Shown: one piece after another, positions 1 to 64,000 of the stretch | Numbering within the stretch: position 1 is the first letter of the stretch | How the letters are laid out: the number at the start of each line of letters is the position of its first letter | Source: Cryobacterium sp. HLT2-28 | GTDB taxonomy: Bacteria > Actinomycetota > Actinomycetes > Actinomycetales > Microbacteriaceae | Assembly (NCBI RefSeq): GCF_004402495.1 | Contig: NZ_SOFH01000016.1 | Span: 62,001 to 126,000 of the forward strand | DNA length: 64,000 nt | Direction: 5' to 3' | The notes under the pieces: generated by a model | Seen by the model: only the letters and a program-made list of their open reading frames with translations | The model's database searches: none | Told to the model about the DNA's origin: nothing | Made by a program: the position numbers and the translations under genes

Positions 1-762
1 AGCCCCCGCGGCGGCAATCCGGCGCACCGCCTGACCGAGATCCGCGCCGGGATGGTCAACAGTGTCGGCATCCCGAGCCGTGGGGCGTCCGGCTACCTGG
101 CCGAGTTGCATCCGCGCTACCTGGCCCTCGGCGTGCCCGTCATCATCAGCGTCGGCGGCCACCGCCCCGGCGAATACGCACCGGTGATCACCGACCTCCG
201 CGGCGCGGGCGACGCGTACGAGCTCAACGTGTCCTGCCCGAACCTGGACCGACTCGGCACGGACATCGGCTCAGACCCCGACGCCATCTCGGCCGTGGTG
301 CGCGCGGCCCGCGAGTCCACCGACAAACCGCTGATCGTCAAGCTCCCGGTCCTGGCCTCCTCGATCGCGGAGTGCGCGCTCGCCGCGAAGGAGGCGGGAG
401 CCGACGCTCTCTGCGTGGCCAATTCGATTCCTGCCCTGCCGCTCCAGCCGCACACGCGCAGCCCGGCCCTGGGCAACGTGATCGGCGGGCTCTCCGGCCC
501 GTCGATCCGCCCGATCGTGCTCCGGCTGGTCTGGCTGGCCTCCCGCGCCGTGCAGATCCCGGTCATCGCCTGCGGCGGGATCGAGACCGCCGACGATGCC
601 CTCGACTACTTCTCGGTCGGGGCGCGGGCCGTGCAGGTGGGCACCGCGAACTTCGGCCGGCCATTCGCCATGGTCGAGATCGTGCGCGCGCTGCAGGAAC
701 GCTGCGCCGACGACGAGGTGGCCGGCATCCGTGACCTGATCGACCTGTGGAGGGCTCAATGA
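1..762 (+). CDS. pyrD: Dihydroorotate dehydrogenase, class 1 (5' end cut by window)
   Basis: This enzyme oxidises dihydroorotate to orotate in pyrimidine synthesis, using FMN. The frame is open from base 1, so the N-terminus (about 50-60 residues) lies outside the window and the first internal Met (base 52) is not the start. Class 1 marks are visible: GMVNSVGIPS near the window start, NVSCPN with the Cys expected as catalytic base of class 1 enzymes, VKLPV, VANSIPAL, and the FMN-phosphate loop GGLSGPSIRPI followed by IACGGIETADDAL. The stop at 760-762 overlaps the next start as ATGA, so it is coupled to a PyrK-like subunit, which points to the class 1B (NAD-linked) form. Confidence 0.9.
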   Translation, partial: SPRGGNPAHRLTEIRAGMVNSVGIPSRGASGYLAELHPRYLALGVPVIISVGGHRPGEYAPVITDLRGAGDAYELNVSCPNLDRLGTDIGSDPDAISAVVRAARESTDKPLIVKLPVLASSIAECALAAKEAGADALCVANSIPALPLQPHTRSPALGNVIGGLSGPSIRPIVLRLVWLASRAVQIPVIACGGIETADDALDYFSVGARAVQVGTANFGRPFAMVEIVRALQERCADDEVAGIRDLIDLWRAQ

Positions 763-1679
763 CCGGTATGGCTTCCCTCGCCCGCGAGGCGCTGCGGCGC
801 CAGCAGGCCTTCGCCGCGGCCGATGAGGCCGCCCTCGACGGCCTCATCGCCGTGCGCCCTCCCGCCGCGGAACCTCGGCCGGAGCCGGTCTGGGACGACG
901 CCAGGGTGCTCGAACACACCGACGTGGGCGAGCGGTACCGTCGCCTCCTCCTGTCGACGGGCACCATCGCCCGCACCGCGCTCGCCGGTCAGTTCCTGAT
1001 GATCACGGTGCCGCCCAGCGGCGGGGAACGGATCCTGCTGCCGCGCCCGATGGCGATCCACCGCCGGCACCCCGAGGCAGGGACCGTCGAGGTGATCTAC
1101 GGTGTCTCCGGCCGCGGCACCACCGCGCTCGCCGACGTCGCCGTGGGGGCCGGCCTGCTCGTCACCGGGCCGCTCGGCCGCGGGTTCGAGTTCCCGGAGG
1201 GTGCCCGCACGGCGCTGCTGATCGGCCGGGGTGTCGGCGTCTGCGCCATCATGGGCTCGGTCGAGGATGCCGCGGCGCGGGGCATCCAAGCGACCGTGGC
1301 GCTCAGCGGCCGCACCCTCTCCGACCTGATCGGCGTCGCCGACTGCGCCGAACTCGGCGCCGCCGTCATCCCGGTCACCGACGACGACGGGTCGAGCGCC
1401 ATTCCCGCGCTCGCCGCCCGGCTGCGGGCCGAATTCCGGGCCGCGCCGCCGGCGGTGATCCTGGTCTGCGGGGCCGGCGTGCTCGCCCGCCTCGCCGCCG
1501 AACTCGGCGCCGAGTGGGAGGTGCCGGTGCAGGTCTCGCTCGAGGCGCACATGGCCTGCGGCCTCGGCTACTGCCATGGCTGCGCCGCCCCGGTCGCCAC
1601 CGACCCGGAAACGGAGGGGCCGCTGGTCTGCGTCGACGGCCCCGTGTTCGACGCGGTCCTGCCCGCAGCATCGCGCTGA
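759..1679 (+). CDS. pyrK: Dihydroorotate dehydrogenase electron-transfer subunit (PyrK-like)
   Basis: PyrK passes electrons from the PyrD flavin to NAD+ through FAD and a [2Fe-2S] cluster. The 306-residue protein has a ferredoxin-reductase-like layout: an FAD segment with LLPRPMAIHRR, an NAD segment beginning LLIGRGVGVCAI, and a C-terminal cluster motif CGLGYCHGC followed by LVCVDGPVF, which supplies the four Cys expected. I chose ATG 759 because it overlaps the pyrD stop and follows GGAGGG at 749-754; a GTG at 747 is an alternative. The N-terminal 45 residues are longer than in typical PyrK and look unstructured. Confidence 0.85.
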   Translation: MTGMASLAREALRRQQAFAAADEAALDGLIAVRPPAAEPRPEPVWDDARVLEHTDVGERYRRLLLSTGTIARTALAGQFLMITVPPSGGERILLPRPMAIHRRHPEAGTVEVIYGVSGRGTTALADVAVGAGLLVTGPLGRGFEFPEGARTALLIGRGVGVCAIMGSVEDAAARGIQATVALSGRTLSDLIGVADCAELGAAVIPVTDDDGSSAIPALAARLRAEFRAAPPAVILVCGAGVLARLAAELGAEWEVPVQVSLEAHMACGLGYCHGCAAPVATDPETEGPLVCVDGPVFDAVLPAASR

Positions 1680-1784
1680 CCGCGCCCCCGGCCGTTCGCG
1701 CCGCCACCGCCTGATCGAGAGGCGCTCTGTTAGACTGGTGGAGGTCAATCTCCGGATCGGCCGAACACAACGGAGCAGGTCGGC

Positions 1785-1870
1785 GGAACGCTGGCCCTCG
1801 GTGGTGGTTTCCCAACGCGAGTGGCAGCATCCGCGGCTGGTGAATTTCTACTGGTGGCCAGCTCGAGCAC
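1785..1870 (+). ncRNA. Structured pnp leader, probable Actino-pnp RNA motif
   Basis: The 329 bases between pyrK and pnp hold no gene. They contain a candidate -10 box TAGACT at 1731-1736 and a structured stretch. GCTGGCC (1790-1796) pairs with GGCCAGC (1856-1862) and encloses a smaller CTCG/CGAG hairpin (1797-1821) and GGTGGT-rich segments. A conserved RNA called Actino-pnp is known in the 5' leader of actinobacterial pnp genes and fits this position; I matched it by place and shape only. Such leaders are thought to serve autoregulation of the exoribonuclease. Confidence 0.55.
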
Positions 1871-2008
1871 AGTGTGACGCACCGGTTTCCGGTTGAGCAA
1901 TCAGCCGAACGGCGCTCACGGGCAGTGTAGTTCTGCCGTTGCCTGCTCAGACGCCCCACTCGCGCGCCATCCGGGCAAACGAGTCTAAACAAAGGAGAGA
2001 ACCCCCAT

Positions 2009-4282
2009 ATGGAGGGTCCAGAAATCACGTTCGCCGAAACCGTTATCGACAACGGCAAGTACGGCACGCGCACCATCCGCTTCGAAACCGGCCGTCTCGC
2101 CCAGCAGGCGCAGGGCTCGGCCGCCGCGTACATCGACGAAGAGACCATGCTGCTCTCCGCGACGAGCGCGAGCAAGCAGCCGAAGGAGAACTTCGACTTC
2201 TTCCCGCTGACCATCGATGTCGAGGAGCGTATGTACGCTGCCGGCCGCATCCCGGGCAGCTTCTTCCGTCGCGAAGGTCGCCCGTCGACCGAGGCGATCC
2301 TCACCTGCCGCCTGATCGACCGGCCGCTGCGCCCGTCGTTCGTCGACGGACTCCGCAACGAGATCCAGGTTGTCGTGACCGTGCTGGCCATCGCGCCCGA
2401 CGAGTACTACGACGTGCTCGCGATCAACGCGGCGTCGATGTCGACCCAGCTCGCCGGCCTCCCGTTCTCCGGTCCGATCGGTGGCGTCCGCGTCGCCCTC
2501 ATCCCCGACGAGCACGGCTCCGGCCAGTGGGTCGCGTTCCCCAAGCACTCGCAGATCGTCGACGCCGTGTTCAGCATGGTCGTCGCCGGCCGCGTGGTGA
2601 CCGACGCCACCGGCGCGCAGGATGTCGCGATCATGATGATCGAGGCCGAAGCCACCGACAACGCGTGGAACCTCATCAAGGGCGGCGCCATCAAGCCGAA
2701 CGAAGAGGTCATCGCCGAGGGCATCGAAGCCTCAAAGCCGTTCATCAAACAGCTCATCGAAGCGCAGCAGAAGGTCGCCGCCTCGGCCGCCAAGCCGACC
2801 GGCGCCTACCCGGTGTTCCCGTCCTACCAGCCGGCCACCTACGACGCCGTCGCCGCCCTCGCGTACGACCAGCTGAAGGCCGTCTACCAGATCGCCGACA
2901 AGATCGAGCGCCAGAACGCGGATGACGCGCTCAAGGCATCCGTCAAGGCAGCCATCGCCGCGAAGGTCGAAGCCGGCGAGCTCGAAGCCGGCTCCAACGC
3001 TCAGGTTTCCGCCGCGTACAAGTCGGTCACCAAGCTCGTCGTGCGCTCCCGCGTGCTCAACGAGGGCATCCGCATCGACGGCCGTGGGCTCGCGGACATC
3101 CGCCCGCTCGACGCCGAGGTCGCCATCATCCCGCGCGTGCACGGTTCGGCGATCTTCCAGCGCGGCGAGACCCAGATCCTGGGTGTCACCACGCTGAACA
3201 TGCTCAAGCTCGAGCAGACGATCGACTCGCTGAGCCCGGTCACCAAGAAGCGCTACATGCACAACTACAACTTCCCGCCCTACTCGACCGGTGAAACCGG
3301 CCGGGTCGGAACGCCGAAGCGCCGCGAGATCGGCCACGGAGCGCTCGCCGAGCGTGCCCTGGTCCCCGTGCTGCCCACGCGCGAGGAGTTCCCGTACGCC
3401 ATCCGTCAGGTCTCCGAGGCGCTCAGCTCCAACGGGTCGACCTCGATGGGCTCCGTCTGCGCGTCCACCCTCTCGCTGCTCAACGCCGGAGTGCCGCTGC
3501 GCGCCCCGGTCGCCGGCATCGCGATGGGCCTGATCAGCGACACCGTTGACGGGAAGACCCGCTACGCGGCTCTGACCGACATCCTCGGCGCCGAAGACGC
3601 CCTCGGCGACATGGACTTCAAGGTCGCCGGCACGAGCGAGTTCGTCACCGCGATCCAGCTGGACACGAAGCTCGACGGCATCCCCGCCTCGGTGCTCGCC
3701 GGCGCGCTCACGCAGGCCAGGGATGCTCGTACGACCATCCTCGCCGTGCTGAACGCCGCCATCGACGCCCCCGACGAGATGGCCCCGACCGCGCCCCGCG
3801 TGATCAGCGTGCAGATCCCCGTCGACAAGATCGGCGAGCTGATCGGCCCGAAGGGCAAGACGATCAACGGGATCCAGGACGAGACCGGCGCCGACATCTC
3901 CATCGAGGAGGACGGCACCGTGTACATCGGCGCCGTCGACGGACCGTCGGCCGAGGCCGCCCGCGCCATGGTCAACTCCATCGCGAACCCGACCAACCCG
4001 GAGGTCGGCGAGCAGTTCCTCGGCACCGTCGTGAAGATCGCCGCCTTCGGCGCGTTCGTCTCGCTGCTCCCGGGCAAGGACGGCCTGCTGCACATCAGCG
4101 AGGTGCGCAAGCTCGCCGGTGGCAAGCGCGTGGAGAACGTCGAAGACGTGCTCGGCGTGGGCCAGAAGGTCCTCGTGGAGATCACCAAGATTGACGACCG
4201 CGGCAAGCTTTCGCTCGCCCCGGTTCTCGAGGAATCGGCCGACGCCGACTCCGAGGACGCATCGGTCACCACCGAGGCGTAG
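2009..4282 (+). CDS. pnp: Polyribonucleotide nucleotidyltransferase (PNPase)
   Basis: PNPase degrades RNA 3' to 5' by phosphorolysis. The 757-residue protein has the full layout: first RNase PH domain (about 10-150), helical linker (about 240-330), second RNase PH domain (about 345-560) with the active-site stretch [12 protein letters not shown] near residue 531, a KH domain with LIGPKGKTI near 611, and an S1 domain (about 668-737). ATG 2009 follows a strong ribosome site, AAAGGAGAGA. A rho-independent terminator closes the gene. Unlike the common actinobacterial order, rpsO is not directly upstream and the M16 peptidase gene is not directly downstream. Confidence 0.98.
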
Positions 4283-4332
4283 TCTGGTAGTTCTGCCGAC
4301 AACCTCTCGCCAGGTTAGTCGGTGAGACGGGA

Positions 4333-4364
4333 AGCCCGTCCTGCTTCTGCAGGGCGGGCTTTTT
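4333..4364 (+). terminator. Rho-independent terminator of pnp
   Basis: A 12-bp stem, AGCCCGTCCTGC (4333-4344) pairing with GCAGGGCGGGCT (4349-4360, one G-T pair), has a TTCT loop and ends in a T tract. It stands 50 bases behind the pnp stop. Confidence 0.93.
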
Positions 4365-4611
4365 CGCGCCGGCCCCGCTCGCGGGCGCCCGATCCGGGCT
4401 TCGCGGATCGTCCCTGCTCTGCTCGCGGCTCAGGTTGCGGAACTCGGCGCGTCGTGGAGCATGCGCCGGCCTCCGAACGGTGCGCCGCGAGAGGCGCGGA
4501 TGCCCCGATCGCGACGAACGCGCGGATGCCGGGGAATACTGGGCTAATATGGTTTCGCACCCGCTCCCGTCCCCCCACGGTCGAGCGGGTGTTCTACGTG
4601 CGGCTCAGGCG
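4365..4611. other. Non-coding gap, nothing recognised
   Basis: No credible gene, RNA or promoter is visible. The frames open here have the look of chance frames in GC-rich DNA and no ribosome site. Confidence 0.5.
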
Positions 4612-4662
4612 CGGCCCGGAATCACTCGCGGCCCGGAATCACTCGCCGCCCGGAATCACTCG
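4612..4662. repeat. Three tandem copies of a 17-bp unit
   Basis: The unit CGGCCCGGAATCACTCG stands at 4612-4628, 4629-4645 and 4646-4662 (the last with one change). The third copy covers the stop codon (4656-4658) and last codon of the minus-strand XRE gene, so the array looks like outward duplication of that gene's 3' end, as by strand slippage. Confidence 0.9.
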
Positions 4663-5078
4663 TCGAGGAGTTCGGTGATCGAGCGGAGCATCTCGGGGGA
4701 CACGTCGCCGAGGGTTCGGGCGGCGAAGCTGACGACCCGCTTCGCCCGCAGTTTCTTCACGAACGCGAGCTGGGCATCCACCCGCTCGGGGATGTCGTCG
4801 TCGGAGCCGAGCAGGTAGGCAGGCGGAATCCGGAAGAACTCGGCGATCCCGGTGAGCAGGGCCATATCGGTGACGAGCGGCCCGGTGCCGGCGATCATGT
4901 AGGCCCAGCGCGCGCGGGAGAGGGAGAGTCCGTGCTCGGCCAAGCCCTCCGCGATCGCCCGGTAGGTGTACGGAGTGTTCCCCTCGGCGACGACGACGTC
5001 GAGCAGCAGAGTGAGCTTGCGGGCGAGTTCCTGCTGGGGGGTCAGCTCGTCGTCGAGTGGCACGGGTGCGGATGTCAT
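4656..5078 (-). CDS. XRE-type helix-turn-helix regulator of a peptidase cassette
   Basis: This 140-residue protein has an EspR-like layout: an N-terminal helical segment, a helix-turn-helix around residues 37-95 (YRAIAEGLAEHGLSLSRARWAYMI, then VTDMALLTGIAEFFRIPPAYLL), and a C-terminal helical part of about 45 residues that could dimerise. It is the last gene of a three-gene minus-strand operon; its ATG overlaps the stop of the membrane protein as ATGA. A regulator encoded with an ImmA-type peptidase is often the peptidase's substrate; that role is inferred. It is the likely binder of the twin palindrome at 6703-6752. Confidence 0.75.
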   Translation of the reverse strand: MTSAPVPLDDELTPQQELARKLTLLLDVVVAEGNTPYTYRAIAEGLAEHGLSLSRARWAYMIAGTGPLVTDMALLTGIAEFFRIPPAYLLGSDDDIPERVDAQLAFVKKLRAKRVVSFAARTLGDVSPEMLRSITELLDE

Positions 5079-6160
5079 GGCTGGGGGCCTCTCAGACGCG
5101 TCGTGGGGGGTACGGGGGTGGCCGAGGCCGGCGTGGCGCCGCCGGTGGCGGCCGCGGTGAGGCGCCTCGGATGGGTTTCGGTGCGGTCGGCGTGGGTCTG
5201 CCGTTCTACCGCGTCGAGGAGGGCGCGTTCGGCCGCGGTGGCCTCCCGCGGGTGGAGAAGCAGGCTGTCGCGCACCTCGACGTAGCGCCGGTAGAGCCTG
5301 GCTCCCGGCTCACGCCCGAAGGCGAGGCGCAAGCGCGGCGAGGCCGCCTCGAGGCTGAGTTCGGGGGAGTCCTCGATCAGGCGCTCCCAGAGCGGGGTGA
5401 TCCGCCAGAGCAGCACGCGATCCCTGCCGGTTCGCCACGCACCGGCCACGGCGTCGACGACGGTCGTGAGGCCCAGGCCGATCGACACGCAGATCGGGGC
5501 GGCGAGGAGGGCGGTGAAGTACACGCCGCGCGATGACTCGGTGAAGGTCGAGTGCGGATCCTGGCTCGAGTCAATCGCGCTCCATACGCTGAGCACCGCA
5601 TAGGTCAGGACGGCCAGGCAGCCCAGGGACACGAAGGCCAGGGAGACCCGGGTCACAATCCGGTGTTGACGGGGATAATCGGCCAGGCAGGCGACCAGGA
5701 CCGACACGGCGAAGTAGGCCAGGGCGAACCAGGTGGTGATGGCGTAGAGGGTGTAGTCCCAGCGGTCGAAGTCCATCGTGCGAACGTCGCTCGTCAACCG
5801 CCAGTCGCTGCCGAAGAACAGCACGGCCTGGGCGCCGATGACGACAATGACGGCGATGACGGTCGACCGCCGGCCGGCCCGGGAAATGCCGCCCTCCGTG
5901 GTGGCGAGCTGGACCAGGCTGTTCATCAGCGCGACCGCGATGATCACGGTCGCATGGAAGAGGAAGAACGTCGTGTTCACGCCGCCGAGGACCGCATCGA
6001 CGGCGTCGTAGACCGGCTGCGGCTGCAGGGTCATCGTCAGGGCGAAGACGGCCAGGAACCAGAACAACAGGCGGCGACGGCCTCGGATGGCCGAGGGCAG
6101 GCAGAAGAGTGCGGCGAGCCAGAGGATCGAACAGACGGCGAGTTGGAGGAGGACGATCAT
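5075..6160 (-). CDS. Seven-helix membrane protein with cytosolic tail (MAB_1171c/DUF6545-like)
   Basis: The 361-residue protein starts MIVLLQLAV and shows about seven hydrophobic segments within residues 1-230 (such as LLFWFLAVFALTM, FLFHATVIIAVALM, TVIAVIVVIGAQAVLFF, FALAYFAVSVLVACL, ALLAAPICVSIGLGLT). It continues with a soluble tail of about 130 residues containing RITPLWERLIE and a repeated acidic/arginine pattern. The start lies at 6160 because the ATG overlaps the stop of the peptidase gene; the frame runs open further upstream, but that part is the shadow of the peptidase gene. It resembles the MAB_1171c-type 'putative transporter' that accompanies XRE and ImmA/IrrE genes in actinobacteria. 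The function is unknown; a sensor for the peptidase is my inference. Confidence 0.7.
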   Translation of the reverse strand: MIVLLQLAVCSILWLAALFCLPSAIRGRRRLLFWFLAVFALTMTLQPQPVYDAVDAVLGGVNTTFFLFHATVIIAVALMNSLVQLATTEGGISRAGRRSTVIAVIVVIGAQAVLFFGSDWRLTSDVRTMDFDRWDYTLYAITTWFALAYFAVSVLVACLADYPRQHRIVTRVSLAFVSLGCLAVLTYAVLSVWSAIDSSQDPHSTFTESSRGVYFTALLAAPICVSIGLGLTTVVDAVAGAWRTGRDRVLLWRITPLWERLIEDSPELSLEAASPRLRLAFGREPGARLYRRYVEVRDSLLLHPREATAAERALLDAVERQTHADRTETHPRRLTAAATGGATPASATPVPPTTRLRGPQP

Positions 6161-6651
6161 CAGAGCACCCGCCCGAAGCCGGTCCGGGGGCCGTTCCGGG
6201 CATCCGTGCGGTCGTCCAGCATGATCAGGGCGAGCTCGTCGCCGATGGCCTCGGCGAGGGCCTCCTGCTCGTCGGTGAAGGAGCTCCGGGAGAGTGCGTG
6301 CACGATCGCGTCCATCGGGATCAGCGGGGCGAGCAGGGCGACGCGGTCGGCGGTGAGGAGTTCCTTCTCGTGCCGGAGGATCATGTGCCCGTACTCGTGG
6401 TTGATGAACTGCTGGCGGTGCACGGCAGACTCCGTCGGCGCGTAGTGCACCCGCTCGAAGTCCTCGCCCGCGATCTCCAGCCACAGGCCGCAGACGCCGG
6501 ACGTGATCAGGTCGGCGCTGGCGGGGCGGAGGAGGATCTTCCTCTGCCGAACGCCCTCCATGTGCCGGTGGAGCTTCTCGGCGGTGAGCGGGCGCGGCAG
6601 GTCGAGCGCCTCGACCAGCCGGCGGGCCCGCTCTCGGCGTTCTTCGCGCAT
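6160..6651 (-). CDS. ImmA/IrrE-type metallopeptidase
   Basis: The 163-residue protein carries the zinc motif HEYGH at residues 85-89 inside QFINHEYGHMILRHEKE, typical of ImmA/IrrE (COG2856) peptidases that cleave or relieve XRE repressors. A longer form starting at 6711 is possible, but that start codon would lie within the first operator palindrome (6703-6716). The start at 6651 has AGGGA about nine bases upstream and leaves the operator in the promoter. It is the first gene of a coupled operon (ATGA overlaps at both junctions) with the seven-helix protein and the XRE regulator. Confidence 0.8.
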   Translation of the reverse strand: MREERRERARRLVEALDLPRPLTAEKLHRHMEGVRQRKILLRPASADLITSGVCGLWLEIAGEDFERVHYAPTESAVHRQQFINHEYGHMILRHEKELLTADRVALLAPLIPMDAIVHALSRSSFTDEQEALAEAIGDELALIMLDDRTDARNGPRTGFGRVL

Positions 6652-6702
6652 CACGCAATTCCCTACTCGGTGGATCGATGGTCCCAAGGCGTGTCGCCGT
6701 GC

Positions 6703-6752
6703 GTTGGACATGTCTAATTCGTGCTACCGTTGGATTCGGTTGGACATGTCTA
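6703..6752 (-). promoter_or_regulatory. Twin operator upstream of the peptidase/XRE operon
   Basis: GTTGGACATGTCTA occurs twice in the same orientation, at 6703-6716 and 6739-6752, with a centre distance of 36 bp. Each copy has the perfect core GACATGTC. The position just ahead of the operon suits binding sites for its own XRE regulator. The rest of the gap to 6937 shows nothing else clear. Confidence 0.7.
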
Positions 6753-6937
6753 GGCTACCGGTTTCCGGAAGCTGCCAGGACCCCTGTACGGCCTGCGCGT
6801 CACGTGCCGGACGCAAGTTGGGGGGCGCGTGGTCGTTTGCGTGACGCGGTGCGGTCGGGGTGGGACCGCACCGCGCACCGCATCTCGCCGCCCACGGCGC
6901 ATCGTGCGCCGACCCGTGGCGGACGGGCGGATCCCTC

Positions 6938-6960
6938 ATCTATTTGAAGACATTATAGAT
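6938..6960 (+). promoter_or_regulatory. ArsR-type operator upstream of the regulator gene
   Basis: ATCTAT (6938-6943) and ATAGAT (6955-6960) form a perfect inverted repeat around an 11-base centre in a short AT-rich island. The island sits about 20 bases ahead of the ArsR gene, as an autorepression site would. The 11-base string CATCTATTTGA here recurs, inverted, at 14710-14720 ahead of the facing operon. Confidence 0.65.
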
Positions 6961-6978
6961 TAGCGATATGCTCAGACG

Positions 6979-7320
6979 GTGTCGACCACCGGACTGCCCA
7001 TGGCCCTGCTCAAGGCCGAACTGTTCAAGTCGCTCGGGCATCCCTTGCGCGTGCAGGTGCTCGAGCAGCTGTCCGGCGGCGAGCGCTCCGTCGGGAGCCT
7101 GGCCGAGGCGCTCGGTTCGGAGCTCTCGAATCTCTCCCAGCAGCTCGGCGTGCTCCGGCGGGCCGGGGTCGTCGTCACCCGACGCGAGGGCAACACGATC
7201 TATTACGGACTGCGCGACCCGATGGTCGCCGAACTGCTCGCCGTCGCCAAGCGGATGCTGGTGGCCACCCTCGAGGACTCCAACGCGCTCCTCCGCACGA
7301 TCGAACAGGACGTGTCCTGA
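6979..7320 (+). CDS. ArsR-family transcriptional regulator (Rv0081-like)
   Basis: A winged helix-turn-helix fills most of the 113 residues: LFKSLGHPLRVQVLEQLSGGERSVGSLAEALG, the recognition stretch LSNLSQQLGVLRRAGVV, and the wing TRREGNTIYYGL. No Cys or His-rich metal site is visible, so it is probably not a classical arsenic or metal sensor. The start is GTG 6979; ATG 7000 (MALLKAELF) is an alternative. It faces the end of the hydrogenase-related operon, leaving 16 bases between the stops. In M. tuberculosis an ArsR regulator, Rv0081, stands next to the homologous operon and takes part in the hypoxia response, so the same pairing is likely here. Confidence 0.85.
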   Translation: MSTTGLPMALLKAELFKSLGHPLRVQVLEQLSGGERSVGSLAEALGSELSNLSQQLGVLRRAGVVVTRREGNTIYYGLRDPMVAELLAVAKRMLVATLEDSNALLRTIEQDVS

Positions 7321-7336
7321 CCGTCGTCACCGGTGG

Positions 7337-8905
7337 TTACAGGTCGTTCCCGGCGTAGGACTGGTTGAAGCTCTTGTTCACCAGGGGGAAATCGGGCACG
7401 ATCGTCTCGGCCAGTGCCACCGGCAGGGCCGGCCAGTTGAAGTACGACGGGTCGACGATCTTCACCCGGGTCAGACGGCCGTCGTCGCCCAGTTCGACCC
7501 GGTGGCAGATCGTGCCGCGCCAGCCCTCGACCAGGGAAACGCCGGTGCCGGAGCCGACGGGGGCGACCGAGCGGCCGCTGCCCAGCCGGCCGTCCAGGCG
7601 GCGGATGAGGTCGGTGGCCACGCTGATCGACACCGCCAGTTCCCCCGCGCGCACCCGGTAGCGCCCGAGCACGTCGCCGCCGGAGTCCGTGACGACGTGG
7701 AACGCCTCGCCGAGGTCGACGAACGGGTGGTCGCGGCGGGCGTCGGCGTCGATGCCGGACGCCCTCGCCACGTAGCCGAGGGTGCCCATCGCCTCGGCCT
7801 GGCCGGTCGAGAGCGGGGCGGTCCCGGTGAAACGGTCCCGCACGATGGCATGGCCGAGGGTGATCGCGATGATCTCCTGCATGTCCGCCTGCACCTGGGC
7901 GAGCACCGCCGGGTCGGGCAGGGCGAGCACCGCTGCGCCGCCGATGGTCAGACCGCCGCGGAGGAAGCGGTGCCCGGTGACCGCCTGGTTCTGGCGGAGC
8001 AGGGTCTCCCGCAGCCGCTGGGTGTGCGAGTGCACGATGCCGAAGCCGACGTCGTTGGCCAGCGAGCCGAGGTCGGAGACGTGGTTGTAGATGCGCTCGA
8101 GTTCGAGCAGGAGCGCGCGCAGCATCCGGTCCTCCTCGGACACCTCGATCCCGGCGGCGGCCTCGACGGCCATCAGGCAGGCCACGGTGTGGCCGGCCAC
8201 GGTGTCGCCGGTGACCTGCTCGGCCAGTTCGACCGCGTCTTCCGGCCGGCGGCCCTCGAAGAGCCGCTCGACACCGCGGTGCATGTACCACTGGCGGGCC
8301 TCCATCCGCACGATGGTCTCGCCGACGACCGAGAACCGGAAATGGCCGGGGTCGATGATGCCCGCGTGGATCGGGCCGACCGCGATCTCGTAGACGCCGG
8401 GACCCTCGACCTCGACGAACGGGAACGACTCGGTGTCGGGCAGGAACTCGGGGGTGACCCGGGCGCCGCGGCGCATCGGGTACCAGCCGCGCGGCCAGTG
8501 GCCGTGGCGCACCAGGCGGAACGGCTGCGGGTGGTCGGCCGGACGCACCCCGAACAGGTCGCGCATTCCGCGTTCGAAGTTGCCGGCCGGGTAGGAGAGA
8601 TCGGCCAGGCTCGGCACCCAGGCGTCGTCGTAGGGGACCGGCACGACCAGGTCGACCTGGCGTCGCGGGTAGACCGCCGCGAAGGAGTAGACCACCCGCA
8701 GCGCGTCGCCGTCGTCGTGGCAGGTGATGATCGCGAGCCGGTTGCCGTCGGCGAGCACGGCGGCGGCCGTCTCACGCAGGTCGTCGCGGGTGAGCAGGCG
8801 CACATCGGGTGCGCCTGCGGCCGCCGGGTTCGGGCCCGCGGTCGGTGTCGGGCCTGCGGTCGGTGGGTTCGGGCCGGCGGTCGGCGTCGGGTCGGGTGTC
8901 GTCAC
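7337..8905 (-). CDS. Large subunit of hydrogenase-related complex (HycE/NuoCD-like), [NiFe] cysteines absent
   Basis: The 522-residue protein joins a NuoC-like N-terminal domain (about 40-180, with YPAGNFERGMRDLFGV) to a NuoD/HycE-like domain (about 185-522, with IHAGIIDPGHFRF and LELERIYNHVSDLGSLANDVGF). Group 4 hydrogenases bind nickel-iron through two CxxC pairs. The first site reads EQVTGDTVAGH and the second DPSYFN, so all four Cys are missing. It therefore cannot hold a [NiFe] centre and fits the 'Ehr' (energy-converting hydrogenase related) type. The first 32 residues are a Pro/Thr/Gly repeat. GTG 8905 overlaps the upstream stop as GTGA. It is the last gene of the operon. Confidence 0.85.
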   Translation of the reverse strand: MTTPDPTPTAGPNPPTAGPTPTAGPNPAAAGAPDVRLLTRDDLRETAAAVLADGNRLAIITCHDDGDALRVVYSFAAVYPRRQVDLVVPVPYDDAWVPSLADLSYPAGNFERGMRDLFGVRPADHPQPFRLVRHGHWPRGWYPMRRGARVTPEFLPDTESFPFVEVEGPGVYEIAVGPIHAGIIDPGHFRFSVVGETIVRMEARQWYMHRGVERLFEGRRPEDAVELAEQVTGDTVAGHTVACLMAVEAAAGIEVSEEDRMLRALLLELERIYNHVSDLGSLANDVGFGIVHSHTQRLRETLLRQNQAVTGHRFLRGGLTIGGAAVLALPDPAVLAQVQADMQEIIAITLGHAIVRDRFTGTAPLSTGQAEAMGTLGYVARASGIDADARRDHPFVDLGEAFHVVTDSGGDVLGRYRVRAGELAVSISVATDLIRRLDGRLGSGRSVAPVGSGTGVSLVEGWRGTICHRVELGDDGRLTRVKIVDPSYFNWPALPVALAETIVPDFPLVNKSFNQSYAGNDL

Positions 8906-10425
8906 TGGGCTCCTCCCAGAACCGCGGCCGCGCGCGCCAGGAGCGTGCCGACCGGCTCGGCGATGAAGGCCACCACGGCGGTGGTGGCCAGGGCGAGGAT
9001 GAGCGGCAGGCGCGGTCCGTGCGCCGACCGGTCCGGCGCCGCGCGGACGGCGATGGTGCCTGCCGGGACGGTGCCTGCCGGGTCGGTTCCCGGCAGGGCG
9101 GGGCCCGCCGGGTCGGTGCCGGGAGCGGCAGCCGGGGCGCCGATCGTCATCGCGACGGTCAGCCGGGTGAGGGCTGCGAAGATGACGAGCAGCAGCACGA
9201 GCGCGATGCCGACGACGACTCCCATCCCGGTGCCGAAGCCGGCGACGATGATGCCGACCTCGGAGAAGAAGATGCTGAACGGGGGGAAGCCGACCAGGGC
9301 CGCCATGGCGATCAGCCACGGAACGGCCAGGCCGGGGCGACGCACGAGAAGTGCCCGCACGTCGTCGATCCGGGGGGTGCCCTCCACTTCGAGGATGCGG
9401 CCGGAGAGCACGAACAGGGTCGCCTTGGTCAGGCCGTGGCCGAGCACGTAGAGCAGCACGGCCGGCAGGGCGGCGGGGCCGATCGCGGCTCCCACGGCCA
9501 TCATCCCCATGTGCTCGATGCTGGAGTAGGCCAGCATCCGTTTGAAGTCGCGCTGGCGGATCAGGAGGGCGGCGGCCACGAACAGGGAGAGCAGGCCGCC
9601 GACGCTGAGCATCACCCGGAGGAAGTCCGGCCCGATCACCGCGTCGGTGATGGTCTGGATGCGCAGGATGGCATAGAGGGCCACCGCGAGCAGCACGCCG
9701 CTCATCAGGCCCGACACCGGCGCCGGGGCCTGGCTGTGCGCGTCGGGCAGCCAGCTGTGCATGGGCGCGAGTCCGGCCTTGGTGGCGAAACCGAGCACGG
9801 CCAGCGCGCCGCCCGCCCGGATCAGCGCCGGGTCGAGCGGCAGGTCGGTGCGGCTGAGCACCAGCCAGGACAGGGTCGGCTCGCCGGTGCCGCGCGAGGC
9901 GGCGTAGATGAGCACGATCCCGAGCAGGGCGATGGCGACGCCCACGGAGCCGAGGATGACGTATTTCCAGGCCGCCTCCAGCGACGACCGGGTGCGGTGG
10001 TGACCGACCAGGAAGGCGGTGGTGATCGTGGTGGCCTCGACCGCGGCCCACATCAGGCCGATGTTGTCGGCCAGGACGGCGAGGGACATCGCGGCCAGGA
10101 ACACCGAGATCAGGGCGTCGTAGGAGCCGGCGAACCGGCCGGGGGCTTTCTCGGTGTGGCCCAGCCCGCCCCAGGTCGACACGAGGCCGACCGCCCCGAC
10201 GACGGTGAGCATGTACGCGGAGAGAGCGTCCGCGCGGAGCAGGCCGCCGCCGAGGCTGGGGACCTGCCCGTCGAGCACGGCGCCGACCAGCAGTAGACCG
10301 GAGAGCAGCACGGCAGTGCTGGATGCGATGGGGCCGAGGCGACCGAGCGGGCGGGCGCCGCCGGTGAGGCTGAGCGCGGCGAGGACGGCCGGAACGGCCA
10401 GGGGGGTCCAGAGGGCGAAATTCAT
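8902..10425 (-). CDS. Proton-pump-type membrane subunit (HyfF/HycQ, NuoN/M-like)
   Basis: This 507-residue protein has about 13-14 membrane segments and belongs to the antiporter-like subunits of complex I and membrane hydrogenases. Conserved features are present: FATKAGLAPMHSWLPDAHSQAPAPVSGLMSG with its buried Lys and His, and MLAYSSIEHMGMM. It should form part of the ion path. A cytosolic loop near residues 430-465 contains repeated GTDPAG-like units coded by short DNA repeats (about 9050-9125). Its ATG overlaps the stop of the HyfE-like gene as ATGA. Confidence 0.87.
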   Translation of the reverse strand: MNFALWTPLAVPAVLAALSLTGGARPLGRLGPIASSTAVLLSGLLLVGAVLDGQVPSLGGGLLRADALSAYMLTVVGAVGLVSTWGGLGHTEKAPGRFAGSYDALISVFLAAMSLAVLADNIGLMWAAVEATTITTAFLVGHHRTRSSLEAAWKYVILGSVGVAIALLGIVLIYAASRGTGEPTLSWLVLSRTDLPLDPALIRAGGALAVLGFATKAGLAPMHSWLPDAHSQAPAPVSGLMSGVLLAVALYAILRIQTITDAVIGPDFLRVMLSVGGLLSLFVAAALLIRQRDFKRMLAYSSIEHMGMMAVGAAIGPAALPAVLLYVLGHGLTKATLFVLSGRILEVEGTPRIDDVRALLVRRPGLAVPWLIAMAALVGFPPFSIFFSEVGIIVAGFGTGMGVVVGIALVLLLVIFAALTRLTVAMTIGAPAAAPGTDPAGPALPGTDPAGTVPAGTIAVRAAPDRSAHGPRLPLILALATTAVVAFIAEPVGTLLARAAAVLGGAQ

Positions 10426-11081
10426 CAGTCGTGCAACTTTCTGAGCTGATCAATGTCGGTGTTGCCGAACTTGTTGCGCATCCGGCCGGCGAAGACGTAG
10501 AGGATCACGACGACAAGCAGCACGTCCAGGGAGATCCCGAGTTCGAGGAACAGGGGAACCCCGCCGGAGGTGAGGAACGCGACCGTGGCGATGCCGTTGT
10601 CGAGCACGAGGAAGCCGATCAGCTGCGACCCGGCCTGCCGCCGGGTGATCAGCAGCAGGAACCCGATCAGCACCATCGCCAGTCCGATCGGGGCGGCGTG
10701 GGCCGAGATGCTGGTGTCGCCGCTGAGCAGCCGGCTGGCGACGACGTAGCTGAGGATGGTCAGCAGCGCCACGGTGAGCAGGCCGGCCGTCGGGTTCAAC
10801 CGCGGCGCCTCATCAGTGCGGGTGGTGGCGCGGGTCTCGTGGGCGAGCACCCAGGGCAGGGCCATCCCCTTGACCAGCAGCACGAGGACGGAGACGATGA
10901 TGACCTCCGCCTCGCCCTCCTCGAGGCCGATCACGGCCACCAGAGCGGCCAGCGCGAAGCCCTGCACGCTGAGCAGGCGGATCGAGGCGAGCAGGGAATG
11001 CCGCCAGACCATCAGGGCGCTGGTCAGCAGCAGCGCGCCGGTGCAGAGGCCGATCAGCTGGGGGAAGACGGTGGCGAACAC
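10425..11081 (-). CDS. Small membrane subunit (HyfE/HycP-like)
   Basis: The 218-residue protein is almost wholly hydrophobic (about six to seven helices) and ends with the charged tail RMRNKFGNTDIDQLRKLHD, as in HyfE-type subunits, which combine NuoK-like features. GTG 11081 is chosen because TTAGGAGCATCC stands directly before it; the frame is open further upstream only as a shadow of the HycD-like gene. Translation of the next gene is coupled by ATGA. Confidence 0.82.
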   Translation of the reverse strand: MFATVFPQLIGLCTGALLLTSALMVWRHSLLASIRLLSVQGFALAALVAVIGLEEGEAEVIIVSVLVLLVKGMALPWVLAHETRATTRTDEAPRLNPTAGLLTVALLTILSYVVASRLLSGDTSISAHAAPIGLAMVLIGFLLLITRRQAGSQLIGFLVLDNGIATVAFLTSGGVPLFLELGISLDVLLVVVILYVFAGRMRNKFGNTDIDQLRKLHD

Positions 11082-11089
11082 GGATGCTC

Positions 11090-12034
11090 CTAAGCGACCA
11101 GGTAGGAGGCGGTCACGGCGAGCAGGGCGAGGGCGAACGACCCCGCCAGCAACTCGGGCACCCGGAACAGGCGCACCTTGGCGAGGAAGACCTCGCCCAC
11201 GCTCAGGGCGACGCCGAGGAGGAGGATCTTCGCGGTGACGGCGCCCAGTCCGACCAGCACGCCGGGCAGGGAGAAATCGGTCAGCACACCCCACGGCAGG
11301 ATCAGGTTGCTGAGCAGGCCGAGCAGGGCGGCGAGCTTGAGCCAGGAACCCAGCTCCAGCCAGGCCAGGTCGCGCCCGGAGGCCTCCAGCACCATGGCCT
11401 CGTGCAGCATGGTCAGCTCGAGGTGGGTGGAGGGATTGTCGATGGGCAGCCGGCTGGTCTCGGCCATGATGGCGATGGCCAGGGCGACCATGGCCAGCAG
11501 GCTGACCGGCGAGATGATCACGGCCGGGTTCTGCAGCCGGGTCTCCACGATCAGGGAGAGGGTGGAGGTGCCGGCCGGGATCGACAGCGCGTAGACCGCG
11601 AGGAGCAGGGTCGGTTCGACCAGGGCGGCCACGGTCATGTGCCGGCTGGAGCCCATGCCGCCGAACGCGGTTCCCGCGTCCAGGCCGACCAGGGCCAGGG
11701 CCACCACGCCGATCAGCATGATCGAGACGATGACGAACAGGTCGCTCGGCACCAGGGGCAGCGGGAGCGTGCCGACCAGCGGCAGCAGCACGCAGAGCAG
11801 CAGGCTGGAGACGAGAAGGGTGACCGGGCCGGCCGCGAGCATCCAGCTGCTGTCGCTCGCGCGCACCGGGTCCTTGGCCACGAGCTTGCGCACGTCGCGC
11901 CACGGCTGCCAGATGCCGGAGCCCGCGCGGCCCTCGAGCCGCGCCCGCACCTGGCGCATCACGCCGATCAGCAGGGGCGAGAGGAACACGAAGAGAACCA
12001 GCTGCAGCAGGGCGATCGCGATCGCCGGGATCAC
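11090..12034 (-). CDS. Membrane anchor subunit (HycD/NuoH-like)
   Basis: In complex I and membrane hydrogenases this subunit ties the quinone or nickel-iron module to the membrane arm. The 314-residue protein has about eight helices and the family signatures DVRKLVAKDPVR and AETSRLPIDNPSTHLELTMLHEAMVLE, whose acidic residues are thought to couple redox change to ion movement. The start is GTG 12034, overlapping the stop of the preceding HyfB-like gene as GTGA. The frame upstream of this point is a shadow. Confidence 0.87.
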   Translation of the reverse strand: MIPAIAIALLQLVLFVFLSPLLIGVMRQVRARLEGRAGSGIWQPWRDVRKLVAKDPVRASDSSWMLAAGPVTLLVSSLLLCVLLPLVGTLPLPLVPSDLFVIVSIMLIGVVALALVGLDAGTAFGGMGSSRHMTVAALVEPTLLLAVYALSIPAGTSTLSLIVETRLQNPAVIISPVSLLAMVALAIAIMAETSRLPIDNPSTHLELTMLHEAMVLEASGRDLAWLELGSWLKLAALLGLLSNLILPWGVLTDFSLPGVLVGLGAVTAKILLLGVALSVGEVFLAKVRLFRVPELLAGSFALALLAVTASYLVA

Positions 12035-14052
12035 AGGGACACCACGATCAGCACGACGAGCAGGGCGACGAAGGAATAGGACAGGTAGCGGTGGATGCTG
12101 CCGTTCTGCGCCCGGCGGGCCAGGACGCCGAAACGCTGGGCGAGGCCGAGCACCGGGCGGTAGAACCGGGTCTCGATCACGTCGGAGACGCTCTGCTCGA
12201 CGTGCACGCGTTCGACGAGGTAACGGGACTCGCCGACGTGGGTGACCTCGACGTCGCGGGTGGGCCGGAGCACGTCGTCGAAGACGCGCACCAGGGGCTC
12301 GGCGTAGGAGGTTGCCGTGTACTGCATCCGCGGCCGCAGCCGGGAGCCGCCGCCCGCCCACGGCAGGGGCGACACCCGGGTGGGATGCCGCCGGGCCGAG
12401 ATGAGGATGGCCGCCAGCACCGGCACGAGCACGAGCGCGGCGAGGGCGACGAAGGTGGTCGGGTCCAGGACCACGTCGATCCCGCGGGCGTCGACGCCCG
12501 CCAGCCCGATCGTGCGCACATCGGGGGTGAACGCCGGGCCGACGGCCGAGGCGAGGGCCTCGGTGAGCGGTCCGGGCAGCAGGCCGAGGCCGATCACGAG
12601 GAGGGCGCCGATGATGAGCGGGATGCGCATGATCAGGGGGACCTCACGGGCCGCCGTCGCCTGCGCGGAGCGGGGGCGGGCCAGGAACGCGATGCCGTAC
12701 GCCTTGACGAAGGTGAGCAGGGCGAGCCCCGCGGTGAGGGCGATCACGGCCACGGCCAGCGGCATGGCCACGGACGAGGTGACGGAGACGACTTCCCCGC
12801 CGACCCGGGAGCCGTGTACGAGGGCCTGGAGCAGCATCCACTCGGCCACGAATCCGCTGGTCACCGGCAGGGCGGCGGCGCCGAGGGCGGCCGCGCCGAA
12901 CGCGCCGGCGGTCCAGGGCATGCGGCTGCCGAGCCCGCCGAGCCGGTCGAGGTTCATCTCCCGGGTGGAGCGGGCCACGGCGCCGGCGCCGAGGAACAGG
13001 GTGGCCTTGAACGCGGCGTGGCTGACCATGAGCAGCAGGGCGGCGAGGAGCGCGGCGTCGGCGGCTCCGGTGGCGTGGTCGCCGCGCAGGAGCACGGAGG
13101 CGCCCAGGCCGAGGAAGACCAGACCCATGTTCTCGGTCGTGGAGTAGGCCAGCAGCACCTTGAGGTTGCTCGCCACCGAGGCCTGCAGGATCCCGTAGAG
13201 GGCTGAGACGGCGCCGAGCGCCATGATCAGCACCCCCCACCAGGCCGGGCCGTTCGGCAGCAGGCGCACGCAGACCAGGAGGGCCCCGTAGACGCCGATG
13301 TTCACCATGGCGCCGCTCATCGCGGCGGCGACGTGACCGGGGGCCTCCGGCAGCACCCGGGGCACCCAGACGTGCAGGGGCACGAGTTCGGCCTTGCCGC
13401 CGAAGCCGAGCAGGAGCAGCACGAAGGCGAGGCTCGCCTGCCAGGATGCCGGATCCAGGGTCGCGAGCGCGGCGAATCCGGTCCCGCCGGTGGCGCCGGC
13501 CAGCACGGCGAAGCCGGCCAGCACGAAGAAGAAGCTCAGCTGGCTCATCGCCGAGTACCAGACCAGGGCGGACGCGACCGTGCCGCGGGTGGCGTGGTGG
13601 GCCAGCAGGAGCGCCGTCGACCCCAGCGTCATGATTTCCCAGAACAGCAGGAAGGACACCACGTCGGTGGCGGCCGGCACGAGCTGCATCCCGAACAGGA
13701 ACACGGCCATCGAGGCCCAGGCGGTGCGGGAGGCCGAGGCGACCCGGGCGGAGCCGATCCCGAACAGCGACGCCAGCACGCCGACCACCGACACGACCAC
13801 CATGACGAGGCCGCCGAGCCGGTCGGGGGAGAGCACGAGAGGGTCCATCGGCAGGGCGGTGGGGATGGTGAGCGCCCCGCGACCGCCGGTGAGGGCGATG
13901 GCGCCGGTGATGACCCCGGCGGCGGCGAGCAGGGCGCAGAGGATGCCGCTCACCCGCGAGCGCCACCGGGCGGACGGCACCAGCAGGGCGGACGCGACCG
14001 CCGCGGCGAGCAGGGCGACCTGGCCGAGCATCCCGGCCTCGACGGGCGTCAT
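12031..14052 (-). CDS. Large antiporter-like subunit (HyfB/NuoL-like)
   Basis: The 673-residue protein carries about 14-16 membrane segments in the NuoL/HyfB pattern. It includes LLLLGFGGKAELVPLHVWVPRVLPEAPGHV with the membrane Lys, the stretch LLAYSTTENMGLVFLGLG, and a C-terminal hydrophobic anchor after residue 645. It should be one of two ion-pumping units of the complex. It is coupled to the NuoB-like gene by ATGA. M. tuberculosis Rv0083 occupies the same place in its operon. Confidence 0.87.
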   Translation of the reverse strand: MTPVEAGMLGQVALLAAAVASALLVPSARWRSRVSGILCALLAAAGVITGAIALTGGRGALTIPTALPMDPLVLSPDRLGGLVMVVVSVVGVLASLFGIGSARVASASRTAWASMAVFLFGMQLVPAATDVVSFLLFWEIMTLGSTALLLAHHATRGTVASALVWYSAMSQLSFFFVLAGFAVLAGATGGTGFAALATLDPASWQASLAFVLLLLGFGGKAELVPLHVWVPRVLPEAPGHVAAAMSGAMVNIGVYGALLVCVRLLPNGPAWWGVLIMALGAVSALYGILQASVASNLKVLLAYSTTENMGLVFLGLGASVLLRGDHATGAADAALLAALLLMVSHAAFKATLFLGAGAVARSTREMNLDRLGGLGSRMPWTAGAFGAAALGAAALPVTSGFVAEWMLLQALVHGSRVGGEVVSVTSSVAMPLAVAVIALTAGLALLTFVKAYGIAFLARPRSAQATAAREVPLIMRIPLIIGALLVIGLGLLPGPLTEALASAVGPAFTPDVRTIGLAGVDARGIDVVLDPTTFVALAALVLVPVLAAILISARRHPTRVSPLPWAGGGSRLRPRMQYTATSYAEPLVRVFDDVLRPTRDVEVTHVGESRYLVERVHVEQSVSDVIETRFYRPVLGLAQRFGVLARRAQNGSIHRYLSYSFVALLVVLIVVSL

Positions 14053-14534
14053 CGACCAGTCATCCGGCGCAGGGCCTCGACGATGAGGTCAGGGGCGGGC
14101 GGGTTGCCCGGCACGGAGAGGTCGACGTCGACGAATTCGGACACGGGGCCGGCGATCCCGTACCCCTCCGCGAAGACGCCGCCGGTGATGGCGCAATCGC
14201 CCACGGCGATCACGAAGCGCGGGGTCGGGGTGGCGTCGATCGTGCGTCGCAGCGGTTCGATCATGTTGCGGGTCACGGCTCCGGTGATCAGGAGCACGTC
14301 GGCATGCCGCGGCGATGCCACAAGACGGATGCCGTACCGCTCCACGTCGTAGACCGGGCCGAAGGCGCTCGCGACCTCCTGGGCGCAGTCGTTGCACCCG
14401 CCGGCGTTGATGAACCGCACCTGCACGCTGCCGCCGAAGACCTCGGCTCCGGCGAAGAGCGTCGGGGCCGGCGGGGCCGGTTCGGCGATGCGCCCGCTCT
14501 GCCGGATGAGGCGGGCCAGGCGCGAGACGCTCAC
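14049..14534 (-). CDS. Small iron-sulfur subunit (NuoB/HycG-like), one cluster Cys replaced
   Basis: This 161-residue protein matches the 20-kDa subunit that holds the N2-type [4Fe-4S] cluster next to the large subunit: GGCNDCAQEV, VASPRHADVLLITGAVTRNM, GDCAITGG and VPGNPPAPD. Three cluster Cys are present, but the usual GCPP reads GNPP, so the fourth ligand is Asn. It is the first gene of the six-gene operon. The start is GTG 14534. No ferredoxin-like 8Fe subunit or formate dehydrogenase gene is present, so the electron donor is unknown. Confidence 0.85.
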   Translation of the reverse strand: MSVSRLARLIRQSGRIAEPAPPAPTLFAGAEVFGGSVQVRFINAGGCNDCAQEVASAFGPVYDVERYGIRLVASPRHADVLLITGAVTRNMIEPLRRTIDATPTPRFVIAVGDCAITGGVFAEGYGIAGPVSEFVDVDLSVPGNPPAPDLIVEALRRMTGR

Positions 14535-14689
14535 GTCAGGCCCCGGTGATCGTGCGGATGCTGGCGGTCATCGCGTTCTCGGTTCTCGCTGCGGGCGGTG
14601 CGTTCGGCGCCGGCCCTGACTCGACAGTAGCAGCGCGGACCCGGCGGGCATCAGGTCGAATCGCGCGCTAAACATCATTACTTCTTTAT

Positions 14690-14720
14690 ATACCTATATG
14701 ATGAATTTATCAAATAGATG
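14690..14720 (-). promoter_or_regulatory. ArsR-like operator and promoter region of the hydrogenase-related operon
   Basis: This AT-rich island in a GC-rich gap holds, on the minus strand, CATCTATTTGA (14720 to 14710) followed by a TATAGG-containing half. The same 11 bases begin the palindrome ahead of the ArsR gene at 6937. The operon's first start codon lies about 155 bases downstream. The stretch between (14535-14689) has no convincing gene. Confidence 0.6.
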
Positions 14721-14791
14721 CGCGGGCGCCGGCTGGCGGGGGAGCCTCGCCGGGAACGGGCGGCGGGCCACCCGCCCGGGCGCCGCGGGGG

Positions 14792-15286
14792 CTAGGAGTC
14801 CGGGCGGTTGGCGCCGGAGTCGCGTCCGGCGCGCTCGAGCAGCGGCGTGACCCGAAAGGGGATGAGCTCGCCCATCGCGAGCGACGTCTCGGTGCGCTCG
14901 ACGCCGTCGCAGGCGAGGATGGTGCCGTCGATCCGGAACAGGTCGTCGGCATCCGTGCAGACCACCCGCACCAGCAGGTCGGTCGATCCGCTCATCCCGT
15001 GCGCCTGCACGATCTCGGGGATGAGGGTGAGCTCGGCGATGATCTGCGTAAGCCGTTTCTGCTGCACGTGCACCTCGATGAAGGCCGTCAACGGGTAGCC
15101 GAGGGCGACCGGGTTGATCCGGCGGTCGAAGGAGAGGAACGCGTTGGATTCCTCGAGCCTGGCCATCCGCGCCTGCACGGTGTTCCGGGACAGTCGGAGT
15201 TGCTGCGCGAGGGCGACGAAGGTGCTGCGCGGATCGACGCACAGGGCGCGGAGCAGCTGCAGGTCGACTCTGTCCAGACTGTGCAT
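14792..15286 (-). CDS. Lrp/AsnC-family regulator (BkdR-like)
   Basis: The 164-residue protein has the Lrp form: helix-turn-helix at residues 1-60 (MHSLDRVDLQLLRAL, then LAQQLRLSRNTVQARMARLEE) and a C-terminal RAM domain (about 66-145) that binds amino acids and forms oligomers. It is divergent from the branched-chain dehydrogenase operon, 134 bases away, and is therefore the likely regulator, as BkdR is elsewhere. I prefer ATG 15286 to GTG 15304 because a -10 box TAATCT lies eight bases ahead of the ATG, which fits a leaderless message and the usual Lrp N-terminus. Confidence 0.85.
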   Translation of the reverse strand: MHSLDRVDLQLLRALCVDPRSTFVALAQQLRLSRNTVQARMARLEESNAFLSFDRRINPVALGYPLTAFIEVHVQQKRLTQIIAELTLIPEIVQAHGMSGSTDLLVRVVCTDADDLFRIDGTILACDGVERTETSLAMGELIPFRVTPLLERAGRDSGANRPDS

Positions 15287-15293
15287 AGTGCAC
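15281..15293. promoter_or_regulatory. Palindrome at the Lrp start
   Basis: GTGCATAGTGCAC is a perfect inverted repeat (GTGCA/TGCAC) spanning the Lrp start codon and predicted transcription start. It is a candidate site for autoregulation. Confidence 0.4.
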
Positions 15294-15294
15294 G

Positions 15295-15300
15295 AGATTA
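15295..15300 (-). promoter_or_regulatory. -10 box of the Lrp gene
   Basis: TAATCT on the minus strand stands eight bases before ATG 15286, predicting a leaderless transcript. Confidence 0.5.
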
Positions 15301-15353
15301 GCACGCCGGTTGGTCCCTGAATAGAGCAGAATGCCCAGTCTCAAACGGGATGG

Positions 15354-15382
15354 TTGTGCTCTGTGCCGCATGACCGTACGCT
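15354..15382 (+). promoter_or_regulatory. Promoter of the branched-chain dehydrogenase operon
   Basis: TTGTGC (15354-15359) and TACGCT (15377-15382) are 17 bases apart. The message would start near 15389 and carry a leader of about 30 bases with the ribosome site GGGAGC ahead of ATG 15421. Confidence 0.5.
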
Positions 15383-15420
15383 CGGTGCAACTTCGGCAAC
15401 GACGCTGGGAGCGGCTCACC

Positions 15421-16530
15421 ATGTCAGAATCTTTCCCGGGGGAAAACCCCGTCACTTTCTTACAACTCGTCTCACCTGAGGGTGTGCGGGTGGCTTCGGA
15501 AACAGCCGATCCCTGGCTCGACGATGTCTCGGGGGCCGACCTCGTCGCCCTCTACCAGGACATGGTCGTGGTGCGGCGGATCGACACCGAGGCCACGGCG
15601 CTGCAGCGCCAGGGGGAGCTCGGCCTCTGGCCGCCGCTGCTCGGCCAGGAGGCAGCCCAGATCGGTTCGGCCCGCGCCCTGCGGGCGGACGACTTCGTCT
15701 TCACCAGCTACCGCGAGAACGCGGTGGCCTGGTGCCGCGGGGTCGGCCTCACCGACATCGTGCGGGTGTGGCGCGGCAACGCACAATCCGGCTGGGATCC
15801 GTACTCCGTCGGGATGGCCACCCCGGCGATCATCATCGGCGCCCAGACCCTGCACGCGACGGGCTGGGCCCTCGGCGCCCAGCACGACGGCACGGACTCG
15901 GTGGCCGTGGCCTACTTCGGCGACGGCGCCACGAGCGAGGGCGACGTGAGCGAGGCGCTCGTCTTCGCCGCCAGCTTCCAGGCCCCGGTGATCTTCTTCT
16001 GCCAGAACAACCAGTGGGCGATCTCCGAACCGGTCGGCCTGCAGTCCCGGGCGAACCTGGTCGACCGGGCCCTCGGCTTCGGCATCCCCGGCATCCGGGT
16101 CGACGGGAACGACGTGCTCGCCGTGCTCGCGGCCACCCGGATGGCTCTCCACCGCGCCCGCACCGGCGGCGGACCCACCTTCATCGAGGCGGTCACCTAC
16201 CGGATGGGCCCGCACACCACGGCCGACGACCCCACCCGTTACCGGCCCGCCGCCGAACTGGAGGAGTGGAGGGCGAAGGACCCGATCCTGCGCCTGGAGC
16301 GGCTGCTCGACTCGCTCGGGCTGCTCAGCAGCGAGCTCGCCGACCAGACCAGGGGGCTCGCGGATGCCGCCGCCGCCGAGCTGCGGGCCGGCTGCATCGG
16401 CCTGGCCGACCCCGAGCCGCTCACGGTCTTCGACCACGTCTTCGCCACCCCGAACGCCACGCTCGACCGGCAGCGCGCCGAGTACGCCCACTATCTCGCA
16501 AGTTTCGACTCCACCGGAGGGAAGGCCTGA
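15421..16530 (+). CDS. bkdA: Branched-chain 2-oxoacid dehydrogenase E1 alpha
   Basis: E1 decarboxylates branched 2-oxoacids from Leu, Ile and Val with thiamine diphosphate. The 369-residue protein carries the cofactor motif GDGATSEGDVSEALVFAA to NN (167-197) and YRENAVAWCRG near residue 97. The start at 15421 is set by GGGAGC eight bases upstream; an ATG at 15331 gives an unlikely Arg-rich extension. E1 beta and E2 follow with overlapping ends. A pyruvate dehydrogenase role cannot be excluded from sequence alone, but the Lrp neighbour and the leucine genes downstream favour branched substrates, as for Rv2497c. Confidence 0.88.
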   Translation: MSESFPGENPVTFLQLVSPEGVRVASETADPWLDDVSGADLVALYQDMVVVRRIDTEATALQRQGELGLWPPLLGQEAAQIGSARALRADDFVFTSYRENAVAWCRGVGLTDIVRVWRGNAQSGWDPYSVGMATPAIIIGAQTLHATGWALGAQHDGTDSVAVAYFGDGATSEGDVSEALVFAASFQAPVIFFCQNNQWAISEPVGLQSRANLVDRALGFGIPGIRVDGNDVLAVLAATRMALHRARTGGGPTFIEAVTYRMGPHTTADDPTRYRPAAELEEWRAKDPILRLERLLDSLGLLSSELADQTRGLADAAAAELRAGCIGLADPEPLTVFDHVFATPNATLDRQRAEYAHYLASFDSTGGKA

Positions 16531-17642
16531 TGACCATGACGACCATGATGAGGCCGGCGGCATCCGCCCTGCTCGGCCAGACGAGCGGCTCGGGCGGCTC
16601 CGCCCCGCGCCCGGGCGAGAGCCTGCCGGGCGCCCCGCTCAGCACTCCCGTTCCGCTGGCCGGCACGACCACGCTGACCATGGCCAAGGCCATCAACGCG
16701 GGGCTCCGCCAGGCCATGCTCGACGACCCGAAGGTGGTGCTGCTCGGCGAGGACATCGGCCTGCTCGGCGGCGTGTTCCGGGTGACCAGCGACCTGCTCG
16801 CCGAGTTCGGCGCCCGCAGGGTGATCGACACACCACTGGCCGAGTCCGCGATCATCGGCACCGCGGTCGGCCTGGCCTACCGCGGCTACCGCCCGGTCTG
16901 CGAGATCCAGTTCGACGGTTTCATCTTCCCCGGCTTCGACCAGATCGTCAGCCAGGTGGCCAAGCTGCACTACCGCACCCAGGGGCGGGTGAGCATGCCG
17001 ATCACCATCCGGGTTCCCTTCGGCGGCGGAATCGGCGCCGCCGAGCACCACTCCGAGTCCCCGGAGGCCTACTTCACCCACACCTCCGGGCTGCGGGTGA
17101 TCGCGGTCTCCGACCCGCAGGACGCCTACGGGCTCATCCGCCAGGCGATCGCCTCGGACGACCCGGTGCTCTACTTCGAACCCAAGCGCCGCTACCACGT
17201 CAAGGGCGAGGTGTCGCCGGAGCTCGGCGCCCCGATGGAGCGCGCCCGGGTCGTGGCCGCCGGCACCGACGTCACCCTGCTGTGTTACGGGGCACTGGTG
17301 AGCACCGCGAAGGATGCCGCGCTCGCCGCCGACGACGAGGGCGTGTCGATCGAGGTCATCGACCTGCGCTCGCTCTCCCCGGTGGACTACGAGACCGTCG
17401 AGGCATCCGTTCGGAAGACCGGCCGGCTCGTCATCACCCACGAGGCCGCCCGCTCAGGCGGCCTCGGTGGGGAGATCGCCGCCGTCGTCACCGAGCGCTG
17501 CTTCGACTACCTCGAGGCCGCCCCGGTGCGCGTCACCGGCTTCGACATCCCGTATCCGCCGGCGAAGCTGGAGAGCCACCACCTGCCCGACCTGGACCGG
17601 ATCCTCGACGGCGTCGACCGCGCCCTGGGGCGGCAGCGATGA
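16530..17642 (+). CDS. bkdB: Branched-chain 2-oxoacid dehydrogenase E1 beta
   Basis: The 370-residue beta chain forms the alpha2-beta2 E1 with the preceding gene. The first 45 residues are a Ser/Gly/Pro-rich extension before the conserved core starts (TLTMAKAINAGLRQAMLDDPKVVLLGEDIG). The core continues with DTPLAESAIIGTAVGLAYRGYRPVCEIQF, FGGGIGAAEHHSESPEAYF and the C-terminal transketolase-like domain (IEVIDLRSLSPVDYETV). ATG 16530 shares its A with the TGA of E1 alpha and follows GGAGGGAAGG. Confidence 0.9.
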   Translation: MTMTTMMRPAASALLGQTSGSGGSAPRPGESLPGAPLSTPVPLAGTTTLTMAKAINAGLRQAMLDDPKVVLLGEDIGLLGGVFRVTSDLLAEFGARRVIDTPLAESAIIGTAVGLAYRGYRPVCEIQFDGFIFPGFDQIVSQVAKLHYRTQGRVSMPITIRVPFGGGIGAAEHHSESPEAYFTHTSGLRVIAVSDPQDAYGLIRQAIASDDPVLYFEPKRRYHVKGEVSPELGAPMERARVVAAGTDVTLLCYGALVSTAKDAALAADDEGVSIEVIDLRSLSPVDYETVEASVRKTGRLVITHEAARSGGLGGEIAAVVTERCFDYLEAAPVRVTGFDIPYPPAKLESHHLPDLDRILDGVDRALGRQR

Positions 17643-19075
17643 TCAAGGTGTTCCGGCTTCCCGACCTCGGAGAGGGGCTGACCGAGTCCGAGATCGTGGC
17701 CTGGCGGGTGTCTCCCGGCGACACGGTCGAGCTGAACCAGCTCATCGCCGACGTGGAGACCGCCAAGGCCGTCGTCGAGCTACCGTCGCCGTTCGCCGGG
17801 GTCGTCACCCAACTCCACCAGCAGCCGGGAACGGTCGTGCACGTCGGCGAGCCGATCGTCTCGTTCGAGGTGGCGAGTGCCGAGCCGGCCGAACCGGCGG
17901 GCGGCACGCCCGGCCAGGCGGATGCCGCGGCTCCGGCCGAGCCGGCCGAGGAGCGCGAGGCCGTGCTCGTCGGCTACGGCGCGGCCCCCGAGCGTTCGGG
18001 CCGGCCGCACCGGCGGGCCCGCTCGGGATCTGCGGATGCGGGCGGGCAGGCTGCCGAGGCGCCTGCCTCGGCTGAGCCCACCGATGTGGAGCCCACCGCC
18101 GTTGAGACGGCCGCCACGGAGACGGCCGCCACGGAGACGGCCGCCATGGAGCGAATCGCCGTTGAGCCCAGCGAGCCCGCTGCGGCCCGGCCCCGATCGA
18201 CCCCGCCCGTGCGCGCCCTCGCCCGGGTGCTCGGCGTGGACCTGTCCCACCTCACCGGCACCGGACCGACCGGCCTGATCACCAGGGAAGACGTGCGCGC
18301 CCAGCTCGCCCGGCCCGCGGAGGCGCCCGACGGGACCGAAACCGGCGCCCCTGTCCCGGCACCCGGCCCGGGGCAACGGGAGACCCGCAGTCCCATCCGG
18401 AGCGTGCGCAAGCACACCGCCGCGGCCATGGTGCGGAGCGCCTTCACCGCCCCGCACGTCACCGAATTCCTCACCATCGACGTCACCCCGACCATGGAGC
18501 TGATCGACGCGCTGAAGACGAACCGGTCCTTCCAGGGGATGCGCATCGGCATCCTCGCCGTCGTCGCGAAGGCGCTATGCCTCGCCGTCGCCCGCAACCC
18601 GGACGTGAACACCCGGTGGGACGAGGCGGCCGGCGAGATCGTGCAGTTCCACCACGTCAACCTGGGCATCGCGGCCGCCACCGCGCGCGGCCTGCTCGTG
18701 CCCAACATCCCGGACGCCGGCCGGCTCGGCCTCGCGGACCTGGCCGCGGCGCTCGCCGAACTCACCGAGGCGGCGAGGGCCGGCACGACCAGCGCGGCGT
18801 CGCTCCGCGGCGGCACGATCTCGATCACCAACGTCGGCGTCTTCGGCATCGACGCCGGAACGCCGATCCTCAACCCGGGCGAGGCCGCCATCCTGGCCGT
18901 GGGCGGCATCCGTCGCCAGCCCTGGGAACATCACGGCGGGATCGCGCTGCGCCAGGTGATGACACTCAGCCTCTCCTTCGACCACCGGCTGGTCGACGGC
19001 GAACAGGGCGCCCGGTTCCTGGTCGACATCGGCACCATCCTGTCCGACCCGGCCATGGTCCTCACCATGGTCTAG
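17639..19075 (+). CDS. bkdC: Branched-chain 2-oxoacid dehydrogenase E2 (lipoyl acyltransferase)
   Basis: E2 transfers the acyl group to CoA and forms the core of the complex. In the 478 residues I see one lipoyl domain (1-80, lipoyl Lys43 in DVETAKAVVELPS) and a flexible Ala/Pro/Glu linker with a triple TETAA-type repeat. A peripheral subunit-binding domain follows (about 188-225, PPVRALARVLGVDLSHLTGTGPTG), then the catalytic domain (about 250-478) ending with HRLVDGEQGARFLVDIG, the HxxxDG active-site motif. ATG 17639 overlaps the E1 beta stop as ATGA. No E3 gene is nearby, so dihydrolipoamide dehydrogenase must come from elsewhere. Confidence 0.92.
   Translation: MIKVFRLPDLGEGLTESEIVAWRVSPGDTVELNQLIADVETAKAVVELPSPFAGVVTQLHQQPGTVVHVGEPIVSFEVASAEPAEPAGGTPGQADAAAPAEPAEEREAVLVGYGAAPERSGRPHRRARSGSADAGGQAAEAPASAEPTDVEPTAVETAATETAATETAAMERIAVEPSEPAAARPRSTPPVRALARVLGVDLSHLTGTGPTGLITREDVRAQLARPAEAPDGTETGAPVPAPGPGQRETRSPIRSVRKHTAAAMVRSAFTAPHVTEFLTIDVTPTMELIDALKTNRSFQGMRIGILAVVAKALCLAVARNPDVNTRWDEAAGEIVQFHHVNLGIAAATARGLLVPNIPDAGRLGLADLAAALAELTEAARAGTTSAASLRGGTISITNVGVFGIDAGTPILNPGEAAILAVGGIRRQPWEHHGGIALRQVMTLSLSFDHRLVDGEQGARFLVDIGTILSDPAMVLTMV
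18104..18148 (+). repeat. Three tandem 15-bp units in the E2 linker
   Basis: GAGACGGCCGCCACG occurs at 18104-18118 and 18119-18133, and with one change at 18134-18148. It is in frame and encodes repeated Thr-Ala-Ala steps of the flexible linker. Confidence 0.85.
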
Positions 19076-19127
19076 CCGGTGTTTCCTGGCCGGCGCCGCA
19101 GGGGACCCGCGCCGCGGGAGGCCGACC

Positions 19128-19185
19128 GCGCCAGTTCCGCCGTTGCGCTGCCGGTGTGCCTGGGGCGTTGCGGCGGAACTGGCGC
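19128..19185 (+). terminator. Inverted repeat behind the E2 gene, probable terminator
   Basis: GCGCCAGTTCCGCC (19128-19141) is a perfect inverted match of GGCGGAACTGGCGC (19172-19185), with a 30-base loop. There is no T tract, so it may act as a factor-dependent stop or only stabilise the 3' end. Confidence 0.5.
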
Positions 19186-19292
19186 GCTCGGGAATGAGCG
19201 GCCGGAACGGGTGCGCTGGCGGCGGTGGCAGACCCCGCACCCGCCGGTCAGCACCGGTTGACCGGCCACGGGTGACGGAGCAGAGTGGGGGT

Positions 19293-19955
19293 ATGAGCCC
19301 AGCGAGCACCGTCCTCACCACTGTCCAGACCGAGTCCGTGCTGGCCGGGGGCGCTTTCGTGCACCTGGACGGCACCCTCCACGGCGCGTTCCGGACGGCC
19401 GACTTCGCCTCCGCCGCCCGCCTGGTCGCGGCGATCGCCGAGGCGGCGGATGCGGCGAACCACCACCCGGAGGTGCGCCTCGGCTACGGCACCGTCGGCA
19501 TCCGGCTCCGCTCCCACGACGCCGGCGGAGTGACCGAGCGTGACCTCGCCCTGGCCCTGCGCTGCCAGGAACTCGCCGACGCGGAGGGCGCCGAACGCGC
19601 CCGGCCGGCCCCGGCCCGCTACGACGTGGCGATCGACAGCACCGACGCCGACGCGATCCGCCCGTTCTGGCAGGTCGGTCTCGGCTACGTCGAACTGGAC
19701 ACCGCCGACGGCATCGAGCTCGTCGATCCGCGCGGCGATGGCCCGAAGGTCTGGTTCCAGCACATGGAGATCGCCCGCACCGACCGCAACCGGATCCACC
19801 TCGACGTGTACCTGCCCACGAGTGACGCCGAGGAGCGGGTGCAGGCGATCATCGAGGCCGGCGGCCTCCTGCTCACCGACGAGCACGCCCCCGACTGGTG
19901 GGTGCTGGCGGATGTCGACGGCAACGAGCTCTGCGTCTGCACCACCGTCTACTGA
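19293..19955 (+). CDS. Fusion of pterin-4a-carbinolamine dehydratase and VOC domain
   Basis: The first 95 residues match pterin-4a-carbinolamine dehydratase (PCD/DCoH): FRTADFASAARLVAAIAEAADAANHHPEVRLGYG, then RSHDAGGVTERDLALA. It keeps the D-x3-HHP, Tyr, His and Asp of the active-site pattern. Residues 105-220 form a VOC/glyoxalase-type fold ending WWVLADVDGNELCVCTTVY. The combined role is unknown; pterin recycling or another small-molecule reaction is possible. ATG 19293 lies behind GTGGGGG. The end overlaps the end of the facing TetR gene by seven bases. Confidence 0.8.
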   Translation: MSPASTVLTTVQTESVLAGGAFVHLDGTLHGAFRTADFASAARLVAAIAEAADAANHHPEVRLGYGTVGIRLRSHDAGGVTERDLALALRCQELADAEGAERARPAPARYDVAIDSTDADAIRPFWQVGLGYVELDTADGIELVDPRGDGPKVWFQHMEIARTDRNRIHLDVYLPTSDAEERVQAIIEAGGLLLTDEHAPDWWVLADVDGNELCVCTTVY

Positions 19956-20605
19956 CCGGCGGGCACACCCAGGGCGGCGAGCGCCATCTCCTCGAGCACG
20001 GGCCGCACGGTGCGCGCCGAGGACGCCTGCATGCTGTGGGGCGTGGAATTGAGCAGCCCGAAGGTGGCCTGGGCACGGATGCGCAGCAGCTTCGCGTCGA
20101 CCTCGGGGTGCACCTTCCCGAGCAGGCGCACCCACAGCTCCACGTAGCTCCGCTGGAGGGCGCGCACCTCGTGCCGCTCGGCTTCGGCGAGGCTGTCCAG
20201 GTCCCGGTCCTGCACCCGGATGACGTCGGGGTTGGCCAGGGCGAAGGCCAGGTGGAAGCGCACCAGCGAGCGGAGCGCCGCCGCGGCATCCGTCGCCGTC
20301 GCCACGACCGTCTGGCCGCCCTCGACGAGGTCGGCGCTCGCCCCGACCAGGAGCGCGGCGAGCACGGCCTGCTTGCCGCTGAAGTGCCGGTAGACGGCCG
20401 GGCCGCTCACACCGGCGGCCGCGCCGAGATCCTCGATCGACACGCCGTTGAAGCCCGACCGGGCGAACAGCGCCGCGGCCGCCTCGAGCAGGGCCTGGCG
20501 CCGGTCGGCCTTCGCCCGGCTCCGCGGCGTGGGCGGTGGCGCGGGCGAAGGTGAGTGCGCGGGCTGCGCGGCGGGTGGAATGGCGGGCGGAACGGCGGTG
20601 GCCAC
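19949..20605 (-). CDS. TetR-family regulator of the leucine-degradation operon
   Basis: After a Pro/Ala-rich lead of about 30 residues comes the TetR DNA-binding domain (RRQALLEAAAALFARSGFNGVSIEDLGAAAGVSGPAVYRHFSGKQAVLAALL, residues 35-85), then a helical ligand-binding domain. GTG 20605 follows AAAGGAG. The gene is divergent from the acyl-CoA carboxylase operon, and two matching palindromes lie between. A TetR gene (Rv2506) stands at the corresponding place in M. tuberculosis. The inducer is probably a branched acyl-CoA, by inference. Confidence 0.87.
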   Translation of the reverse strand: MATAVPPAIPPAAQPAHSPSPAPPPTPRSRAKADRRQALLEAAAALFARSGFNGVSIEDLGAAAGVSGPAVYRHFSGKQAVLAALLVGASADLVEGGQTVVATATDAAAALRSLVRFHLAFALANPDVIRVQDRDLDSLAEAERHEVRALQRSYVELWVRLLGKVHPEVDAKLLRIRAQATFGLLNSTPHSMQASSARTVRPVLEEMALAALGVPAGQ

Positions 20606-20640
20606 GGGCGGCTCCTTTCCGGCAGGGTCTGGACTTCTCA

Positions 20641-20683
20641 GTTACGAACCGCTAACCTGAATTTTCGGTTAGGGATCACTAAC
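20641..20683. promoter_or_regulatory. Twin TetR operator between divergent genes
   Basis: GTTACGAACCGCTAAC (20641-20656) and GTTAGGGATCACTAAC (20668-20683) are both GTTA...TAAC palindromes. Read on opposite strands they also match each other, forming a larger inverted repeat about the AT-rich centre. The position between the TetR gene and the carboxylase operon fits repression of both. Confidence 0.75.
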
Positions 20684-20764
20684 TGTATCGGATGTCCGGC
20701 GAACTGCCTCCCGGTGTGAAACCCGGGTGCCGCGCGGCGGGCACGCTCGAACGGGAAGCTGTCG

Positions 20765-22372
20765 ATGGAGACACTCGCGAGTCGGATCGACCCGACCAGC
20801 CCGGCATTCGCCGAGAACGAGGCGGCCCAGCGGGCCCTCGTCGCCGACCTCAGGCAGCGGCTCGCCGTCGCGGCCCTCGGCGGCCCGGAGAAGTCCCGCC
20901 AGCGACACCTCGCCCGCGGCAAGCTCCTGCCCCGCGACCGCATCGACACCCTGCTCGACCCGGGCAGCCCGTTCCTCGAGATCGCCCCGCTCGCCGCGAA
21001 CGGGCTCTACCAGGACGCCAGCCCCGGCGCCGGGATCATCGCGGGCATCGGCCTCGTGCACGGCCGCCCCGTGCTCGTCATCTCCAACGACGCCACCGTC
21101 AAGGGCGGCACCTACTACCCGATGACGGTCAAGAAGCACCTCCGGGCGCAGGAGATCGCCCTCGAGAACCGGCTGCCGTGCGTCTACCTGGTCGACTCCG
21201 GCGGAGCGTTCCTGCCGATGCAGGACGACGTCTTCCCCGACCGCGACCATTTCGGCCGTATCTTCTACAACCAGGCCCGGATGTCCGCGGCGAAGATCCC
21301 GCAGATCGCGTCCGTGATGGGCTCCTGCACCGCCGGCGGCGCCTACGTGCCCGCGATGAGCGACGAGACGGTTATCGTGCGCGGGCAGGGCACCATCTTC
21401 CTCGGCGGCCCGCCGCTGGTGAAGGCGGCCATCGGCGAGATCGTCACCGCGGAGGAGCTCGGCGGCGGAGAACTGCACGCGAAGACGTCCGGCGTCACCG
21501 ACCACCTCGCCGAGAACGACCGGCACGCCCTGCAGATCGTGCGCGACATCGTCGAAACCCTGCCTCGCCCCCTCGCCCCGGCCTGGGCCGTGCGGCCCGT
21601 CGTCGCCCCCGCGGCCGACGAGGCGGAGCTCTACGGTGTCGTGCCCGTCGACGTGCAGGGCCGCTACGACGTGCACGAGGTGATCGCCCGGCTCGTCGAC
21701 GGCAGCGAGTTCCACGAGTTCAAGAAGGAATACGGCAGCACCCTGATCACCGGCTTCGCGCACCTGTACGGCCACCCGGTCGGCATCGTCGCCAACAACG
21801 GCGTGCTGTTCTCCGAGTCGGCGCAGAAGGGCGCCCACTTCATCGAACTCTGCGACCAGCGCGGCATCCCGCTGATCTTCCTGCAGAACATCTCCGGCTT
21901 CATGGTCGGGCGGGACTACGAGGCAGGCGGCATCGCCAAGAACGGCGCCAAGATGGTCACCGCGGTCGCCACCGCCCGGGTGCCCAAGCTCACCGTCGTG
22001 ATCGGCGGCTCCTTCGGCGCCGGCAACTACTCGATGTGCGGCCGGGCATACTCGCCGCGGTTCCTCTGGATGTGGCCCGGCAGCCGCATCTCGGTGATGG
22101 GCGGGCCGCAGGCGGCCTCCGTGCTCGCCACCGTGAAACGCGAGCAGCTCGAGGGCGCCGGCGAGGAGTGGCCGGCGGAGGCGGAGGCCAGGTTCAAGGC
22201 GCCGATCATCGAGCAGTACGACCACCAGGGCAGCCCGTACTACTCCACGGCCCGGCTCTGGGACGACGGCGTCATCGACCCGGCCGACACCCGCACGGTG
22301 CTCGGCCTCGCCCTCGGCGTCGTCGCCGCCACCCCGCTGCCCGAGACCGCCCTCGGTCTCTTCCGGATGTGA
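20765..22372 (+). CDS. accD1: Acyl-CoA carboxylase beta subunit (methylcrotonoyl-CoA carboxylase type)
   Basis: The carboxyltransferase half moves CO2 from biotin to an acyl-CoA. The 535-residue protein has the crotonase-fold N domain ([45 protein letters not shown]) and C domain ([17 protein letters not shown]-type stretch, [26 protein letters not shown]). The WMWP stretch and the gene company fit 3-methylcrotonoyl-CoA carboxylase (as Rv2502c). It begins the leucine operon under the TetR palindromes. ATG 20765 is the natural start of the conserved sequence. Confidence 0.88.
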
Positions 22373-22377
22373 CCGCC

Positions 22378-24465
22378 ATGACAACCTTCGACACCGTGCT
22401 CGTCGCCAACCGCGGCGAGATCGCCTGCCGCATCATCCGCACCCTGCGCAGGCTCGGCATCCGTTCGGTCGCCGTCTACAGCGACGCCGACCGCGGCGCC
22501 CGGCATGTGGCGCTGGCGGATGTCGCGGTGCGGCTCGGCCCCGCCCGGGCCCAGCTCAGCTACCTGGACCAGGGCGCAGTGCTCGCCGCCGCCGCGGCCA
22601 CCGGCGCGCAGGCCATCCACCCCGGCTACGGCTTCCTCAGCGAGAACCAGGCCTTCGCGCAGGCCTGCGCCGACGCGGGCGTCGTCTTCATCGGGCCGAG
22701 CGTGCACGCGCTCACCGTGATGGGCGACAAGATCCGGGCGAAGAACCACGTCGCCGAGTCGGGGGTGCCCGTCATCCCCGGGGTGTCCCTGCCCGGCCAG
22801 ACCGACGAGCAGCTCATCGCGGCCGCGCCGGGCGTCGGCTACCCGATGCTGATCAAGCCGTCGGCCGGCGGCGGCGGCAAGGGCATGGTGCGGGTCGACC
22901 GGCCGGGCGACCTCGCCGAGGCGCTGGTCACCGCCCGCAGGGTGGCGGCGGCCGCCTTCGGCGACGACACCCTCCTGATCGAACGCTTCGTCAGCACCCC
23001 CCGGCACATCGAGGTGCAGGTGCTCGCCGACACCCACGGCGGCGTCATCCAGCTCGGCGAACGCGAATGCTCGCTGCAGCGCAGGCACCAGAAGGTGATC
23101 GAAGAGGCGCCGTCGCCGCTCCTGGACGCCGCCACCCGGGCCCGGATCGGCGAGGCTGCCTGCGCGGCCGCCCGCAGCGTCGGCTATGCCGGCGCCGGCA
23201 CGGTCGAGTTCCTCGTCTCCGATGCGGCGCCGGGCGAGTTCTTCTTCATGGAGATGAACACCCGGCTCCAGGTGGAGCACCCGGTCACCGAGATGATCAC
23301 CGGCATCGACCTGGTCGAGTGGCAGGTGCGGGTCGCCGCGGGGGAGCGACTCGACCACCGGCAGGAGGACGTCGTGCTGACCGGGCATGCGATCGAAGCC
23401 CGGGTGTACGCGGAGAACCCGGAGCGCGGGTTCCTGCCGACGACGGGCACCGTGCTCGCGCTCCGGGAGGCGACGGGCGAGGGCATCCGGGTGGACAGCG
23501 CGCTCACGGCCGGCCTCGTCGTCTCCGCCGACTACGACCCGATGCTCGCCAAGGTGATCGCCTGGGCTCCCGACCGGGCCGGTGCGCTCGCCCGGCTCGA
23601 CCGCGCGCTCGCCGACACGCTCGTGCTCGGGCTGCGCACCAACGTCGAGTACCTGAGGTTGCTCGTGCAGGACGCCGACGTGGCCGCCGGCCGCCTCGAC
23701 ACCGGGCTGATCGAGCGCAAGCTCCCCGGGCTCGCCTTCCGCGTCGTCGACGACCATGTGCTCGCGGCCGCCGCCCTGTTCCTGCACCGGGCCGCCTGGG
23801 CCGTCCCGCCGGGCGCCGACCTGGCCTGGTCCCGGCCCACCGGGTGGCGGATGGGCCCGCACGTTCCCACCCGGTACGTGCTGGCAACGAACGCGACCGA
23901 GTCGGTCACCGTGACGGTCGAGGGGTCCCCGGCCGGGGCATCCGTCTCGATCGCCGGCCGGCCGGCCCTGCCCGCGAGCCTGTCCCCGGCACGCCATCCG
24001 GAGGAGGCGTTCGGCGTCGAGGTCGACGGCGTGCTGCGGATGCTCTCCATCGCCGAAGCAGACAACGGCGCCGGCCTCCGGCTCTGGATCGGCGGCGACG
24101 GCTTCTCGGTCGACGTCGTGCACCGCACGGGGGCGGAGATCCTGGCCGACGAACTCGCTGGCCTGGGCCAGGTCGCGGGCGCGGCCGGACCCGACGTGCG
24201 CACGCCGATGCCGGGCACCGTCGTCGCCGTGCACACGGAAAGCGGCGCCCTCGTCGCCGTCGGGCAGGCCATCCTCACCGTGGAGGCCATGAAGATGGAG
24301 CACCAGCTGACCGCGGCCACCGCGGGCATCGTCACCCTCACCCTCAAACCCGGCGACCTGGTCAGACTCGACCAGATCGTCGCCACCGTCACCGCCGCGC
24401 CCGATCCGGGCGCGCCAGGGCCGGACACCGCCACCGTCAACGCAGACAAGGGAGCACCACAATGA
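22378..24465 (+). CDS. accA1: Acyl-CoA carboxylase alpha subunit (biotin carboxylase + biotin carrier)
   Basis: The 695-residue protein has a biotin carboxylase part (1-450: VANRGEIACRIIRTLRRLG, KPSAGGGGKGM, MNTRLQVEHPVTEMITGIDLVEWQ), a linking BT-type region, and a C-terminal biotinyl domain with VEAMKMEH (biotin on Lys639). It pairs with the preceding beta subunit to carboxylate methylcrotonoyl-CoA in leucine breakdown. ATG 22378 lies five bases behind the previous stop; its own stop overlaps the dehydrogenase start as ATGA. Confidence 0.92.
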   Translation: MTTFDTVLVANRGEIACRIIRTLRRLGIRSVAVYSDADRGARHVALADVAVRLGPARAQLSYLDQGAVLAAAAATGAQAIHPGYGFLSENQAFAQACADAGVVFIGPSVHALTVMGDKIRAKNHVAESGVPVIPGVSLPGQTDEQLIAAAPGVGYPMLIKPSAGGGGKGMVRVDRPGDLAEALVTARRVAAAAFGDDTLLIERFVSTPRHIEVQVLADTHGGVIQLGERECSLQRRHQKVIEEAPSPLLDAATRARIGEAACAAARSVGYAGAGTVEFLVSDAAPGEFFFMEMNTRLQVEHPVTEMITGIDLVEWQVRVAAGERLDHRQEDVVLTGHAIEARVYAENPERGFLPTTGTVLALREATGEGIRVDSALTAGLVVSADYDPMLAKVIAWAPDRAGALARLDRALADTLVLGLRTNVEYLRLLVQDADVAAGRLDTGLIERKLPGLAFRVVDDHVLAAAALFLHRAAWAVPPGADLAWSRPTGWRMGPHVPTRYVLATNATESVTVTVEGSPAGASVSIAGRPALPASLSPARHPEEAFGVEVDGVLRMLSIAEADNGAGLRLWIGGDGFSVDVVHRTGAEILADELAGLGQVAGAAGPDVRTPMPGTVVAVHTESGALVAVGQAILTVEAMKMEHQLTAATAGIVTLTLKPGDLVRLDQIVATVTAAPDPGAPGPDTATVNADKGAPQ

Positions 24466-25628
24466 GTTACGAACTGACCGACGAGAACCGGAAGCTGCAG
24501 GCCATGGTGCGCGACTTCGCCGACACGGTCGTCGCTCCCGCCGCCTACGAGTACGACACCAAGCGCGCCCTGCCCTACGGCATCATCGCCGAGATGGGGG
24601 AGATGGGCCTGTTCGGCCTTCCCTTCCCGAAGGAGTACGGCGGTCAGGGCCGGGACTACTTTGCCCTCTGCCTCGCGGTCGAACAGCTCGCGCGCGTCGA
24701 CCAGAGCATCGCCGTGACCCTCGAGGCCGGCGTGGGCCTCGGCATCATGCCGGTGTACCGCCGGGGCACCGAGGAGCAGAAGCAGGAGTGGGTGCCGCGC
24801 CTGGCCAGCGGGTCGGCGCTCGCCGCGTTCGGCCTGACCGAGGCGGACGCCGGCTCGGATGCCGCGGGCACGAAGACCACCGCAGCCCTCGAGGGCGGGG
24901 ACTGGGTGATCAACGGCACCAAACAGTTCATCACCAACTCCGGTTCGGAGATCACCCGGCTGGTCACCGTGACCGCGGTCACCGGCGAAGAGACCCGGCC
25001 GGACGGTTCGATCAAGAAGGAGCTGACGGCGATCCTCGTGCCGACGCCCACGCCCGGGTTCACCGCGCTCCCCGCCTACGACAAGGTCGGCTGGCACACC
25101 TCCGACACCCACCCGCTCGTCTTCGAGAACGTGCGCGTGCCGGAGGCGAACCTGCTCGGCGAGCGGGGCCGCGGCTTCGCGAACTTCGTGCAGACCCTGG
25201 ACGAGGGCCGCATCGCCTTCGCCGCGCTCTGCACCGGCGCCGCGGCCGGCTGCCTTGAGGAATCCATCCGCTACGCGAACAGCCGCAACGTGTTCGGCCG
25301 GTCGATCGGGTCCAACCAGCACATCGCCTTCAAGATCGCGCGGATGCAGGCGCGCGTGCACACCGCCCGGCTCGCCTGGCAGGACGCGGCCCTGAAAATG
25401 GTCGCCGGACAGCCCTTCAAAATGGAGGCATCCATTGCCAAAATGGTGGGCAGCGAAGCCGCCATGGACAACGCCCGCGACGCCACCCAGATCTTCGGCG
25501 GCTACGGCTTCATGAACGAGAACCCGGTGGCCAGGCACTACCGCGACTCCAAGGTGCTCGAGCTGGGCGAGGGAACCACCGAGGTGCAGCTCATGGTGAT
25601 CTCCCGGGCGCTGGGCTTCACGGGTTAG
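24462..25628 (+). CDS. Acyl-CoA dehydrogenase (leucine/branched-chain pathway)
   Basis: This FAD enzyme of 388 residues makes the 2,3-double bond in acyl-CoAs. It shows FGLTEADAGSDA, WVINGTKQFITNSG, FGRSIGSNQHIAFKIARM and the C-terminal IFGGYGFMNENPVARHYRDSKVLELGEGTTEV. The Glu in NENP sits where short-chain enzymes have their base. The genetic place (between carboxylase and MaoC genes, as fadE19/Rv2500c) suggests isovaleryl-CoA or a related branched substrate; the sequence alone does not fix the substrate. Confidence 0.88.
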   Translation: MSYELTDENRKLQAMVRDFADTVVAPAAYEYDTKRALPYGIIAEMGEMGLFGLPFPKEYGGQGRDYFALCLAVEQLARVDQSIAVTLEAGVGLGIMPVYRRGTEEQKQEWVPRLASGSALAAFGLTEADAGSDAAGTKTTAALEGGDWVINGTKQFITNSGSEITRLVTVTAVTGEETRPDGSIKKELTAILVPTPTPGFTALPAYDKVGWHTSDTHPLVFENVRVPEANLLGERGRGFANFVQTLDEGRIAFAALCTGAAAGCLEESIRYANSRNVFGRSIGSNQHIAFKIARMQARVHTARLAWQDAALKMVAGQPFKMEASIAKMVGSEAAMDNARDATQIFGGYGFMNENPVARHYRDSKVLELGEGTTEVQLMVISRALGFTG

Positions 25629-25641
25629 GAAGGGACGACGG

Positions 25642-26127
25642 ATGACCGACGAACGCCGCAGCATCGAACAGCGCGGCCTGTACTACGAGGAGTTCGACCC
25701 CGACGTGCGCTACCTGCACCGCCCGGGCCGCACGGTCACCGAGGCGGACAACGTGCTCTTCACCACTCTCACCATGAACACCCAGGCGCTGCACCTGGAC
25801 GCAGCCTGGTCGGCAACCCAGCCGTTCGGGCAACGGCTGGTCAACTCCATGTTCACCCTGTCGACCCTGGTCGGCAGCTCGGTCGCGCAGCTCACCCAGG
25901 GCACCATCGTCGGCAACCTGGGGTTCTCCGAGGTGACCTTCCCGCATCCGCTCTTCCACGGTGACACGCTCTACTCGGAGACCATCGTGACCGGCAAACG
26001 GTTGTCGGCCTCCCGGCCCGGCCAGGGTCTCGTCACGCTCAGCCACACCGGGCGCAACCAGACCGGCGACGTCGTCGCCACGGCCGTGCGCACGGTGCTG
26101 GTCTGGTGCGAGGAGGTGGCCCCGTGA
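25642..26127 (+). CDS. MaoC-like hydratase (Rv2499c-like)
   Basis: The single hot-dog domain of 161 residues has the hydratase-2 pattern TEADNVLFTTLTMNTQALHLD (Asp and His of the active site) and PFGQRLVNSMFTLSTLVGSS. In M. tuberculosis the corresponding gene beside the CitE-like lyase acts on itaconyl-CoA-type or methylglutaconyl-CoA-type substrates. By position this one should hydrate the carboxylase product. The start at 25642 follows AGGAAGGGACG; the stop overlaps the next start as GTGA. Confidence 0.82.
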   Translation: MTDERRSIEQRGLYYEEFDPDVRYLHRPGRTVTEADNVLFTTLTMNTQALHLDAAWSATQPFGQRLVNSMFTLSTLVGSSVAQLTQGTIVGNLGFSEVTFPHPLFHGDTLYSETIVTGKRLSASRPGQGLVTLSHTGRNQTGDVVATAVRTVLVWCEEVAP

Positions 26128-26936
26128 GCTTCGACCTCGGGCCGGCGCTGCTGTTCTGCCCGGCCGACCGCCCCGACCGGTACCGCAAGGCTGCCGACCG
26201 GGCCGACGCGGTGATCATCGACCTCGAGGACGCCATCCTGCCGGCCAACCGGGCCAGGGCCCGGGGCGCGCTGATCGGGCATCCGCTCGACCCGGAGCGC
26301 ACGATCGTGCGGGTCAACCCGGTCGGCACCCCCGACTTCGCCCTCGACCTCGCCGCGCTGGAGGAGACCGCGTACCGCACCGTGATGCTGCCCAAGACCG
26401 TGGATGCGTCCCAGTTGCGCCCGCTGGCCCGGTTCGAGGTGGTCGCCCTCTGCGAGACCGCGGCCGGGGTGCTCGCCGCCCCGTCGATCGCGGCCGAACC
26501 GAACGTCGTCGCGCTGATGTGGGGCGCGGACGACCTGGTGGCCTCCCTCGGCGGAAGCTCGAGCCGGTTCGCCGACGGCAGCTACCGGGCCATCGCCCGG
26601 CACGCGCGCTCGGCCGTGCTGCTGGCGGCCGGGGCGCACGGGAAGGCCGCCGTCGACGGCGTGTTCCTGGCCATCCCCGACCTGGCCGGCCTGGCCGCCG
26701 AGGTCGCCGACGCCGTGGCGAGCGGGTTCCGGGCCACCGCCTGCATCCACCCGAGCCAGGTGGCCGTGATCCGGGATGCGTTCCGGCCCACCGAGGAGGA
26801 GGTCGCCGCCGCCTGGGCGCTCCTGGAGGCCGCCGCGGGCGAGGACGGCGTCTTCGCCTACCAGGGCCGGATGATCGACTCGCCCCTGCTCCGGCACGCC
26901 GAGGCGGTGCTGCGGCGGGCGGCGCCGACCGACTGA
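26124..26936 (+). CDS. HpcH/HpaI (CitE-like) acyl-CoA lyase
   Basis: The 270-residue TIM-barrel protein opens with LLFCPADRPDRYRKAADRADAVIIDLEDAI (metal-binding ED pair) and has VRVNPVG, LCETAAGVLAAPSI, MWGADDLVASLGG and CIHPSQVAVI, the CitE/malyl-CoA lyase pattern. The M. tuberculosis counterpart at this place, Rv2498c, cleaves beta-hydroxyacyl-CoAs in both leucine breakdown and itaconate removal. I infer the same reaction class. The start is GTG 26124, overlapping the MaoC stop. It ends the operon before a long palindrome. Confidence 0.83.
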   Translation: MSFDLGPALLFCPADRPDRYRKAADRADAVIIDLEDAILPANRARARGALIGHPLDPERTIVRVNPVGTPDFALDLAALEETAYRTVMLPKTVDASQLRPLARFEVVALCETAAGVLAAPSIAAEPNVVALMWGADDLVASLGGSSSRFADGSYRAIARHARSAVLLAAGAHGKAAVDGVFLAIPDLAGLAAEVADAVASGFRATACIHPSQVAVIRDAFRPTEEEVAAAWALLEAAAGEDGVFAYQGRMIDSPLLRHAEAVLRRAAPTD

Positions 26937-26966
26937 CCCTCCGCCCCGCCCCCGGCCGCCCCACCT

Positions 26967-27030
26967 CGCCGAACTGTGAGGTGTGCAGGTTTTCGGCCGC
27001 GAAAACGGTGCACAACTCACAGTTCGGCGG
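26967..27030. repeat. Long palindrome between convergent genes, two-way terminator candidate
   Basis: CGCCGAACTGTGAGGTGTGC and onward to GTTTTC (26967-26994) is mirrored by GAAAAC through TCACAGTTCGGCG (27001-27029), with a GGCCGC loop and only two or three mismatches. It lies between the ends of the lyase and glutathione peroxidase genes. It may stop transcription from both sides, or be a copy of a dispersed palindromic element. Confidence 0.75.
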
Positions 27031-27048
27031 CGCGGTGAGGCGGCGCGG

Positions 27049-27552
27049 TCAGGCCGCGCTGGCGGCGAGGGTCTTCTCGATCGCGCGCACGATCTCGTCG
27101 GATTCGGGCTCGACGGTCGAGGCGAACCGGTCGACGATCTCCCCGGTCGGGCTGACCAGGAACTTCTCGAAGTTCCACTTGATCAGGCCGGGGAGCAGGC
27201 CGCTCTTGAACTTCGTGAGCTGGGCGTAGAGCGGATGCTGGTTCTTGCCGCGCACGTCCACCTTCTCGGTCAGCGGGAACGTGACGCCGAAGTTGAGCTG
27301 GCAGAAGGATTCGATCGACGCCTCGTCGCCGGGCTCCTGGCCCAAGAACTGGTTGCACGGCAGGCCGAGCACGACCAGGCCGTCGTCCGCGTACTTCTCG
27401 TAGAGCGCCTCCAGGCCGGCGTACTGCGGGGTGAACCCGCACTTGGAGGCGACGTTCACGACGAGCACCGTCTTTCCCCTGAACTGCCCGAAGGAGGTCT
27501 CGGTGCCGTCGATGAGGGTGAGGGGGGTCTCGTAGAGTGCGCTGGCTGACAT
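27049..27552 (-). CDS. Glutathione peroxidase-family (thioredoxin-dependent) peroxidase
   Basis: The 167-residue protein shows NVASKCGFTPQY with the peroxidatic Cys38, GLPCNQFLGQEP with a second Cys at 66, and KWNFEKFLV. Bacterial members usually draw electrons from thioredoxin rather than glutathione. ATG 27552 lies six bases behind a TAGCAT box, predicting a leaderless message. It is a single gene, convergent with the leucine operon. Confidence 0.92.
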   Translation of the reverse strand: MSASALYETPLTLIDGTETSFGQFRGKTVLVVNVASKCGFTPQYAGLEALYEKYADDGLVVLGLPCNQFLGQEPGDEASIESFCQLNFGVTFPLTEKVDVRGKNQHPLYAQLTKFKSGLLPGLIKWNFEKFLVSPTGEIVDRFASTVEPESDEIVRAIEKTLAASAA

Positions 27553-27558
27553 GAGGCG

Positions 27559-27564
27559 ATGCTA
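27559..27564 (-). promoter_or_regulatory. -10 box of the glutathione peroxidase gene
   Basis: TAGCAT on the minus strand, six bases before the start codon, fits leaderless transcription. Confidence 0.55.
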
Positions 27565-27899
27565 ACGGTGCACCCTTCGAGATCGCTGGGCGGACGGCCG
27601 GGGCAACGAGGCAGGACACGGCAACCGGGGCGCCGAACTGCCGTCCGCGGCCCGGTGCGGTAGGCTGGGGAGTCGCCATCATCGCGCCTGCCCGGCATCG
27701 GCAGCCACCAGATCGCGACTCCGCCGCCCTCGAGCCGGCCCCGGGCACTGTTGCCCATCGGGCGGCCAGACCGGCCACGTCCCCCAGGACGAGGCGCGAA
27801 TCCGAACTTTGCACCACCCGTTCACCAGGACCGCACACCGGCCCACCTACCGAGACCTGACTGCCTTGCGCGCGGTCTCACCCTGAGAAATGAGTTTCA
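27565..27899 (+). promoter_or_regulatory. Long 5' region of the first RNase J gene
   Basis: No gene is seen in these 335 bases. TAGGCT at 27661-27666 is a fair -10 box, which would give a leader of about 230 bases. A nine-codon frame, ATG 27890 to TGA 27919, overlaps the TTG start of the RNase J gene out of frame and could lower or couple its translation. Confidence 0.4.
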
Positions 27900-29606
27900 T
27901 TGACCAAGCACCAGCTTGACCTGTCCACGCCGCCGGCGCTGCCGAAGCGAGGCCTCCGGATCACCCCGCTCGGCGGCCTCGGTGAGATCGGCCGCAACAT
28001 GACCGTCTTCGAGCACAAGGGCAAACTGCTCATCGTCGACTGCGGCGTGCTCTTCCCCGAAGAGACCCAGCCCGGCATCAACGTGATCCTGCCCGACTTC
28101 TCCGCCATCCGCGGGCGGCTGCAGGACATCGAGGCGATCGTGCTCACCCACGGCCACGAAGACCACATCGGCGGCGTCCCGTACCTCCTGCGCGAGCGCA
28201 AGGACATCCCCATCATCGGGTCCGAGCTCACCCTCGCCTTCCTCAGCGCCAAGATGGAAGAGCACCGCATCGTCCCGCGCCTGATCCAGGTCAAGGAAGG
28301 GCAGCGCCGCAAGGCCGGCCCGTTCGACCTCGAGTTCCTCGCCGTGAACCACTCGATCCCCGACGGGCTCGCCATCGCCATCCGCACCGAGGCCGGCCTG
28401 GTGCTCGCCACCGGCGACTTCAAGATGGACCAGTTCCCGCTCGACAACCGCCTCACCGACCTGCCCGGCTTCGCCAGGCTCGGCGAGGAGGGTGTCGACC
28501 TGTTCATGACCGACTCGACCAACGCCGAGGTTCCCGGCTTCACGATGACCGAGGAAGACATCCGTCCGGCCATCGATTCCGTCTTCCGCACCGCACCGCG
28601 CCGGATCATCGTCTCCAGCTTCGCGAGCCACGTGCACCGCATCCAGCAGGTCATCGACGCCGCCGCCCGCCACAACCGCAAGGTCGCCTTCGTCGGCCGC
28701 TCGATGGTGCGCAACATGGCCATCGCCGAGAAGCTCGGCTTCCTCAAGGTGCCCAAGGGCCTCATCGTCGACGTCAAGGCGTTCGACCGGATGAAGGACG
28801 ACAAGGTCGTGCTCATCTGCACCGGCTCGCAGGGCGAGCCGATGGCGGCCCTGTCGCGCATGGCGAACCGGGAACACCAGATCAAGATCGGCGAGGGCGA
28901 CACCGTGCTCCTGGCCAGCTCGCTGATCCCCGGCAACGAGAACTCGATCTACCGGGTCATCAACGGCCTCACCCGCTGGGGTGCCAACGTCGTGCACAAG
29001 GGCAACGCCCGGGTGCACGTCTCCGGTCACGCCAGCGCCGGCGAGCTCGTCTACTGCTACAACCTCGTCAAGCCGAAGAACGTCATGCCGATCCACGGCG
29101 AATGGCGCCACCTCAAGGCCAACGGTGAACTCGCCGTTCGCACCGGCATTCCGGAGGAGCAGGTCCTGATCATCGAGGACGGCGTCGTCGTGGACCTCGT
29201 CGACGGCCTGGCCCGGATCACCGGCCGAGTCGCCTGCGAACTCGTCTTCGTCGACGGCATGACCGGCAACGGCGGAGTCACCGTCGGCAGCGGCGCCACC
29301 GAGGAAGCTCTCGCCGACCGCCTGCAGCTCTCCAACGACGGTGCCGTGACCATCCTCGGCATCCTGGACACCCGCACCGGCGTGCTCACCGAACCGGTCG
29401 AATTCATCGCGCGCGGCTTCGTGCAGGACAGGGAATGGATCGCCGGCGCCACCAAGTCGATCGACGACGCCCTCCGCGCCGCCAACAAGATCAAGATCGT
29501 CGACGGGCCGCAGCTCGAGGACATCTTCACCCAGAGCGTGACCCGGTGGATGCAGCGCAAGTACCGCCGCATCCCGGTGATCACCTCGGTCGTCGTCGAC
29601 GCGTGA
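27900..29606 (+). CDS. rnj: Ribonuclease J, first paralogue
   Basis: RNase J is a metallo-beta-lactamase nuclease with endo- and 5'-exonuclease activity. The 568 residues contain THGHEDHIGG (H84, H86, D88, H89), NHSIPDGLAIAI, ATGDFKMD, the beta-CASP stretch and SGHASAGEL. All zinc ligands look intact, so it should be active. The start appears to be TTG 27900, with poor ribosome site. A second, close paralogue lies at 42318. This copy is followed by a penicillin-binding protein gene rather than the usual dapA/ftsK neighbours. Confidence 0.93.
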   Translation: MTKHQLDLSTPPALPKRGLRITPLGGLGEIGRNMTVFEHKGKLLIVDCGVLFPEETQPGINVILPDFSAIRGRLQDIEAIVLTHGHEDHIGGVPYLLRERKDIPIIGSELTLAFLSAKMEEHRIVPRLIQVKEGQRRKAGPFDLEFLAVNHSIPDGLAIAIRTEAGLVLATGDFKMDQFPLDNRLTDLPGFARLGEEGVDLFMTDSTNAEVPGFTMTEEDIRPAIDSVFRTAPRRIIVSSFASHVHRIQQVIDAAARHNRKVAFVGRSMVRNMAIAEKLGFLKVPKGLIVDVKAFDRMKDDKVVLICTGSQGEPMAALSRMANREHQIKIGEGDTVLLASSLIPGNENSIYRVINGLTRWGANVVHKGNARVHVSGHASAGELVYCYNLVKPKNVMPIHGEWRHLKANGELAVRTGIPEEQVLIIEDGVVVDLVDGLARITGRVACELVFVDGMTGNGGVTVGSGATEEALADRLQLSNDGAVTILGILDTRTGVLTEPVEFIARGFVQDREWIAGATKSIDDALRAANKIKIVDGPQLEDIFTQSVTRWMQRKYRRIPVITSVVVDA

Positions 29607-29673
29607 GCGGATGCCGCCGGGCCCCCAGCCCGGCGGCCTCCGTCTTCGCCGAACCCGGAAGTGATATCGCCCC

Positions 29674-31782
29674 ATGACTCCTGAACTGCCCAGCCGGAAG
29701 AAGGCGCGTCGTCGAACGCGCCGCCGGTCGATCGTACTGGTCTCCGCCGCCGTCATCGTGGCCCTGCTCGCGACGACCCTGGTCGCCTTCGTCATCAGCC
29801 TGCCCGACGACCTGGCCATCGGCCGGTTGTCGCAGAAGAGCAACGTCTACGCCACCCGGAGCGACGGCACGCCGCAGTTGCTGGCGTCGTTCTACGACCA
29901 GAACCGGGTCGAGGTCGCCTCGGATGCGATCAGCCCGTTCGTGAAGGATGCGGCGACCTCCGCCGAGGACCCCGGCTTCTACGACCACGGCGGCGTGGAC
30001 ATCTGGGGGACGGTCTCCGGTCTCGTGTCGACCCTGGTGACCGGGACGGCCCGCGGCGGGTCGTCGATCACCCAGCAGTATGTGAAGAACGTGCTCGTGC
30101 AGAAATGCGAGACCCTGGCCGACGAGGCGAAGCGGGCCAGCTGCTACGACACCGCGACGGAGACGAGCCCCGACCGCAAGCTCAAGGAGATGAGCCTCGC
30201 GATCGGGCTGGAGAAGAAGTCCTCCAAGGCCGACATCCTGCGCCAGTACCTGAACATCACCGGTTTCGGCGGGTCCGTCTACGGCATCGAATCCGCGGCG
30301 AACTACTACTTCAACACGACGGCCGCCGCGCTGACCCTGCCGCAGGCGGCCAGCCTCGTGGCGATCGTGAACAACCCGGTCAAGTTCCAGCTCGACAAGC
30401 CGGAGAGCGCCACCAACGGTGCGGCCACCGGCTACGCGGACAACAAGGAACGGAGGGACTACATCCTCGGCGAGATGCTCAAGCACAAGAAGATCAGCAC
30501 GGCCGACCACGACGCCGCGATCGCCTCGCCGATCACCCCGACCATCACCGAACCCAGCACCGGCTGCCAGAGCGCCGCCGGCAGCGCCTACTTCTGCGAC
30601 CTGGTGCTGCGCACGCTGCGCAACGACCCGGCCTTCGGCGCGGATCGCGCCACCCGGCTGGCCAACTTCCGGCTCGGCGGCTACAACGTCTACACCACCC
30701 TGGACCTCGACCTGCAGGCCGCCGCCGAGACGACCATGACCGAGAACGTCCCGAAGTCCTTCGAGGACTGGGATGTCGGCGGCGTCATCTCGAGTGTGGG
30801 CGTCGGCACCGGACGGGTGCTCGCGATGACCCAGAACAAGGATTACACCCAGGATCCGGCCGTGGCCGCCGCCAACCCCAATGCCACGGGCATCAACTTC
30901 AACACCGACTCCGACCAGGGTGGGTCGAAGGGGTTCCAGACCGGGTCGACCTACAAGGTCTTCACCCTGGCCGAATGGCTCAAGGAGGGCAACTCCCTCG
31001 CCGACTCGGTCAGCTCCCGGCAGCGCTCGGACTGGGGCGTCTTCCAGGACAGCTGCAACGGACCCCAGGAATACGGCACGAGTTTCGACCCCAACAACGA
31101 CGCCTCCTACGAGAACGGGTCGTACTACTCCGCCCTCCAGTCGACGATCAGCTCGATCAACACCGGGTTCATCGGCATGGCGAAGAAACTCGACCTGTGC
31201 GGCATCCGCAAGACCGCCGAAGCCTTCGGCGTGCACCGGGCCGACGGGGATCCGCTCCAGCAGGGTGCCGCGTCGGTGCTCGGCACCAACGAGATCGCCC
31301 CCCTGACCATGGCGGCCGCGTACGCCGGGATCGCCAACCAGGGGACCACCTGCAGCCCGATCCTGATCGACCGGATCGTCGGGCCGGACGGCGCGGAGAT
31401 CCCCGCCCCCACGTCGACCTGCACGCAATCCGTCAGCCCGGACGTCGCGGCCGCGATGGCCTACGCGATGCACCGGGTGATGACCAGCGGCACGGGGACG
31501 GCCTCGAACCGGGCGACCGACCCGGAGGTGCCGATGATCGGCAAGACCGGCACCACCGACGAGAACAAGGACACCTGGATGGCCGGGGCGAGCACCAAGG
31601 TCGCCACCGTCGTCGGCGTCGTGACTGTGTCCGGCGCCGGGCAGGACCAACGGGACACCTACTTCGACAACGGCCAGGCAGCCACCGCCCGGCACCGGAT
31701 GTGGCCCGACATGATGAGCGTCGCCAACGAGAAATTCGGCGGCGACGAGTTCCCCGAGCCGCCGCGGAGCATGACCCGCTGA
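29674..31782 (+). CDS. Class A penicillin-binding protein (transglycosylase/transpeptidase)
   Basis: This peptidoglycan synthase of 702 residues has a basic N-terminus and one membrane helix (19-43). Its GT51 domain carries the catalytic Glu98 in SAEDPGFYDHGGVD and GGSSITQQYVKN. The transpeptidase domain has the nucleophile Ser425 in STYK, then SSIN and KTGTTD (Lys624). The inserted loop with many Asn/Asp (about 385-420) precedes the Ser motif. It is on the same strand, 67 bases behind RNase J. It ends convergent to prfC. Confidence 0.92.
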   Translation: MTPELPSRKKARRRTRRRSIVLVSAAVIVALLATTLVAFVISLPDDLAIGRLSQKSNVYATRSDGTPQLLASFYDQNRVEVASDAISPFVKDAATSAEDPGFYDHGGVDIWGTVSGLVSTLVTGTARGGSSITQQYVKNVLVQKCETLADEAKRASCYDTATETSPDRKLKEMSLAIGLEKKSSKADILRQYLNITGFGGSVYGIESAANYYFNTTAAALTLPQAASLVAIVNNPVKFQLDKPESATNGAATGYADNKERRDYILGEMLKHKKISTADHDAAIASPITPTITEPSTGCQSAAGSAYFCDLVLRTLRNDPAFGADRATRLANFRLGGYNVYTTLDLDLQAAAETTMTENVPKSFEDWDVGGVISSVGVGTGRVLAMTQNKDYTQDPAVAAANPNATGINFNTDSDQGGSKGFQTGSTYKVFTLAEWLKEGNSLADSVSSRQRSDWGVFQDSCNGPQEYGTSFDPNNDASYENGSYYSALQSTISSINTGFIGMAKKLDLCGIRKTAEAFGVHRADGDPLQQGAASVLGTNEIAPLTMAAAYAGIANQGTTCSPILIDRIVGPDGAEIPAPTSTCTQSVSPDVAAAMAYAMHRVMTSGTGTASNRATDPEVPMIGKTGTTDENKDTWMAGASTKVATVVGVVTVSGAGQDQRDTYFDNGQAATARHRMWPDMMSVANEKFGGDEFPEPPRSMTR

Positions 31783-31807
31783 CCTGCCCCGGCGGTTCGC
31801 CCCCGGG

Positions 31808-33427
31808 TCAGTGCGCGGCGGCCACCTCCGGGCTGCCGGTGGCAAGGTCCTCGAGCAGCAGTTCCGGGTGGTCGCGCACCGTGTTGCGCAGTCGCCAGAC
31901 CGTGCTGAACAGAGCGAGCAGGGTGCCGTCCGAACGCATCAGCACCTCGACCTGCCGGTCGTGGCCCAGGATCAGCGCGCTCTCCCGGTCGGTGCGCCTG
32001 GCGATCTGGTAGGGCAGGGCCTCCGAACGGATGGCCGCGCCGAAGTCGTGGGTCATCCGCTCCTCGACCACCTCGAACTGCATCGGCCCGACCGCGCCGA
32101 GCACGGGGGACTGGTCACCGCGCAGATCGGAGCGCATCACCTGGATGACCCCCTCGTGGTCGAGCTGGTCGATCCCGCGGCGGAACTGCTTGTGCTTGCT
32201 GCTGTCTGCCGAGCGCACCACCCGGAAGTGCTCCGGGGCGAACATCGGCAGCGGCGGGTACTCCACCGGGTCGCCCTCGAAGATCGAGTCGCCCACCCGC
32301 AGTGCTGAGGCGTTGACCAGGCCGACGATGTCGCCGGGCCAGGCCTCATCGGCCACCTCGCGTTCCCGGCCGAACAGGTGCTGCGCGTACTTCGTGGCGA
32401 ACGGCCGGCCGCTGGCCGCGTGGGTGACGATCATGCCGCGGCGGAACTGCCCTGAGCAGACCCGGACGAAAGCGACGTGGTCCCGGTGGGAGGCGTTCAT
32501 GCCGGACTGCACCTTGAAGACGAAGCCGGAGAACGCGCTGCCGACGGGGCGGTGGCCGCCGGAGGCGTCCTCGCGTGCCTCGGCGGCCGGGGCGAAGTCG
32601 ACCAGGGTGTCGAGGATGTGCTGCACCCCGAAGTTGAGCACGGCGGCGGCGAAGAGCACGGGGGTGGTCTCGTTGGCCAGGAACCTGGCCTCGTCGTGGT
32701 CCTGGTCCTCCTCGGTGAGCAGCTCCGACTCCTCGGTCGCGGTCTGCCAGGCGTCGCCCTCGGCGGCGGCGGCGACATCCGCGCTCACCCGTTCGAAGCC
32801 GGCGGCCTTCGCGCCGCCGGCGGTGCGGGTGAACCGCACGAACTCGTGGCTGGAACGCTCGATCACGCCGCGGAAGTCCCCGGCGATCCCGACCGGCCAG
32901 GTCAGCGGAGTGGGGATCAGGCCGGTGCGCCGGCGGATCTCATCCATCAGGTCGAGCGCCTCGGCGCCGGGGCGGTCCCACTTGTTGATGACGGTGATCA
33001 CGGGGAGGTTGCGCTGCCGGCAGACCTCGAACAGCTTCATGGTCTGCACCTCGAGGCCCTTGCTCGCGTCCACGAGCATGACGGCGGCGTCGACGGCCGA
33101 GAGCACCCGGAAGGTGTCCTCGGAGAAGTCGGCGTGGCCGGGGGTGTCGACGAGGTTGATCACGGCGTCGCGGTACTCGAACTGGATCGCCGCGCTGGTC
33201 ACCGAGATGCCGCGGGCCTGCTCCATCGCCATCCAGTCGGACACCGTGCCGCGGCGCCCCGCCTTGCCGTGGGTGGCCCCGGCGGTGGTGATGGCACGCG
33301 CGTGCAGCAGCAGCGCCTCGGTGAGCGTCGACTTCCCCGCGTCGGGGTGGGAGATCACGGCGAACGTGCGGCGTCGTCGAGCCTCAGAGAGTACCTCGGG
33401 CGTGGACAGGCCGATGGGCTGCGTCAT
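31808..33427 (-). CDS. prfC: Peptide chain release factor 3
   Basis: RF3 is the GTPase that removes RF1 and RF2 from the ribosome. The 539-residue protein has the G domain (FAVISHPDAGKSTLTEALLL, DTPGHADFSEDT, NKWDRPG) and the RF3 signature DWMAMEQARGISVTSAAIQF, then EF-Tu-like domain 2 and domain 3. I start at ATG 33427, five bases behind AAGGA, rather than at GTG 33442. Confidence 0.94.
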   Translation of the reverse strand: MTQPIGLSTPEVLSEARRRRTFAVISHPDAGKSTLTEALLLHARAITTAGATHGKAGRRGTVSDWMAMEQARGISVTSAAIQFEYRDAVINLVDTPGHADFSEDTFRVLSAVDAAVMLVDASKGLEVQTMKLFEVCRQRNLPVITVINKWDRPGAEALDLMDEIRRRTGLIPTPLTWPVGIAGDFRGVIERSSHEFVRFTRTAGGAKAAGFERVSADVAAAAEGDAWQTATEESELLTEEDQDHDEARFLANETTPVLFAAAVLNFGVQHILDTLVDFAPAAEAREDASGGHRPVGSAFSGFVFKVQSGMNASHRDHVAFVRVCSGQFRRGMIVTHAASGRPFATKYAQHLFGREREVADEAWPGDIVGLVNASALRVGDSIFEGDPVEYPPLPMFAPEHFRVVRSADSSKHKQFRRGIDQLDHEGVIQVMRSDLRGDQSPVLGAVGPMQFEVVEERMTHDFGAAIRSEALPYQIARRTDRESALILGHDRQVEVLMRSDGTLLALFSTVWRLRNTVRDHPELLLEDLATGSPEVAAAH

Positions 33428-33632
33428 GGATCCTTCTTTCACGGGCGATTCAGGCCGGCGGAGGCGACGCCTCTGCGGCGGCCAGGTCAGAATCGTTCCC
33501 CTCCAACTCTAACTTGACCCGCGAGAGGCTCGTTTCGGGCCCGGGACCCCACGGTTTGGTAACGGTTAGGGCGTGTCCTTTGTCTGAACGGGTGCGGGGG
33601 TTATTGTCGGCACTGAGCGGAGGGAGTGACGG

Positions 33633-34691
33633 ATGCCCCGACCGGCCATGCACGGACACGGCACGCGGCCCGTGAGCGCGCCGTCCACCGGGCCGGCAGC
33701 GTTGCAGGGCCCGCCCGCCATCTCGCTCCCCATCCCCGTATCCGTCTCCGTGCAGTCCCTGCCGACGCCGAAGAGCCTCCGCCGCACCATCGCCGACACC
33801 GACCTCACGGTCCACCCGCTCGCCCTCGGCACGAGCGTGTTCGGCTGGACGGCAGACGGGGAGACCAGCGCCCGGGTGCTCGATGCGCACCGCGACCTCG
33901 GCGGCAACTTCCTCGACACCGCCGACAGCTACACCTCCGGGCGAAGCGAGGTGATCGTCGGCAACTGGCTGCGCTCCCGCGGCGCCCGCGACGGCACCGT
34001 GATCGCCACCAAGATCGGCAAGAACCGGGACAACCCCGGGCTGTCGCCGCGCAGCATCATCGGCGCCGTGCAGGCCTCGCTCGACCGGCTCGGCACCGAC
34101 TACATCGACCTTCTGCACTTCCACTTCGACGATCCGACCGTTCCCCTGGAGGAGAGCCTCGGCGCCGTCGACGTGCTCATCCGCAGCGGCCAGGTGCGCT
34201 ACCTCGCCGCGTCGAACTTCTCCGCCGAACGCCTGATGGAGGCCCGGGTGCTCGCCGCCAACGGTCTGCCCCGGTTCGTGGCGCTGCAGACCCAGTACAG
34301 CCTGCTCCACCGCGCGCCGTTCGAGTCCTCGCTGGCGCTGGTCACCCGGGCGCAGGGCATGTCGGTGCTGCCCTACTTCGCTCTCGCGCACGGCTTCCTG
34401 GCCGGCCGCTACCGGTCGAAGGCCGACCTGCAGAAGACGACCCGCGCCGCCCGCGCCGCCAAATACGTCACCCGCACCGGGCTGCGGATGCTCGCGGTCG
34501 TCGACCGCATCGCCGAGGAGCACGCCGTGGCCCCGGCGACCATCGCGATCGCCTGGCTCCTCGCCCGCGGCCAGGTCGTCGCCCCGGTGGCCAGCGCCAG
34601 CCACCCCGACCAGGTGGAGGCGCTCCTGGCCGCCGCCGGCATCCGCCTGACCCGCGGCGACATGGTGGACCTGGACCGGGCCTCGGCCTAG
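33633..34691 (+). CDS. Aldo/keto reductase
   Basis: The NADPH-dependent TIM barrel of 352 residues has the catalytic tetrad Asp/Tyr (NFLDTADSYTSG), Lys (IATKIGKN) and His (LLHFHFDD). It also has the cofactor end AIAWLLARGQVVAPVASAS. The 40 residues before RTIADTDLTVHPLALGTSVFGW are not conserved-looking; the ATG has a good ribosome site (GGAGGGAG), but GTG 33750 would give the usual length. The substrate is unknown. Confidence 0.88.
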   Translation: MPRPAMHGHGTRPVSAPSTGPAALQGPPAISLPIPVSVSVQSLPTPKSLRRTIADTDLTVHPLALGTSVFGWTADGETSARVLDAHRDLGGNFLDTADSYTSGRSEVIVGNWLRSRGARDGTVIATKIGKNRDNPGLSPRSIIGAVQASLDRLGTDYIDLLHFHFDDPTVPLEESLGAVDVLIRSGQVRYLAASNFSAERLMEARVLAANGLPRFVALQTQYSLLHRAPFESSLALVTRAQGMSVLPYFALAHGFLAGRYRSKADLQKTTRAARAAKYVTRTGLRMLAVVDRIAEEHAVAPATIAIAWLLARGQVVAPVASASHPDQVEALLAAAGIRLTRGDMVDLDRASA

Positions 34692-34802
34692 CGACGCCGC
34701 CGCGACGCCCAGGGGCGACGCCCGCCCTGGCGGAATCGGGTCGCCCGCGGGCGCGAGTCGGGCCTCGGCCGCGCAGGCCCGGTGACGTAGGGTGGGGGAG
34801 AT

Positions 34803-36158
34803 ATGAACGGTGCCGTTGAGTTTCCCCTGGACCTGGCCGAACTCTCCTTCCGAGCGGCCGGTGAGTCCCTCGTACGCCGCAGCGTGCTGCCGAGCGGTGT
34901 GCGCATTGTCAGCGAGCACGTGCCCGGCAGTCGCAGCCTGACCATCGGCTACTGGGTCGCCGTCGGCTCCCGCGACGAGGAGCCCGGCCATTTCGGGTCG
35001 ACCCACTTCCTGGAGCACCTCCTGTTCAAGGGCACGGCGAAGCGCACCGCGCTGGACATCGCGATCGCCTTCGACTCCGTCGGCGGCGAGCACAACGCGA
35101 TGACCGCCAAGGAGTACACCTGTTACTACGCCAAGGTGCAGGACCGTGACCTGCCGATGGCGGTCGAGGTGCTCACCGACATGCTCACCTCGTCGCTGCT
35201 GGACCCGGTCGAGTTCGAGAACGAACGCGGCGTCATCCTCGAAGAACTCGCCATGGCCGACGACGACCCGTCGGACGTCGCGAACGAGCGTTTCTTCGAG
35301 GCCGTGATGGGGGAGCATCCGCTCGGCCGGCCGATCGGCGGCAGCCCCGACACGATCCGGGCCGCCACCCACGCCGCCGTGCACGAGCACTACCGGGCCA
35401 ACTACCGACCCCAGGACCTCGTCGTCACGGTGGCCGGGGCGGTCGACCACGACGTGCTCGTCGCGTCCGTGACTCGTGCCCTCGCCCTGGCCGGCTGGGA
35501 CCTGAGCGAATACGCCGCGCCCGTCGGCCGCCGCTCCGGCAGCCCGGCGGGCATCAGCCAGGGTGCCCGGCTCACGATCGTTCCGCGGCCGCTGGAACAG
35601 GCCAACCTCCTGATGGGGTTCCCCGGCCTCCTCGCCACCGACGACCGGCGCGTCACGATGAGCGTGCTGAACTCCATCTTCGGCGGCGGCATGTCCTCCC
35701 GGCTGTTCCAGGAGGTGCGGGAGAAGCGCGGCCTGGCCTACTCGGTCTACTCCTTCGCCCCCGGCTACTCCGACGCCGGATTGTTCGGCATGTACGCCGG
35801 CTGCACGCCGGCGAAGGCCGGCCAGGTCGCCGAGCTGATGCTCAGCGAGCTGCACCGGCTCGCCGAGCACGGCGTCACCGCCGACGAGATGAAGCGGGCG
35901 TCGGGCCAGCTGTCGGGGGCATCCGCCCTCGCCCTCGAGGACTCCGACACCCGGATGTCCCGGCTGGGCCGTTCCGAGATCACCCTCGGTGAGTTCATCG
36001 ACCTCGATGAGGCGCTCCGCCGCCTTGCCCTGGTCACCGCCGCGGACGTCCAGGCGCTGGCCGTCGACCTGGCGGCCGGCCCGCTATCGATCGCGGCCGT
36101 CGGCGCGCTGGAGCCCGACGCCTTCGCGGCCATCCTGCAGGACCCGCTCCGCTCCTGA
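34803..36158 (+). CDS. M16-family zinc peptidase (PepR/YmxG-like)
   Basis: The 451-residue protein carries the inverted zinc motif HFLEH (68-72) in GSTHFLEHLLFKGT, a downstream Glu-rich helix (NERGVILEELAMADDD), and the C-terminal half with REKRGLAYSVYSFAPGYSDAGLFGMY. In most actinobacteria this gene directly follows pnp and precedes dapB. Here it still precedes dapB, but pnp is 30 kb away. TAGGGT at 34788 could be its -10 box. Confidence 0.92.
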   Translation: MNGAVEFPLDLAELSFRAAGESLVRRSVLPSGVRIVSEHVPGSRSLTIGYWVAVGSRDEEPGHFGSTHFLEHLLFKGTAKRTALDIAIAFDSVGGEHNAMTAKEYTCYYAKVQDRDLPMAVEVLTDMLTSSLLDPVEFENERGVILEELAMADDDPSDVANERFFEAVMGEHPLGRPIGGSPDTIRAATHAAVHEHYRANYRPQDLVVTVAGAVDHDVLVASVTRALALAGWDLSEYAAPVGRRSGSPAGISQGARLTIVPRPLEQANLLMGFPGLLATDDRRVTMSVLNSIFGGGMSSRLFQEVREKRGLAYSVYSFAPGYSDAGLFGMYAGCTPAKAGQVAELMLSELHRLAEHGVTADEMKRASGQLSGASALALEDSDTRMSRLGRSEITLGEFIDLDEALRRLALVTAADVQALAVDLAAGPLSIAAVGALEPDAFAAILQDPLRS

Positions 36159-36247
36159 CTCCCCGCCAACCGACTCCGGCGCAGACGCCGGCATCCGACC
36201 CGGCCGCCCACCGCTCACCCGGGCGCCGTGAATCGAAAGAGAACAAC

Positions 36248-36850
36248 TTGCCCCACTACATCTACCTCGTGCGCCACGGTGAACAGCAGGATGCCGAACA
36301 CGGCCTGCCGGACGGCCCGCTGTCCGCGCGCGGCAAGCGCCAGGCCCAGCTGATCGCTGAGCGCCTCGGCGGGGTGCCGTTCACGGCCGCGTACCATTCC
36401 CCGCTGCAGCGGGCCGCGGAGACGGCGAAGATCATCGCCCAGCGCCTGCCCGCGCTCACGCCCGAACCCTCGGCGCTGCTCTTCGACTGCATTCCGTCCG
36501 GCAGGGCGCCGGAGACGCCGACGGCCTACGCCCCGTTCTTCGGTGCGGTCACCGAGGCGGAGATCGAGGCCGGGAGCGCCCAGATGGAGGACGCCGTCGC
36601 CGAGTTCCTCCAGCCGAGGCGCGGGGAACACCACGACCTGCTGATCACCCACAACTTCGTCATCGCCTGGTTCGTGCGCGAGGTGCTCGGCGCACCGGAC
36701 TGGCGCTGGATCAGCATCAACCAGGCCAACTGCGGCCTCACGGTGCTGCACCAGAAGCCCGGCCGGCCGTGGACCATGGTCACCCACAACGACACCGGGC
36801 ACCTCCCCGTGGAGCTGCGCACCGGCCTGCCCGACCCGCTCCTTTTCTAG
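36248..36850 (+). CDS. Histidine phosphatase (phosphoglycerate mutase-like)
   Basis: The 200-residue protein opens with YLVRHGEQQDAEHG, the RHG phosphohistidine motif, and has PLSARGKRQAQLIAERL, AYHSPLQRAAETAKII and LLITHNFVIAWFVREVL with the second His. The start is TTG 36248 behind AAAGAGAAC. It belongs to the broad-specificity phosphatase branch; the substrate cannot be told. Confidence 0.86.
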   Translation: MPHYIYLVRHGEQQDAEHGLPDGPLSARGKRQAQLIAERLGGVPFTAAYHSPLQRAAETAKIIAQRLPALTPEPSALLFDCIPSGRAPETPTAYAPFFGAVTEAEIEAGSAQMEDAVAEFLQPRRGEHHDLLITHNFVIAWFVREVLGAPDWRWISINQANCGLTVLHQKPGRPWTMVTHNDTGHLPVELRTGLPDPLLF

Positions 36851-36904
36851 CGGCGCGCTTCCAGCGGCGCGCTTCCAGCGGCGCGCTCCCGGCGGCGCGC
36901 TCTT
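36849..36904. repeat. Four tandem copies of a 14-bp unit behind the phosphatase gene
   Basis: AGCGGCGCGCTTCC stands at 36849-36862 and 36863-36876, with drifted copies at 36877-36890 and 36891-36904. The first copy begins within the stop codon. The array fills the gap to the facing acetyltransferase gene. Confidence 0.85.
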
Positions 36905-36926
36905 GGCGAAGCGCGCCCGGACGGCC

Positions 36927-37433
36927 TCAGACGAGGAGCTTGCGGTACCAGTTGGTGGCGTTCGGGTTGTCGTTGTAGGGGGTGCAGTCCTCGTACCCGG
37001 CGCTCGAGTAGAGCACCCCGGCCGCTGTCAGGCTCGCGTTCGTGTCGAGCACGAGCTCGTCGGCGCCGAAGTCCCGCGCCCGCCGTTCCAGCTCGGCGAG
37101 CAGGACGCGGCCCCAGCCCCGGCCACGCACCTGCGGCTGCAGCCAGAGGTGCTTGACCTCGTAACGCACCCGGCCGGCCGGCGAATCCGCGATCCGGCGG
37201 ATGCCGCCGCACCCCACGAACGCGCGTTCCCGTTTGCCGGGCTCCTCGCTGACCAGCAGGAACACCCCGTTCGGCTGCACGAACTGGCCCGGCGTCGGGA
37301 AGGTGGTGCGGTAGGCACCCTGATCGGCCGGGAAGCTCGACTCACGATCACTGAAGTACTGGGTGAGCAGCACGATCGAGCCGGCATCCGTCACCGACAC
37401 GTCGCTGAAGGCCGGGGCTGGAGAATCGGACAT
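36927..37433 (-). CDS. GNAT-family acetyltransferase
   Basis: The 168-residue protein has the acetyl-CoA loop VRGRGWGRVLLAELERRA after VKHLWLQPQ, and a C-terminal segment AAGVLYSSAGYEDCTPYN typical of GNAT enzymes. The substrate is unknown. ATG 37433 lies six bases behind TAGCCT, so the message should be leaderless. It is divergent from dapB. Confidence 0.87.
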   Translation of the reverse strand: MSDSPAPAFSDVSVTDAGSIVLLTQYFSDRESSFPADQGAYRTTFPTPGQFVQPNGVFLLVSEEPGKRERAFVGCGGIRRIADSPAGRVRYEVKHLWLQPQVRGRGWGRVLLAELERRARDFGADELVLDTNASLTAAGVLYSSAGYEDCTPYNDNPNATNWYRKLLV

Positions 37434-37439
37434 GGGTCA

Positions 37440-37445
37440 AGGCTA
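37440..37445 (-). promoter_or_regulatory. -10 box of the acetyltransferase gene
   Basis: TAGCCT on the minus strand, followed by six bases and ATG 37433. Confidence 0.55.
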
Positions 37446-37484
37446 CTTCGCCCGGCCGCTGCGGCAATGGCCCGCCGCCCTTGG

Positions 37485-37490
37485 TAGATT
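37485..37490 (+). promoter_or_regulatory. -10 box of dapB
   Basis: TAGATTGGACCCATG gives a -10 box and a start codon six bases later, hence a leaderless transcript. The same spacing and the same GGACCC spacer occur at dapF. Confidence 0.65.
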
Positions 37491-37496
37491 GGACCC

Positions 37497-38339
37497 ATGA
37501 CAACACGGGTGGCCATCGTCGGCGTAACGGGAACGATGGGCCGCCTCGTCGCCGCACTGGTCGAGAAGACGGACGGCTACGACCTCGTCGCCGGGCTGAA
37601 CTCCGCCAGCGACCTGGCCGAGATGCTCGGCGCCGACGTGGTGATCGACCTGACCGTGCCCCGGGCCAGCCAGGGCGTCGTCGACTTCGCCGTCGACCAT
37701 GGGCTCCGTGTGCTCGTCGGCACCTCCGGCTGGTCGCAGGAGCGGATCGACGCCCTCGCCCGCCGCATCGCCGGGCGCGACGACACCGGCGTGGTCATCA
37801 TCCCCAACTTCTCCATCGGCTCGGTCATCGGCACCGCGCTCTCGGCCATGGTGGCCCGGTTCTTCGACTCGATCGAGATCGTCGAGGCGCACCAGGCCGG
37901 CAAGGTCGACTCGCCGTCGGGCACCGCGGTGCGCACGGCCGAACTGATCGGGCGGGCCAGGGCCGGCCTCGGGCCGGTGTCCGCGCCGCACATCGACCAG
38001 CGAGCCCGCGGCCAGCAGGTCTCCAGCGTCCCGGTGCACAGCCTCCGGCTCGAGGGGCTGCTCGCCCGCCAGGACGTCATCTTCGGCGGCACGGGGGAGA
38101 CCCTCACGATCAGCCACAACACCCTCTCCGCGGCTGCCTACGAGCGCGGTATCCTGCTGGCCCTCGCCGCGGCCGTGTCGGCGCGCGGCGTGACGGTCGG
38201 GCTCGACCAGGTCGTGGACCTCGGCCTCGGGGAGCCGGTCCGGCCGGATGCCCCGGCGGAACCGGGACCGGACGACTCCACACCCGACGGCGCCGTTCCC
38301 GACGGCTCTGTTCTCGACAGTCCAGGCGCCGGCGCATGA
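37497..38339 (+). CDS. dapB: 4-hydroxy-tetrahydrodipicolinate reductase
   Basis: DapB makes tetrahydrodipicolinate for lysine and diaminopimelate. The 280-residue protein has the dinucleotide motif VGVTGTMGR (8-16), VGTSGWS, NFSIGSV and the signature EAHQAGKVDSPSGTA. After residue 248 it carries an acidic, Pro-rich tail of about 30 residues not needed for the fold. The next gene starts inside its end (ATGA). Confidence 0.95.
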   Translation: MTTRVAIVGVTGTMGRLVAALVEKTDGYDLVAGLNSASDLAEMLGADVVIDLTVPRASQGVVDFAVDHGLRVLVGTSGWSQERIDALARRIAGRDDTGVVIIPNFSIGSVIGTALSAMVARFFDSIEIVEAHQAGKVDSPSGTAVRTAELIGRARAGLGPVSAPHIDQRARGQQVSSVPVHSLRLEGLLARQDVIFGGTGETLTISHNTLSAAAYERGILLALAAAVSARGVTVGLDQVVDLGLGEPVRPDAPAEPGPDDSTPDGAVPDGSVLDSPGAGA

Positions 38340-38797
38340 AGGGCCGCCTGGCCGTCGTCCCGATGGCCCTCCTCCTGGCGTTCTACCTGGTCCTCGTCGG
38401 CTGGCGCGCGGTGCTGTTCGTGCAGAGCGGCGACCCCGTCGGCATCCTGATCGGGGTGGCGCTGATCATCCTGCCGCTGATCGGGGTCTGGGCGCTCGTG
38501 CTCGAACTCCGGTTCGGCCGAGACTCCGAACGCCTCGTGCGGCAGCTGGAGTGCGAGGGCGGCCTCCCCGTCGAGGACCTGCCCACCCGTCCGAGCGGAC
38601 GGCCGCTCCGGGACGCCGCCGACGCGCAGTTCCCCCGGTTCACGGCTGCAGTGGATGCCGCCCCCGGCGACTGGCGGGCCTGGTTCCGCCTCGGACTGGC
38701 CTACGACGCGTCGGGGGACCGTCGCCGGGCCCGCGGCGCCATCCGCACCGCCATCGCCCTCGAACGCTCCATGCACGCGGTCGCGCCGCCCCGGTAA
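38336..38797 (+). CDS. Conserved small membrane protein with TPR-like tail
   Basis: I do not know a function. The 153-residue protein has two membrane helices (about 6-27 and 33-57), a charged linker, and a C-terminal stretch WRAWFRLGLAYDASGDRRRARGAIRTAIALE that looks like one tetratricopeptide repeat. ATG 38336 overlaps the dapB stop, so the two are translated together. Confidence 0.72.
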   Translation: MKGRLAVVPMALLLAFYLVLVGWRAVLFVQSGDPVGILIGVALIILPLIGVWALVLELRFGRDSERLVRQLECEGGLPVEDLPTRPSGRPLRDAADAQFPRFTAAVDAAPGDWRAWFRLGLAYDASGDRRRARGAIRTAIALERSMHAVAPPR

Positions 38798-38822
38798 CGG
38801 TAGTGTGACGCGCCGGGCCTGG

Positions 38823-39713
38823 TCAGGGCTGGGCGAGCATCCAGTCGACGGCCTCGGCCGCGGTGCGCTGGGAGAAGACGAAACCGTCGTTCTGCAGCAG
38901 GGTCGAATCGACCTGCTGGTCGGCCAGCAGCAGTGCGCGCGCGGCGTCCTGCAGGGCGAGGGTGAGCACCAGCTCGGGCACCGGGATCCGGAACGGGCGG
39001 TGCAGGGCCGTGGCCACGGCCTTGATCACGTCGTTCGAGCTGGCGGGGGTCGGGCCGACCAGGTTCACCGAGCCGGACAGTGCCGAACCGAGCAGGTGCA
39101 CGATCGCGGCGGCCTCGTCGTGCAGGCTGATCCACGGCCAGTGCGCGGTGCCGCGGCCGAGCGGACCGGCCACGCCCAGGCGGACCAGCGGCAGCAGCGG
39201 CCGCAGCGCGCCGCCCCGGGCGATGACCAGCCCGGTGCGGAAGGTCACGACCCTGGTCTGCTCCGGCGCACGAGCGGCCTCGGCCTCCCAGGCGGCGACG
39301 ACGCCGGCCAGGAAATCGGTGCCCGGAGCGGACTGCTCGGTGAGCACCTCGCCGGGGCGGTCGCCGTAGATGCCGACCGCGGAGGCGTTGAGCAGCACGG
39401 CCGGCGGGTGGGCGCTTCGCCGCATGGCGTCGGTGAGCGTGCGGGTGGCCTGCACCCTCGACTCGAGGATCTGCCGCCGGTACCCGGGGGTCCACGGCAG
39501 CCGGGCGAGAGACGCGCCGGACAGGTTGATCACCGCATCCACCTGCCCGAGCGCGGCCTCGTCCAGGGTCAGCGCGGCGGGATTCCAGCGGAATTCATTG
39601 GGCGTCCGCGGGTCGCGGCGCACCAGGCGCGCGACCGTGTGGCCCGCCGCGCCGAGCTGGCGGCAGACCTCGGTGCCGATCAGGCCGGAGGCCCCGGAGA
39701 CCAGAACTCGCAT
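38823..39713 (-). CDS. TIGR01777/YfcH-family NAD(P)-binding epimerase-like protein
   Basis: The extended short-chain dehydrogenase fold has 296 residues: MRVLVSGASGLIGTEVCRQLGAAG at the start, VINLSGASLA, and LLNASAVGIYGDRPGEVLTEQS with the Ser/Tyr pair. The C-terminal DUF1731-type part has PFRIPVPELVLTLALQD. Proteins of this family are linked loosely to cell division in some annotations; the role is not established. It lies 15 bases behind the OsmC gene and is probably co-transcribed. Confidence 0.87.
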   Translation of the reverse strand: MRVLVSGASGLIGTEVCRQLGAAGHTVARLVRRDPRTPNEFRWNPAALTLDEAALGQVDAVINLSGASLARLPWTPGYRRQILESRVQATRTLTDAMRRSAHPPAVLLNASAVGIYGDRPGEVLTEQSAPGTDFLAGVVAAWEAEAARAPEQTRVVTFRTGLVIARGGALRPLLPLVRLGVAGPLGRGTAHWPWISLHDEAAAIVHLLGSALSGSVNLVGPTPASSNDVIKAVATALHRPFRIPVPELVLTLALQDAARALLLADQQVDSTLLQNDGFVFSQRTAAEAVDWMLAQP

Positions 39714-39728
39714 GAACGCCCGGCCCTG

Positions 39729-40154
39729 CTAGGCCAGCTCGGCTTCGATCGTGATCGGGATTCCGGCCAGCGCCTTGGAGATCGGGCAGTTGGTCTTCGC
39801 GTCCGCGGCGAAGGCCTCGAACTCCTCCTCGGTCAGGCCGGGCACGCTGGCGCTGACGAGGAGATGACTGCCGACGACGCCGACCCCGGCCTCGAAGGTG
39901 ACCGCCGCGGTGGTCTGGATGCTCTCCGGCGTGTGACCGGCTGCGCTGAGGCCGTTGGCGAGGGCCATCGAGAAGCAGGCGGAGTGGGCCGCGCCGAGGA
40001 GTTCCTCCGGGTTGGTCGTGTTCGGGCTGCCGACGGACCTGGCCTGCCAGGTGACCGGGAATTCGGCGGCGTGCGATGAGTCGAGGGAGACGGTGCCCTG
40101 GCCGGACTTCAGATCGCCGGTCCAGACGGTGGTCGCTTCGCTGGTCAATGCCAT
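39729..40154 (-). CDS. OsmC-family peroxiredoxin
   Basis: The 141-residue protein has the two redox Cys of the OsmC type (LLGAAHSACFSMALANGL and TNCPISKAL), for removal of organic hydroperoxides. ATG 40154 follows a near-perfect ribosome site, CAGGAGGT; a longer frame to 40190 lacks one. It begins a two-gene unit with the TIGR01777 gene. Confidence 0.92.
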   Translation of the reverse strand: MALTSEATTVWTGDLKSGQGTVSLDSSHAAEFPVTWQARSVGSPNTTNPEELLGAAHSACFSMALANGLSAAGHTPESIQTTAAVTFEAGVGVVGSHLLVSASVPGLTEEEFEAFAADAKTNCPISKALAGIPITIEAELA

Positions 40155-40240
40155 GGTGTTACCTCCTGAGTGAACCTCCAGCCTAGCCATGGGGGCCGGC
40201 GGCAGGGGGCCTTCCCGTCTGGGAATCGGCAGGGAGGCCG

Positions 40241-40762
40241 CTACCCGGCGCTGGCCGGCCCTCGGCCGAGCAGCCCGGACCGCACCAGCAGCAGGTACAG
40301 CTGGCAGCCGAGGCAGTAGTCGAACACGGCGTTGAGGAAGGCCGCGACGAACGCGGCCGCCGCGGCGATGCCCACGGCCGGCGCCAGGCCGACCAGGCCG
40401 AGCACGACGCCGACGAGGGTGACCAGCAGGCCGACGCCCTGCGCGAACGTCGGCGGGGCGGGGTTCTCCAGTTCACCCGGCGGGGCCAGCCGGGGCCGCA
40501 CGAAACGCTTGAACAGCAGACCCCAGGGGTGCCGGCCGGCGCCCGCGATCGCGCCCCAGGCGAACAGGGCGGCCAGCACGACGAGGAGCGAGAGCGCGGC
40601 GGCGGATGCCCCGGTCAGCGACAGGAACACCACCACGAGCAGCAGCACGGCGGTGATCCCGGCGCCGAACCGCGGGCCGCGCGGGTCGAGGTCGGGCCGG
40701 CGGGGGCGGGGCGCACCCGCTCCGGCCGCGGGCGTGCCGGGTTCAGCGGGCAAGAGTGGCAT
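40241..40762 (-). CDS. DUF4395 membrane protein
   Basis: The 173-residue protein has a Pro-rich lead, then four membrane helices in the DUF4395 arrangement (RFGAGITAVLLLVVVFL, ALSLLVVLAALFAWGA, ELENPAPPTFAQGVGLLVTL, FVAAFLNAVFDYCLGCQLYLLL). The YCLGC pair near the end is a possible redox site. It overlaps the end of a thioredoxin-like gene by 20 bases. The pairing suggests that the membrane CxxC exchanges electrons with the thioredoxin; this is inference. Confidence 0.82.
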   Translation of the reverse strand: MPLLPAEPGTPAAGAGAPRPRRPDLDPRGPRFGAGITAVLLLVVVFLSLTGASAAALSLLVVLAALFAWGAIAGAGRHPWGLLFKRFVRPRLAPPGELENPAPPTFAQGVGLLVTLVGVVLGLVGLAPAVGIAAAAAFVAAFLNAVFDYCLGCQLYLLLVRSGLLGRGPASAG

Positions 40763-41192
40763 GGCGGCTCCCGGGGAGGTCGTCGAGGTGGGCGATGATT
40801 CCGGCCTTGTGCGGGGCACCGCCGACCCGGGCCTGCACCCGCCCGGTCCGGTCGAGGATCAGCGTGGTCGGGGTCTGCAAGACCTGGAACCGGCGGGCCA
40901 GGTCGGCCCGGTGGGTGAGGTCCACCTCGACGTGCACGACGCCGGGCCGGGACCGGGCAACGCCGGCGAGCATCCGGTGGGTGCCGGGGCAGCGGGAGCA
41001 GTGTTCGGTGGAGAACTGCACCAGGGTGGCTTCCGCGCCGAACTGGGCGGTGCTGGCGACATCCGCCGGGGTGAGCGCGGGCGCCTCCGCCACCTCGGTG
41101 AAGCGCCCCTGCCGGGCGCGCCAGGCCAGGCCGAGGCCGGTCGCGGCGGCCACGAGCGCCAGCACACTGCCGAGGGCGAGAATCGGATCCAT
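40743..41192 (-). CDS. Membrane-anchored thioredoxin-like protein
   Basis: The 149-residue protein has an N-terminal membrane helix (about 4-24) and a thioredoxin fold with the active site HCSRC in VQFSTEHCSRCPGTHRML, then VDLTHRADLARRFQVLQTPTTLIL with the cis-Pro. ATG 41192 lies six bases behind TACCGT, predicting a leaderless message. It is followed by the DUF4395 gene. Confidence 0.85.
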   Translation of the reverse strand: MDPILALGSVLALVAAATGLGLAWRARQGRFTEVAEAPALTPADVASTAQFGAEATLVQFSTEHCSRCPGTHRMLAGVARSRPGVVHVEVDLTHRADLARRFQVLQTPTTLILDRTGRVQARVGGAPHKAGIIAHLDDLPGSRHATLAR

Positions 41193-41198
41193 CCCGCA

Positions 41199-41204
41199 AC
41201 GGTA
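41199..41204 (-). promoter_or_regulatory. -10 box of the thioredoxin-like gene
   Basis: TACCGT on the minus strand, then six bases and ATG 41192. Confidence 0.5.
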
Positions 41205-41298
41205 CGGGCGTCCCGGACCGGCCGGGGGAGTGTGACGACAGGTTACGGCGCAGGCCCGGCCGCGCCGGGCACCGCGTGCGCTCTCGCACCGTGACCGA

Positions 41299-41304
41299 TA
41301 GCCT
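41299..41304 (+). promoter_or_regulatory. -10 box of dapA
   Basis: TAGCCT, then seven bases and GTG 41312; no ribosome site is present, so a leaderless transcript is likely. Confidence 0.55.
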
Positions 41305-41311
41305 GTAATTC

Positions 41312-42289
41312 GTGTCTACGTCCTATAACCCTTTCGGCCAGGTCCTCGTCGCCCTGGTCACTCCCTTCACTGCCGACGGCGAAGTCGACTGGGCGGGAGT
41401 GGCGAAACACATCGACGACGTGATCACCGCCGGCGCCGACGGCATCGTCGTCACCGGCACCACCGGGGAGACGTCCACCCTGACCGATCCGGAGAAGATC
41501 AGGCTGGTCGAGGTCGGCAAGGACGTCGCGGCCGGCCGGGCCAAGATCATCACCGGCGGCGGCTCCAACGAGACCGCGCACGCCATGCAGCTCGCCCGCC
41601 AGAGCGAGAAGGCCGGCGCCGATGGCAACATGATCGTCACCCCGTACTACAACAAGCCCACCCAGTCGGGCATCCTCACCCACTTCCGGATGATCGCCGA
41701 CGCCACCGACCTGCCGGTGATCCTCTACGACATCCCCAGTCGCACCGGCGTCCCGATCAACTACGAGACCATCCTGCGCGCCGCGAAGCACCCGAACATC
41801 CTCGCCGTCAAGGACGCCAAGGGCGACCTGGCCCAGGTCAGCCGGGTGCTCAATCAGACCGACCTGCTCTACTTCTCCGGCGACGACCCGAATGTGCTGC
41901 CGCACCTGTCGATCGGGGCGACCGGCCTGATCGGCGTCACCGCGAACATCGCGGCCACGCCGTACCGCCAGATGGTGGATGCCGTCAACGCCGGCGACCT
42001 GAAGACGGCGACCGCCGCGCACCGCCAGCTCGAACCCCTCGTGCGGGCCTGCATGACCCACGTCCCCGGCACCGTCGCGGTCAAGTACATCCTGCACGGC
42101 CTCGGCCGGATCGGCAGCCCGCGGGTGCGCCTGCCCCTGGTCGGCCCGGAGGACTTCGAGGCCGCGCAGATCGAGGACGAGATCGACCTGGTCAAGAACA
42201 TCCCCGGGGTCGACTTCTCCAACTTCCGCCCCGACCGCAACGCCGCCGCGGGCGGCGCGCTGCCGAAGATCGCCGGAACAACACGCTAA
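41312..42289 (+). CDS. dapA: 4-hydroxy-tetrahydrodipicolinate synthase
   Basis: DapA condenses pyruvate and aspartate semialdehyde. The 325-residue protein has VVTGTTGETSTL, the catalytic Tyr in VTPYYNKPTQ and the Schiff-base Lys167 in LAVKDAKGDL. GTG 41312 is the start, set by the -10 box seven bases before. RNase J follows in the usual actinobacterial order. Confidence 0.95.
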   Translation: MSTSYNPFGQVLVALVTPFTADGEVDWAGVAKHIDDVITAGADGIVVTGTTGETSTLTDPEKIRLVEVGKDVAAGRAKIITGGGSNETAHAMQLARQSEKAGADGNMIVTPYYNKPTQSGILTHFRMIADATDLPVILYDIPSRTGVPINYETILRAAKHPNILAVKDAKGDLAQVSRVLNQTDLLYFSGDDPNVLPHLSIGATGLIGVTANIAATPYRQMVDAVNAGDLKTATAAHRQLEPLVRACMTHVPGTVAVKYILHGLGRIGSPRVRLPLVGPEDFEAAQIEDEIDLVKNIPGVDFSNFRPDRNAAAGGALPKIAGTTR

Positions 42290-42317
42290 TCACGCCACCG
42301 ACCCCCTAGGAGGGCCC

Positions 42318-43994
42318 ATGCCCATCGACGTCTACGACCCGGCCCCTCTCGAACCGGGCACGCTGCGGGTCATCCCGATCGGGGGTCTGGGCGAGATCGG
42401 CCGCAACATGACCTCGTTCGAGATCGACGGCAAGATCCTCATCGTCGACTGCGGGGTGCTGTTCCCCGAGGAGCATCAGCCGGGCGTCGACCTCATCCTG
42501 CCCGACTTCAGCCCGATTAGGGACCGCCTCGACGACATCCTCGGGGTCGTGCTCACCCACGGGCACGAGGACCACATCGGGGCCGTGCCGTATCTGCTCA
42601 AGCTGCGGCAGGACATCCCGTTGATCGGGTCGGGGCTGACCCTCGCCTTCATCGAGGCGAAGCTCAAGGAACACCGGATCACCCCGTACACCCTGCAGGT
42701 GAAGGAGGGCCAGAAGGAACGCCTCGGCCCGTTCAACCTCGAGTTCGTCGCCGTCAACCACTCGATCCCCGACGCCCTGGCCGTGGCGATCAAGACCGTC
42801 GCCGGCACCGTGCTGCACACGGGCGACTTCAAGATGGACCAGCTGCCGCTCGACCACCGGCTGACCGACCTGCGCGAATTCGCCCGGCTCGGCACCGAGG
42901 GCGTCGACCTCTTCCTGGTCGACTCCACGAACGCGGATGTCCCGGGCTTCACCCCCTCCGAGCGCCTGATCGGCCCGGTGCTCGAGGACGTCATCGCCCG
43001 TGCCCCGCGCCGGGTGATCGTCGCCAGCTTCTCCAGCCACGTGCACCGGGTGCAGCAGGTGCTCGACGCCGCCTACGCGAACGACCGCAGGGTGGCCCTG
43101 CTCGGCCGGTCGATGGTGCGCAACATGACCATCGCCGCCGAGCTCGGCTACCTGCGGGTGCCGGAGGGGGTGCTGGTCGATTTCAAGAAGGCCGGCAGCA
43201 TCCCCGACGACAAGATCGTCTATATGTCCACCGGGTCGCAGGGCGAGCCGATGGCCGTGCTCAGCCGGATGGTGAACATGGACCACCAGGTCGAGGTGGG
43301 CCTCGGCGACACGGTCATCCTCGCCTCCAGCCTGATCCCCGGCAACGAGAACGCGGTCTACCGGATCATCGACGGGCTGACCAAGCTCGGTGCCACCGTC
43401 GTGCACAAGGGCAACGCGAAGGTGCACGTCTCCGGGCACGCCGCCGCCGGCGAACTGACCTACTGCTACAACATCCTCAAGCCGAAGAACGTGCTGCCCG
43501 TGCACGGGGAGTACCGCCACCTCGTCGCCAACGCCAAGCTCGCCGTAGAGACCGGGGTGCCCGACGCGAACGTGATCCTCGCCGAGGACGGCACCGTGCT
43601 CGACCTGCGCGCCGGCGTCGTGCGGAAGGTCGGCCAGCTCGACCTGGGCTACGTCTACGTCGACGGGTCGAGCGTCGGCGAGATCACCGACGCCGACCTC
43701 AAGGACCGCCGCACCCTCGCCGAGGAGGGGTTCATCTCGATCATCATCGTGGTCGACGCCTCCACCGGCAAGGTTATCGTCGGCCCGGAGATCCACGCCA
43801 AGGGATTCGCCGAGGACGCCTCCGTCTTCGACGCCGTGCGGCCCAAGATCGAGGCTGCCCTGGCCGAGGCCGCGCAGAACGGGGTGCGCGACACGCACGC
43901 CCTGCAGCAGATCGTGCGCCGCACGGTCGGCCGCTGGGTGAACGTGGCATTCCGCCGCCGCCCGATGATCGTCCCGCTGGTGATCGAGGCGTAG
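42318..43994 (+). CDS. rnj: Ribonuclease J, second paralogue (canonical position)
   Basis: This copy lies between dapA and ftsK, the usual actinobacterial place. The 558 residues hold THGHEDHIG (H81, H83, D85, H86), NHSIPDALAVAI, HTGDFKMD and SGHAAAGEL, all ligands intact. By eye roughly two thirds of residues match the copy at 27900 over the catalytic half, with more change at the C-terminal end. ATG 42318 follows TAGGAGGGCCC. Two active-looking copies suggest either redundancy or division of work. Confidence 0.94.
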   Translation: MPIDVYDPAPLEPGTLRVIPIGGLGEIGRNMTSFEIDGKILIVDCGVLFPEEHQPGVDLILPDFSPIRDRLDDILGVVLTHGHEDHIGAVPYLLKLRQDIPLIGSGLTLAFIEAKLKEHRITPYTLQVKEGQKERLGPFNLEFVAVNHSIPDALAVAIKTVAGTVLHTGDFKMDQLPLDHRLTDLREFARLGTEGVDLFLVDSTNADVPGFTPSERLIGPVLEDVIARAPRRVIVASFSSHVHRVQQVLDAAYANDRRVALLGRSMVRNMTIAAELGYLRVPEGVLVDFKKAGSIPDDKIVYMSTGSQGEPMAVLSRMVNMDHQVEVGLGDTVILASSLIPGNENAVYRIIDGLTKLGATVVHKGNAKVHVSGHAAAGELTYCYNILKPKNVLPVHGEYRHLVANAKLAVETGVPDANVILAEDGTVLDLRAGVVRKVGQLDLGYVYVDGSSVGEITDADLKDRRTLAEEGFISIIIVVDASTGKVIVGPEIHAKGFAEDASVFDAVRPKIEAALAEAAQNGVRDTHALQQIVRRTVGRWVNVAFRRRPMIVPLVIEA

Positions 43995-44162
43995 CCCGCC
44001 CTGGCGCTCAGACCGGAGAAATTCGCGCCACGCGGGTTTCCCGGGCGCCGGGCACGGCGTGTCGCGAAAAACTCCATCCCGAACGTGCGGGACGACAACC
44101 GGGCGCAATCGCGTGGGCGTGGGGTGACCCGGATGTCCGAGGGCGACGGTACCGTAGATTCC

Positions 44163-47027
44163 ATGGCTACGAGCACTAAGTCGACCGGGCGCGCCCGCAC
44201 CTCGCCTGCGCGCGGCACGGCCGCGCGAAAGCCCGCCCAGAAGACCCAGACCCAGAAGACCGTCAAGTTCACGGCTGGCGACCCCGGCCCCGGACTGTTC
44301 GCCCGGATCTGGATGGCGCTCGCCCACGTCACCGGCGGCGCCGCGCGCGCCCTCGGCCCCGAACAGCTCTCCAAGGAGGAACGCCGAGACGGCCTGCCCT
44401 TCTTCCTCGTACTCCTGGCCATCGCGGGCGCGGTGATCGAATGGTTCCTGATCAACAGTCCCGTCGCGCAGACCCTCGACGCCTGGACCTTCGGCGGCCT
44501 GTTCGGCCGGGTCGCATTCGCGCTGCCCGTGATCATGCTGTTGTTCGCGGTCTGGCTTTTCCGCAACCCCAGCTCGGTGCACGACAACGGCCGGATCGGC
44601 ATCGGCCTGTCGCTGCTGCTCGTGTCGGTCTCGGGCCTCTGCCACATCTTCGGCGGCCAGCCGGCGCCCAGCGACGGCATGGAGGTGCTCGCCCTGTCCG
44701 GCGGTGTGATCGGCTGGATGATCGCCGCGCCGCTGATCTACCTGACCACCGCCATCGGCGCCACCATCGTCGTGATCCTGCTGCTGGCCCTCAGCCTCTT
44801 CATCATCACGAAGACCCCGCCGAACCGGATCGGCGCGCGCAGCCGTGAGCTCTACGCCTGGCTGTTCGGCGCCCAGCTCCCCGACCCAGAGGAACGCGCG
44901 GCCGCCCGTGAGGCGAAGCTGGAGAAGACCGTGCAGGTCGAATTCGACGGCGTCGACGAGGACACCAGCACCCTGCCCTGGTGGCGGCGCAACACGAGCA
45001 AGCGCGAGGAAGACCCCGATTTCAGCAGCCCGGTCAGCACGGATGCGCACCCCGCCGGCGAGGCGGAGCCGCCGGCATCCGACCCGCTGAGCACCCTGCT
45101 CGGCGGCGACGGCCGCGGCAGTTTCGCCACCGCCCTGGAGGGTGCCCAGCCGGCTGCGGGCGGCGACAAGGACCACGGCGACTCTGACCACTACGGCACC
45201 GAGGTGCTCGAAGACCTCATCCGCGCCGAGGACGCCATCAAGCGCTTCACCGGCGAGATCGACGTGCAGCGCGGCTCGGCCACGGGCCTGTACGCCGACG
45301 ACCCGACCGGGCTCACCGAGGTACTCCCCGGTTTCGACGAGCTCGACGCGGCCGCTCTTGCCCCGCGCCCCGAAGCCGCCGCCCCGGAGCCGGCAGCCCC
45401 CTACCAGCTGCCGTCGAACACGACGCTGACCAAGGGCCCGCCGGCGAAGGCCCGCTCTGCCGCGAACGACGAGATCGTGAAGTCGATCACCGAGGTGCTC
45501 CGCCAGTTCCAGGTCGACGCGAAGGTCACCGGGTTCTCCCGCGGCCCCACCGTCACCCAGTACGAGATCGAGCTCGGCCCGGGCGTCAAGGTGGAACGGG
45601 TCACCGCGCTGAGCAAGAACCTCTCCTACGCGGTCGCCTCGAACGAGGTACGCATCCTCTCGCCCATCCCGGGCAAGAGCGCCATCGGCATCGAGATCCC
45701 CAACACCGACCGCGAGATCGTCACCCTCGGTGACGTGCTCCGCTCCGGCACCGCGACCAACAGCACCCACCCGATGACCATCGGCGTCGGCAAAGACGTC
45801 GGCGGCGGATTCGTCATCGCCAACCTTGCCAAGATGCCCCACCTGCTCGTGGCCGGTTCCACCGGCTCCGGCAAGTCGAGCTTCGTGAACTCGATGATCA
45901 CCAGCCTGCTGATGCGCGCCAAGCCCAGCGACGTGCGGATGGTGCTGATCGACCCGAAGCGGGTCGAACTCGCCGCCTACGCCGGGGTGCCGCACCTGAT
46001 CACGCCGATCATCACCAGCCCGAAGAAGGCCGCCGAGGCCCTGCAGTGGGTCGTCAAAGAGATGGACATGCGCTACGACGACCTGGCCAGCTTCGGCTTC
46101 CGCCACATCGACGACTTCAACAAGGCCGTCGTGAACAACGAGATCGTGCTGCCCGCCGGCAGCGCCCGCACCCTCAAGCCCTACCCCTACCTCCTCGTCG
46201 TCGTCGACGAGCTCGCCGACCTGATGATGGTCGCCCCGCGCGACGTCGAGGACTCGATCGTGCGCATCACCCAGCTCGCTCGCGCCTCCGGCATCCACCT
46301 CGTCCTGGCCACCCAGCGGCCCAGCGTCGACGTCGTCACCGGCCTGATCAAGGCGAACGTGCCGTCCCGGCTCGCCTTCGCCGTGACCAGCGTCACCGAC
46401 TCCCGGGTCATCCTCGACCAGCCGGGCGCCGACAAGCTGATCGGCCAGGGTGACGCCCTGTTCCTGCCGATGGGGGCGTCCAAGGCCATCAGGGTGCAGG
46501 GCGCCTGGGTCAACGAGGCCGAGATCGAACGGGTCGTCAAGCACGTCACCCAGCAGGCCCGCCCCGACTACCGGCCGGATGTCTCGATGGTCGCCCCGCG
46601 CAAGGAGATCGACTCCGACATCGGCGACGACCTCGAGGTGTTGCTCGCCGCTGCCGAACTCGTCGTCTCCACCCAGTTCGGCTCCACGTCGATGCTGCAG
46701 CGGAAGCTGCGGGTCGGCTTCGCCAAGGCCGGCCGGCTGATGGACCTGCTCGAGTCCCGGGAGATCGTCGGCCCGTCCGAGGGCTCGAAGGCCCGGGACG
46801 TGCTCGTCACGGTCGAACAGCTGCCGAGCGTGCTCGCACTGCTCCGCGGGTCGGACGAGCAGCACCACGCGGCCAGCGCGAACGCGCAGGCCGCCGCGGC
46901 ACACCAGGCCGACAGTGCCCCTGACTCCCGGTACGCCGGCGACCCGGTCGCGAAGATGTCCGAGGGGTACCCTGAAGAAGAGGCTGCCCCCGATGAGGAT
47001 GCCTGGCAACTGACCGACAGGGAATGA
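44163..47027 (+). CDS. ftsK: DNA translocase FtsK
   Basis: FtsK pumps DNA through the division septum. The 954-residue protein has four N-terminal membrane helices (about 80-220) and a charged linker. The RecA-like motor has Walker A GSTGSGKS (565-572) and Walker [14 protein letters not shown] (about 676-688), and a C-terminal gamma winged-helix domain (about 850-915, [23 protein letters not shown]) that reads polar DNA motifs. The start is uncertain: ATG 44163 lies only two bases behind a TAGATT box; ATG 44133 and GTG 44085 are alternatives, none with a good ribosome site. Confidence 0.93.
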
Positions 47028-47030
47028 CCG

Positions 47031-47630
47031 ATGGCCACACCACTCACGCCCGTCGCGCGCCCCGGCAACTGGAATCTGCCCAACCTGATCACGGTGGTGC
47101 GCATCCTGCTGGCACCCGTGTTCATCTGGCTGCTCCTGGCCGACGCCGGCCAGGACGGCGCCCTCCGCTGGGCCGCCGCAGTGCTCTTCATCCTCGCCAT
47201 CGCGACCGACGGGATCGACGGCGCGATCGCCCGCCGCAACAACCAGGTCACCGACCTCGGCAAGCTCCTCGACCCGATCGCGGACAAGGTGCTCACCGGT
47301 GGGGCGCTCGTGTCCCTGTCCATCCTCGGCGAATTGTGGTGGTGGGTGACCATCGTCATCCTCGTGCGCGAAATCGGCATCACCGTCTTCCGGTTCGTGA
47401 TGCTGAAGGACCGGGTCATCCCCGCCTCACGGGGCGGCAAGCTCAAGACCGTGCTGCAGTCCGTGGCGATCTCGCTGGCCCTCGTGCCGCTCTGGCTGCT
47501 GCTGGGTGACTGGGTGCACTGGGTGAATGGGGCGGTCATGGCCGCGGCGCTGGTCGCGACCGTGATCACCGGGGTCGACTACCTCCTCGCCGCCCGCCGC
47601 GACAACCGCGGCGCCCCGGCCGCGCCCTGA
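47031..47630 (+). CDS. pgsA: CDP-diacylglycerol-glycerol-3-phosphate phosphatidyltransferase
   Basis: PgsA makes phosphatidylglycerol phosphate. The 199-residue membrane protein holds the CDP-alcohol motif DGIDGAIARRNNQVTDLGKLLDPIADK and five to six helices. It starts three bases behind ftsK, and cinA follows. Confidence 0.92.
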   Translation: MATPLTPVARPGNWNLPNLITVVRILLAPVFIWLLLADAGQDGALRWAAAVLFILAIATDGIDGAIARRNNQVTDLGKLLDPIADKVLTGGALVSLSILGELWWWVTIVILVREIGITVFRFVMLKDRVIPASRGGKLKTVLQSVAISLALVPLWLLLGDWVHWVNGAVMAAALVATVITGVDYLLAARRDNRGAPAAP

Positions 47631-47635
47631 CGCCG

Positions 47636-48142
47636 ATGACCGCTGTGCCCGACCTGACGGCCGATCTGATCGGTGCGCTGACCGCGGCCGGCCTGACCAT
47701 CGCCGTCGCCGAGTCGCTCACCGGTGGCCTGCTCACGGCCGAACTCATCCGGATCCCCGGGGCGTCCCTCTGCGTCAACGGGGGAGTCGTGGCCTACCAG
47801 ACCGAGCTCAAGCACACCCTGCTCGGCGTGGACCCGGCGCTCCTGGCCGAACACGGGCCGGTGCATCCGGAGGTCGCCATCCAGATGGCCCGCGGTGTGC
47901 GCACCAGGCTCTCGACGGCCGGCCGCGACGCCGACCTGGGCATCGCGACCACCGGCGTCGCCGGCCCAGACCCGCAGGGCGGGCACCCTGTCGGCACGGT
48001 CTTCCTCGGGCTGTCCCGCGGCGGCGAGGGGTGGGCGATTCCGCTCCGCCTGGCCGGTGACCGGGCGGCGATCCGGGCGCAGACCGTGGCCAGGGCGGTC
48101 GAAGCTGTGCACACCCTGATAGCCGGTTCCCGCCCGGAATAG
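47636..48142 (+). CDS. cinA: Nicotinamide-nucleotide amidase, CinA C-terminal type
   Basis: The 168-residue protein consists of only the C-terminal CinA domain (PncC), which deamidates NMN. It shows IAVAESLTGGLLTAELIRIPGAS with the active Ser, GGVVAYQTELKHTLLGV, and TTGVAGPDPQGGHPVGTVFL. In actinobacteria it commonly precedes the ClgR gene and recA, as here. Confidence 0.92.
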   Translation: MTAVPDLTADLIGALTAAGLTIAVAESLTGGLLTAELIRIPGASLCVNGGVVAYQTELKHTLLGVDPALLAEHGPVHPEVAIQMARGVRTRLSTAGRDADLGIATTGVAGPDPQGGHPVGTVFLGLSRGGEGWAIPLRLAGDRAAIRAQTVARAVEAVHTLIAGSRPE

Positions 48143-48310
48143 TTCATGCGACACGGCGGTTACACCGAGCAGATTCACAAGAAAAGCCCAGTAGTCGTCG
48201 GTAGTCTCGGGGTGTCGGATGAATGTAGTACTGTAGGCCATCCGCCACACCAGACACCAGATGACCGTAGTTCACAAGTGGTACTGAAAAGGTACGAGAA
48301 GGAGGTTCCG

Positions 48311-48619
48311 ATGATTCTTGTAAGACAGGAAATCGGCGATGTGCTCAGGGACTTCCGCCTGCAGAAAGGGCGCACTCTGCGTCAGGTTGCGAGCAAGGCC
48401 AGCGTGGCCCTCGGCTACCTGAGCGAGGTCGAACGCGGTCAGAAGGAAGCGTCCTCCGAAATTCTGGCCTCCGTCGCAGACGCGTTGGAGACCCCGATCT
48501 CGGTCATCATGCGCGAGGTCGGCGACCGTCTCGCGGTCATCGAGGGAATCGACCGTTTCCCCGACACCGTTCCGGACGAACTGGTCGCCAACTTCGACAC
48601 CGGTCTGATGGTTCGCTGA
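48311..48619 (+). CDS. clgR: XRE-family regulator ClgR
   Basis: The 102-residue protein is nearly the textbook ClgR: VRQEIGDVLRDFRLQKGRTLRQVASKASVALGYLSEVERGQKEASSEILASVADAL, an HTH that activates clp protease and other stress genes in actinobacteria. ATG 48311 lies behind GAAGGAGG. The 168 bases upstream, with GTACTG-type repeats (48228-48234 and 48282-48287), probably hold its promoter and its own sites. Confidence 0.93.
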   Translation: MILVRQEIGDVLRDFRLQKGRTLRQVASKASVALGYLSEVERGQKEASSEILASVADALETPISVIMREVGDRLAVIEGIDRFPDTVPDELVANFDTGLMVR

Positions 48620-48650
48620 CGCTTGCGGCAGCGATTCCTGTGCTCCCCGC

Positions 48651-48872
48651 ATGCGCCTGAGTGAGTTCCGGCAGGCCCTGAACGACGAGTTCGGCGAAGG
48701 TTACGGTCGCGTGCTCACCCGGGACCTCATCCTCACCGCCTTCGGGCGCACCGCCGACCAGGCACTGGCCGGCGGTGCGTCGGCACGCGATGTGTGGCTT
48801 GCGCTCTGCGCCGAAACGGACGTCCCGAAGAGCCGCTGGTACGGCGCGGGGCTTCCCGCCGCGCGGAAATAG
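48651..48872 (+). CDS. DUF3046 protein
   Basis: This small protein of 73 residues matches DUF3046: MRLSEFRQALNDEFGEGYGRVLTRDLILTAFG, RTADQALAGGASARDVWLALC and DVPKSRWYGAG. It is regularly found between clgR and recA in actinobacteria. The function is unknown. Confidence 0.88.
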   Translation: MRLSEFRQALNDEFGEGYGRVLTRDLILTAFGRTADQALAGGASARDVWLALCAETDVPKSRWYGAGLPAARK

Positions 48873-48916
48873 CACCCGCTCCGTCGACACCCGCTCCGTC
48901 GACACCCGCTTCGTCC
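48872..48916. repeat. Three tandem 15-bp units ahead of recA
   Basis: RCACCCGCTCCGTCG stands at 48872-48886 and 48887-48901, and with two changes at 48902-48916, starting right at the end of DUF3046. The gap 48873-49190 holds no gene beyond this array and the recA promoter region. Confidence 0.85.
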
Positions 48917-48967
48917 GGCGCGGCGCCGGTGAGTTTCGACGACACGCCCGATTCGAGAGCCAAAAGC

Positions 48968-48995
48968 TCGAATACGTGTTCGCATCTTGCTAGGC
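48968..48995 (+). promoter_or_regulatory. LexA box and promoter of recA
   Basis: TCGAATACGTGTTCGC at 48968-48983 fits the actinobacterial SOS box (CGAAY-N4-GTTCG). A -10 box TAGGCT follows at 48990-48995, so LexA would cover the -35 region. The leader to ATG 49191 is then about 190 bases. Confidence 0.85.
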
Positions 48996-49190
48996 TCCTC
49001 AACAGCAGACGTCGACGACGGATTGTGCACGTGCACCGCGGTTTCCGGCCGATGTCGGAGGTGCGGCGTACAGTCGGTTTTCGTCAGAGACAGACAGCGA
49101 ATGCCTTGTCGAGAGCGGCACCCGGGGTCTTCCCGGTCGCCGCGGTCGACAGCCTATAGGCGCCGAAACGCACGACCGAAGGAGTCCACC

Positions 49191-50330
49191 ATGGCATCAG
49201 CAGCAGACCGCGAGAAGGCACTCGACACCGCGCTCGCCCAGATTGACCGCCAGTTCGGCAAGGGCTCGGTCATGCGTCTGGGCAGCGACGAGCGCGCCCC
49301 CGTCGAGACCATCTCCACCGGATCCATCGCCCTGGACGTCGCGCTCGGGATCGGTGGGCTCCCGCGCGGCCGCATCGTCGAGATCTACGGCCCGGAGTCC
49401 TCCGGCAAGACCACGCTGACCCTGCACGCGATCGCCAACGCGCAGAAGGGCGGCGGAATCGCCGCTTTCATCGACGCGGAACACGCCCTCGATCCTGAAT
49501 ACGCGAGGAAGCTCGGCGTCGACATCGACGCCCTCCTGGTCTCCCAGCCCGACACGGGTGAACAGGCGCTCGAGATCGCCGACATGCTCGTGCGAAGCGG
49601 CTCGATCGACCTGATCGTCATCGACTCCGTCGCCGCGCTCGTGCCCCGCGCCGAGATCGAGGGAGAGATGGGTGACTCGCACGTCGGACTCCAGGCCCGC
49701 CTGATGTCCCAGGCGCTGCGCAAGCTCACCGGTGGCCTCAGCCAGACCAACACCACCATGATCTTCATCAACCAGCTGCGCGAGAAGATCGGCGTGTTCT
49801 TCGGCAGCCCCGAGACCACCGCCGGGGGAAAGGCGCTCAAGTTCTACGCCTCGGTCCGACTGGACATCCGCCGGATCGAAACCCTCAAGGACGGCACCGA
49901 AGCCGTCGGTAACCGCACCAGGGTCAAGGTCGTCAAGAACAAGATGGCGCCGCCGTTCAAGCAGGCCGAATTCGACATCATCTACGGCATCGGCATCTCC
50001 CGGGAGGGCAGCCTGATCGACTTCGGCGTCGACCAGGGCATCGTCAAGAAGTCCGGAGCCTGGTACACCTACGACGGCGACCAGCTCGGCCAGGGCAAGG
50101 AGAACTCCCGGAACTTCCTGCTCAAGAACCCCGACATGGCCAACGAGATCGAGAAGAAGATCCTCTTCAAGCTTGGCGTCGGCCCCGAAGGTGCCGCAGC
50201 CAAGAAGGCCCAACTCGCAGCCGACGCCGCTGCAGCCGCAGTCACGGCTGCCGCCGCAGCCGCGGCCAAGGAGGCCGGCCTGGACGCCAAGTCCGTCCCG
50301 GCGAAGCTCGCAGCGCGCAAGGGCGCGTAG
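49191..50330 (+). CDS. recA: Recombinase RecA
   Basis: RecA forms filaments on single-stranded DNA and triggers LexA self-cleavage. The 379 residues include Walker A GPESSGKT (67-74), [22 protein letters not shown] and the L2 segment. The C-terminal tail is Ala-rich ([18 protein letters not shown]). ATG 49191 follows GAAGGAG. recX starts five bases after the stop. I see no intein. Confidence 0.98.
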
Positions 50331-50335
50331 CCGCG

Positions 50336-51127
50336 ATGGTTCACTTCGAACCGGCCGACGAGGTCACTCCGATCAGCGCGGCCCGCGCGAAAAGCAAGGC
50401 TCGGGCCGCGGCGAAGGCCCTGTCGGCCGAACCGGCCGCGGAGGACTTCGCCGCGGGAACACCGGCACTGGCCCCGGTCACCTACCTGCGCGGTGGGGCC
50501 CCGGCCGGTTCAGCCCCGAATGGTTCAACCCCGAATGGTTCAGCCCCGACCGCGGCGCCGCCCGAGGCGCACGAGGCAGACGAGGATGCCCCGGGTGCGG
50601 CTTCCTCGGCCACCGCCGAGGCCGACGCGGCGGCCGAACGGGAATACGCGGAGCAGGTGCTGCTGCAGCGGCTGCGCGCACGCTCACTGTCGGCCACCGA
50701 GGCACGCACTGTTCTGGCCGGCACCGAGATCGCCGAACACGAGATCGACGAGGTCATCGACCGGTTCGCCGAACTCGGCTACATCGACGAGGGCAAGCTG
50801 GCCGACCAGATCCTGCACAGCCACCACGAACGCAAGGGCCTGGGCCGGTCCGGGGTGCAGGCCGAGATGCGCCGCCGCGGCCTCGACCACGACCTGATCC
50901 TCGAAAAGCTCGAAGAGCTCCCCGACGACGAGGCGGAACGCGCCATCGAACTGGCCTGCAAGCGGGTGCAGCAACTGGGCCGCCTCGACGACCAGACCGT
51001 CGACCGGAGGCTGACCGGGTTCCTCATGCGCAAGGGTTACGCCTCGTCCGCAGTGCGCCTGGCCGTCAAGGCCGCCCTGGCGTCCCGGTCCGGTTCCGGG
51101 GGAGCATCACGGGTGCGGTTCCGCTGA
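50336..51127 (+). CDS. recX: Regulatory protein RecX
   Basis: RecX limits RecA filaments. The 263-residue protein has a disordered first part of about 100 residues and then three-helix RecX repeats (EQVLLQRLRARSLSATEARTVL, VIDRFAELGYIDEGKLADQIL, RSGVQAEMRRRGLDHDLILEKLEE, RRLTGFLMRKGYASSAVRLAVKAAL). The first part contains SAPNG-type repeats coded by three 15-bp units. It is co-transcribed with recA. Confidence 0.93.
   Translation: MVHFEPADEVTPISAARAKSKARAAAKALSAEPAAEDFAAGTPALAPVTYLRGGAPAGSAPNGSTPNGSAPTAAPPEAHEADEDAPGAASSATAEADAAAEREYAEQVLLQRLRARSLSATEARTVLAGTEIAEHEIDEVIDRFAELGYIDEGKLADQILHSHHERKGLGRSGVQAEMRRRGLDHDLILEKLEELPDDEAERAIELACKRVQQLGRLDDQTVDRRLTGFLMRKGYASSAVRLAVKAALASRSGSGGASRVRFR
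50507..50551 (+). repeat. Three tandem 15-bp units in recX
   Basis: GGTTCAGCCCCGAAT occurs at 50507-50521, and with one or two changes at 50522-50536 and 50537-50551. It is in frame and encodes the repeated Gly-Ser-Ala/Thr-Pro-Asn of the disordered region. Confidence 0.85.
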
Positions 51128-51163
51128 TCCGGCGGTCCTTTCCCGCGCTCAGGGTTCGACGCG

Positions 51164-51169
51164 TAAACT
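51164..51169 (+). promoter_or_regulatory. -10 box of miaB
   Basis: TAAACT, then nine bases and ATG 51179. There is no clear ribosome site, so the leader is very short or absent. Confidence 0.45.
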
Positions 51170-51178
51170 GAGGCCACT

Positions 51179-52870
51179 ATGACCCGCAGTACCCCCGCAT
51201 CCCCATTCTCCGGCGCCGTGACGCTGAGCCCACCGGCAGCAAGCACCGAGGACGACCCGATGACCCGCACCCGCACCCTGATCGCGCCGTCGAGCGCGGC
51301 CCGCGCCGCGGACGGCCGGGTGCGCACCTACGAGGTGCGCACCTTCGGCTGCCAGATGAACGTGCACGATTCCGAACGCCTGAGCGGTTCGCTCGAGGCG
51401 GCCGGTTACGTCCCCGCCGCCGGCGAGGAGGCCGACATCGTCGTGCTCAACACCTGCGCCGTGCGGGAGAACGCAGACAACAAGCTCTACGGCAACCTGG
51501 GCCAGCTGGCGTCGGTGAAGCGGCGCCACGAAGGCATGCAGATCGCCGTGGGCGGCTGCCTCGCCCAGAAGGACAAGGACACGATCCTGGCCAAGGCCCC
51601 CTGGGTCGACGTCGTGTTCGGCACCCACAACATGGGGTCGCTGCCCAGCCTGCTGGAACGGTCCCGCCACAACGGCGAGGCCCAGCTCGAGATCCTCGAG
51701 GCGCTGGAAACCTTCCCGTCCACCCTGCCGACCAAACGCGACTCCAGCTACAGCGGCTGGGTGTCCATTTCGGTCGGTTGCAACAACACCTGCACGTTCT
51801 GCATCGTGCCGGCGCTCCGCGGCAAGGAGAAGGACCGCCGTCCCGGCGAGATCCTCGCCGAGATCCAGTCCCTCGTCGACGACGGGGCGATCGAGGTCAC
51901 CCTGCTCGGCCAGAACGTCAACTCCTACGGCGTCGAATTCGGAGACCGTCTCGCGTTCGGCAAGTTGCTGCGCGCCGCGGGACGGATCGAGGGGCTGGAA
52001 CGCATCCGGTTCACCAGCCCGCACCCCGCCGCGTTCACCGACGACGTGATCGACGCGATGGCGGAGACCCCGGCGGTCATGCCGCAGCTGCACATGCCCC
52101 TGCAATCCGGCTCCGACCGCATCCTCAAGTCGATGCGGCGCTCCTACCGCTCCGCCCGTTTCCTCGGCATCCTCGACCGGGTGCGGGCCCAGATGCCGCA
52201 CGCGGCGATCAGCACCGACATCATCGTCGGTTTCCCCGGCGAGACCGAGGAGGACTTCCAGGAGACCCTCCGCGTGGTCGAACTGGCCCGGTTCGCGACC
52301 GCGTTCACCTTCCAGTACTCGATCCGGCCAGGCACCCCGGCCGCCACCATGGCCGACCAGGTGCCCAAAGAGGTCGTGCAGGACCGCTACGAACGCCTCG
52401 CCGCGCTCCAGGAACGCATCTCCTGGGAGGAGAACCAGGCCGTGATCGGCCGAGAGGTCGACCTCCTGGTCGCCAACGGCGAGGGCCGCAAGGATGCCGA
52501 CACCCACCGGCTGAGCGGGCGCGCCCCCGATAGCCGGCTGGTGCACTTCGACGTCCCGGCAGGGTCCGAACTGCCCCGGCCCGGCGACATCGTCACCGTG
52601 ACCGTGACCCAGGCCGCGCCGTTCCACCTGATCGCCGACTCGCTCGACGGCTCCCCGCTGCGGATCCGGCGCACCCGTGCCGGCGATGCCTGGGACCTGG
52701 CCGAGGCCGAGGCGTGCGGGGTGCCCAGCCACGGCGGTGCAGCCGCGACGGGCGGCGCCGTGTCCCTCGGAATGCCGACCCTGGGCCTGCCCTCCACCGT
52801 GCTGCCCGCCGCGGAGCGCAGCACGGTTTCCACGACCCCGATCTACGACGTCACCGACGGGGAGCGCTAA
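51179..52870 (+). CDS. miaB: tRNA-2-methylthio-N6-dimethylallyladenosine synthase
   Basis: MiaB adds the methylthio group to i6A37 of tRNA. The 563-residue protein has the UPF0004 domain with three Cys ([21 protein letters not shown]), the radical-SAM triad CNNTCTFC, and a C-terminal TRAM domain (near 430-500). An extra tail of about 50 residues and a 45-residue lead are variable. A later start at [12 protein letters not shown] is possible. miaA follows after four bases. Confidence 0.94.
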
Positions 52871-52874
52871 CCGG

Positions 52875-53840
52875 GTGCACGACGTCGACACGGACGCCGG
52901 CCCCGGACTGGTGGTCGTGGTCGGGCCGACCGGCACCGGCAAGTCCGAGCTCTCCCTCGACCTCGCGGAACGCCTGGCCGCGCGCGGCCGGGCCGCGGAG
53001 ATCGTCAACGCGGATGCCATGCAGTTGTACCGCGGAATGGACATCGGCACCGCCAAGCTCTCCGTGGCGGAACGCCGCGGCATCCCGCACCATCTCCTCG
53101 ACGTGCTGGCGGTGACCGATGAGGCCACTGTCGCGCGGTACCAGGTCGAGGCCAGGGCGGCCATCACCGAGATCATCGGGCGGGGAGCCGTGCCCATCCT
53201 CGTCGGCGGCTCCGGGCTGTACGTGTCGTCTGTCGTGTTCGACTTCCAGTTCCCCGGCACCGACCCCGTGCTCCGGGCGCGGCTGGAGGCCGAACTGGTC
53301 GAGCAGGGCCCCGGCGCGCTCTACGCCCGGCTCAAAGCCGTCGACCCGGCCGCTGCGGCCCGGATCGGCGCGAGCAACGGCCGCCGGCTCGTGCGCGCGC
53401 TCGAGGTCGTCGAAATCACCGGAGCCCCGCACTCCGCGGCGCTGCCCGGTGACCCGGTCTACTGGCGGCCGACCGTGACCGTCGGGCTGCGCACGCCCCG
53501 GGACGAGCTGACGCCCCGCCTCGACGCGCGTGTCACCGCGATGTGGGCCGCGGGGCTGCCCGACGAGGTCGAGGCGCTGATCCCGGCGGGAATCGAAACC
53601 GGCGTCACGGCCAGCCGGGCCATCGGCTACGCGCAGGCGCTCGGCCAGCTTCGTGGCACCCTCACCCCTGCCGAGGCGATCGAGCAGACCCAGCAGTTCA
53701 CCCGCCGCTACGCCCGGCGACAGGTCAGCTGGTTCAAGCGCTCCCCGCACACCCACTGGATCGACTCCGCCGCCGCCGACCGGGTGCAGCAGGCCGTCGA
53801 TCGGATCGACGGCGGGATGCCGGCGACGCCGCTCTCCTAA
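52875..53840 (+). CDS. miaA: tRNA dimethylallyltransferase
   Basis: MiaA prenylates A37, giving the substrate of MiaB. The 321-residue protein has the P-loop GPTGTGKS (17-24), [29 protein letters not shown] and the C-terminal [20 protein letters not shown] 52875 is the start nearest to the P-loop that keeps the usual length. Confidence 0.95.
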
Positions 53841-53843
53841 ACT
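53838..53843 (+). promoter_or_regulatory. -10 box of dapF
   Basis: TAAACTGGACCCATG: the -10 box overlaps the miaA stop and the start follows after six bases, hence a leaderless transcript. The spacer GGACCC equals that of dapB. Confidence 0.65.
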
Positions 53844-53849
53844 GGACCC

Positions 53850-54731
53850 ATGGGACTGGATCTGAACTTCACCAAGGGCCACGGCACGGGCAACGATTTC
53901 GTGTTGTTCGCCGACCCTGACGGCCGCATCGACCTCACCCCCGACCAGATCCGCGCTGTCTGCGACCGCCGGTTCGGCATCGGCGGCGATGGCATCATCC
54001 GTGCGGTGCGTTCGCGCAGCCTCGACGCGGGCGGCGCCGCACTGGCCGAGGACGACCAGGCCGAATGGTTCATGGACTATTGGAACGCCGACGGCACCGT
54101 CTCGGAAATGTGCGGCAACGGCATCCGCGTGTACACCCGGTTCCTGGTGGAGCAGGGCCTGGCCACGCTCGCCGGCGGCGAGACCCTGAGCATCGGAACG
54201 CGCGGGGGAGTGCGCGACGTGCAGCGCGGCGGAACCGGCTACCAGGTCGACCTCGGCCGGTGGAAGCTCGACGGCGGGGAACCGCTCGTGCGGGCCAAGA
54301 ACCTGCCGGTCGCCCGCCCCGGCCTCGGCATCAACGTGGGCAACCCGCACGTCGTCGTGGCCCTCGCCGACGACGCCGAACTGGAGAACGCCGACCTCAC
54401 CTTCGTGCCGCAGCTCGACCCGGAGCCGTCGGCCGGCGCGAACATCGAATTCGTGGTGCCCAACGATCCGTTGGTCGTCGACGGCGTCGGCCGCATCCGG
54501 ATGCGCGTGCACGAGCGCGGCAGCGGCGAAACGTTGTCCTGCGGTACCGGCGCCGCCGCGGCGGCCCTCGCGACCCGGCACTGGGCCGGAGCCGGGGCAC
54601 CCAACCAGTGGCGGGTCGAAGTGCGGGGCGGCGTGCTGGGCGTGCGGATGTTCCCGACCGAGGACGGCGAGCACGTGTCACTGTCCGGCCCGGCCGACCT
54701 GGTCTTCGACGGGGTCTTCCGCCTGGCCTGA
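53850..54731 (+). CDS. dapF: Diaminopimelate epimerase
   Basis: DapF interconverts LL- and meso-diaminopimelate, using a Cys pair: Cys88 in SEMCGNGIR and Cys231 in SCGTGAAA. The 293 residues also show [14 protein letters not shown] at the start and [10 protein letters not shown] before the second Cys. Confidence 0.96.
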
Positions 54732-54774
54732 GAACGCGCCGGACCGGCTCCGTGTCAGGCGTCGTGCCCGGGAG

Positions 54775-55386
54775 TCACTCGTGGCGCTTGACGCGGAGCA
54801 CCCGGAAGCCCTTGCTGATGGCGTGCCGGCTGGTCGTGAACTCGTCGGGCAGGTCGCCGTCGAGCCAGCGCTGCAGCGAGTCGGAGCCGAGGTTGCGCTG
54901 CACGACGAGCCAGGCATCCGAGTCGGGCTCCAGGCGCGGCAGCCAGGTGTGCAGGAGGTTGTGCAGCTCGCTCTTGCCCACCCGGATCGGCGGGTTCGAC
55001 CAGATCGTGCGAAAGCTCAGATGGGCCGGAACCTGGTCGGGCAGCACGGCCGTGACGTTGGTCAGGCCCAGCTTCTCCGCGTTGAGCCGCACGAGGTCGA
55101 GCGCGCGCTCGTTCACGTCGACCGCCCAGATGGTGGCCCGGGGCGAGGCGAGGGCCAGGTGCAGGCTGATCGGTCCCCAGCCGCAGCCGAGGTCGAGGAA
55201 GTCGCCGCCCGGCGGCGGGGTCGGAGCGTTGCCGAGCAGGACCTGGGTGCCGGTGTCGATGTGGTCGGGGCTGAAGACCGAATTGGCGGTCGTCAACAGC
55301 CGGTCCTGGCCGCCCAGCGAAACAGTGATCTGCCTGAGTTTCAGGGCGCTGTCGGGTGCCGGGGTGAAGTAGTGGTCTGAGGCCAT
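54775..55386 (-). CDS. Class I SAM methyltransferase (RsmC-like)
   Basis: The 203-residue protein has the SAM motif FLDLGCGWGPISLHLA, the acidic motif IWAVDVNERALDLVRLNAEKL, and the catalytic SNPPIRVGK typical of RsmC-type base N-methyltransferases, pointing to 16S rRNA guanine methylation. ATG 55386 lies seven bases behind TAGGTT; a longer frame to 55449 overlaps hflX and is rejected. It is divergent from hflX, with only 42 bases between starts. Confidence 0.86.
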   Translation of the reverse strand: MASDHYFTPAPDSALKLRQITVSLGGQDRLLTTANSVFSPDHIDTGTQVLLGNAPTPPPGGDFLDLGCGWGPISLHLALASPRATIWAVDVNERALDLVRLNAEKLGLTNVTAVLPDQVPAHLSFRTIWSNPPIRVGKSELHNLLHTWLPRLEPDSDAWLVVQRNLGSDSLQRWLDGDLPDEFTTSRHAISKGFRVLRVKRHE

Positions 55387-55393
55387 AGTAGGG

Positions 55394-55399
55394 AACCTA
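55394..55399 (-). promoter_or_regulatory. -10 box of the methyltransferase gene
   Basis: TAGGTT on the minus strand, then seven bases and ATG 55386: leaderless. Confidence 0.6.
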
Positions 55400-55415
55400 T
55401 CGTGCTTCGAGGAAC

Positions 55416-55421
55416 TAAGGT
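55416..55421 (+). promoter_or_regulatory. -10 box of hflX
   Basis: TAAGGT, then seven bases and ATG 55429: leaderless. The two divergent -10 boxes are only 16 bases apart, so the promoters overlap and may compete. Confidence 0.6.
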
Positions 55422-55428
55422 TAAAGCA

Positions 55429-56967
55429 ATGATTGAGCCAACCGAGCACGACAACGACGACGATGTGGTAGCGCGCGTCCTGGCCAGCGCCGAGAGCAAA
55501 GCCGCTGGCTATTCGCTATTCCGGAGCGGTTCCGCCCAGGCCCTGCAGGCCGACTCGTCCACCGCGGAATCCGACGAGGGCCACGACGGGGCGCAGCAGG
55601 ATCGGGAGGACCGCAACGCGCTCCGCCGCGTGCCCAGCCTCTCCACCGAACTCGAGGACGTCACCGAGGTCGAATACCGGCAACTGCGACTCGAGAACGT
55701 CGTGCTGATCGGCCTGTACACCCAGGGCACCGTGGCCGACGCGGAGAACTCCATGCGCGAGCTCGCCGCCCTCGCCGAGACGGCGGGCGCGACCGTGCTC
55801 GACGGGCTGATGCAGCGCCGCGCCAAGCCCGACGCGAGCACCTACCTCGGCAAGGGCAAGGCCGAGGAACTCGCCGGCATCGTGAAGGCGATGGGCGCCG
55901 ACACCGTGATCGCCGACACCGAACTGGCCCCCAGCCAGCGACGCGCACTCGAGGACGTGGTCAAGGTCAAGGTCATCGACCGCACCGCCGTCATCCTCGA
56001 CATCTTCAGCCAGCACGCCAAGAGCCGCGAGGGCAAGGCGCAGGTCGAACTCGCCCAGCTCGAGTACCTCCTGCCGCGCCTGCGCGGCTGGGGCGACTCG
56101 ATGTCCCGACAGGCCGGCGGCCAGGTCGGCGGCGCCGGCGCGGGCATGGGCTCCCGCGGCCCCGGTGAAACGAAGATCGAGCTCGACCGGCGCCGCATCC
56201 ATACCCGGATGTCCCGGCTCCGCAAGCAGATCCTCGAGATGAAACCCGCCCGTGAAGCCAAGCGGGCCAACCGCAAGCGCAACTCCGTGCCATCCGTCGC
56301 CATCGTCGGCTACACCAACGCCGGCAAGTCGAGCCTGCTCAACCGGATCACCCGGGCCGGCGTGCTCGTGGAGAACTCCCTCTTCGCCACTCTCGACGCC
56401 ACCGTGCGCAAGTCGACAACGGCCGACGGGCGCCTGTACACCCTCACCGACACCGTCGGCTTCGTGCGCAACCTGCCTCACCAGCTGGTCGAGGCCTTCC
56501 GTTCCACCCTCGAGGAAGTGGCCGACGCCGACGTCATCGTGCACGTCGTCGACGGCTCCCACCCCGATCCGGCCAGCCAGCTCTCCACGGTGCGCGAGGT
56601 GATCGGCGAGGTCGGCGCCAGGGACATCCCCGAGATCGTCGTCTTCAACAAGGCCGACCTCGTCGGCGAGGACGACCGGCTGGTGCTGCGGGGGCTGTGG
56701 CCGCAGGGCATCTTCGTCTCCGCCCGCACCGGCGAGGGCATCGAGGAGCTTCTCGCGGCCGTCTCCGAGCTCCTGCCGCGCCCCAAGATCGAGCTCAGGC
56801 TGCTCATCCCCTACGAGCGCGGCGACCTCATCGCCGCGCTGCACGACCAGGGACAGGTGCTCTCGACGGACTACGTCGAGACCGGCACCGAGGTGACCGC
56901 CCTGGTCACCCCCGACATCCAGGCCCAGTTCGGCCCGTTCATCGTTCGGCCCTCCGTCAGCGCCTGA
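55429..56967 (+). CDS. hflX: GTPase HflX
   Basis: HflX binds the large ribosomal subunit and rescues or splits stalled ribosomes. The 512-residue protein has an acidic lead, the HflX N-terminal domain (DASTYLGKGKAEELAGIV), the Gly-rich RQAGGQVGGAGAGMGSRGPGETKIE, and the G domain with GYTNAGKSS (294-302), DTVGFVRNLPHQLVEAF, NKAD and SARTGEG. The start at 55429 is preferred to 55402 because of the -10 box. Confidence 0.94.
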   Translation: MIEPTEHDNDDDVVARVLASAESKAAGYSLFRSGSAQALQADSSTAESDEGHDGAQQDREDRNALRRVPSLSTELEDVTEVEYRQLRLENVVLIGLYTQGTVADAENSMRELAALAETAGATVLDGLMQRRAKPDASTYLGKGKAEELAGIVKAMGADTVIADTELAPSQRRALEDVVKVKVIDRTAVILDIFSQHAKSREGKAQVELAQLEYLLPRLRGWGDSMSRQAGGQVGGAGAGMGSRGPGETKIELDRRRIHTRMSRLRKQILEMKPAREAKRANRKRNSVPSVAIVGYTNAGKSSLLNRITRAGVLVENSLFATLDATVRKSTTADGRLYTLTDTVGFVRNLPHQLVEAFRSTLEEVADADVIVHVVDGSHPDPASQLSTVREVIGEVGARDIPEIVVFNKADLVGEDDRLVLRGLWPQGIFVSARTGEGIEELLAAVSELLPRPKIELRLLIPYERGDLIAALHDQGQVLSTDYVETGTEVTALVTPDIQAQFGPFIVRPSVSA

Positions 56968-56979
56968 GCCGGATCTGGG

Positions 56980-57028
56980 CAGGCTCGATCACCGGGGCCG
57001 GCTCTCGACAGGTTCGATCACCGCGGCC
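56980..57028. repeat. Two copies of a 20-bp repeat, 29-bp period
   Basis: CAGGYTCGATCACCGSGGCC occurs at 56980-56999 and 57009-57028 between hflX and metF. Similar CAGGCTCGATCACCG strings are common between genes in Microbacteriaceae, so this may be a dispersed element; that cannot be tested inside this window. Confidence 0.7.
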
Positions 57029-57075
57029 TGCGCGAAACATAAAGTCACAGTCTGGCGGCCCCCGAGCGGGGTTGC

Positions 57076-57231
57076 TAGAGTCTCATTCAATCGTTGCCGC
57101 CGAGGTTTCACGTCGGGGGCATGGAGCGACAGCCGAGCCCGGCATCCGCCCGCGAACACCCGCCAGGCCTGCCTGGCGGTCCGCGGCCGCCCGGCACCCG
57201 CCGGTGCGGGCAACTGTCGAATGAGGTGCAC
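57076..57231 (+). promoter_or_regulatory. Promoter and structured leader of metF
   Basis: TAGAGT at 57076-57081 is a candidate -10 box. The leader of about 145 bases contains the perfect hairpin CGCCAGGC/GCCTGGCG (57161-57178) and another GC-rich one around 57192-57211. It does not show a SAM riboswitch core that I can recognise. A cis-acting RNA is possible. Confidence 0.4.
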
Positions 57232-58215
57232 ATGCAGAAGACGTCGGACCCGGCCTGTTCCGGTCGAATCCCGTTCTCCTTCGAGCTCTATCCGGCCAGG
57301 ACGGATGCGGCCGCATCCGCTCTCGAGACGACGATCGAGCGGCTCGCCGCGGCCGGGCCGGACTTCCTCTCGGTCACCTACGGTGCCAACGGGTCCTCCC
57401 GCCGTTCCTCGCTCGACGTGCTCAGCCGGATCCTGCGCACCACGAACGTCGAGGCCATGGCCCACCTCACCTGCGTCGGCTCCACCCATGAGGAGGCGAA
57501 CCGGCTGATCCGTGAGTTCCTCGACGCGGGAGTGCGCAGCTTCCTCGCGCTGCGCGGCGACCCCCCGGCGGGAACGAAGGAGGGCGAGGCGTTCCTCGGC
57601 GACTTCGGCAGCGCCGCCGAACTCGTGCAGCTCATCCACCGGGTGCAGGCCGAGAAATCGCCGTACCGGGAGTCGATCATCCCCGGCATCCCGGCCGCCC
57701 GCGCCGTGAAGCCCGGGCGCGAGAAGGTGCGCATCGCCGTGGCGGCGTTCCCGAACGGGCACCCGCGCTCCCGGTCCTCGGCGCAGGACATCGACACCCT
57801 GCTCGCCAAGCAGGCCGCGGGGGCGAACCTCGGCATCACGCAGCTGTTCTTCCATGCCGACGACTACCTTTGCTTCGCCCAGCGCGCCAGGGAGGCCGGC
57901 GTCCTCTTCCCGCTCCTTCCCGGCATCATGCCGGTGACGAGCCCGGCGAGACTGCGCCGCATCATCGAGCTGTCCGGCGAACAAATGCCCTCCGACCTCT
58001 CGATCCAGCTCGAGATCGAACCGACCAAGGAAGGCCAGCGTGAGATCGGCATCCAGCACGCCATCGACCTCGCCGGCCAGGTGATCGCCGGCGGGGCTCC
58101 CGGGCTGCACCTCTACGCCTTCAACGAGCACGAGACCGTGCTCGAGGTGCTCGGCGGCTGCGGACTGCTCACGGCTCCGGTCTCGGCGCCGACGAAGCTG
58201 CCGGCGACCGTGTAG
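57232..58215 (+). CDS. metF: Methylenetetrahydrofolate reductase
   Basis: MetF makes 5-methyl-THF for methionine synthesis. The 327-residue FAD TIM barrel has IPFSFELYPARTD, DFLSVTYGANGS with the expected Asp/Thr area, AHLTCVGST, FLALRGDPP and TQLFFHADDYLCF. ATG 57232 follows GAGGTG; the frame upstream to 57094 is non-coding leader. metE follows after 177 bases. Confidence 0.92.
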   Translation: MQKTSDPACSGRIPFSFELYPARTDAAASALETTIERLAAAGPDFLSVTYGANGSSRRSSLDVLSRILRTTNVEAMAHLTCVGSTHEEANRLIREFLDAGVRSFLALRGDPPAGTKEGEAFLGDFGSAAELVQLIHRVQAEKSPYRESIIPGIPAARAVKPGREKVRIAVAAFPNGHPRSRSSAQDIDTLLAKQAAGANLGITQLFFHADDYLCFAQRAREAGVLFPLLPGIMPVTSPARLRRIIELSGEQMPSDLSIQLEIEPTKEGQREIGIQHAIDLAGQVIAGGAPGLHLYAFNEHETVLEVLGGCGLLTAPVSAPTKLPATV

Positions 58216-58392
58216 ATCGGCCCCGCGGCGGCTCGTCCCCGGCCGTCACCCTCTTCCTTTCCCCTCCCACCGAACGGCCCGCACGCGCCTCGGAGATACC
58301 GTCGCGCCCGAAATCGTGCGGGCACAGGCACTGCTCGCACCGAAAAGCCCCGCACCATCCGAGGCACGATCCCACCCCGCAAAGGACACCCC

Positions 58393-60726
58393 ATGACCGC
58401 CACCTCCCCATTCCCTGCCGGCACCATCCTCGGCTACCCGCGGATCGGCCCCCGCCGCCAGCTCAAGAAGGCCGTCGAGTCGTTCTGGGCCGGCACGACC
58501 AGCGCCGCCGAGCTCGAGGACACCGCGGCCACCCTGCGCCAGGCCACCCGGGAGCGCCTCGTGGCCCTCGGCCTCGGCGCCGACGACTCGTCCATCCCCG
58601 GCTCGTTCTCCTTCTACGACCAGGTGCTCGACACCCTCTGCACCGTCGGAGCCGTCCCCGCCCGGTATGCGTCGCTGGTGGGCGCCGACGGGGGGATCGA
58701 CCTGGCCGGGTACTTCACCCTCGCCCGCGGCGCGGGCGAGAACCTGCCGCTCGAAATGACGAAATGGTTCGACTCCAACTACCACTACCTGGTCCCCGAA
58801 ATCGGCCCGGAGACCGTGTTCTCGCTCTCCAGCGATCGCATCGTGCGCGAGTTCGTCGAGGCGAAAACGGCCGGCTACCTCACCCGCCCGGTCATCGTCG
58901 GCCCGGTCACGTTCCTCCTGCTGAGCAAGGCCAGTGACGAGGCCCCCGCCGGATTCTCGCCGCTGGACCGCCTCGACGACCTGCTCCCCGTCTACACCGC
59001 CCTGCTCCAACGACTTGCCGAAGCCGGCGCCGAGTGGGTGCAACTCGACGAGCCGGCTCTGGTCAGCGAGAGCATCGACGCCCCTCGGGACAAGGCACTG
59101 ACCGCGCTCGGCCGGGCCTACGCCACCCTGGGCCGTCTTGCCGCCCGGCCGGCCATTTTCGTCGCGGCACCCTATGGCAGCCTCGACGACGCCCTTCCCG
59201 TGCTCGCCGGCACGCCGGTCGACGCGATCGGACTCGACCTCGTGCGCGGCGCCCTGCCCCAGGACACCCCCGGCCTGGCCGGGAAAACCCTCGTCGCCGG
59301 GGTGATCGACGGGCACAACATCTGGCGCGGCGACCTGGCCGGCGCGCTCGAGAAGGCCGAACGGCTTAGCGCCCTCTCCCCGCGGGTAGCCGTGTCCACG
59401 TCCACCTCCCTGCTGCACGTTCCCCACGACGTCGACGACGAGTCCGCGCTCGGCGACGAACTGACGTCCTGGCTGGCCTTCGCCGACCAGAAGGTCGGCC
59501 AGGTCGCCGCAGTGGCCCGAGGCCTGTCGAAGGGCCGGGAAGCCATCGCGGCCGAGCTGGCGGCAGCATCCGCCGCGCTCGAATCCCGGCGCAGCGCGCC
59601 AGGCGTGCGAGACGCCGCGGTGCGGGCCCGCGCCGGGGCGCTCACCGAGGCCGACTTCAGCCGCGGCGACTATCAGACTCGGCTGGCCGCGCAGGATGCC
59701 GCCCTCGGGTTGCCCCTGCTGCCGACCACGACCATCGGGTCCTTCCCGCAGACCGGGGAGATCCGCCGGGCCAGGGCCAGGCACCTCGCCGGAACGCTGT
59801 CCGCCGACGGCTATCGCACCCTGATGGAGGCGGAGATCGCCCGGGTGGTCGCCTTGCAGGAGGAGATCGGGCTCGACGTGCTCGTGCACGGCGAGCCGGA
59901 GCGCAACGACATGGTGCAGTACTTCGCCGAGCAGCTCGAGGGCTTCCAGGTGACCGAGAACGGCTGGGTGCAGTCCTACGGCAGCCGGTGCACCCGGCCG
60001 TCGATCCTCTGGGGAGACGTGTCCCGGCCCCGCCCGATCACCGTCGACTGGTCGACCTACACCCAGGGACTGACCAGGAAGCCGGTCAAGGGGATGCTCA
60101 CCGGACCGGTCACGATCCTCGCCTGGTCGTTCGTGCGCGACGACCAGCCGCTGGGGGACACCGCCCGGCAGGTCGCGTTGGCGCTCCGGGACGAGATCAC
60201 CGACCTCGAGGCGGCCGGGATCGGCCTCGTCCAGGTCGACGAACCTGCCCTGCGCGAACTCCTCCCATTGAAGAAGAAGGACCACGCCGACTACCTCGAC
60301 TGGTCGGTCGGCTCCTTCCGCCTCGCCACGGCCGGCGTGGCCGACGCCACCCAGATCCACACCCACCTCTGCTACTCGGAGTTCGGCGTGGTGATCGACG
60401 CCATCCGGAACCTCGACGCCGACGTCACCAGCATCGAGGCCGTGCGCTCCCGGATGGAGGTTGTCGCCGACATCGAGGCCGGCGGATTCGACCACGGCAT
60501 CGGACCGGGCGTGTACGACATCCACTCACCGAGGGTGCCGAGCGTGGCGGAGATCACGGAACTGCTCGACCGGGCCCTCGAATCCATCCCGGAGCGCCAG
60601 GTCTGGGTCAACCCGGATTGCGGACTCAAGACCCGCGGCTACGCGGAGACCGCCGAATCGCTGCACAACATGGTGACCGCCACCCGCGCGGTGCGCGCGC
60701 GCATCGGTGCCGGCATCCCCGCCTAG
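58393..60726 (+). CDS. metE: Cobalamin-independent methionine synthase
   Basis: MetE transfers methyl from 5-methyl-THF to homocysteine. The 777-residue double-barrel protein begins [21 protein letters not shown]. Its zinc ligands are seen in [10 protein letters not shown] (His658, Cys660) and NPDCGLKTR (Cys743), with [20 protein letters not shown] between. ATG 58393 follows AAAGGA. It stands downstream of metF, so the pair supplies methionine. Confidence 0.96.
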
Positions 60727-60755
60727 CAGCGGCCGCGGCCTGAGCGCCACCCGAA

Positions 60756-60797
60756 CGCAGAACGGCCCTGCCGGAACACCGACAGGGCCGTTCTGCG
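60756..60797. terminator. Two-way terminator between metE and lexA
   Basis: CGCAGAACGGCCCTG (60756-60770) and CAGGGCCGTTCTGCG (60783-60797) form a perfect 15-bp stem with a 12-base loop between the convergent genes. There is no T tract. Confidence 0.85.
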
Positions 60798-60805
60798 CGA
60801 GAAGA

Positions 60806-61510
60806 TCAGACCGAGCGCAGCACCGCCACGATCTTGCCGAGAATCTCGGCGTGGTCGCCGACGATGGGCTCGAAGTTGGTGTTGCGCGGCAGCAGCCAGA
60901 TGTGTCCGTCGCGCTGGCGGAAGACCTTGACCGTCGCCTCGCCGTCGAGCATGGCCGCGACGATCTCGCCGTTCTCGGCCGTCTTCTGCTGGCGGACGAC
61001 GACCCAGTCGCCGTCGCAGATGGCGGCGTCGATCATCGACTCGCCGACGACCTTGAGCATGAAAAGTTCGCCCTTGCCGACCAGCTGGCGCGGGAGCGGG
61101 AAGATCTCGTCGATCATCTGGTCGGCCATGATCGGCACGCCGGCCGCGATCCGGCCGACCAGCGGCACCATGGCCGCATCGCCGACCTGCACACCCGACT
61201 GGTAGCTCTCCGCACCGCCGGCCGCCACGTCCTCCGGCGACTGCGGAATCTCGATCAGCACCTCGAGCGCCCGAGGCCGGTTCGGGTCGCGCCGGAGGTA
61301 CCCGCTCAGCTCCAGCTGGTTGAGCTGATGGGTGACGCTCGACAGCGACGAGAGGCCGACCGCGTCCCCGATCTCGCGCATGCTCGGCGGATAGCCGCGC
61401 TCACTCACCGAGCGCTGGATCACGTCCAGGATGGCGAGCTGTTTCTCACTGAGGCTCTTGCGCCGCCTGGTTCCGCCCTTGTCGCGGGGACCGCTGCTGT
61501 CCTGCGTCAC
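60806..61510 (-). CDS. lexA: SOS repressor LexA
   Basis: The 234-residue protein has a winged HTH ([48 protein letters not shown], residues 19-67), the cleavage site Ala123-Gly124 (GRIAAGVPI), and the Ser158 (GESMID) and Lys195 (ATVKVF) dyad of the self-cleaving S24 domain. The GTG start at 61510 follows GAGGAG. It controls recA and probably the divergent LysM gene. Confidence 0.96.
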
Positions 61511-61612
61511 GATGTCGCTCCTCGTCTCGGTGAACCGGTCCTGTCGGCGGTCGAAACCGCCGTCAGACCCGAATGTCGGTGGCGTCTGGTTGATTCAATC
61601 CAGACAATCGAA

Positions 61613-61652
61613 ACTGTATCCATCTCGAGCACGATAAACAAACATCTATTCG
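61613..61652 (-). promoter_or_regulatory. lexA promoter with overlapping LexA box
   Basis: On the minus strand TTGTTT (61641-61636) and TACAGT (61618-61613) are 17 bases apart. CGAATAGATGTTTG (61652-61639) overlaps the -35 and is one base off the SOS pattern CGAAY-N4-GTTCG, consistent with autorepression. Confidence 0.65.
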
Positions 61653-61711
61653 AGTGTGTCGTCACATTTTTTTGGGAAACAACGGAAATATTGCTTGATT
61701 GTTCGAAGAAT

Positions 61712-61738
61712 CGAATATACATTCGGAACATAGGTTCG
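61712..61738 (+). promoter_or_regulatory. Two abutting LexA boxes ahead of the LysM gene
   Basis: CGAATATACATTCG (61712-61725) is a perfect palindrome of SOS type, and GAACATAGGTTC (61726-61737) directly joins it. They lie between lexA and the divergent LysM gene. Confidence 0.8.
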
Positions 61739-61775
61739 CATCCGGCTTTCCCGGCCGAGAGCCGGATGCGTTTTT
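61738..61775 (+). terminator. Terminator-like hairpin in the LysM gene leader
   Basis: GCATCCGGCT (61738-61747) pairs perfectly with AGCCGGATGC (61760-61769), followed by GTTTTT. It sits after the LexA boxes and before the ribosome site (AGGAGG, 61780-61785) of the LysM gene, so it could stop the SOS transcript early. Confidence 0.65.
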
Positions 61776-61791
61776 ACACAGGAGGTTCGAC

Positions 61792-62214
61792 ATGAGCACT
61801 GCAATCGGAATGACTGCCCTCGGAAGCAACGGGGCGCTCGACCTGGGCGCCGTCCGATCAGGCACCGTCCAGATGCCCTCCGTCCGCACCCGCCTGCACC
61901 TCACCCGACGCGGTCGAGTCGTCTTCACGACGCTCGCAGCGATCCCCCTCGCCGCCGCCGCGCTCGCCCTCGCCCTCAACGGCGGGATCGCAGCGGCGGA
62001 GGGCACCAGCGCCGGTGCGGCCACGGTGGCCGACGTCGCAACGGTCTTCGACTACGTCACCATCGCGTCGGGCCAGTCCCTGTGGCAGCTGGCCGAGACC
62101 ATCGCCCCCACCTCAGACCCGCGCGACGTGATCGCCGAGATCGTCAGCCTGAACCAGCTGCCTTCCGAGAACGTGCAGCCGGGCCAGCGCCTCGCCCTGC
62201 CGGCCAGGTTCTGA
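61792..62214 (+). CDS. LysM membrane protein, candidate SOS cell-division inhibitor
   Basis: The 140-residue protein has a cytosolic N-terminus (1-42), one membrane helix (about 43-68), a short Ala/Gly spacer and an outer LysM domain (87-138: YVTIASGQSLWQLAETIAPTSDPRDVIAEIVSLNQLPSENVQPGQRLALP). Its place divergent from lexA, behind SOS boxes, equals that of YneA in Bacillus, DivS in Corynebacterium and Rv2719c in Mycobacterium, which act on division during DNA damage. The function here is inferred from that pattern. The start has a strong ribosome site. Confidence 0.85.
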   Translation: MSTAIGMTALGSNGALDLGAVRSGTVQMPSVRTRLHLTRRGRVVFTTLAAIPLAAAALALALNGGIAAAEGTSAGAATVADVATVFDYVTIASGQSLWQLAETIAPTSDPRDVIAEIVSLNQLPSENVQPGQRLALPARF

Positions 62215-62265
62215 ATCGACTGGGGCGTGATCGGTACCGCCCGGGGGACACCCGGGCATCCCCGG

Positions 62266-62271
62266 TAGCAT
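62266..62271 (+). promoter_or_regulatory. -10 box of hisC
   Basis: TAGCAT, then seven bases and GTG 62279. The spacer TGGGGGA is G-rich, but a ribosome site at zero distance would not work, so a leaderless start is more likely. Confidence 0.55.
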
Positions 62272-62278
62272 TGGGGGA

Positions 62279-63388
62279 GTGACCAGTCTCAACGACCTGC
62301 CCCTCCGCGACAATCTGCGCGGACTCACCCCCTACGGAGCACCACAACTGCACGTGCCCGTCGCGCTCAATGTGAACGAGAACACGCACGGGATCCCCGA
62401 CGCCGTCGCGGGCGACATCGTCGCCGCGATGGCCGAGGCCATCCGCACCATCAACCGCTACCCCGACCGCGAGTTCACCGAACTGCGGGAGTCGCTGGCC
62501 CGGTACCTCGGCCACGGTCTCACCCGGGAGAACATCTGGGCGGCCAACGGCTCGAACGAGGTGTTGCAGCAGGTGCTGCAGGCCTTCGGCGGTCCGGGCC
62601 GGTCGGTCCTCGGCTTCGCGCCGACCTACTCGATGTACCCCCTGCTGGCCTCCGGCACCGGAACCCGGTGGATTGCCGGCACCCGCGACACCGACTTCGA
62701 GCTCAGCCCGGCCACCGCCAGGAGCTGGGTCGACGCCGAGTCGCCCGACCTCGTCTTCCTCTGCTCCCCGAACAACCCCACCGGCACCCCGCTGTCGCTC
62801 GACACGATCGCGGCGGTGTACGACGCGGCCGACGGAATCGTGGTCGTCGACGAGGCCTATGCCGAGTTCGGCCCGTCCGACGCGCCGAGCGCACTCACCC
62901 TGCTGCCCGGGCGGGAACGGCTCCTCGTCTCCCGCACCATGAGCAAGGCGTTCGCATTCGCCGGCGCGCGGGTCGGCTATCTTGCGGCCGACCCGGCGGT
63001 GACGGATGCCCTCCGCCTGGTGCGCCTGCCCTACCACCTGTCGGCCCTCACCCAGGCCGCGGCGATCGCGGCCCTGGCACACAGCCCCGAGATGCTCGCC
63101 ATGGTCGACGACATCCGCGGTCAGCGGGACCGCCTCGTCACCGAACTTGCCGTCCTCGGCTACCGGCCACTGCGCAGCGCGAGCAATTTTGTGTTGTTCG
63201 GCGGGGTGGACGATCCCCGGGGCACCTTCGAGGCTTTGCTGGCGGAGGGCGTCCTGGTGCGCGACGTCGGAATTCCGGGGCACCTGCGGGTGACGGCGGG
63301 CACCGAGGCGGAGACGACCGCGTTCCTCGAGGCACTGGCCGGGCTCGGGCAGCACTCCGCCGCCCGGCCCAATAAACTGTCGGAATGA
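62279..63388 (+). CDS. hisC: Histidinol-phosphate aminotransferase
   Basis: HisC is the PLP enzyme of histidine synthesis. The 369 residues show [43 protein letters not shown] and the PLP Lys223 in [20 protein letters not shown] 62279 is the start. Its stop overlaps the start of hisB as ATGA. Confidence 0.93.
63373..63378 (+). promoter_or_regulatory. Possible internal -10 box before hisB
   Basis: TAAACT, then six bases and ATG 63385, lies inside the end of hisC. It has the same form as the other leaderless starts, though hisB may equally be read by coupling from hisC. Confidence 0.35.
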
Positions 63389-64000
63389 GCCTGACTCCCA
63401 CGACCTCCTCGCCCCGCGTCGCCCACCTTCAGCGGGAGACCAGCGAGTCGAGCATCGACCTGACGCTCAACCTGGACGGCACGGGTGTCTCGGACATCCA
63501 GACCTCCGTCCCGTTCTACGACCACCTGCTGACCGCGTTCGCCAAGCACTCGCTGACCGACCTGACCGTGCGCGCCCGCGGTGACATCGAGATCGACGTG
63601 CACCACACGGTGGAAGACATCGGCATCGTGCTCGGCCAGGCGATCCGCCAGGCGCTCGGCGACAAGTCGGGCATCTCCCGTTACGGCGACGCCCTCGTGC
63701 CGCTGGACGAGGCCCTCGTGCAGGCCGTCGTCGACATCTCGGGCCGCCCGTACCTGGTGCACCGCGGCGAGCCGGCCGGTTTCGAGTTCCACCTGATCGG
63801 CGGTCACTTCACCGGATCGATGGTGCGGCACGTCTTCGAGGCGATCACGTTCAACGCCGGCCTGACCGTGCACATCACCGTGCAGGGCGGCCGTGACCCG
63901 CACCACATCGCCGAGGCCGAGTTCAAGGCCTTCGCGCGCGCTTTCCGTCAGGCGAAGGCGTTCGACCCGCTCGTCTCCGGCATCCCGTCGACCAAGGGTG
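63385..64000 (+). CDS. hisB: Imidazoleglycerol-phosphate dehydratase (3' end cut by window)
   Basis: HisB dehydrates imidazoleglycerol phosphate. The visible 205 residues include [22 protein letters not shown], the manganese motifs [10 protein letters not shown] and [17 protein letters not shown], and the end stretch GIPSTKG, which is close to the usual C-terminus. No stop is reached before base 64000, so only a few residues are missing. Confidence 0.95.

Follow-up and report, generated by a model that had tools for sequence, protein, structure and literature searches.

Comparative analysis shows that selection acts at the RNA level on a small hairpin of Microbacteriaceae, located in the leader of a LysM gene divergent from lexA. 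We propose, at about even chances, that this hairpin forms a structured element close to the start of the transcript, that its tip is recognised, and that it would set the fate of a putative division-inhibitor mRNA.

The stretch of DNA analysed, referred to as the window, is 64,000 nucleotides long and corresponds to positions 62001–126000 of its contig (3.7-Mb assembly). It contains the lexA repressor gene on the minus strand (60806–61510), identified by TIGR00498 (239.3 bits) and by the Pfam domains LexA_DNA_bind and Peptidase_S24, and a gene for a 140-residue LysM membrane protein on the plus strand (61792–62214). The two genes are divergent and share one intergenic region, in agreement with the initial annotation of this locus, whose span starts at 61712 inside the first LexA-type box and ends at 62214 with the stop of the LysM gene. 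The protein contains a LysM domain (Pfam PF01476; score 23.3 bits, cut-off 20.9), with a hydrophobic stretch on its N-terminal side seen by eye. The YneA equivalog model NF010723 matches residues 86–138 only, which form the LysM part, at 37.6 bits and below its curated cut-off of 60. The protein is therefore labelled YneA/ChiZ-like and not YneA. A search of solved structures with the protein returned a top E-value of only 0.046. The named relatives that match it best are Cryobacterium proteins, and a relative is present in 57 of 57 Cryobacterium genomes, adjoining lexA in each. The gene is a fair candidate for a DNA-damage-induced division inhibitor of the YneA/ChiZ kind, and its product probably stops division.

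The promoter of the LysM gene was predicted by eye. The −35 element TTGATT (61695–61700, plus strand) is followed after 17 nt by the −10 element TACATT (61718–61723, plus strand). A TTGA-type block occupies the −35 place in many relatives' leaders, and the TANNNT pattern of the −10 element is conserved. A strict consensus promoter scan reported no promoter in the LysM leader, and the two predicted elements thus rest on their conservation. Judged from the −10 element, transcription is expected to start near 61730, about 7 nt 5′ of the hairpin stem. The ribosome site AGGAGG is found at 61780–61785 on the same strand.

Two LexA-type boxes overlap each other at this promoter, as expected of an inhibitor of the YneA/ChiZ/DivS kind. 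Box 1 (TCGAATATACATTCGG, 61711–61726, plus strand) overlaps the predicted −10 element. Box 2 (CGGAACATAGGTTCGC, 61724–61739, plus strand) includes an exact GAACN4GTTC (GAACATAGGTTC), and its 3′ end overlaps the first bases of the stem. Each has three mismatches to the consensus used, TCGAACN4GTTCGA, with three mismatches allowed. At such looseness the window holds 78 matches against 30 expected, so the boxes are supported by their position and conservation and not by their score. The pair occupies a conserved place in the relatives' leaders, and the two joined LexA boxes of the initial annotation are borne out. A further box with three mismatches lies on the lexA side (ACAAACATCTATTCGA, 61638–61653, plus strand), and a similar block is seen by eye in the relatives' leaders.

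The hairpin is located between the LexA-type boxes and the ribosome site, at 61737–61770 on the plus strand. It is composed of a 14-bp stem and a CCGGCC loop (61751–61756), in the order CGCATCCGGCTTTC-ccggcc-GAGAGCCGGATGCG, and is immediately followed by TTTTT (61771–61775, plus strand). The initial annotation had recorded a hairpin and a T tract, which are both present, but its stem of 10 bp was an understatement. The hairpin alone has a folding energy of −25.9 kcal/mol. For the 72-nt leader as a whole, the folding energy is −29.8 kcal/mol, compared with −18.4 (sd 2.9) for shuffled sequences (z −3.87), and 1 of 200 shuffles was as good. The genome contains one strong hairpin site, with 59.4 bits, and the next distinct place scores 22.1 bits. 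A repeat family or multi-gene element was rejected on the ground of this single strong site.

The stem sequence varies among species while its pairing is retained. Stems in Cryobacterium differ in paired fashion, with arms such as CGCATCCGG, CGTATCCGG, CGTATTCGG and CGCATCTGG mostly opposite their complement. A Cryobacterium-centred alignment of 35 distinct rows, which were found through the protein and not through the covariance model and include four from other genera or an isolate bin, has 97.3% of its cells paired and two-sided changes in 7 of the 14 pairs. Its covariation is 0.309, against 0.182 for shuffled and at most 0.134 for slid versions. The family-wide alignment was assembled for diversity from 53 of 65 family loci plus four rows of the Cryobacterium set. 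Over 53 distinct hairpins, 98.8% of cells are paired, two-sided changes occur in 10 of the 14 pairs, and the covariation of 0.413 compares with 0.166 for shuffled and at most 0.108 for slid partners. The family rows were obtained with the covariance model, a choice that favours the structure. None of 500 shuffles reached the observed compensatory changes on any of five measures, and the slid versions were lower on all of them; the shuffled controls ignore kinship, whereas the slid control preserves it. The 65 loci come from 70 that were inspected, with L128, L130, L138, L143 and L144 left out for a different stem register. The loop of L130 is one base shorter, and the other four keep the tip.

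The irregular pairs reveal which strand is under selection. Among 33 distinct Cryobacterium hairpins, picked by tip sequence like the rows used for covariation and spacing (54 of 57 passed), there are 30 G-U pairs, 3 A-C mismatches and 5 other mismatches; L046, with a shifted arm, was left out. A larger count over 78 distinct hairpins gives 64 G-U pairs, 7 A-C mismatches and 15 others; its rows were filtered for the loop, and the model that supplied its family rows scores the loop favourably and accepts G-U. An A-C mismatch on the mRNA strand is a G-U pair on the opposite strand. A DNA site with two-fold symmetry should show no strand bias, so the large excess of G-U over A-C indicates that selection acts on the transcript of the LysM strand. 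The rows are related and the counts are not independent events, hence they are given without a probability.

Of 57 Cryobacterium genomes, 54 carry the hairpin. The remaining three loci (L031, L037 and L039) have no tip, and L039 folds otherwise. A covariance model, whose E-values are rough, matches 212 of 398 Microbacteriaceae genomes from 55 of 85 genera (E up to 0.01) and gives no match in 186. One-by-one inspection covered 70 family loci with E-values better than about 1e-6, namely the 30 best matches and 40 more spread over genera. At all 70, lexA and a LysM match adjoin the hairpin. The exact tip TCCCGGCCGA is found in 66 of these model-found loci, and the tip is one or two bases off in L127, L130, L145 and L151.

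Family genomes missed by the model were also sampled. Twenty-three were picked, of which 22 have lexA; one leader is cut by a contig end, leaving 21 readable. One genome of the sample (G310, leader L174) was counted as missed by one search and matched weakly, with an E-value of 0.009, in the family search. Seven readable leaders (L163, L164, L168, L169, L170, L173 and L174) keep a terminal CCGGCC hexaloop on quite different stems. The hexaloop hairpin is absent from the other 14, where L178, L184 and L190 were judged by eye and L172 forms a longer hairpin whose 8-base loop contains CCGGCC. The hairpin is thus enlarged in three Microbacteriaceae leaders, L163 and L173 with the hexaloop kept and L172 with the 8-base loop. 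Leaders of the same gene without a hairpin are represented by L165, L166, L175, L178, L184 and L190, and the genomes of L178, L184 and L190, in which the hairpin is lost, are 1.4–1.5 Mb in size. Its absence from some Cryobacterium and family genomes indicates that the element is dispensable. Set against gene content, the losses form a comparison set that could reveal a lost partner.

Outside the family, the model gave six matches, four from an order search of 396 genomes and two from a class search of 296 genomes (the sets overlap), and none of the six has lexA or a LysM match in its 3-kb stretch. Spread beyond Microbacteriaceae was rejected because the outside matches have no such context. 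Seven regions around lexA from other families (L181, L183 and L185–L189) were also read by eye, and no such hairpin was seen on the side pointing away from lexA; a LysM match was not found in the L183 and L188 regions.

The position of the hairpin is fixed relative to the promoter. A TANNNT block lies exactly 13 nt 5′ of the stem in 110 of 113 loci, including 54 of 54 in Cryobacterium and 56 of 59 in other genera. The exceptions are L102 and L149, with a promoter-like block further upstream, and L150, with the block a few bases closer. L074, outside the 113 loci, contains another displaced hairpin further from the promoter. The distance from the stem to the start codon is 17–34 nt in Cryobacterium and 18–160 nt in other genera, as measured in the 53 of 59 loci with a recognised ribosome site. 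Fixed spacing to the promoter and variable spacing to the start codon argue that the element goes with the 5′ portion of the mRNA and not with the ribosome site. The hairpins of L102, L149 and L074 are farther from the promoter and weaken a strict 5′-end role. In L121, L125, L129 and L150, the foot of the stem runs on by eye into an ATCTT/AGAT pairing. The stem would begin a few bases from the predicted 5′ end in these four loci, whose genomes are 1.6–2.0 Mb in size.

Compensatory changes beyond controls and a constant lexA/LysM context characterise the hairpin as a structured cis RNA. In the proposed scheme, removal of LexA would allow transcription to start about 7 nt before the stem, a position derived from the −10 element. 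A stable stem that exposes the hexaloop CCGGCC would then stand at the beginning of the mRNA. A cellular factor, either protein or RNA, may recognise the tip, and this recognition would together with the stem set the lifetime of the mRNA or the efficiency of its translation. The inhibitor could then be kept low at leaky expression and be rapidly shut off after repair. The nearly fixed loop calls for a reader. With one hairpin site in each genome, the case for a dedicated trans-acting factor is less obvious, and a partner with other targets would need to read something looser, since the hairpin occurs once in the genome.

Other functions would account for part of these features. A stem near the first nucleotide might simply block decay from the 5′ end, with a loop that has no reader. 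Such a plain protector would fit the fixed spacing to the predicted start and the extension of the stem foot by at least two pairs, seen at 49 of 59 loci from other genera and at 25 of 54 from Cryobacterium, but it leaves unexplained why the tip is nearly fixed and is retained on different stems, and we consider it unlikely. The loop might instead kiss a second copy of the mRNA or an antisense RNA, as in SOS type I toxins. CCGGCC is an exposed, nearly fixed, G+C-rich hexaloop and holds the self-complementary CCGG and GGCC. However, no second copy of the hairpin was found in the genome of the window, and the complement of the tip, TCGGCCGGGA, is common there, occurring 70 times on one strand and 68 times on the other, too frequent to indicate a trans partner; a kissing loop seems very unlikely. 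The hairpin also abuts and overlaps LexA-type box 2 and keeps its promoter distance in 110 of 113 loci, as might a palindrome in the DNA to which LexA or another regulator binds. Such a site is highly improbable, given the compensatory changes in the arms, the one-sided excess of G-U over A-C, and the hairpins that stand away from the box in L102, L149 and L074.

The initial annotation regarded the hairpin as an intrinsic stop inside the leader, that is, a terminator or attenuator at which RNA polymerase would halt (61771–61775) unless allowed past. In the window the shape is that of the textbook, with a G+C-rich stem of 14 bp and −25.9 kcal/mol directly followed by TTTTT, and the four nearest relatives share it. 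The T run is seldom retained with the stem elsewhere. Five T residues follow the stem in 5 of 54 Cryobacterium loci, namely the window and those four relatives, and in none of 59 other-genus loci; four follow it in 6 of 54 and 1 of 59; and at least five T among the next eight bases, a looser count, are found in 8 of 54 and in none of 59. The stem is followed by TTACCAGG, AATACACA, AGACTCGC and other tails in other Cryobacterium species, and the tails of the 65 family rows most often open with AA (30), AG (11) or GA (10). An intrinsic terminator requires no fixed loop, whereas the loop here is fixed. No competing antiterminator is seen in the one minimum-energy structure computed for the 72-nt leader, which is a weak test. 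Termination is a quite unlikely explanation of the hairpin, and a conserved terminator as its general function was rejected, with the T run confined to a few Cryobacterium. What persists among relatives is the pairing, and the T tract of the initial annotation is restricted to the closest ones. Since both pairing and tract are kept in the latter, terminator activity is possible in the window's own small clade. The broader suggestion, that a LexA-box gene is subject to additional control in its leader, is upheld by pairing conserved across the genus and the family.

The upstream region contains a possible second damage input. The motif TGTCGGTG-N8-TTGATT (61574–61595, plus strand) reads toward the LysM gene and is the sole match of its kind in the window, against 0.07 expected. 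It resembles RecA-NDp, which has the consensus TTGTCRGTG-N8-TANNNT. The core TGTCRGTG is present in 100 of 113 leaders and in none for the reversed control, and starts 82–237 nt (median 177) before the loop. The −10 slot of the motif reads T....T in 95 of the 100 and TA...T in only 1, which counts against RecA-NDp. RecA-NDp is the promoter motif of the activator PafBC (PMC6789036, PMC8223512). Two WYL-domain matches lie about 1 kb from each other on the same strand of the genome, an arrangement that a pafBC pair would be expected to show. The PafBC-like motif is possibly a LexA-independent damage promoter that reads through the lexA control region. The further signal envisaged in the initial annotation could possibly reach the LysM gene through this motif, by a route other than a terminator. 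If the promoter works, its transcript would be longer and the hairpin internal instead of terminal. The recA leader in the window also contains TGTCGGAG-N8-TACAGT (49053–49074, plus strand) and a LexA-type box, TCGAATACGTGTTCGC (48968–48983, plus strand); both elements fit dual damage control of recA.

LexA regulation is commonly described as repression and release at the DNA. A family-wide RNA element at the start of a LexA-box transcript would imply a selected second control after transcription begins. The fullest form of our reading is tentative and rather doubtful: a regulatory RNA specific to Microbacteriaceae and absent from Rfam would lie close to the 5′ end of an SOS division-inhibitor mRNA, and a dedicated cellular factor would read its nearly fixed loop. 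Division arrest would then be under two locks, one being LexA and the other a partner acting at the RNA level, and a PafBC-type promoter might add a third input. The hairpin is small, single-copy and easily mutated, and its nearly fixed loop offers a direct bait for the partner.

Rfam release 15 contains no family that matches the window at its gathering score, and among 20 diverse relatives the search returned one RNase P gene only. A permissive Rfam search gave six matches, all far below gathering scores, one of which overlaps the hairpin (E 2.5). A lysM-Actino RNA motif, by its name located upstream of LysM genes in Actinobacteria, was reportedly described by Weinberg and others in 2017. 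To judge by this name, the motif and the LysM-leader hairpin might be one element. A literature search for lysM-Actino and neighbouring terms found no paper on the motif. If the two are the same, only the link to SOS, the test of strand bias and the spacing to the promoter would be new here.

The genes of YneA in Bacillus, ChiZ (Rv2719c) in Mycobacterium and DivS in Corynebacterium are linked to lexA. The three proteins are induced by DNA damage and inhibit division, and the passages that describe them make no mention of a leader hairpin (PMC3989709). The LysM candidate differs from YneA itself in its sub-threshold model score, which covers the LysM part only.

TisB is likewise a LexA-controlled membrane toxin with a second brake at the RNA level, formed by a structured leader and the IstR antisense RNA. 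In the LysM leader, the ribosome site lies outside the stem, and an antisense RNA like IstR is not known. The 5′-terminal stabilising stem of the ompA mRNA is also located near the 5′ end, but unlike it the LysM leader has a nearly fixed loop. A covarying stem and a conserved loop upstream of one gene family are features that the hairpin shares with the structured 5′-leader motifs in Rfam.
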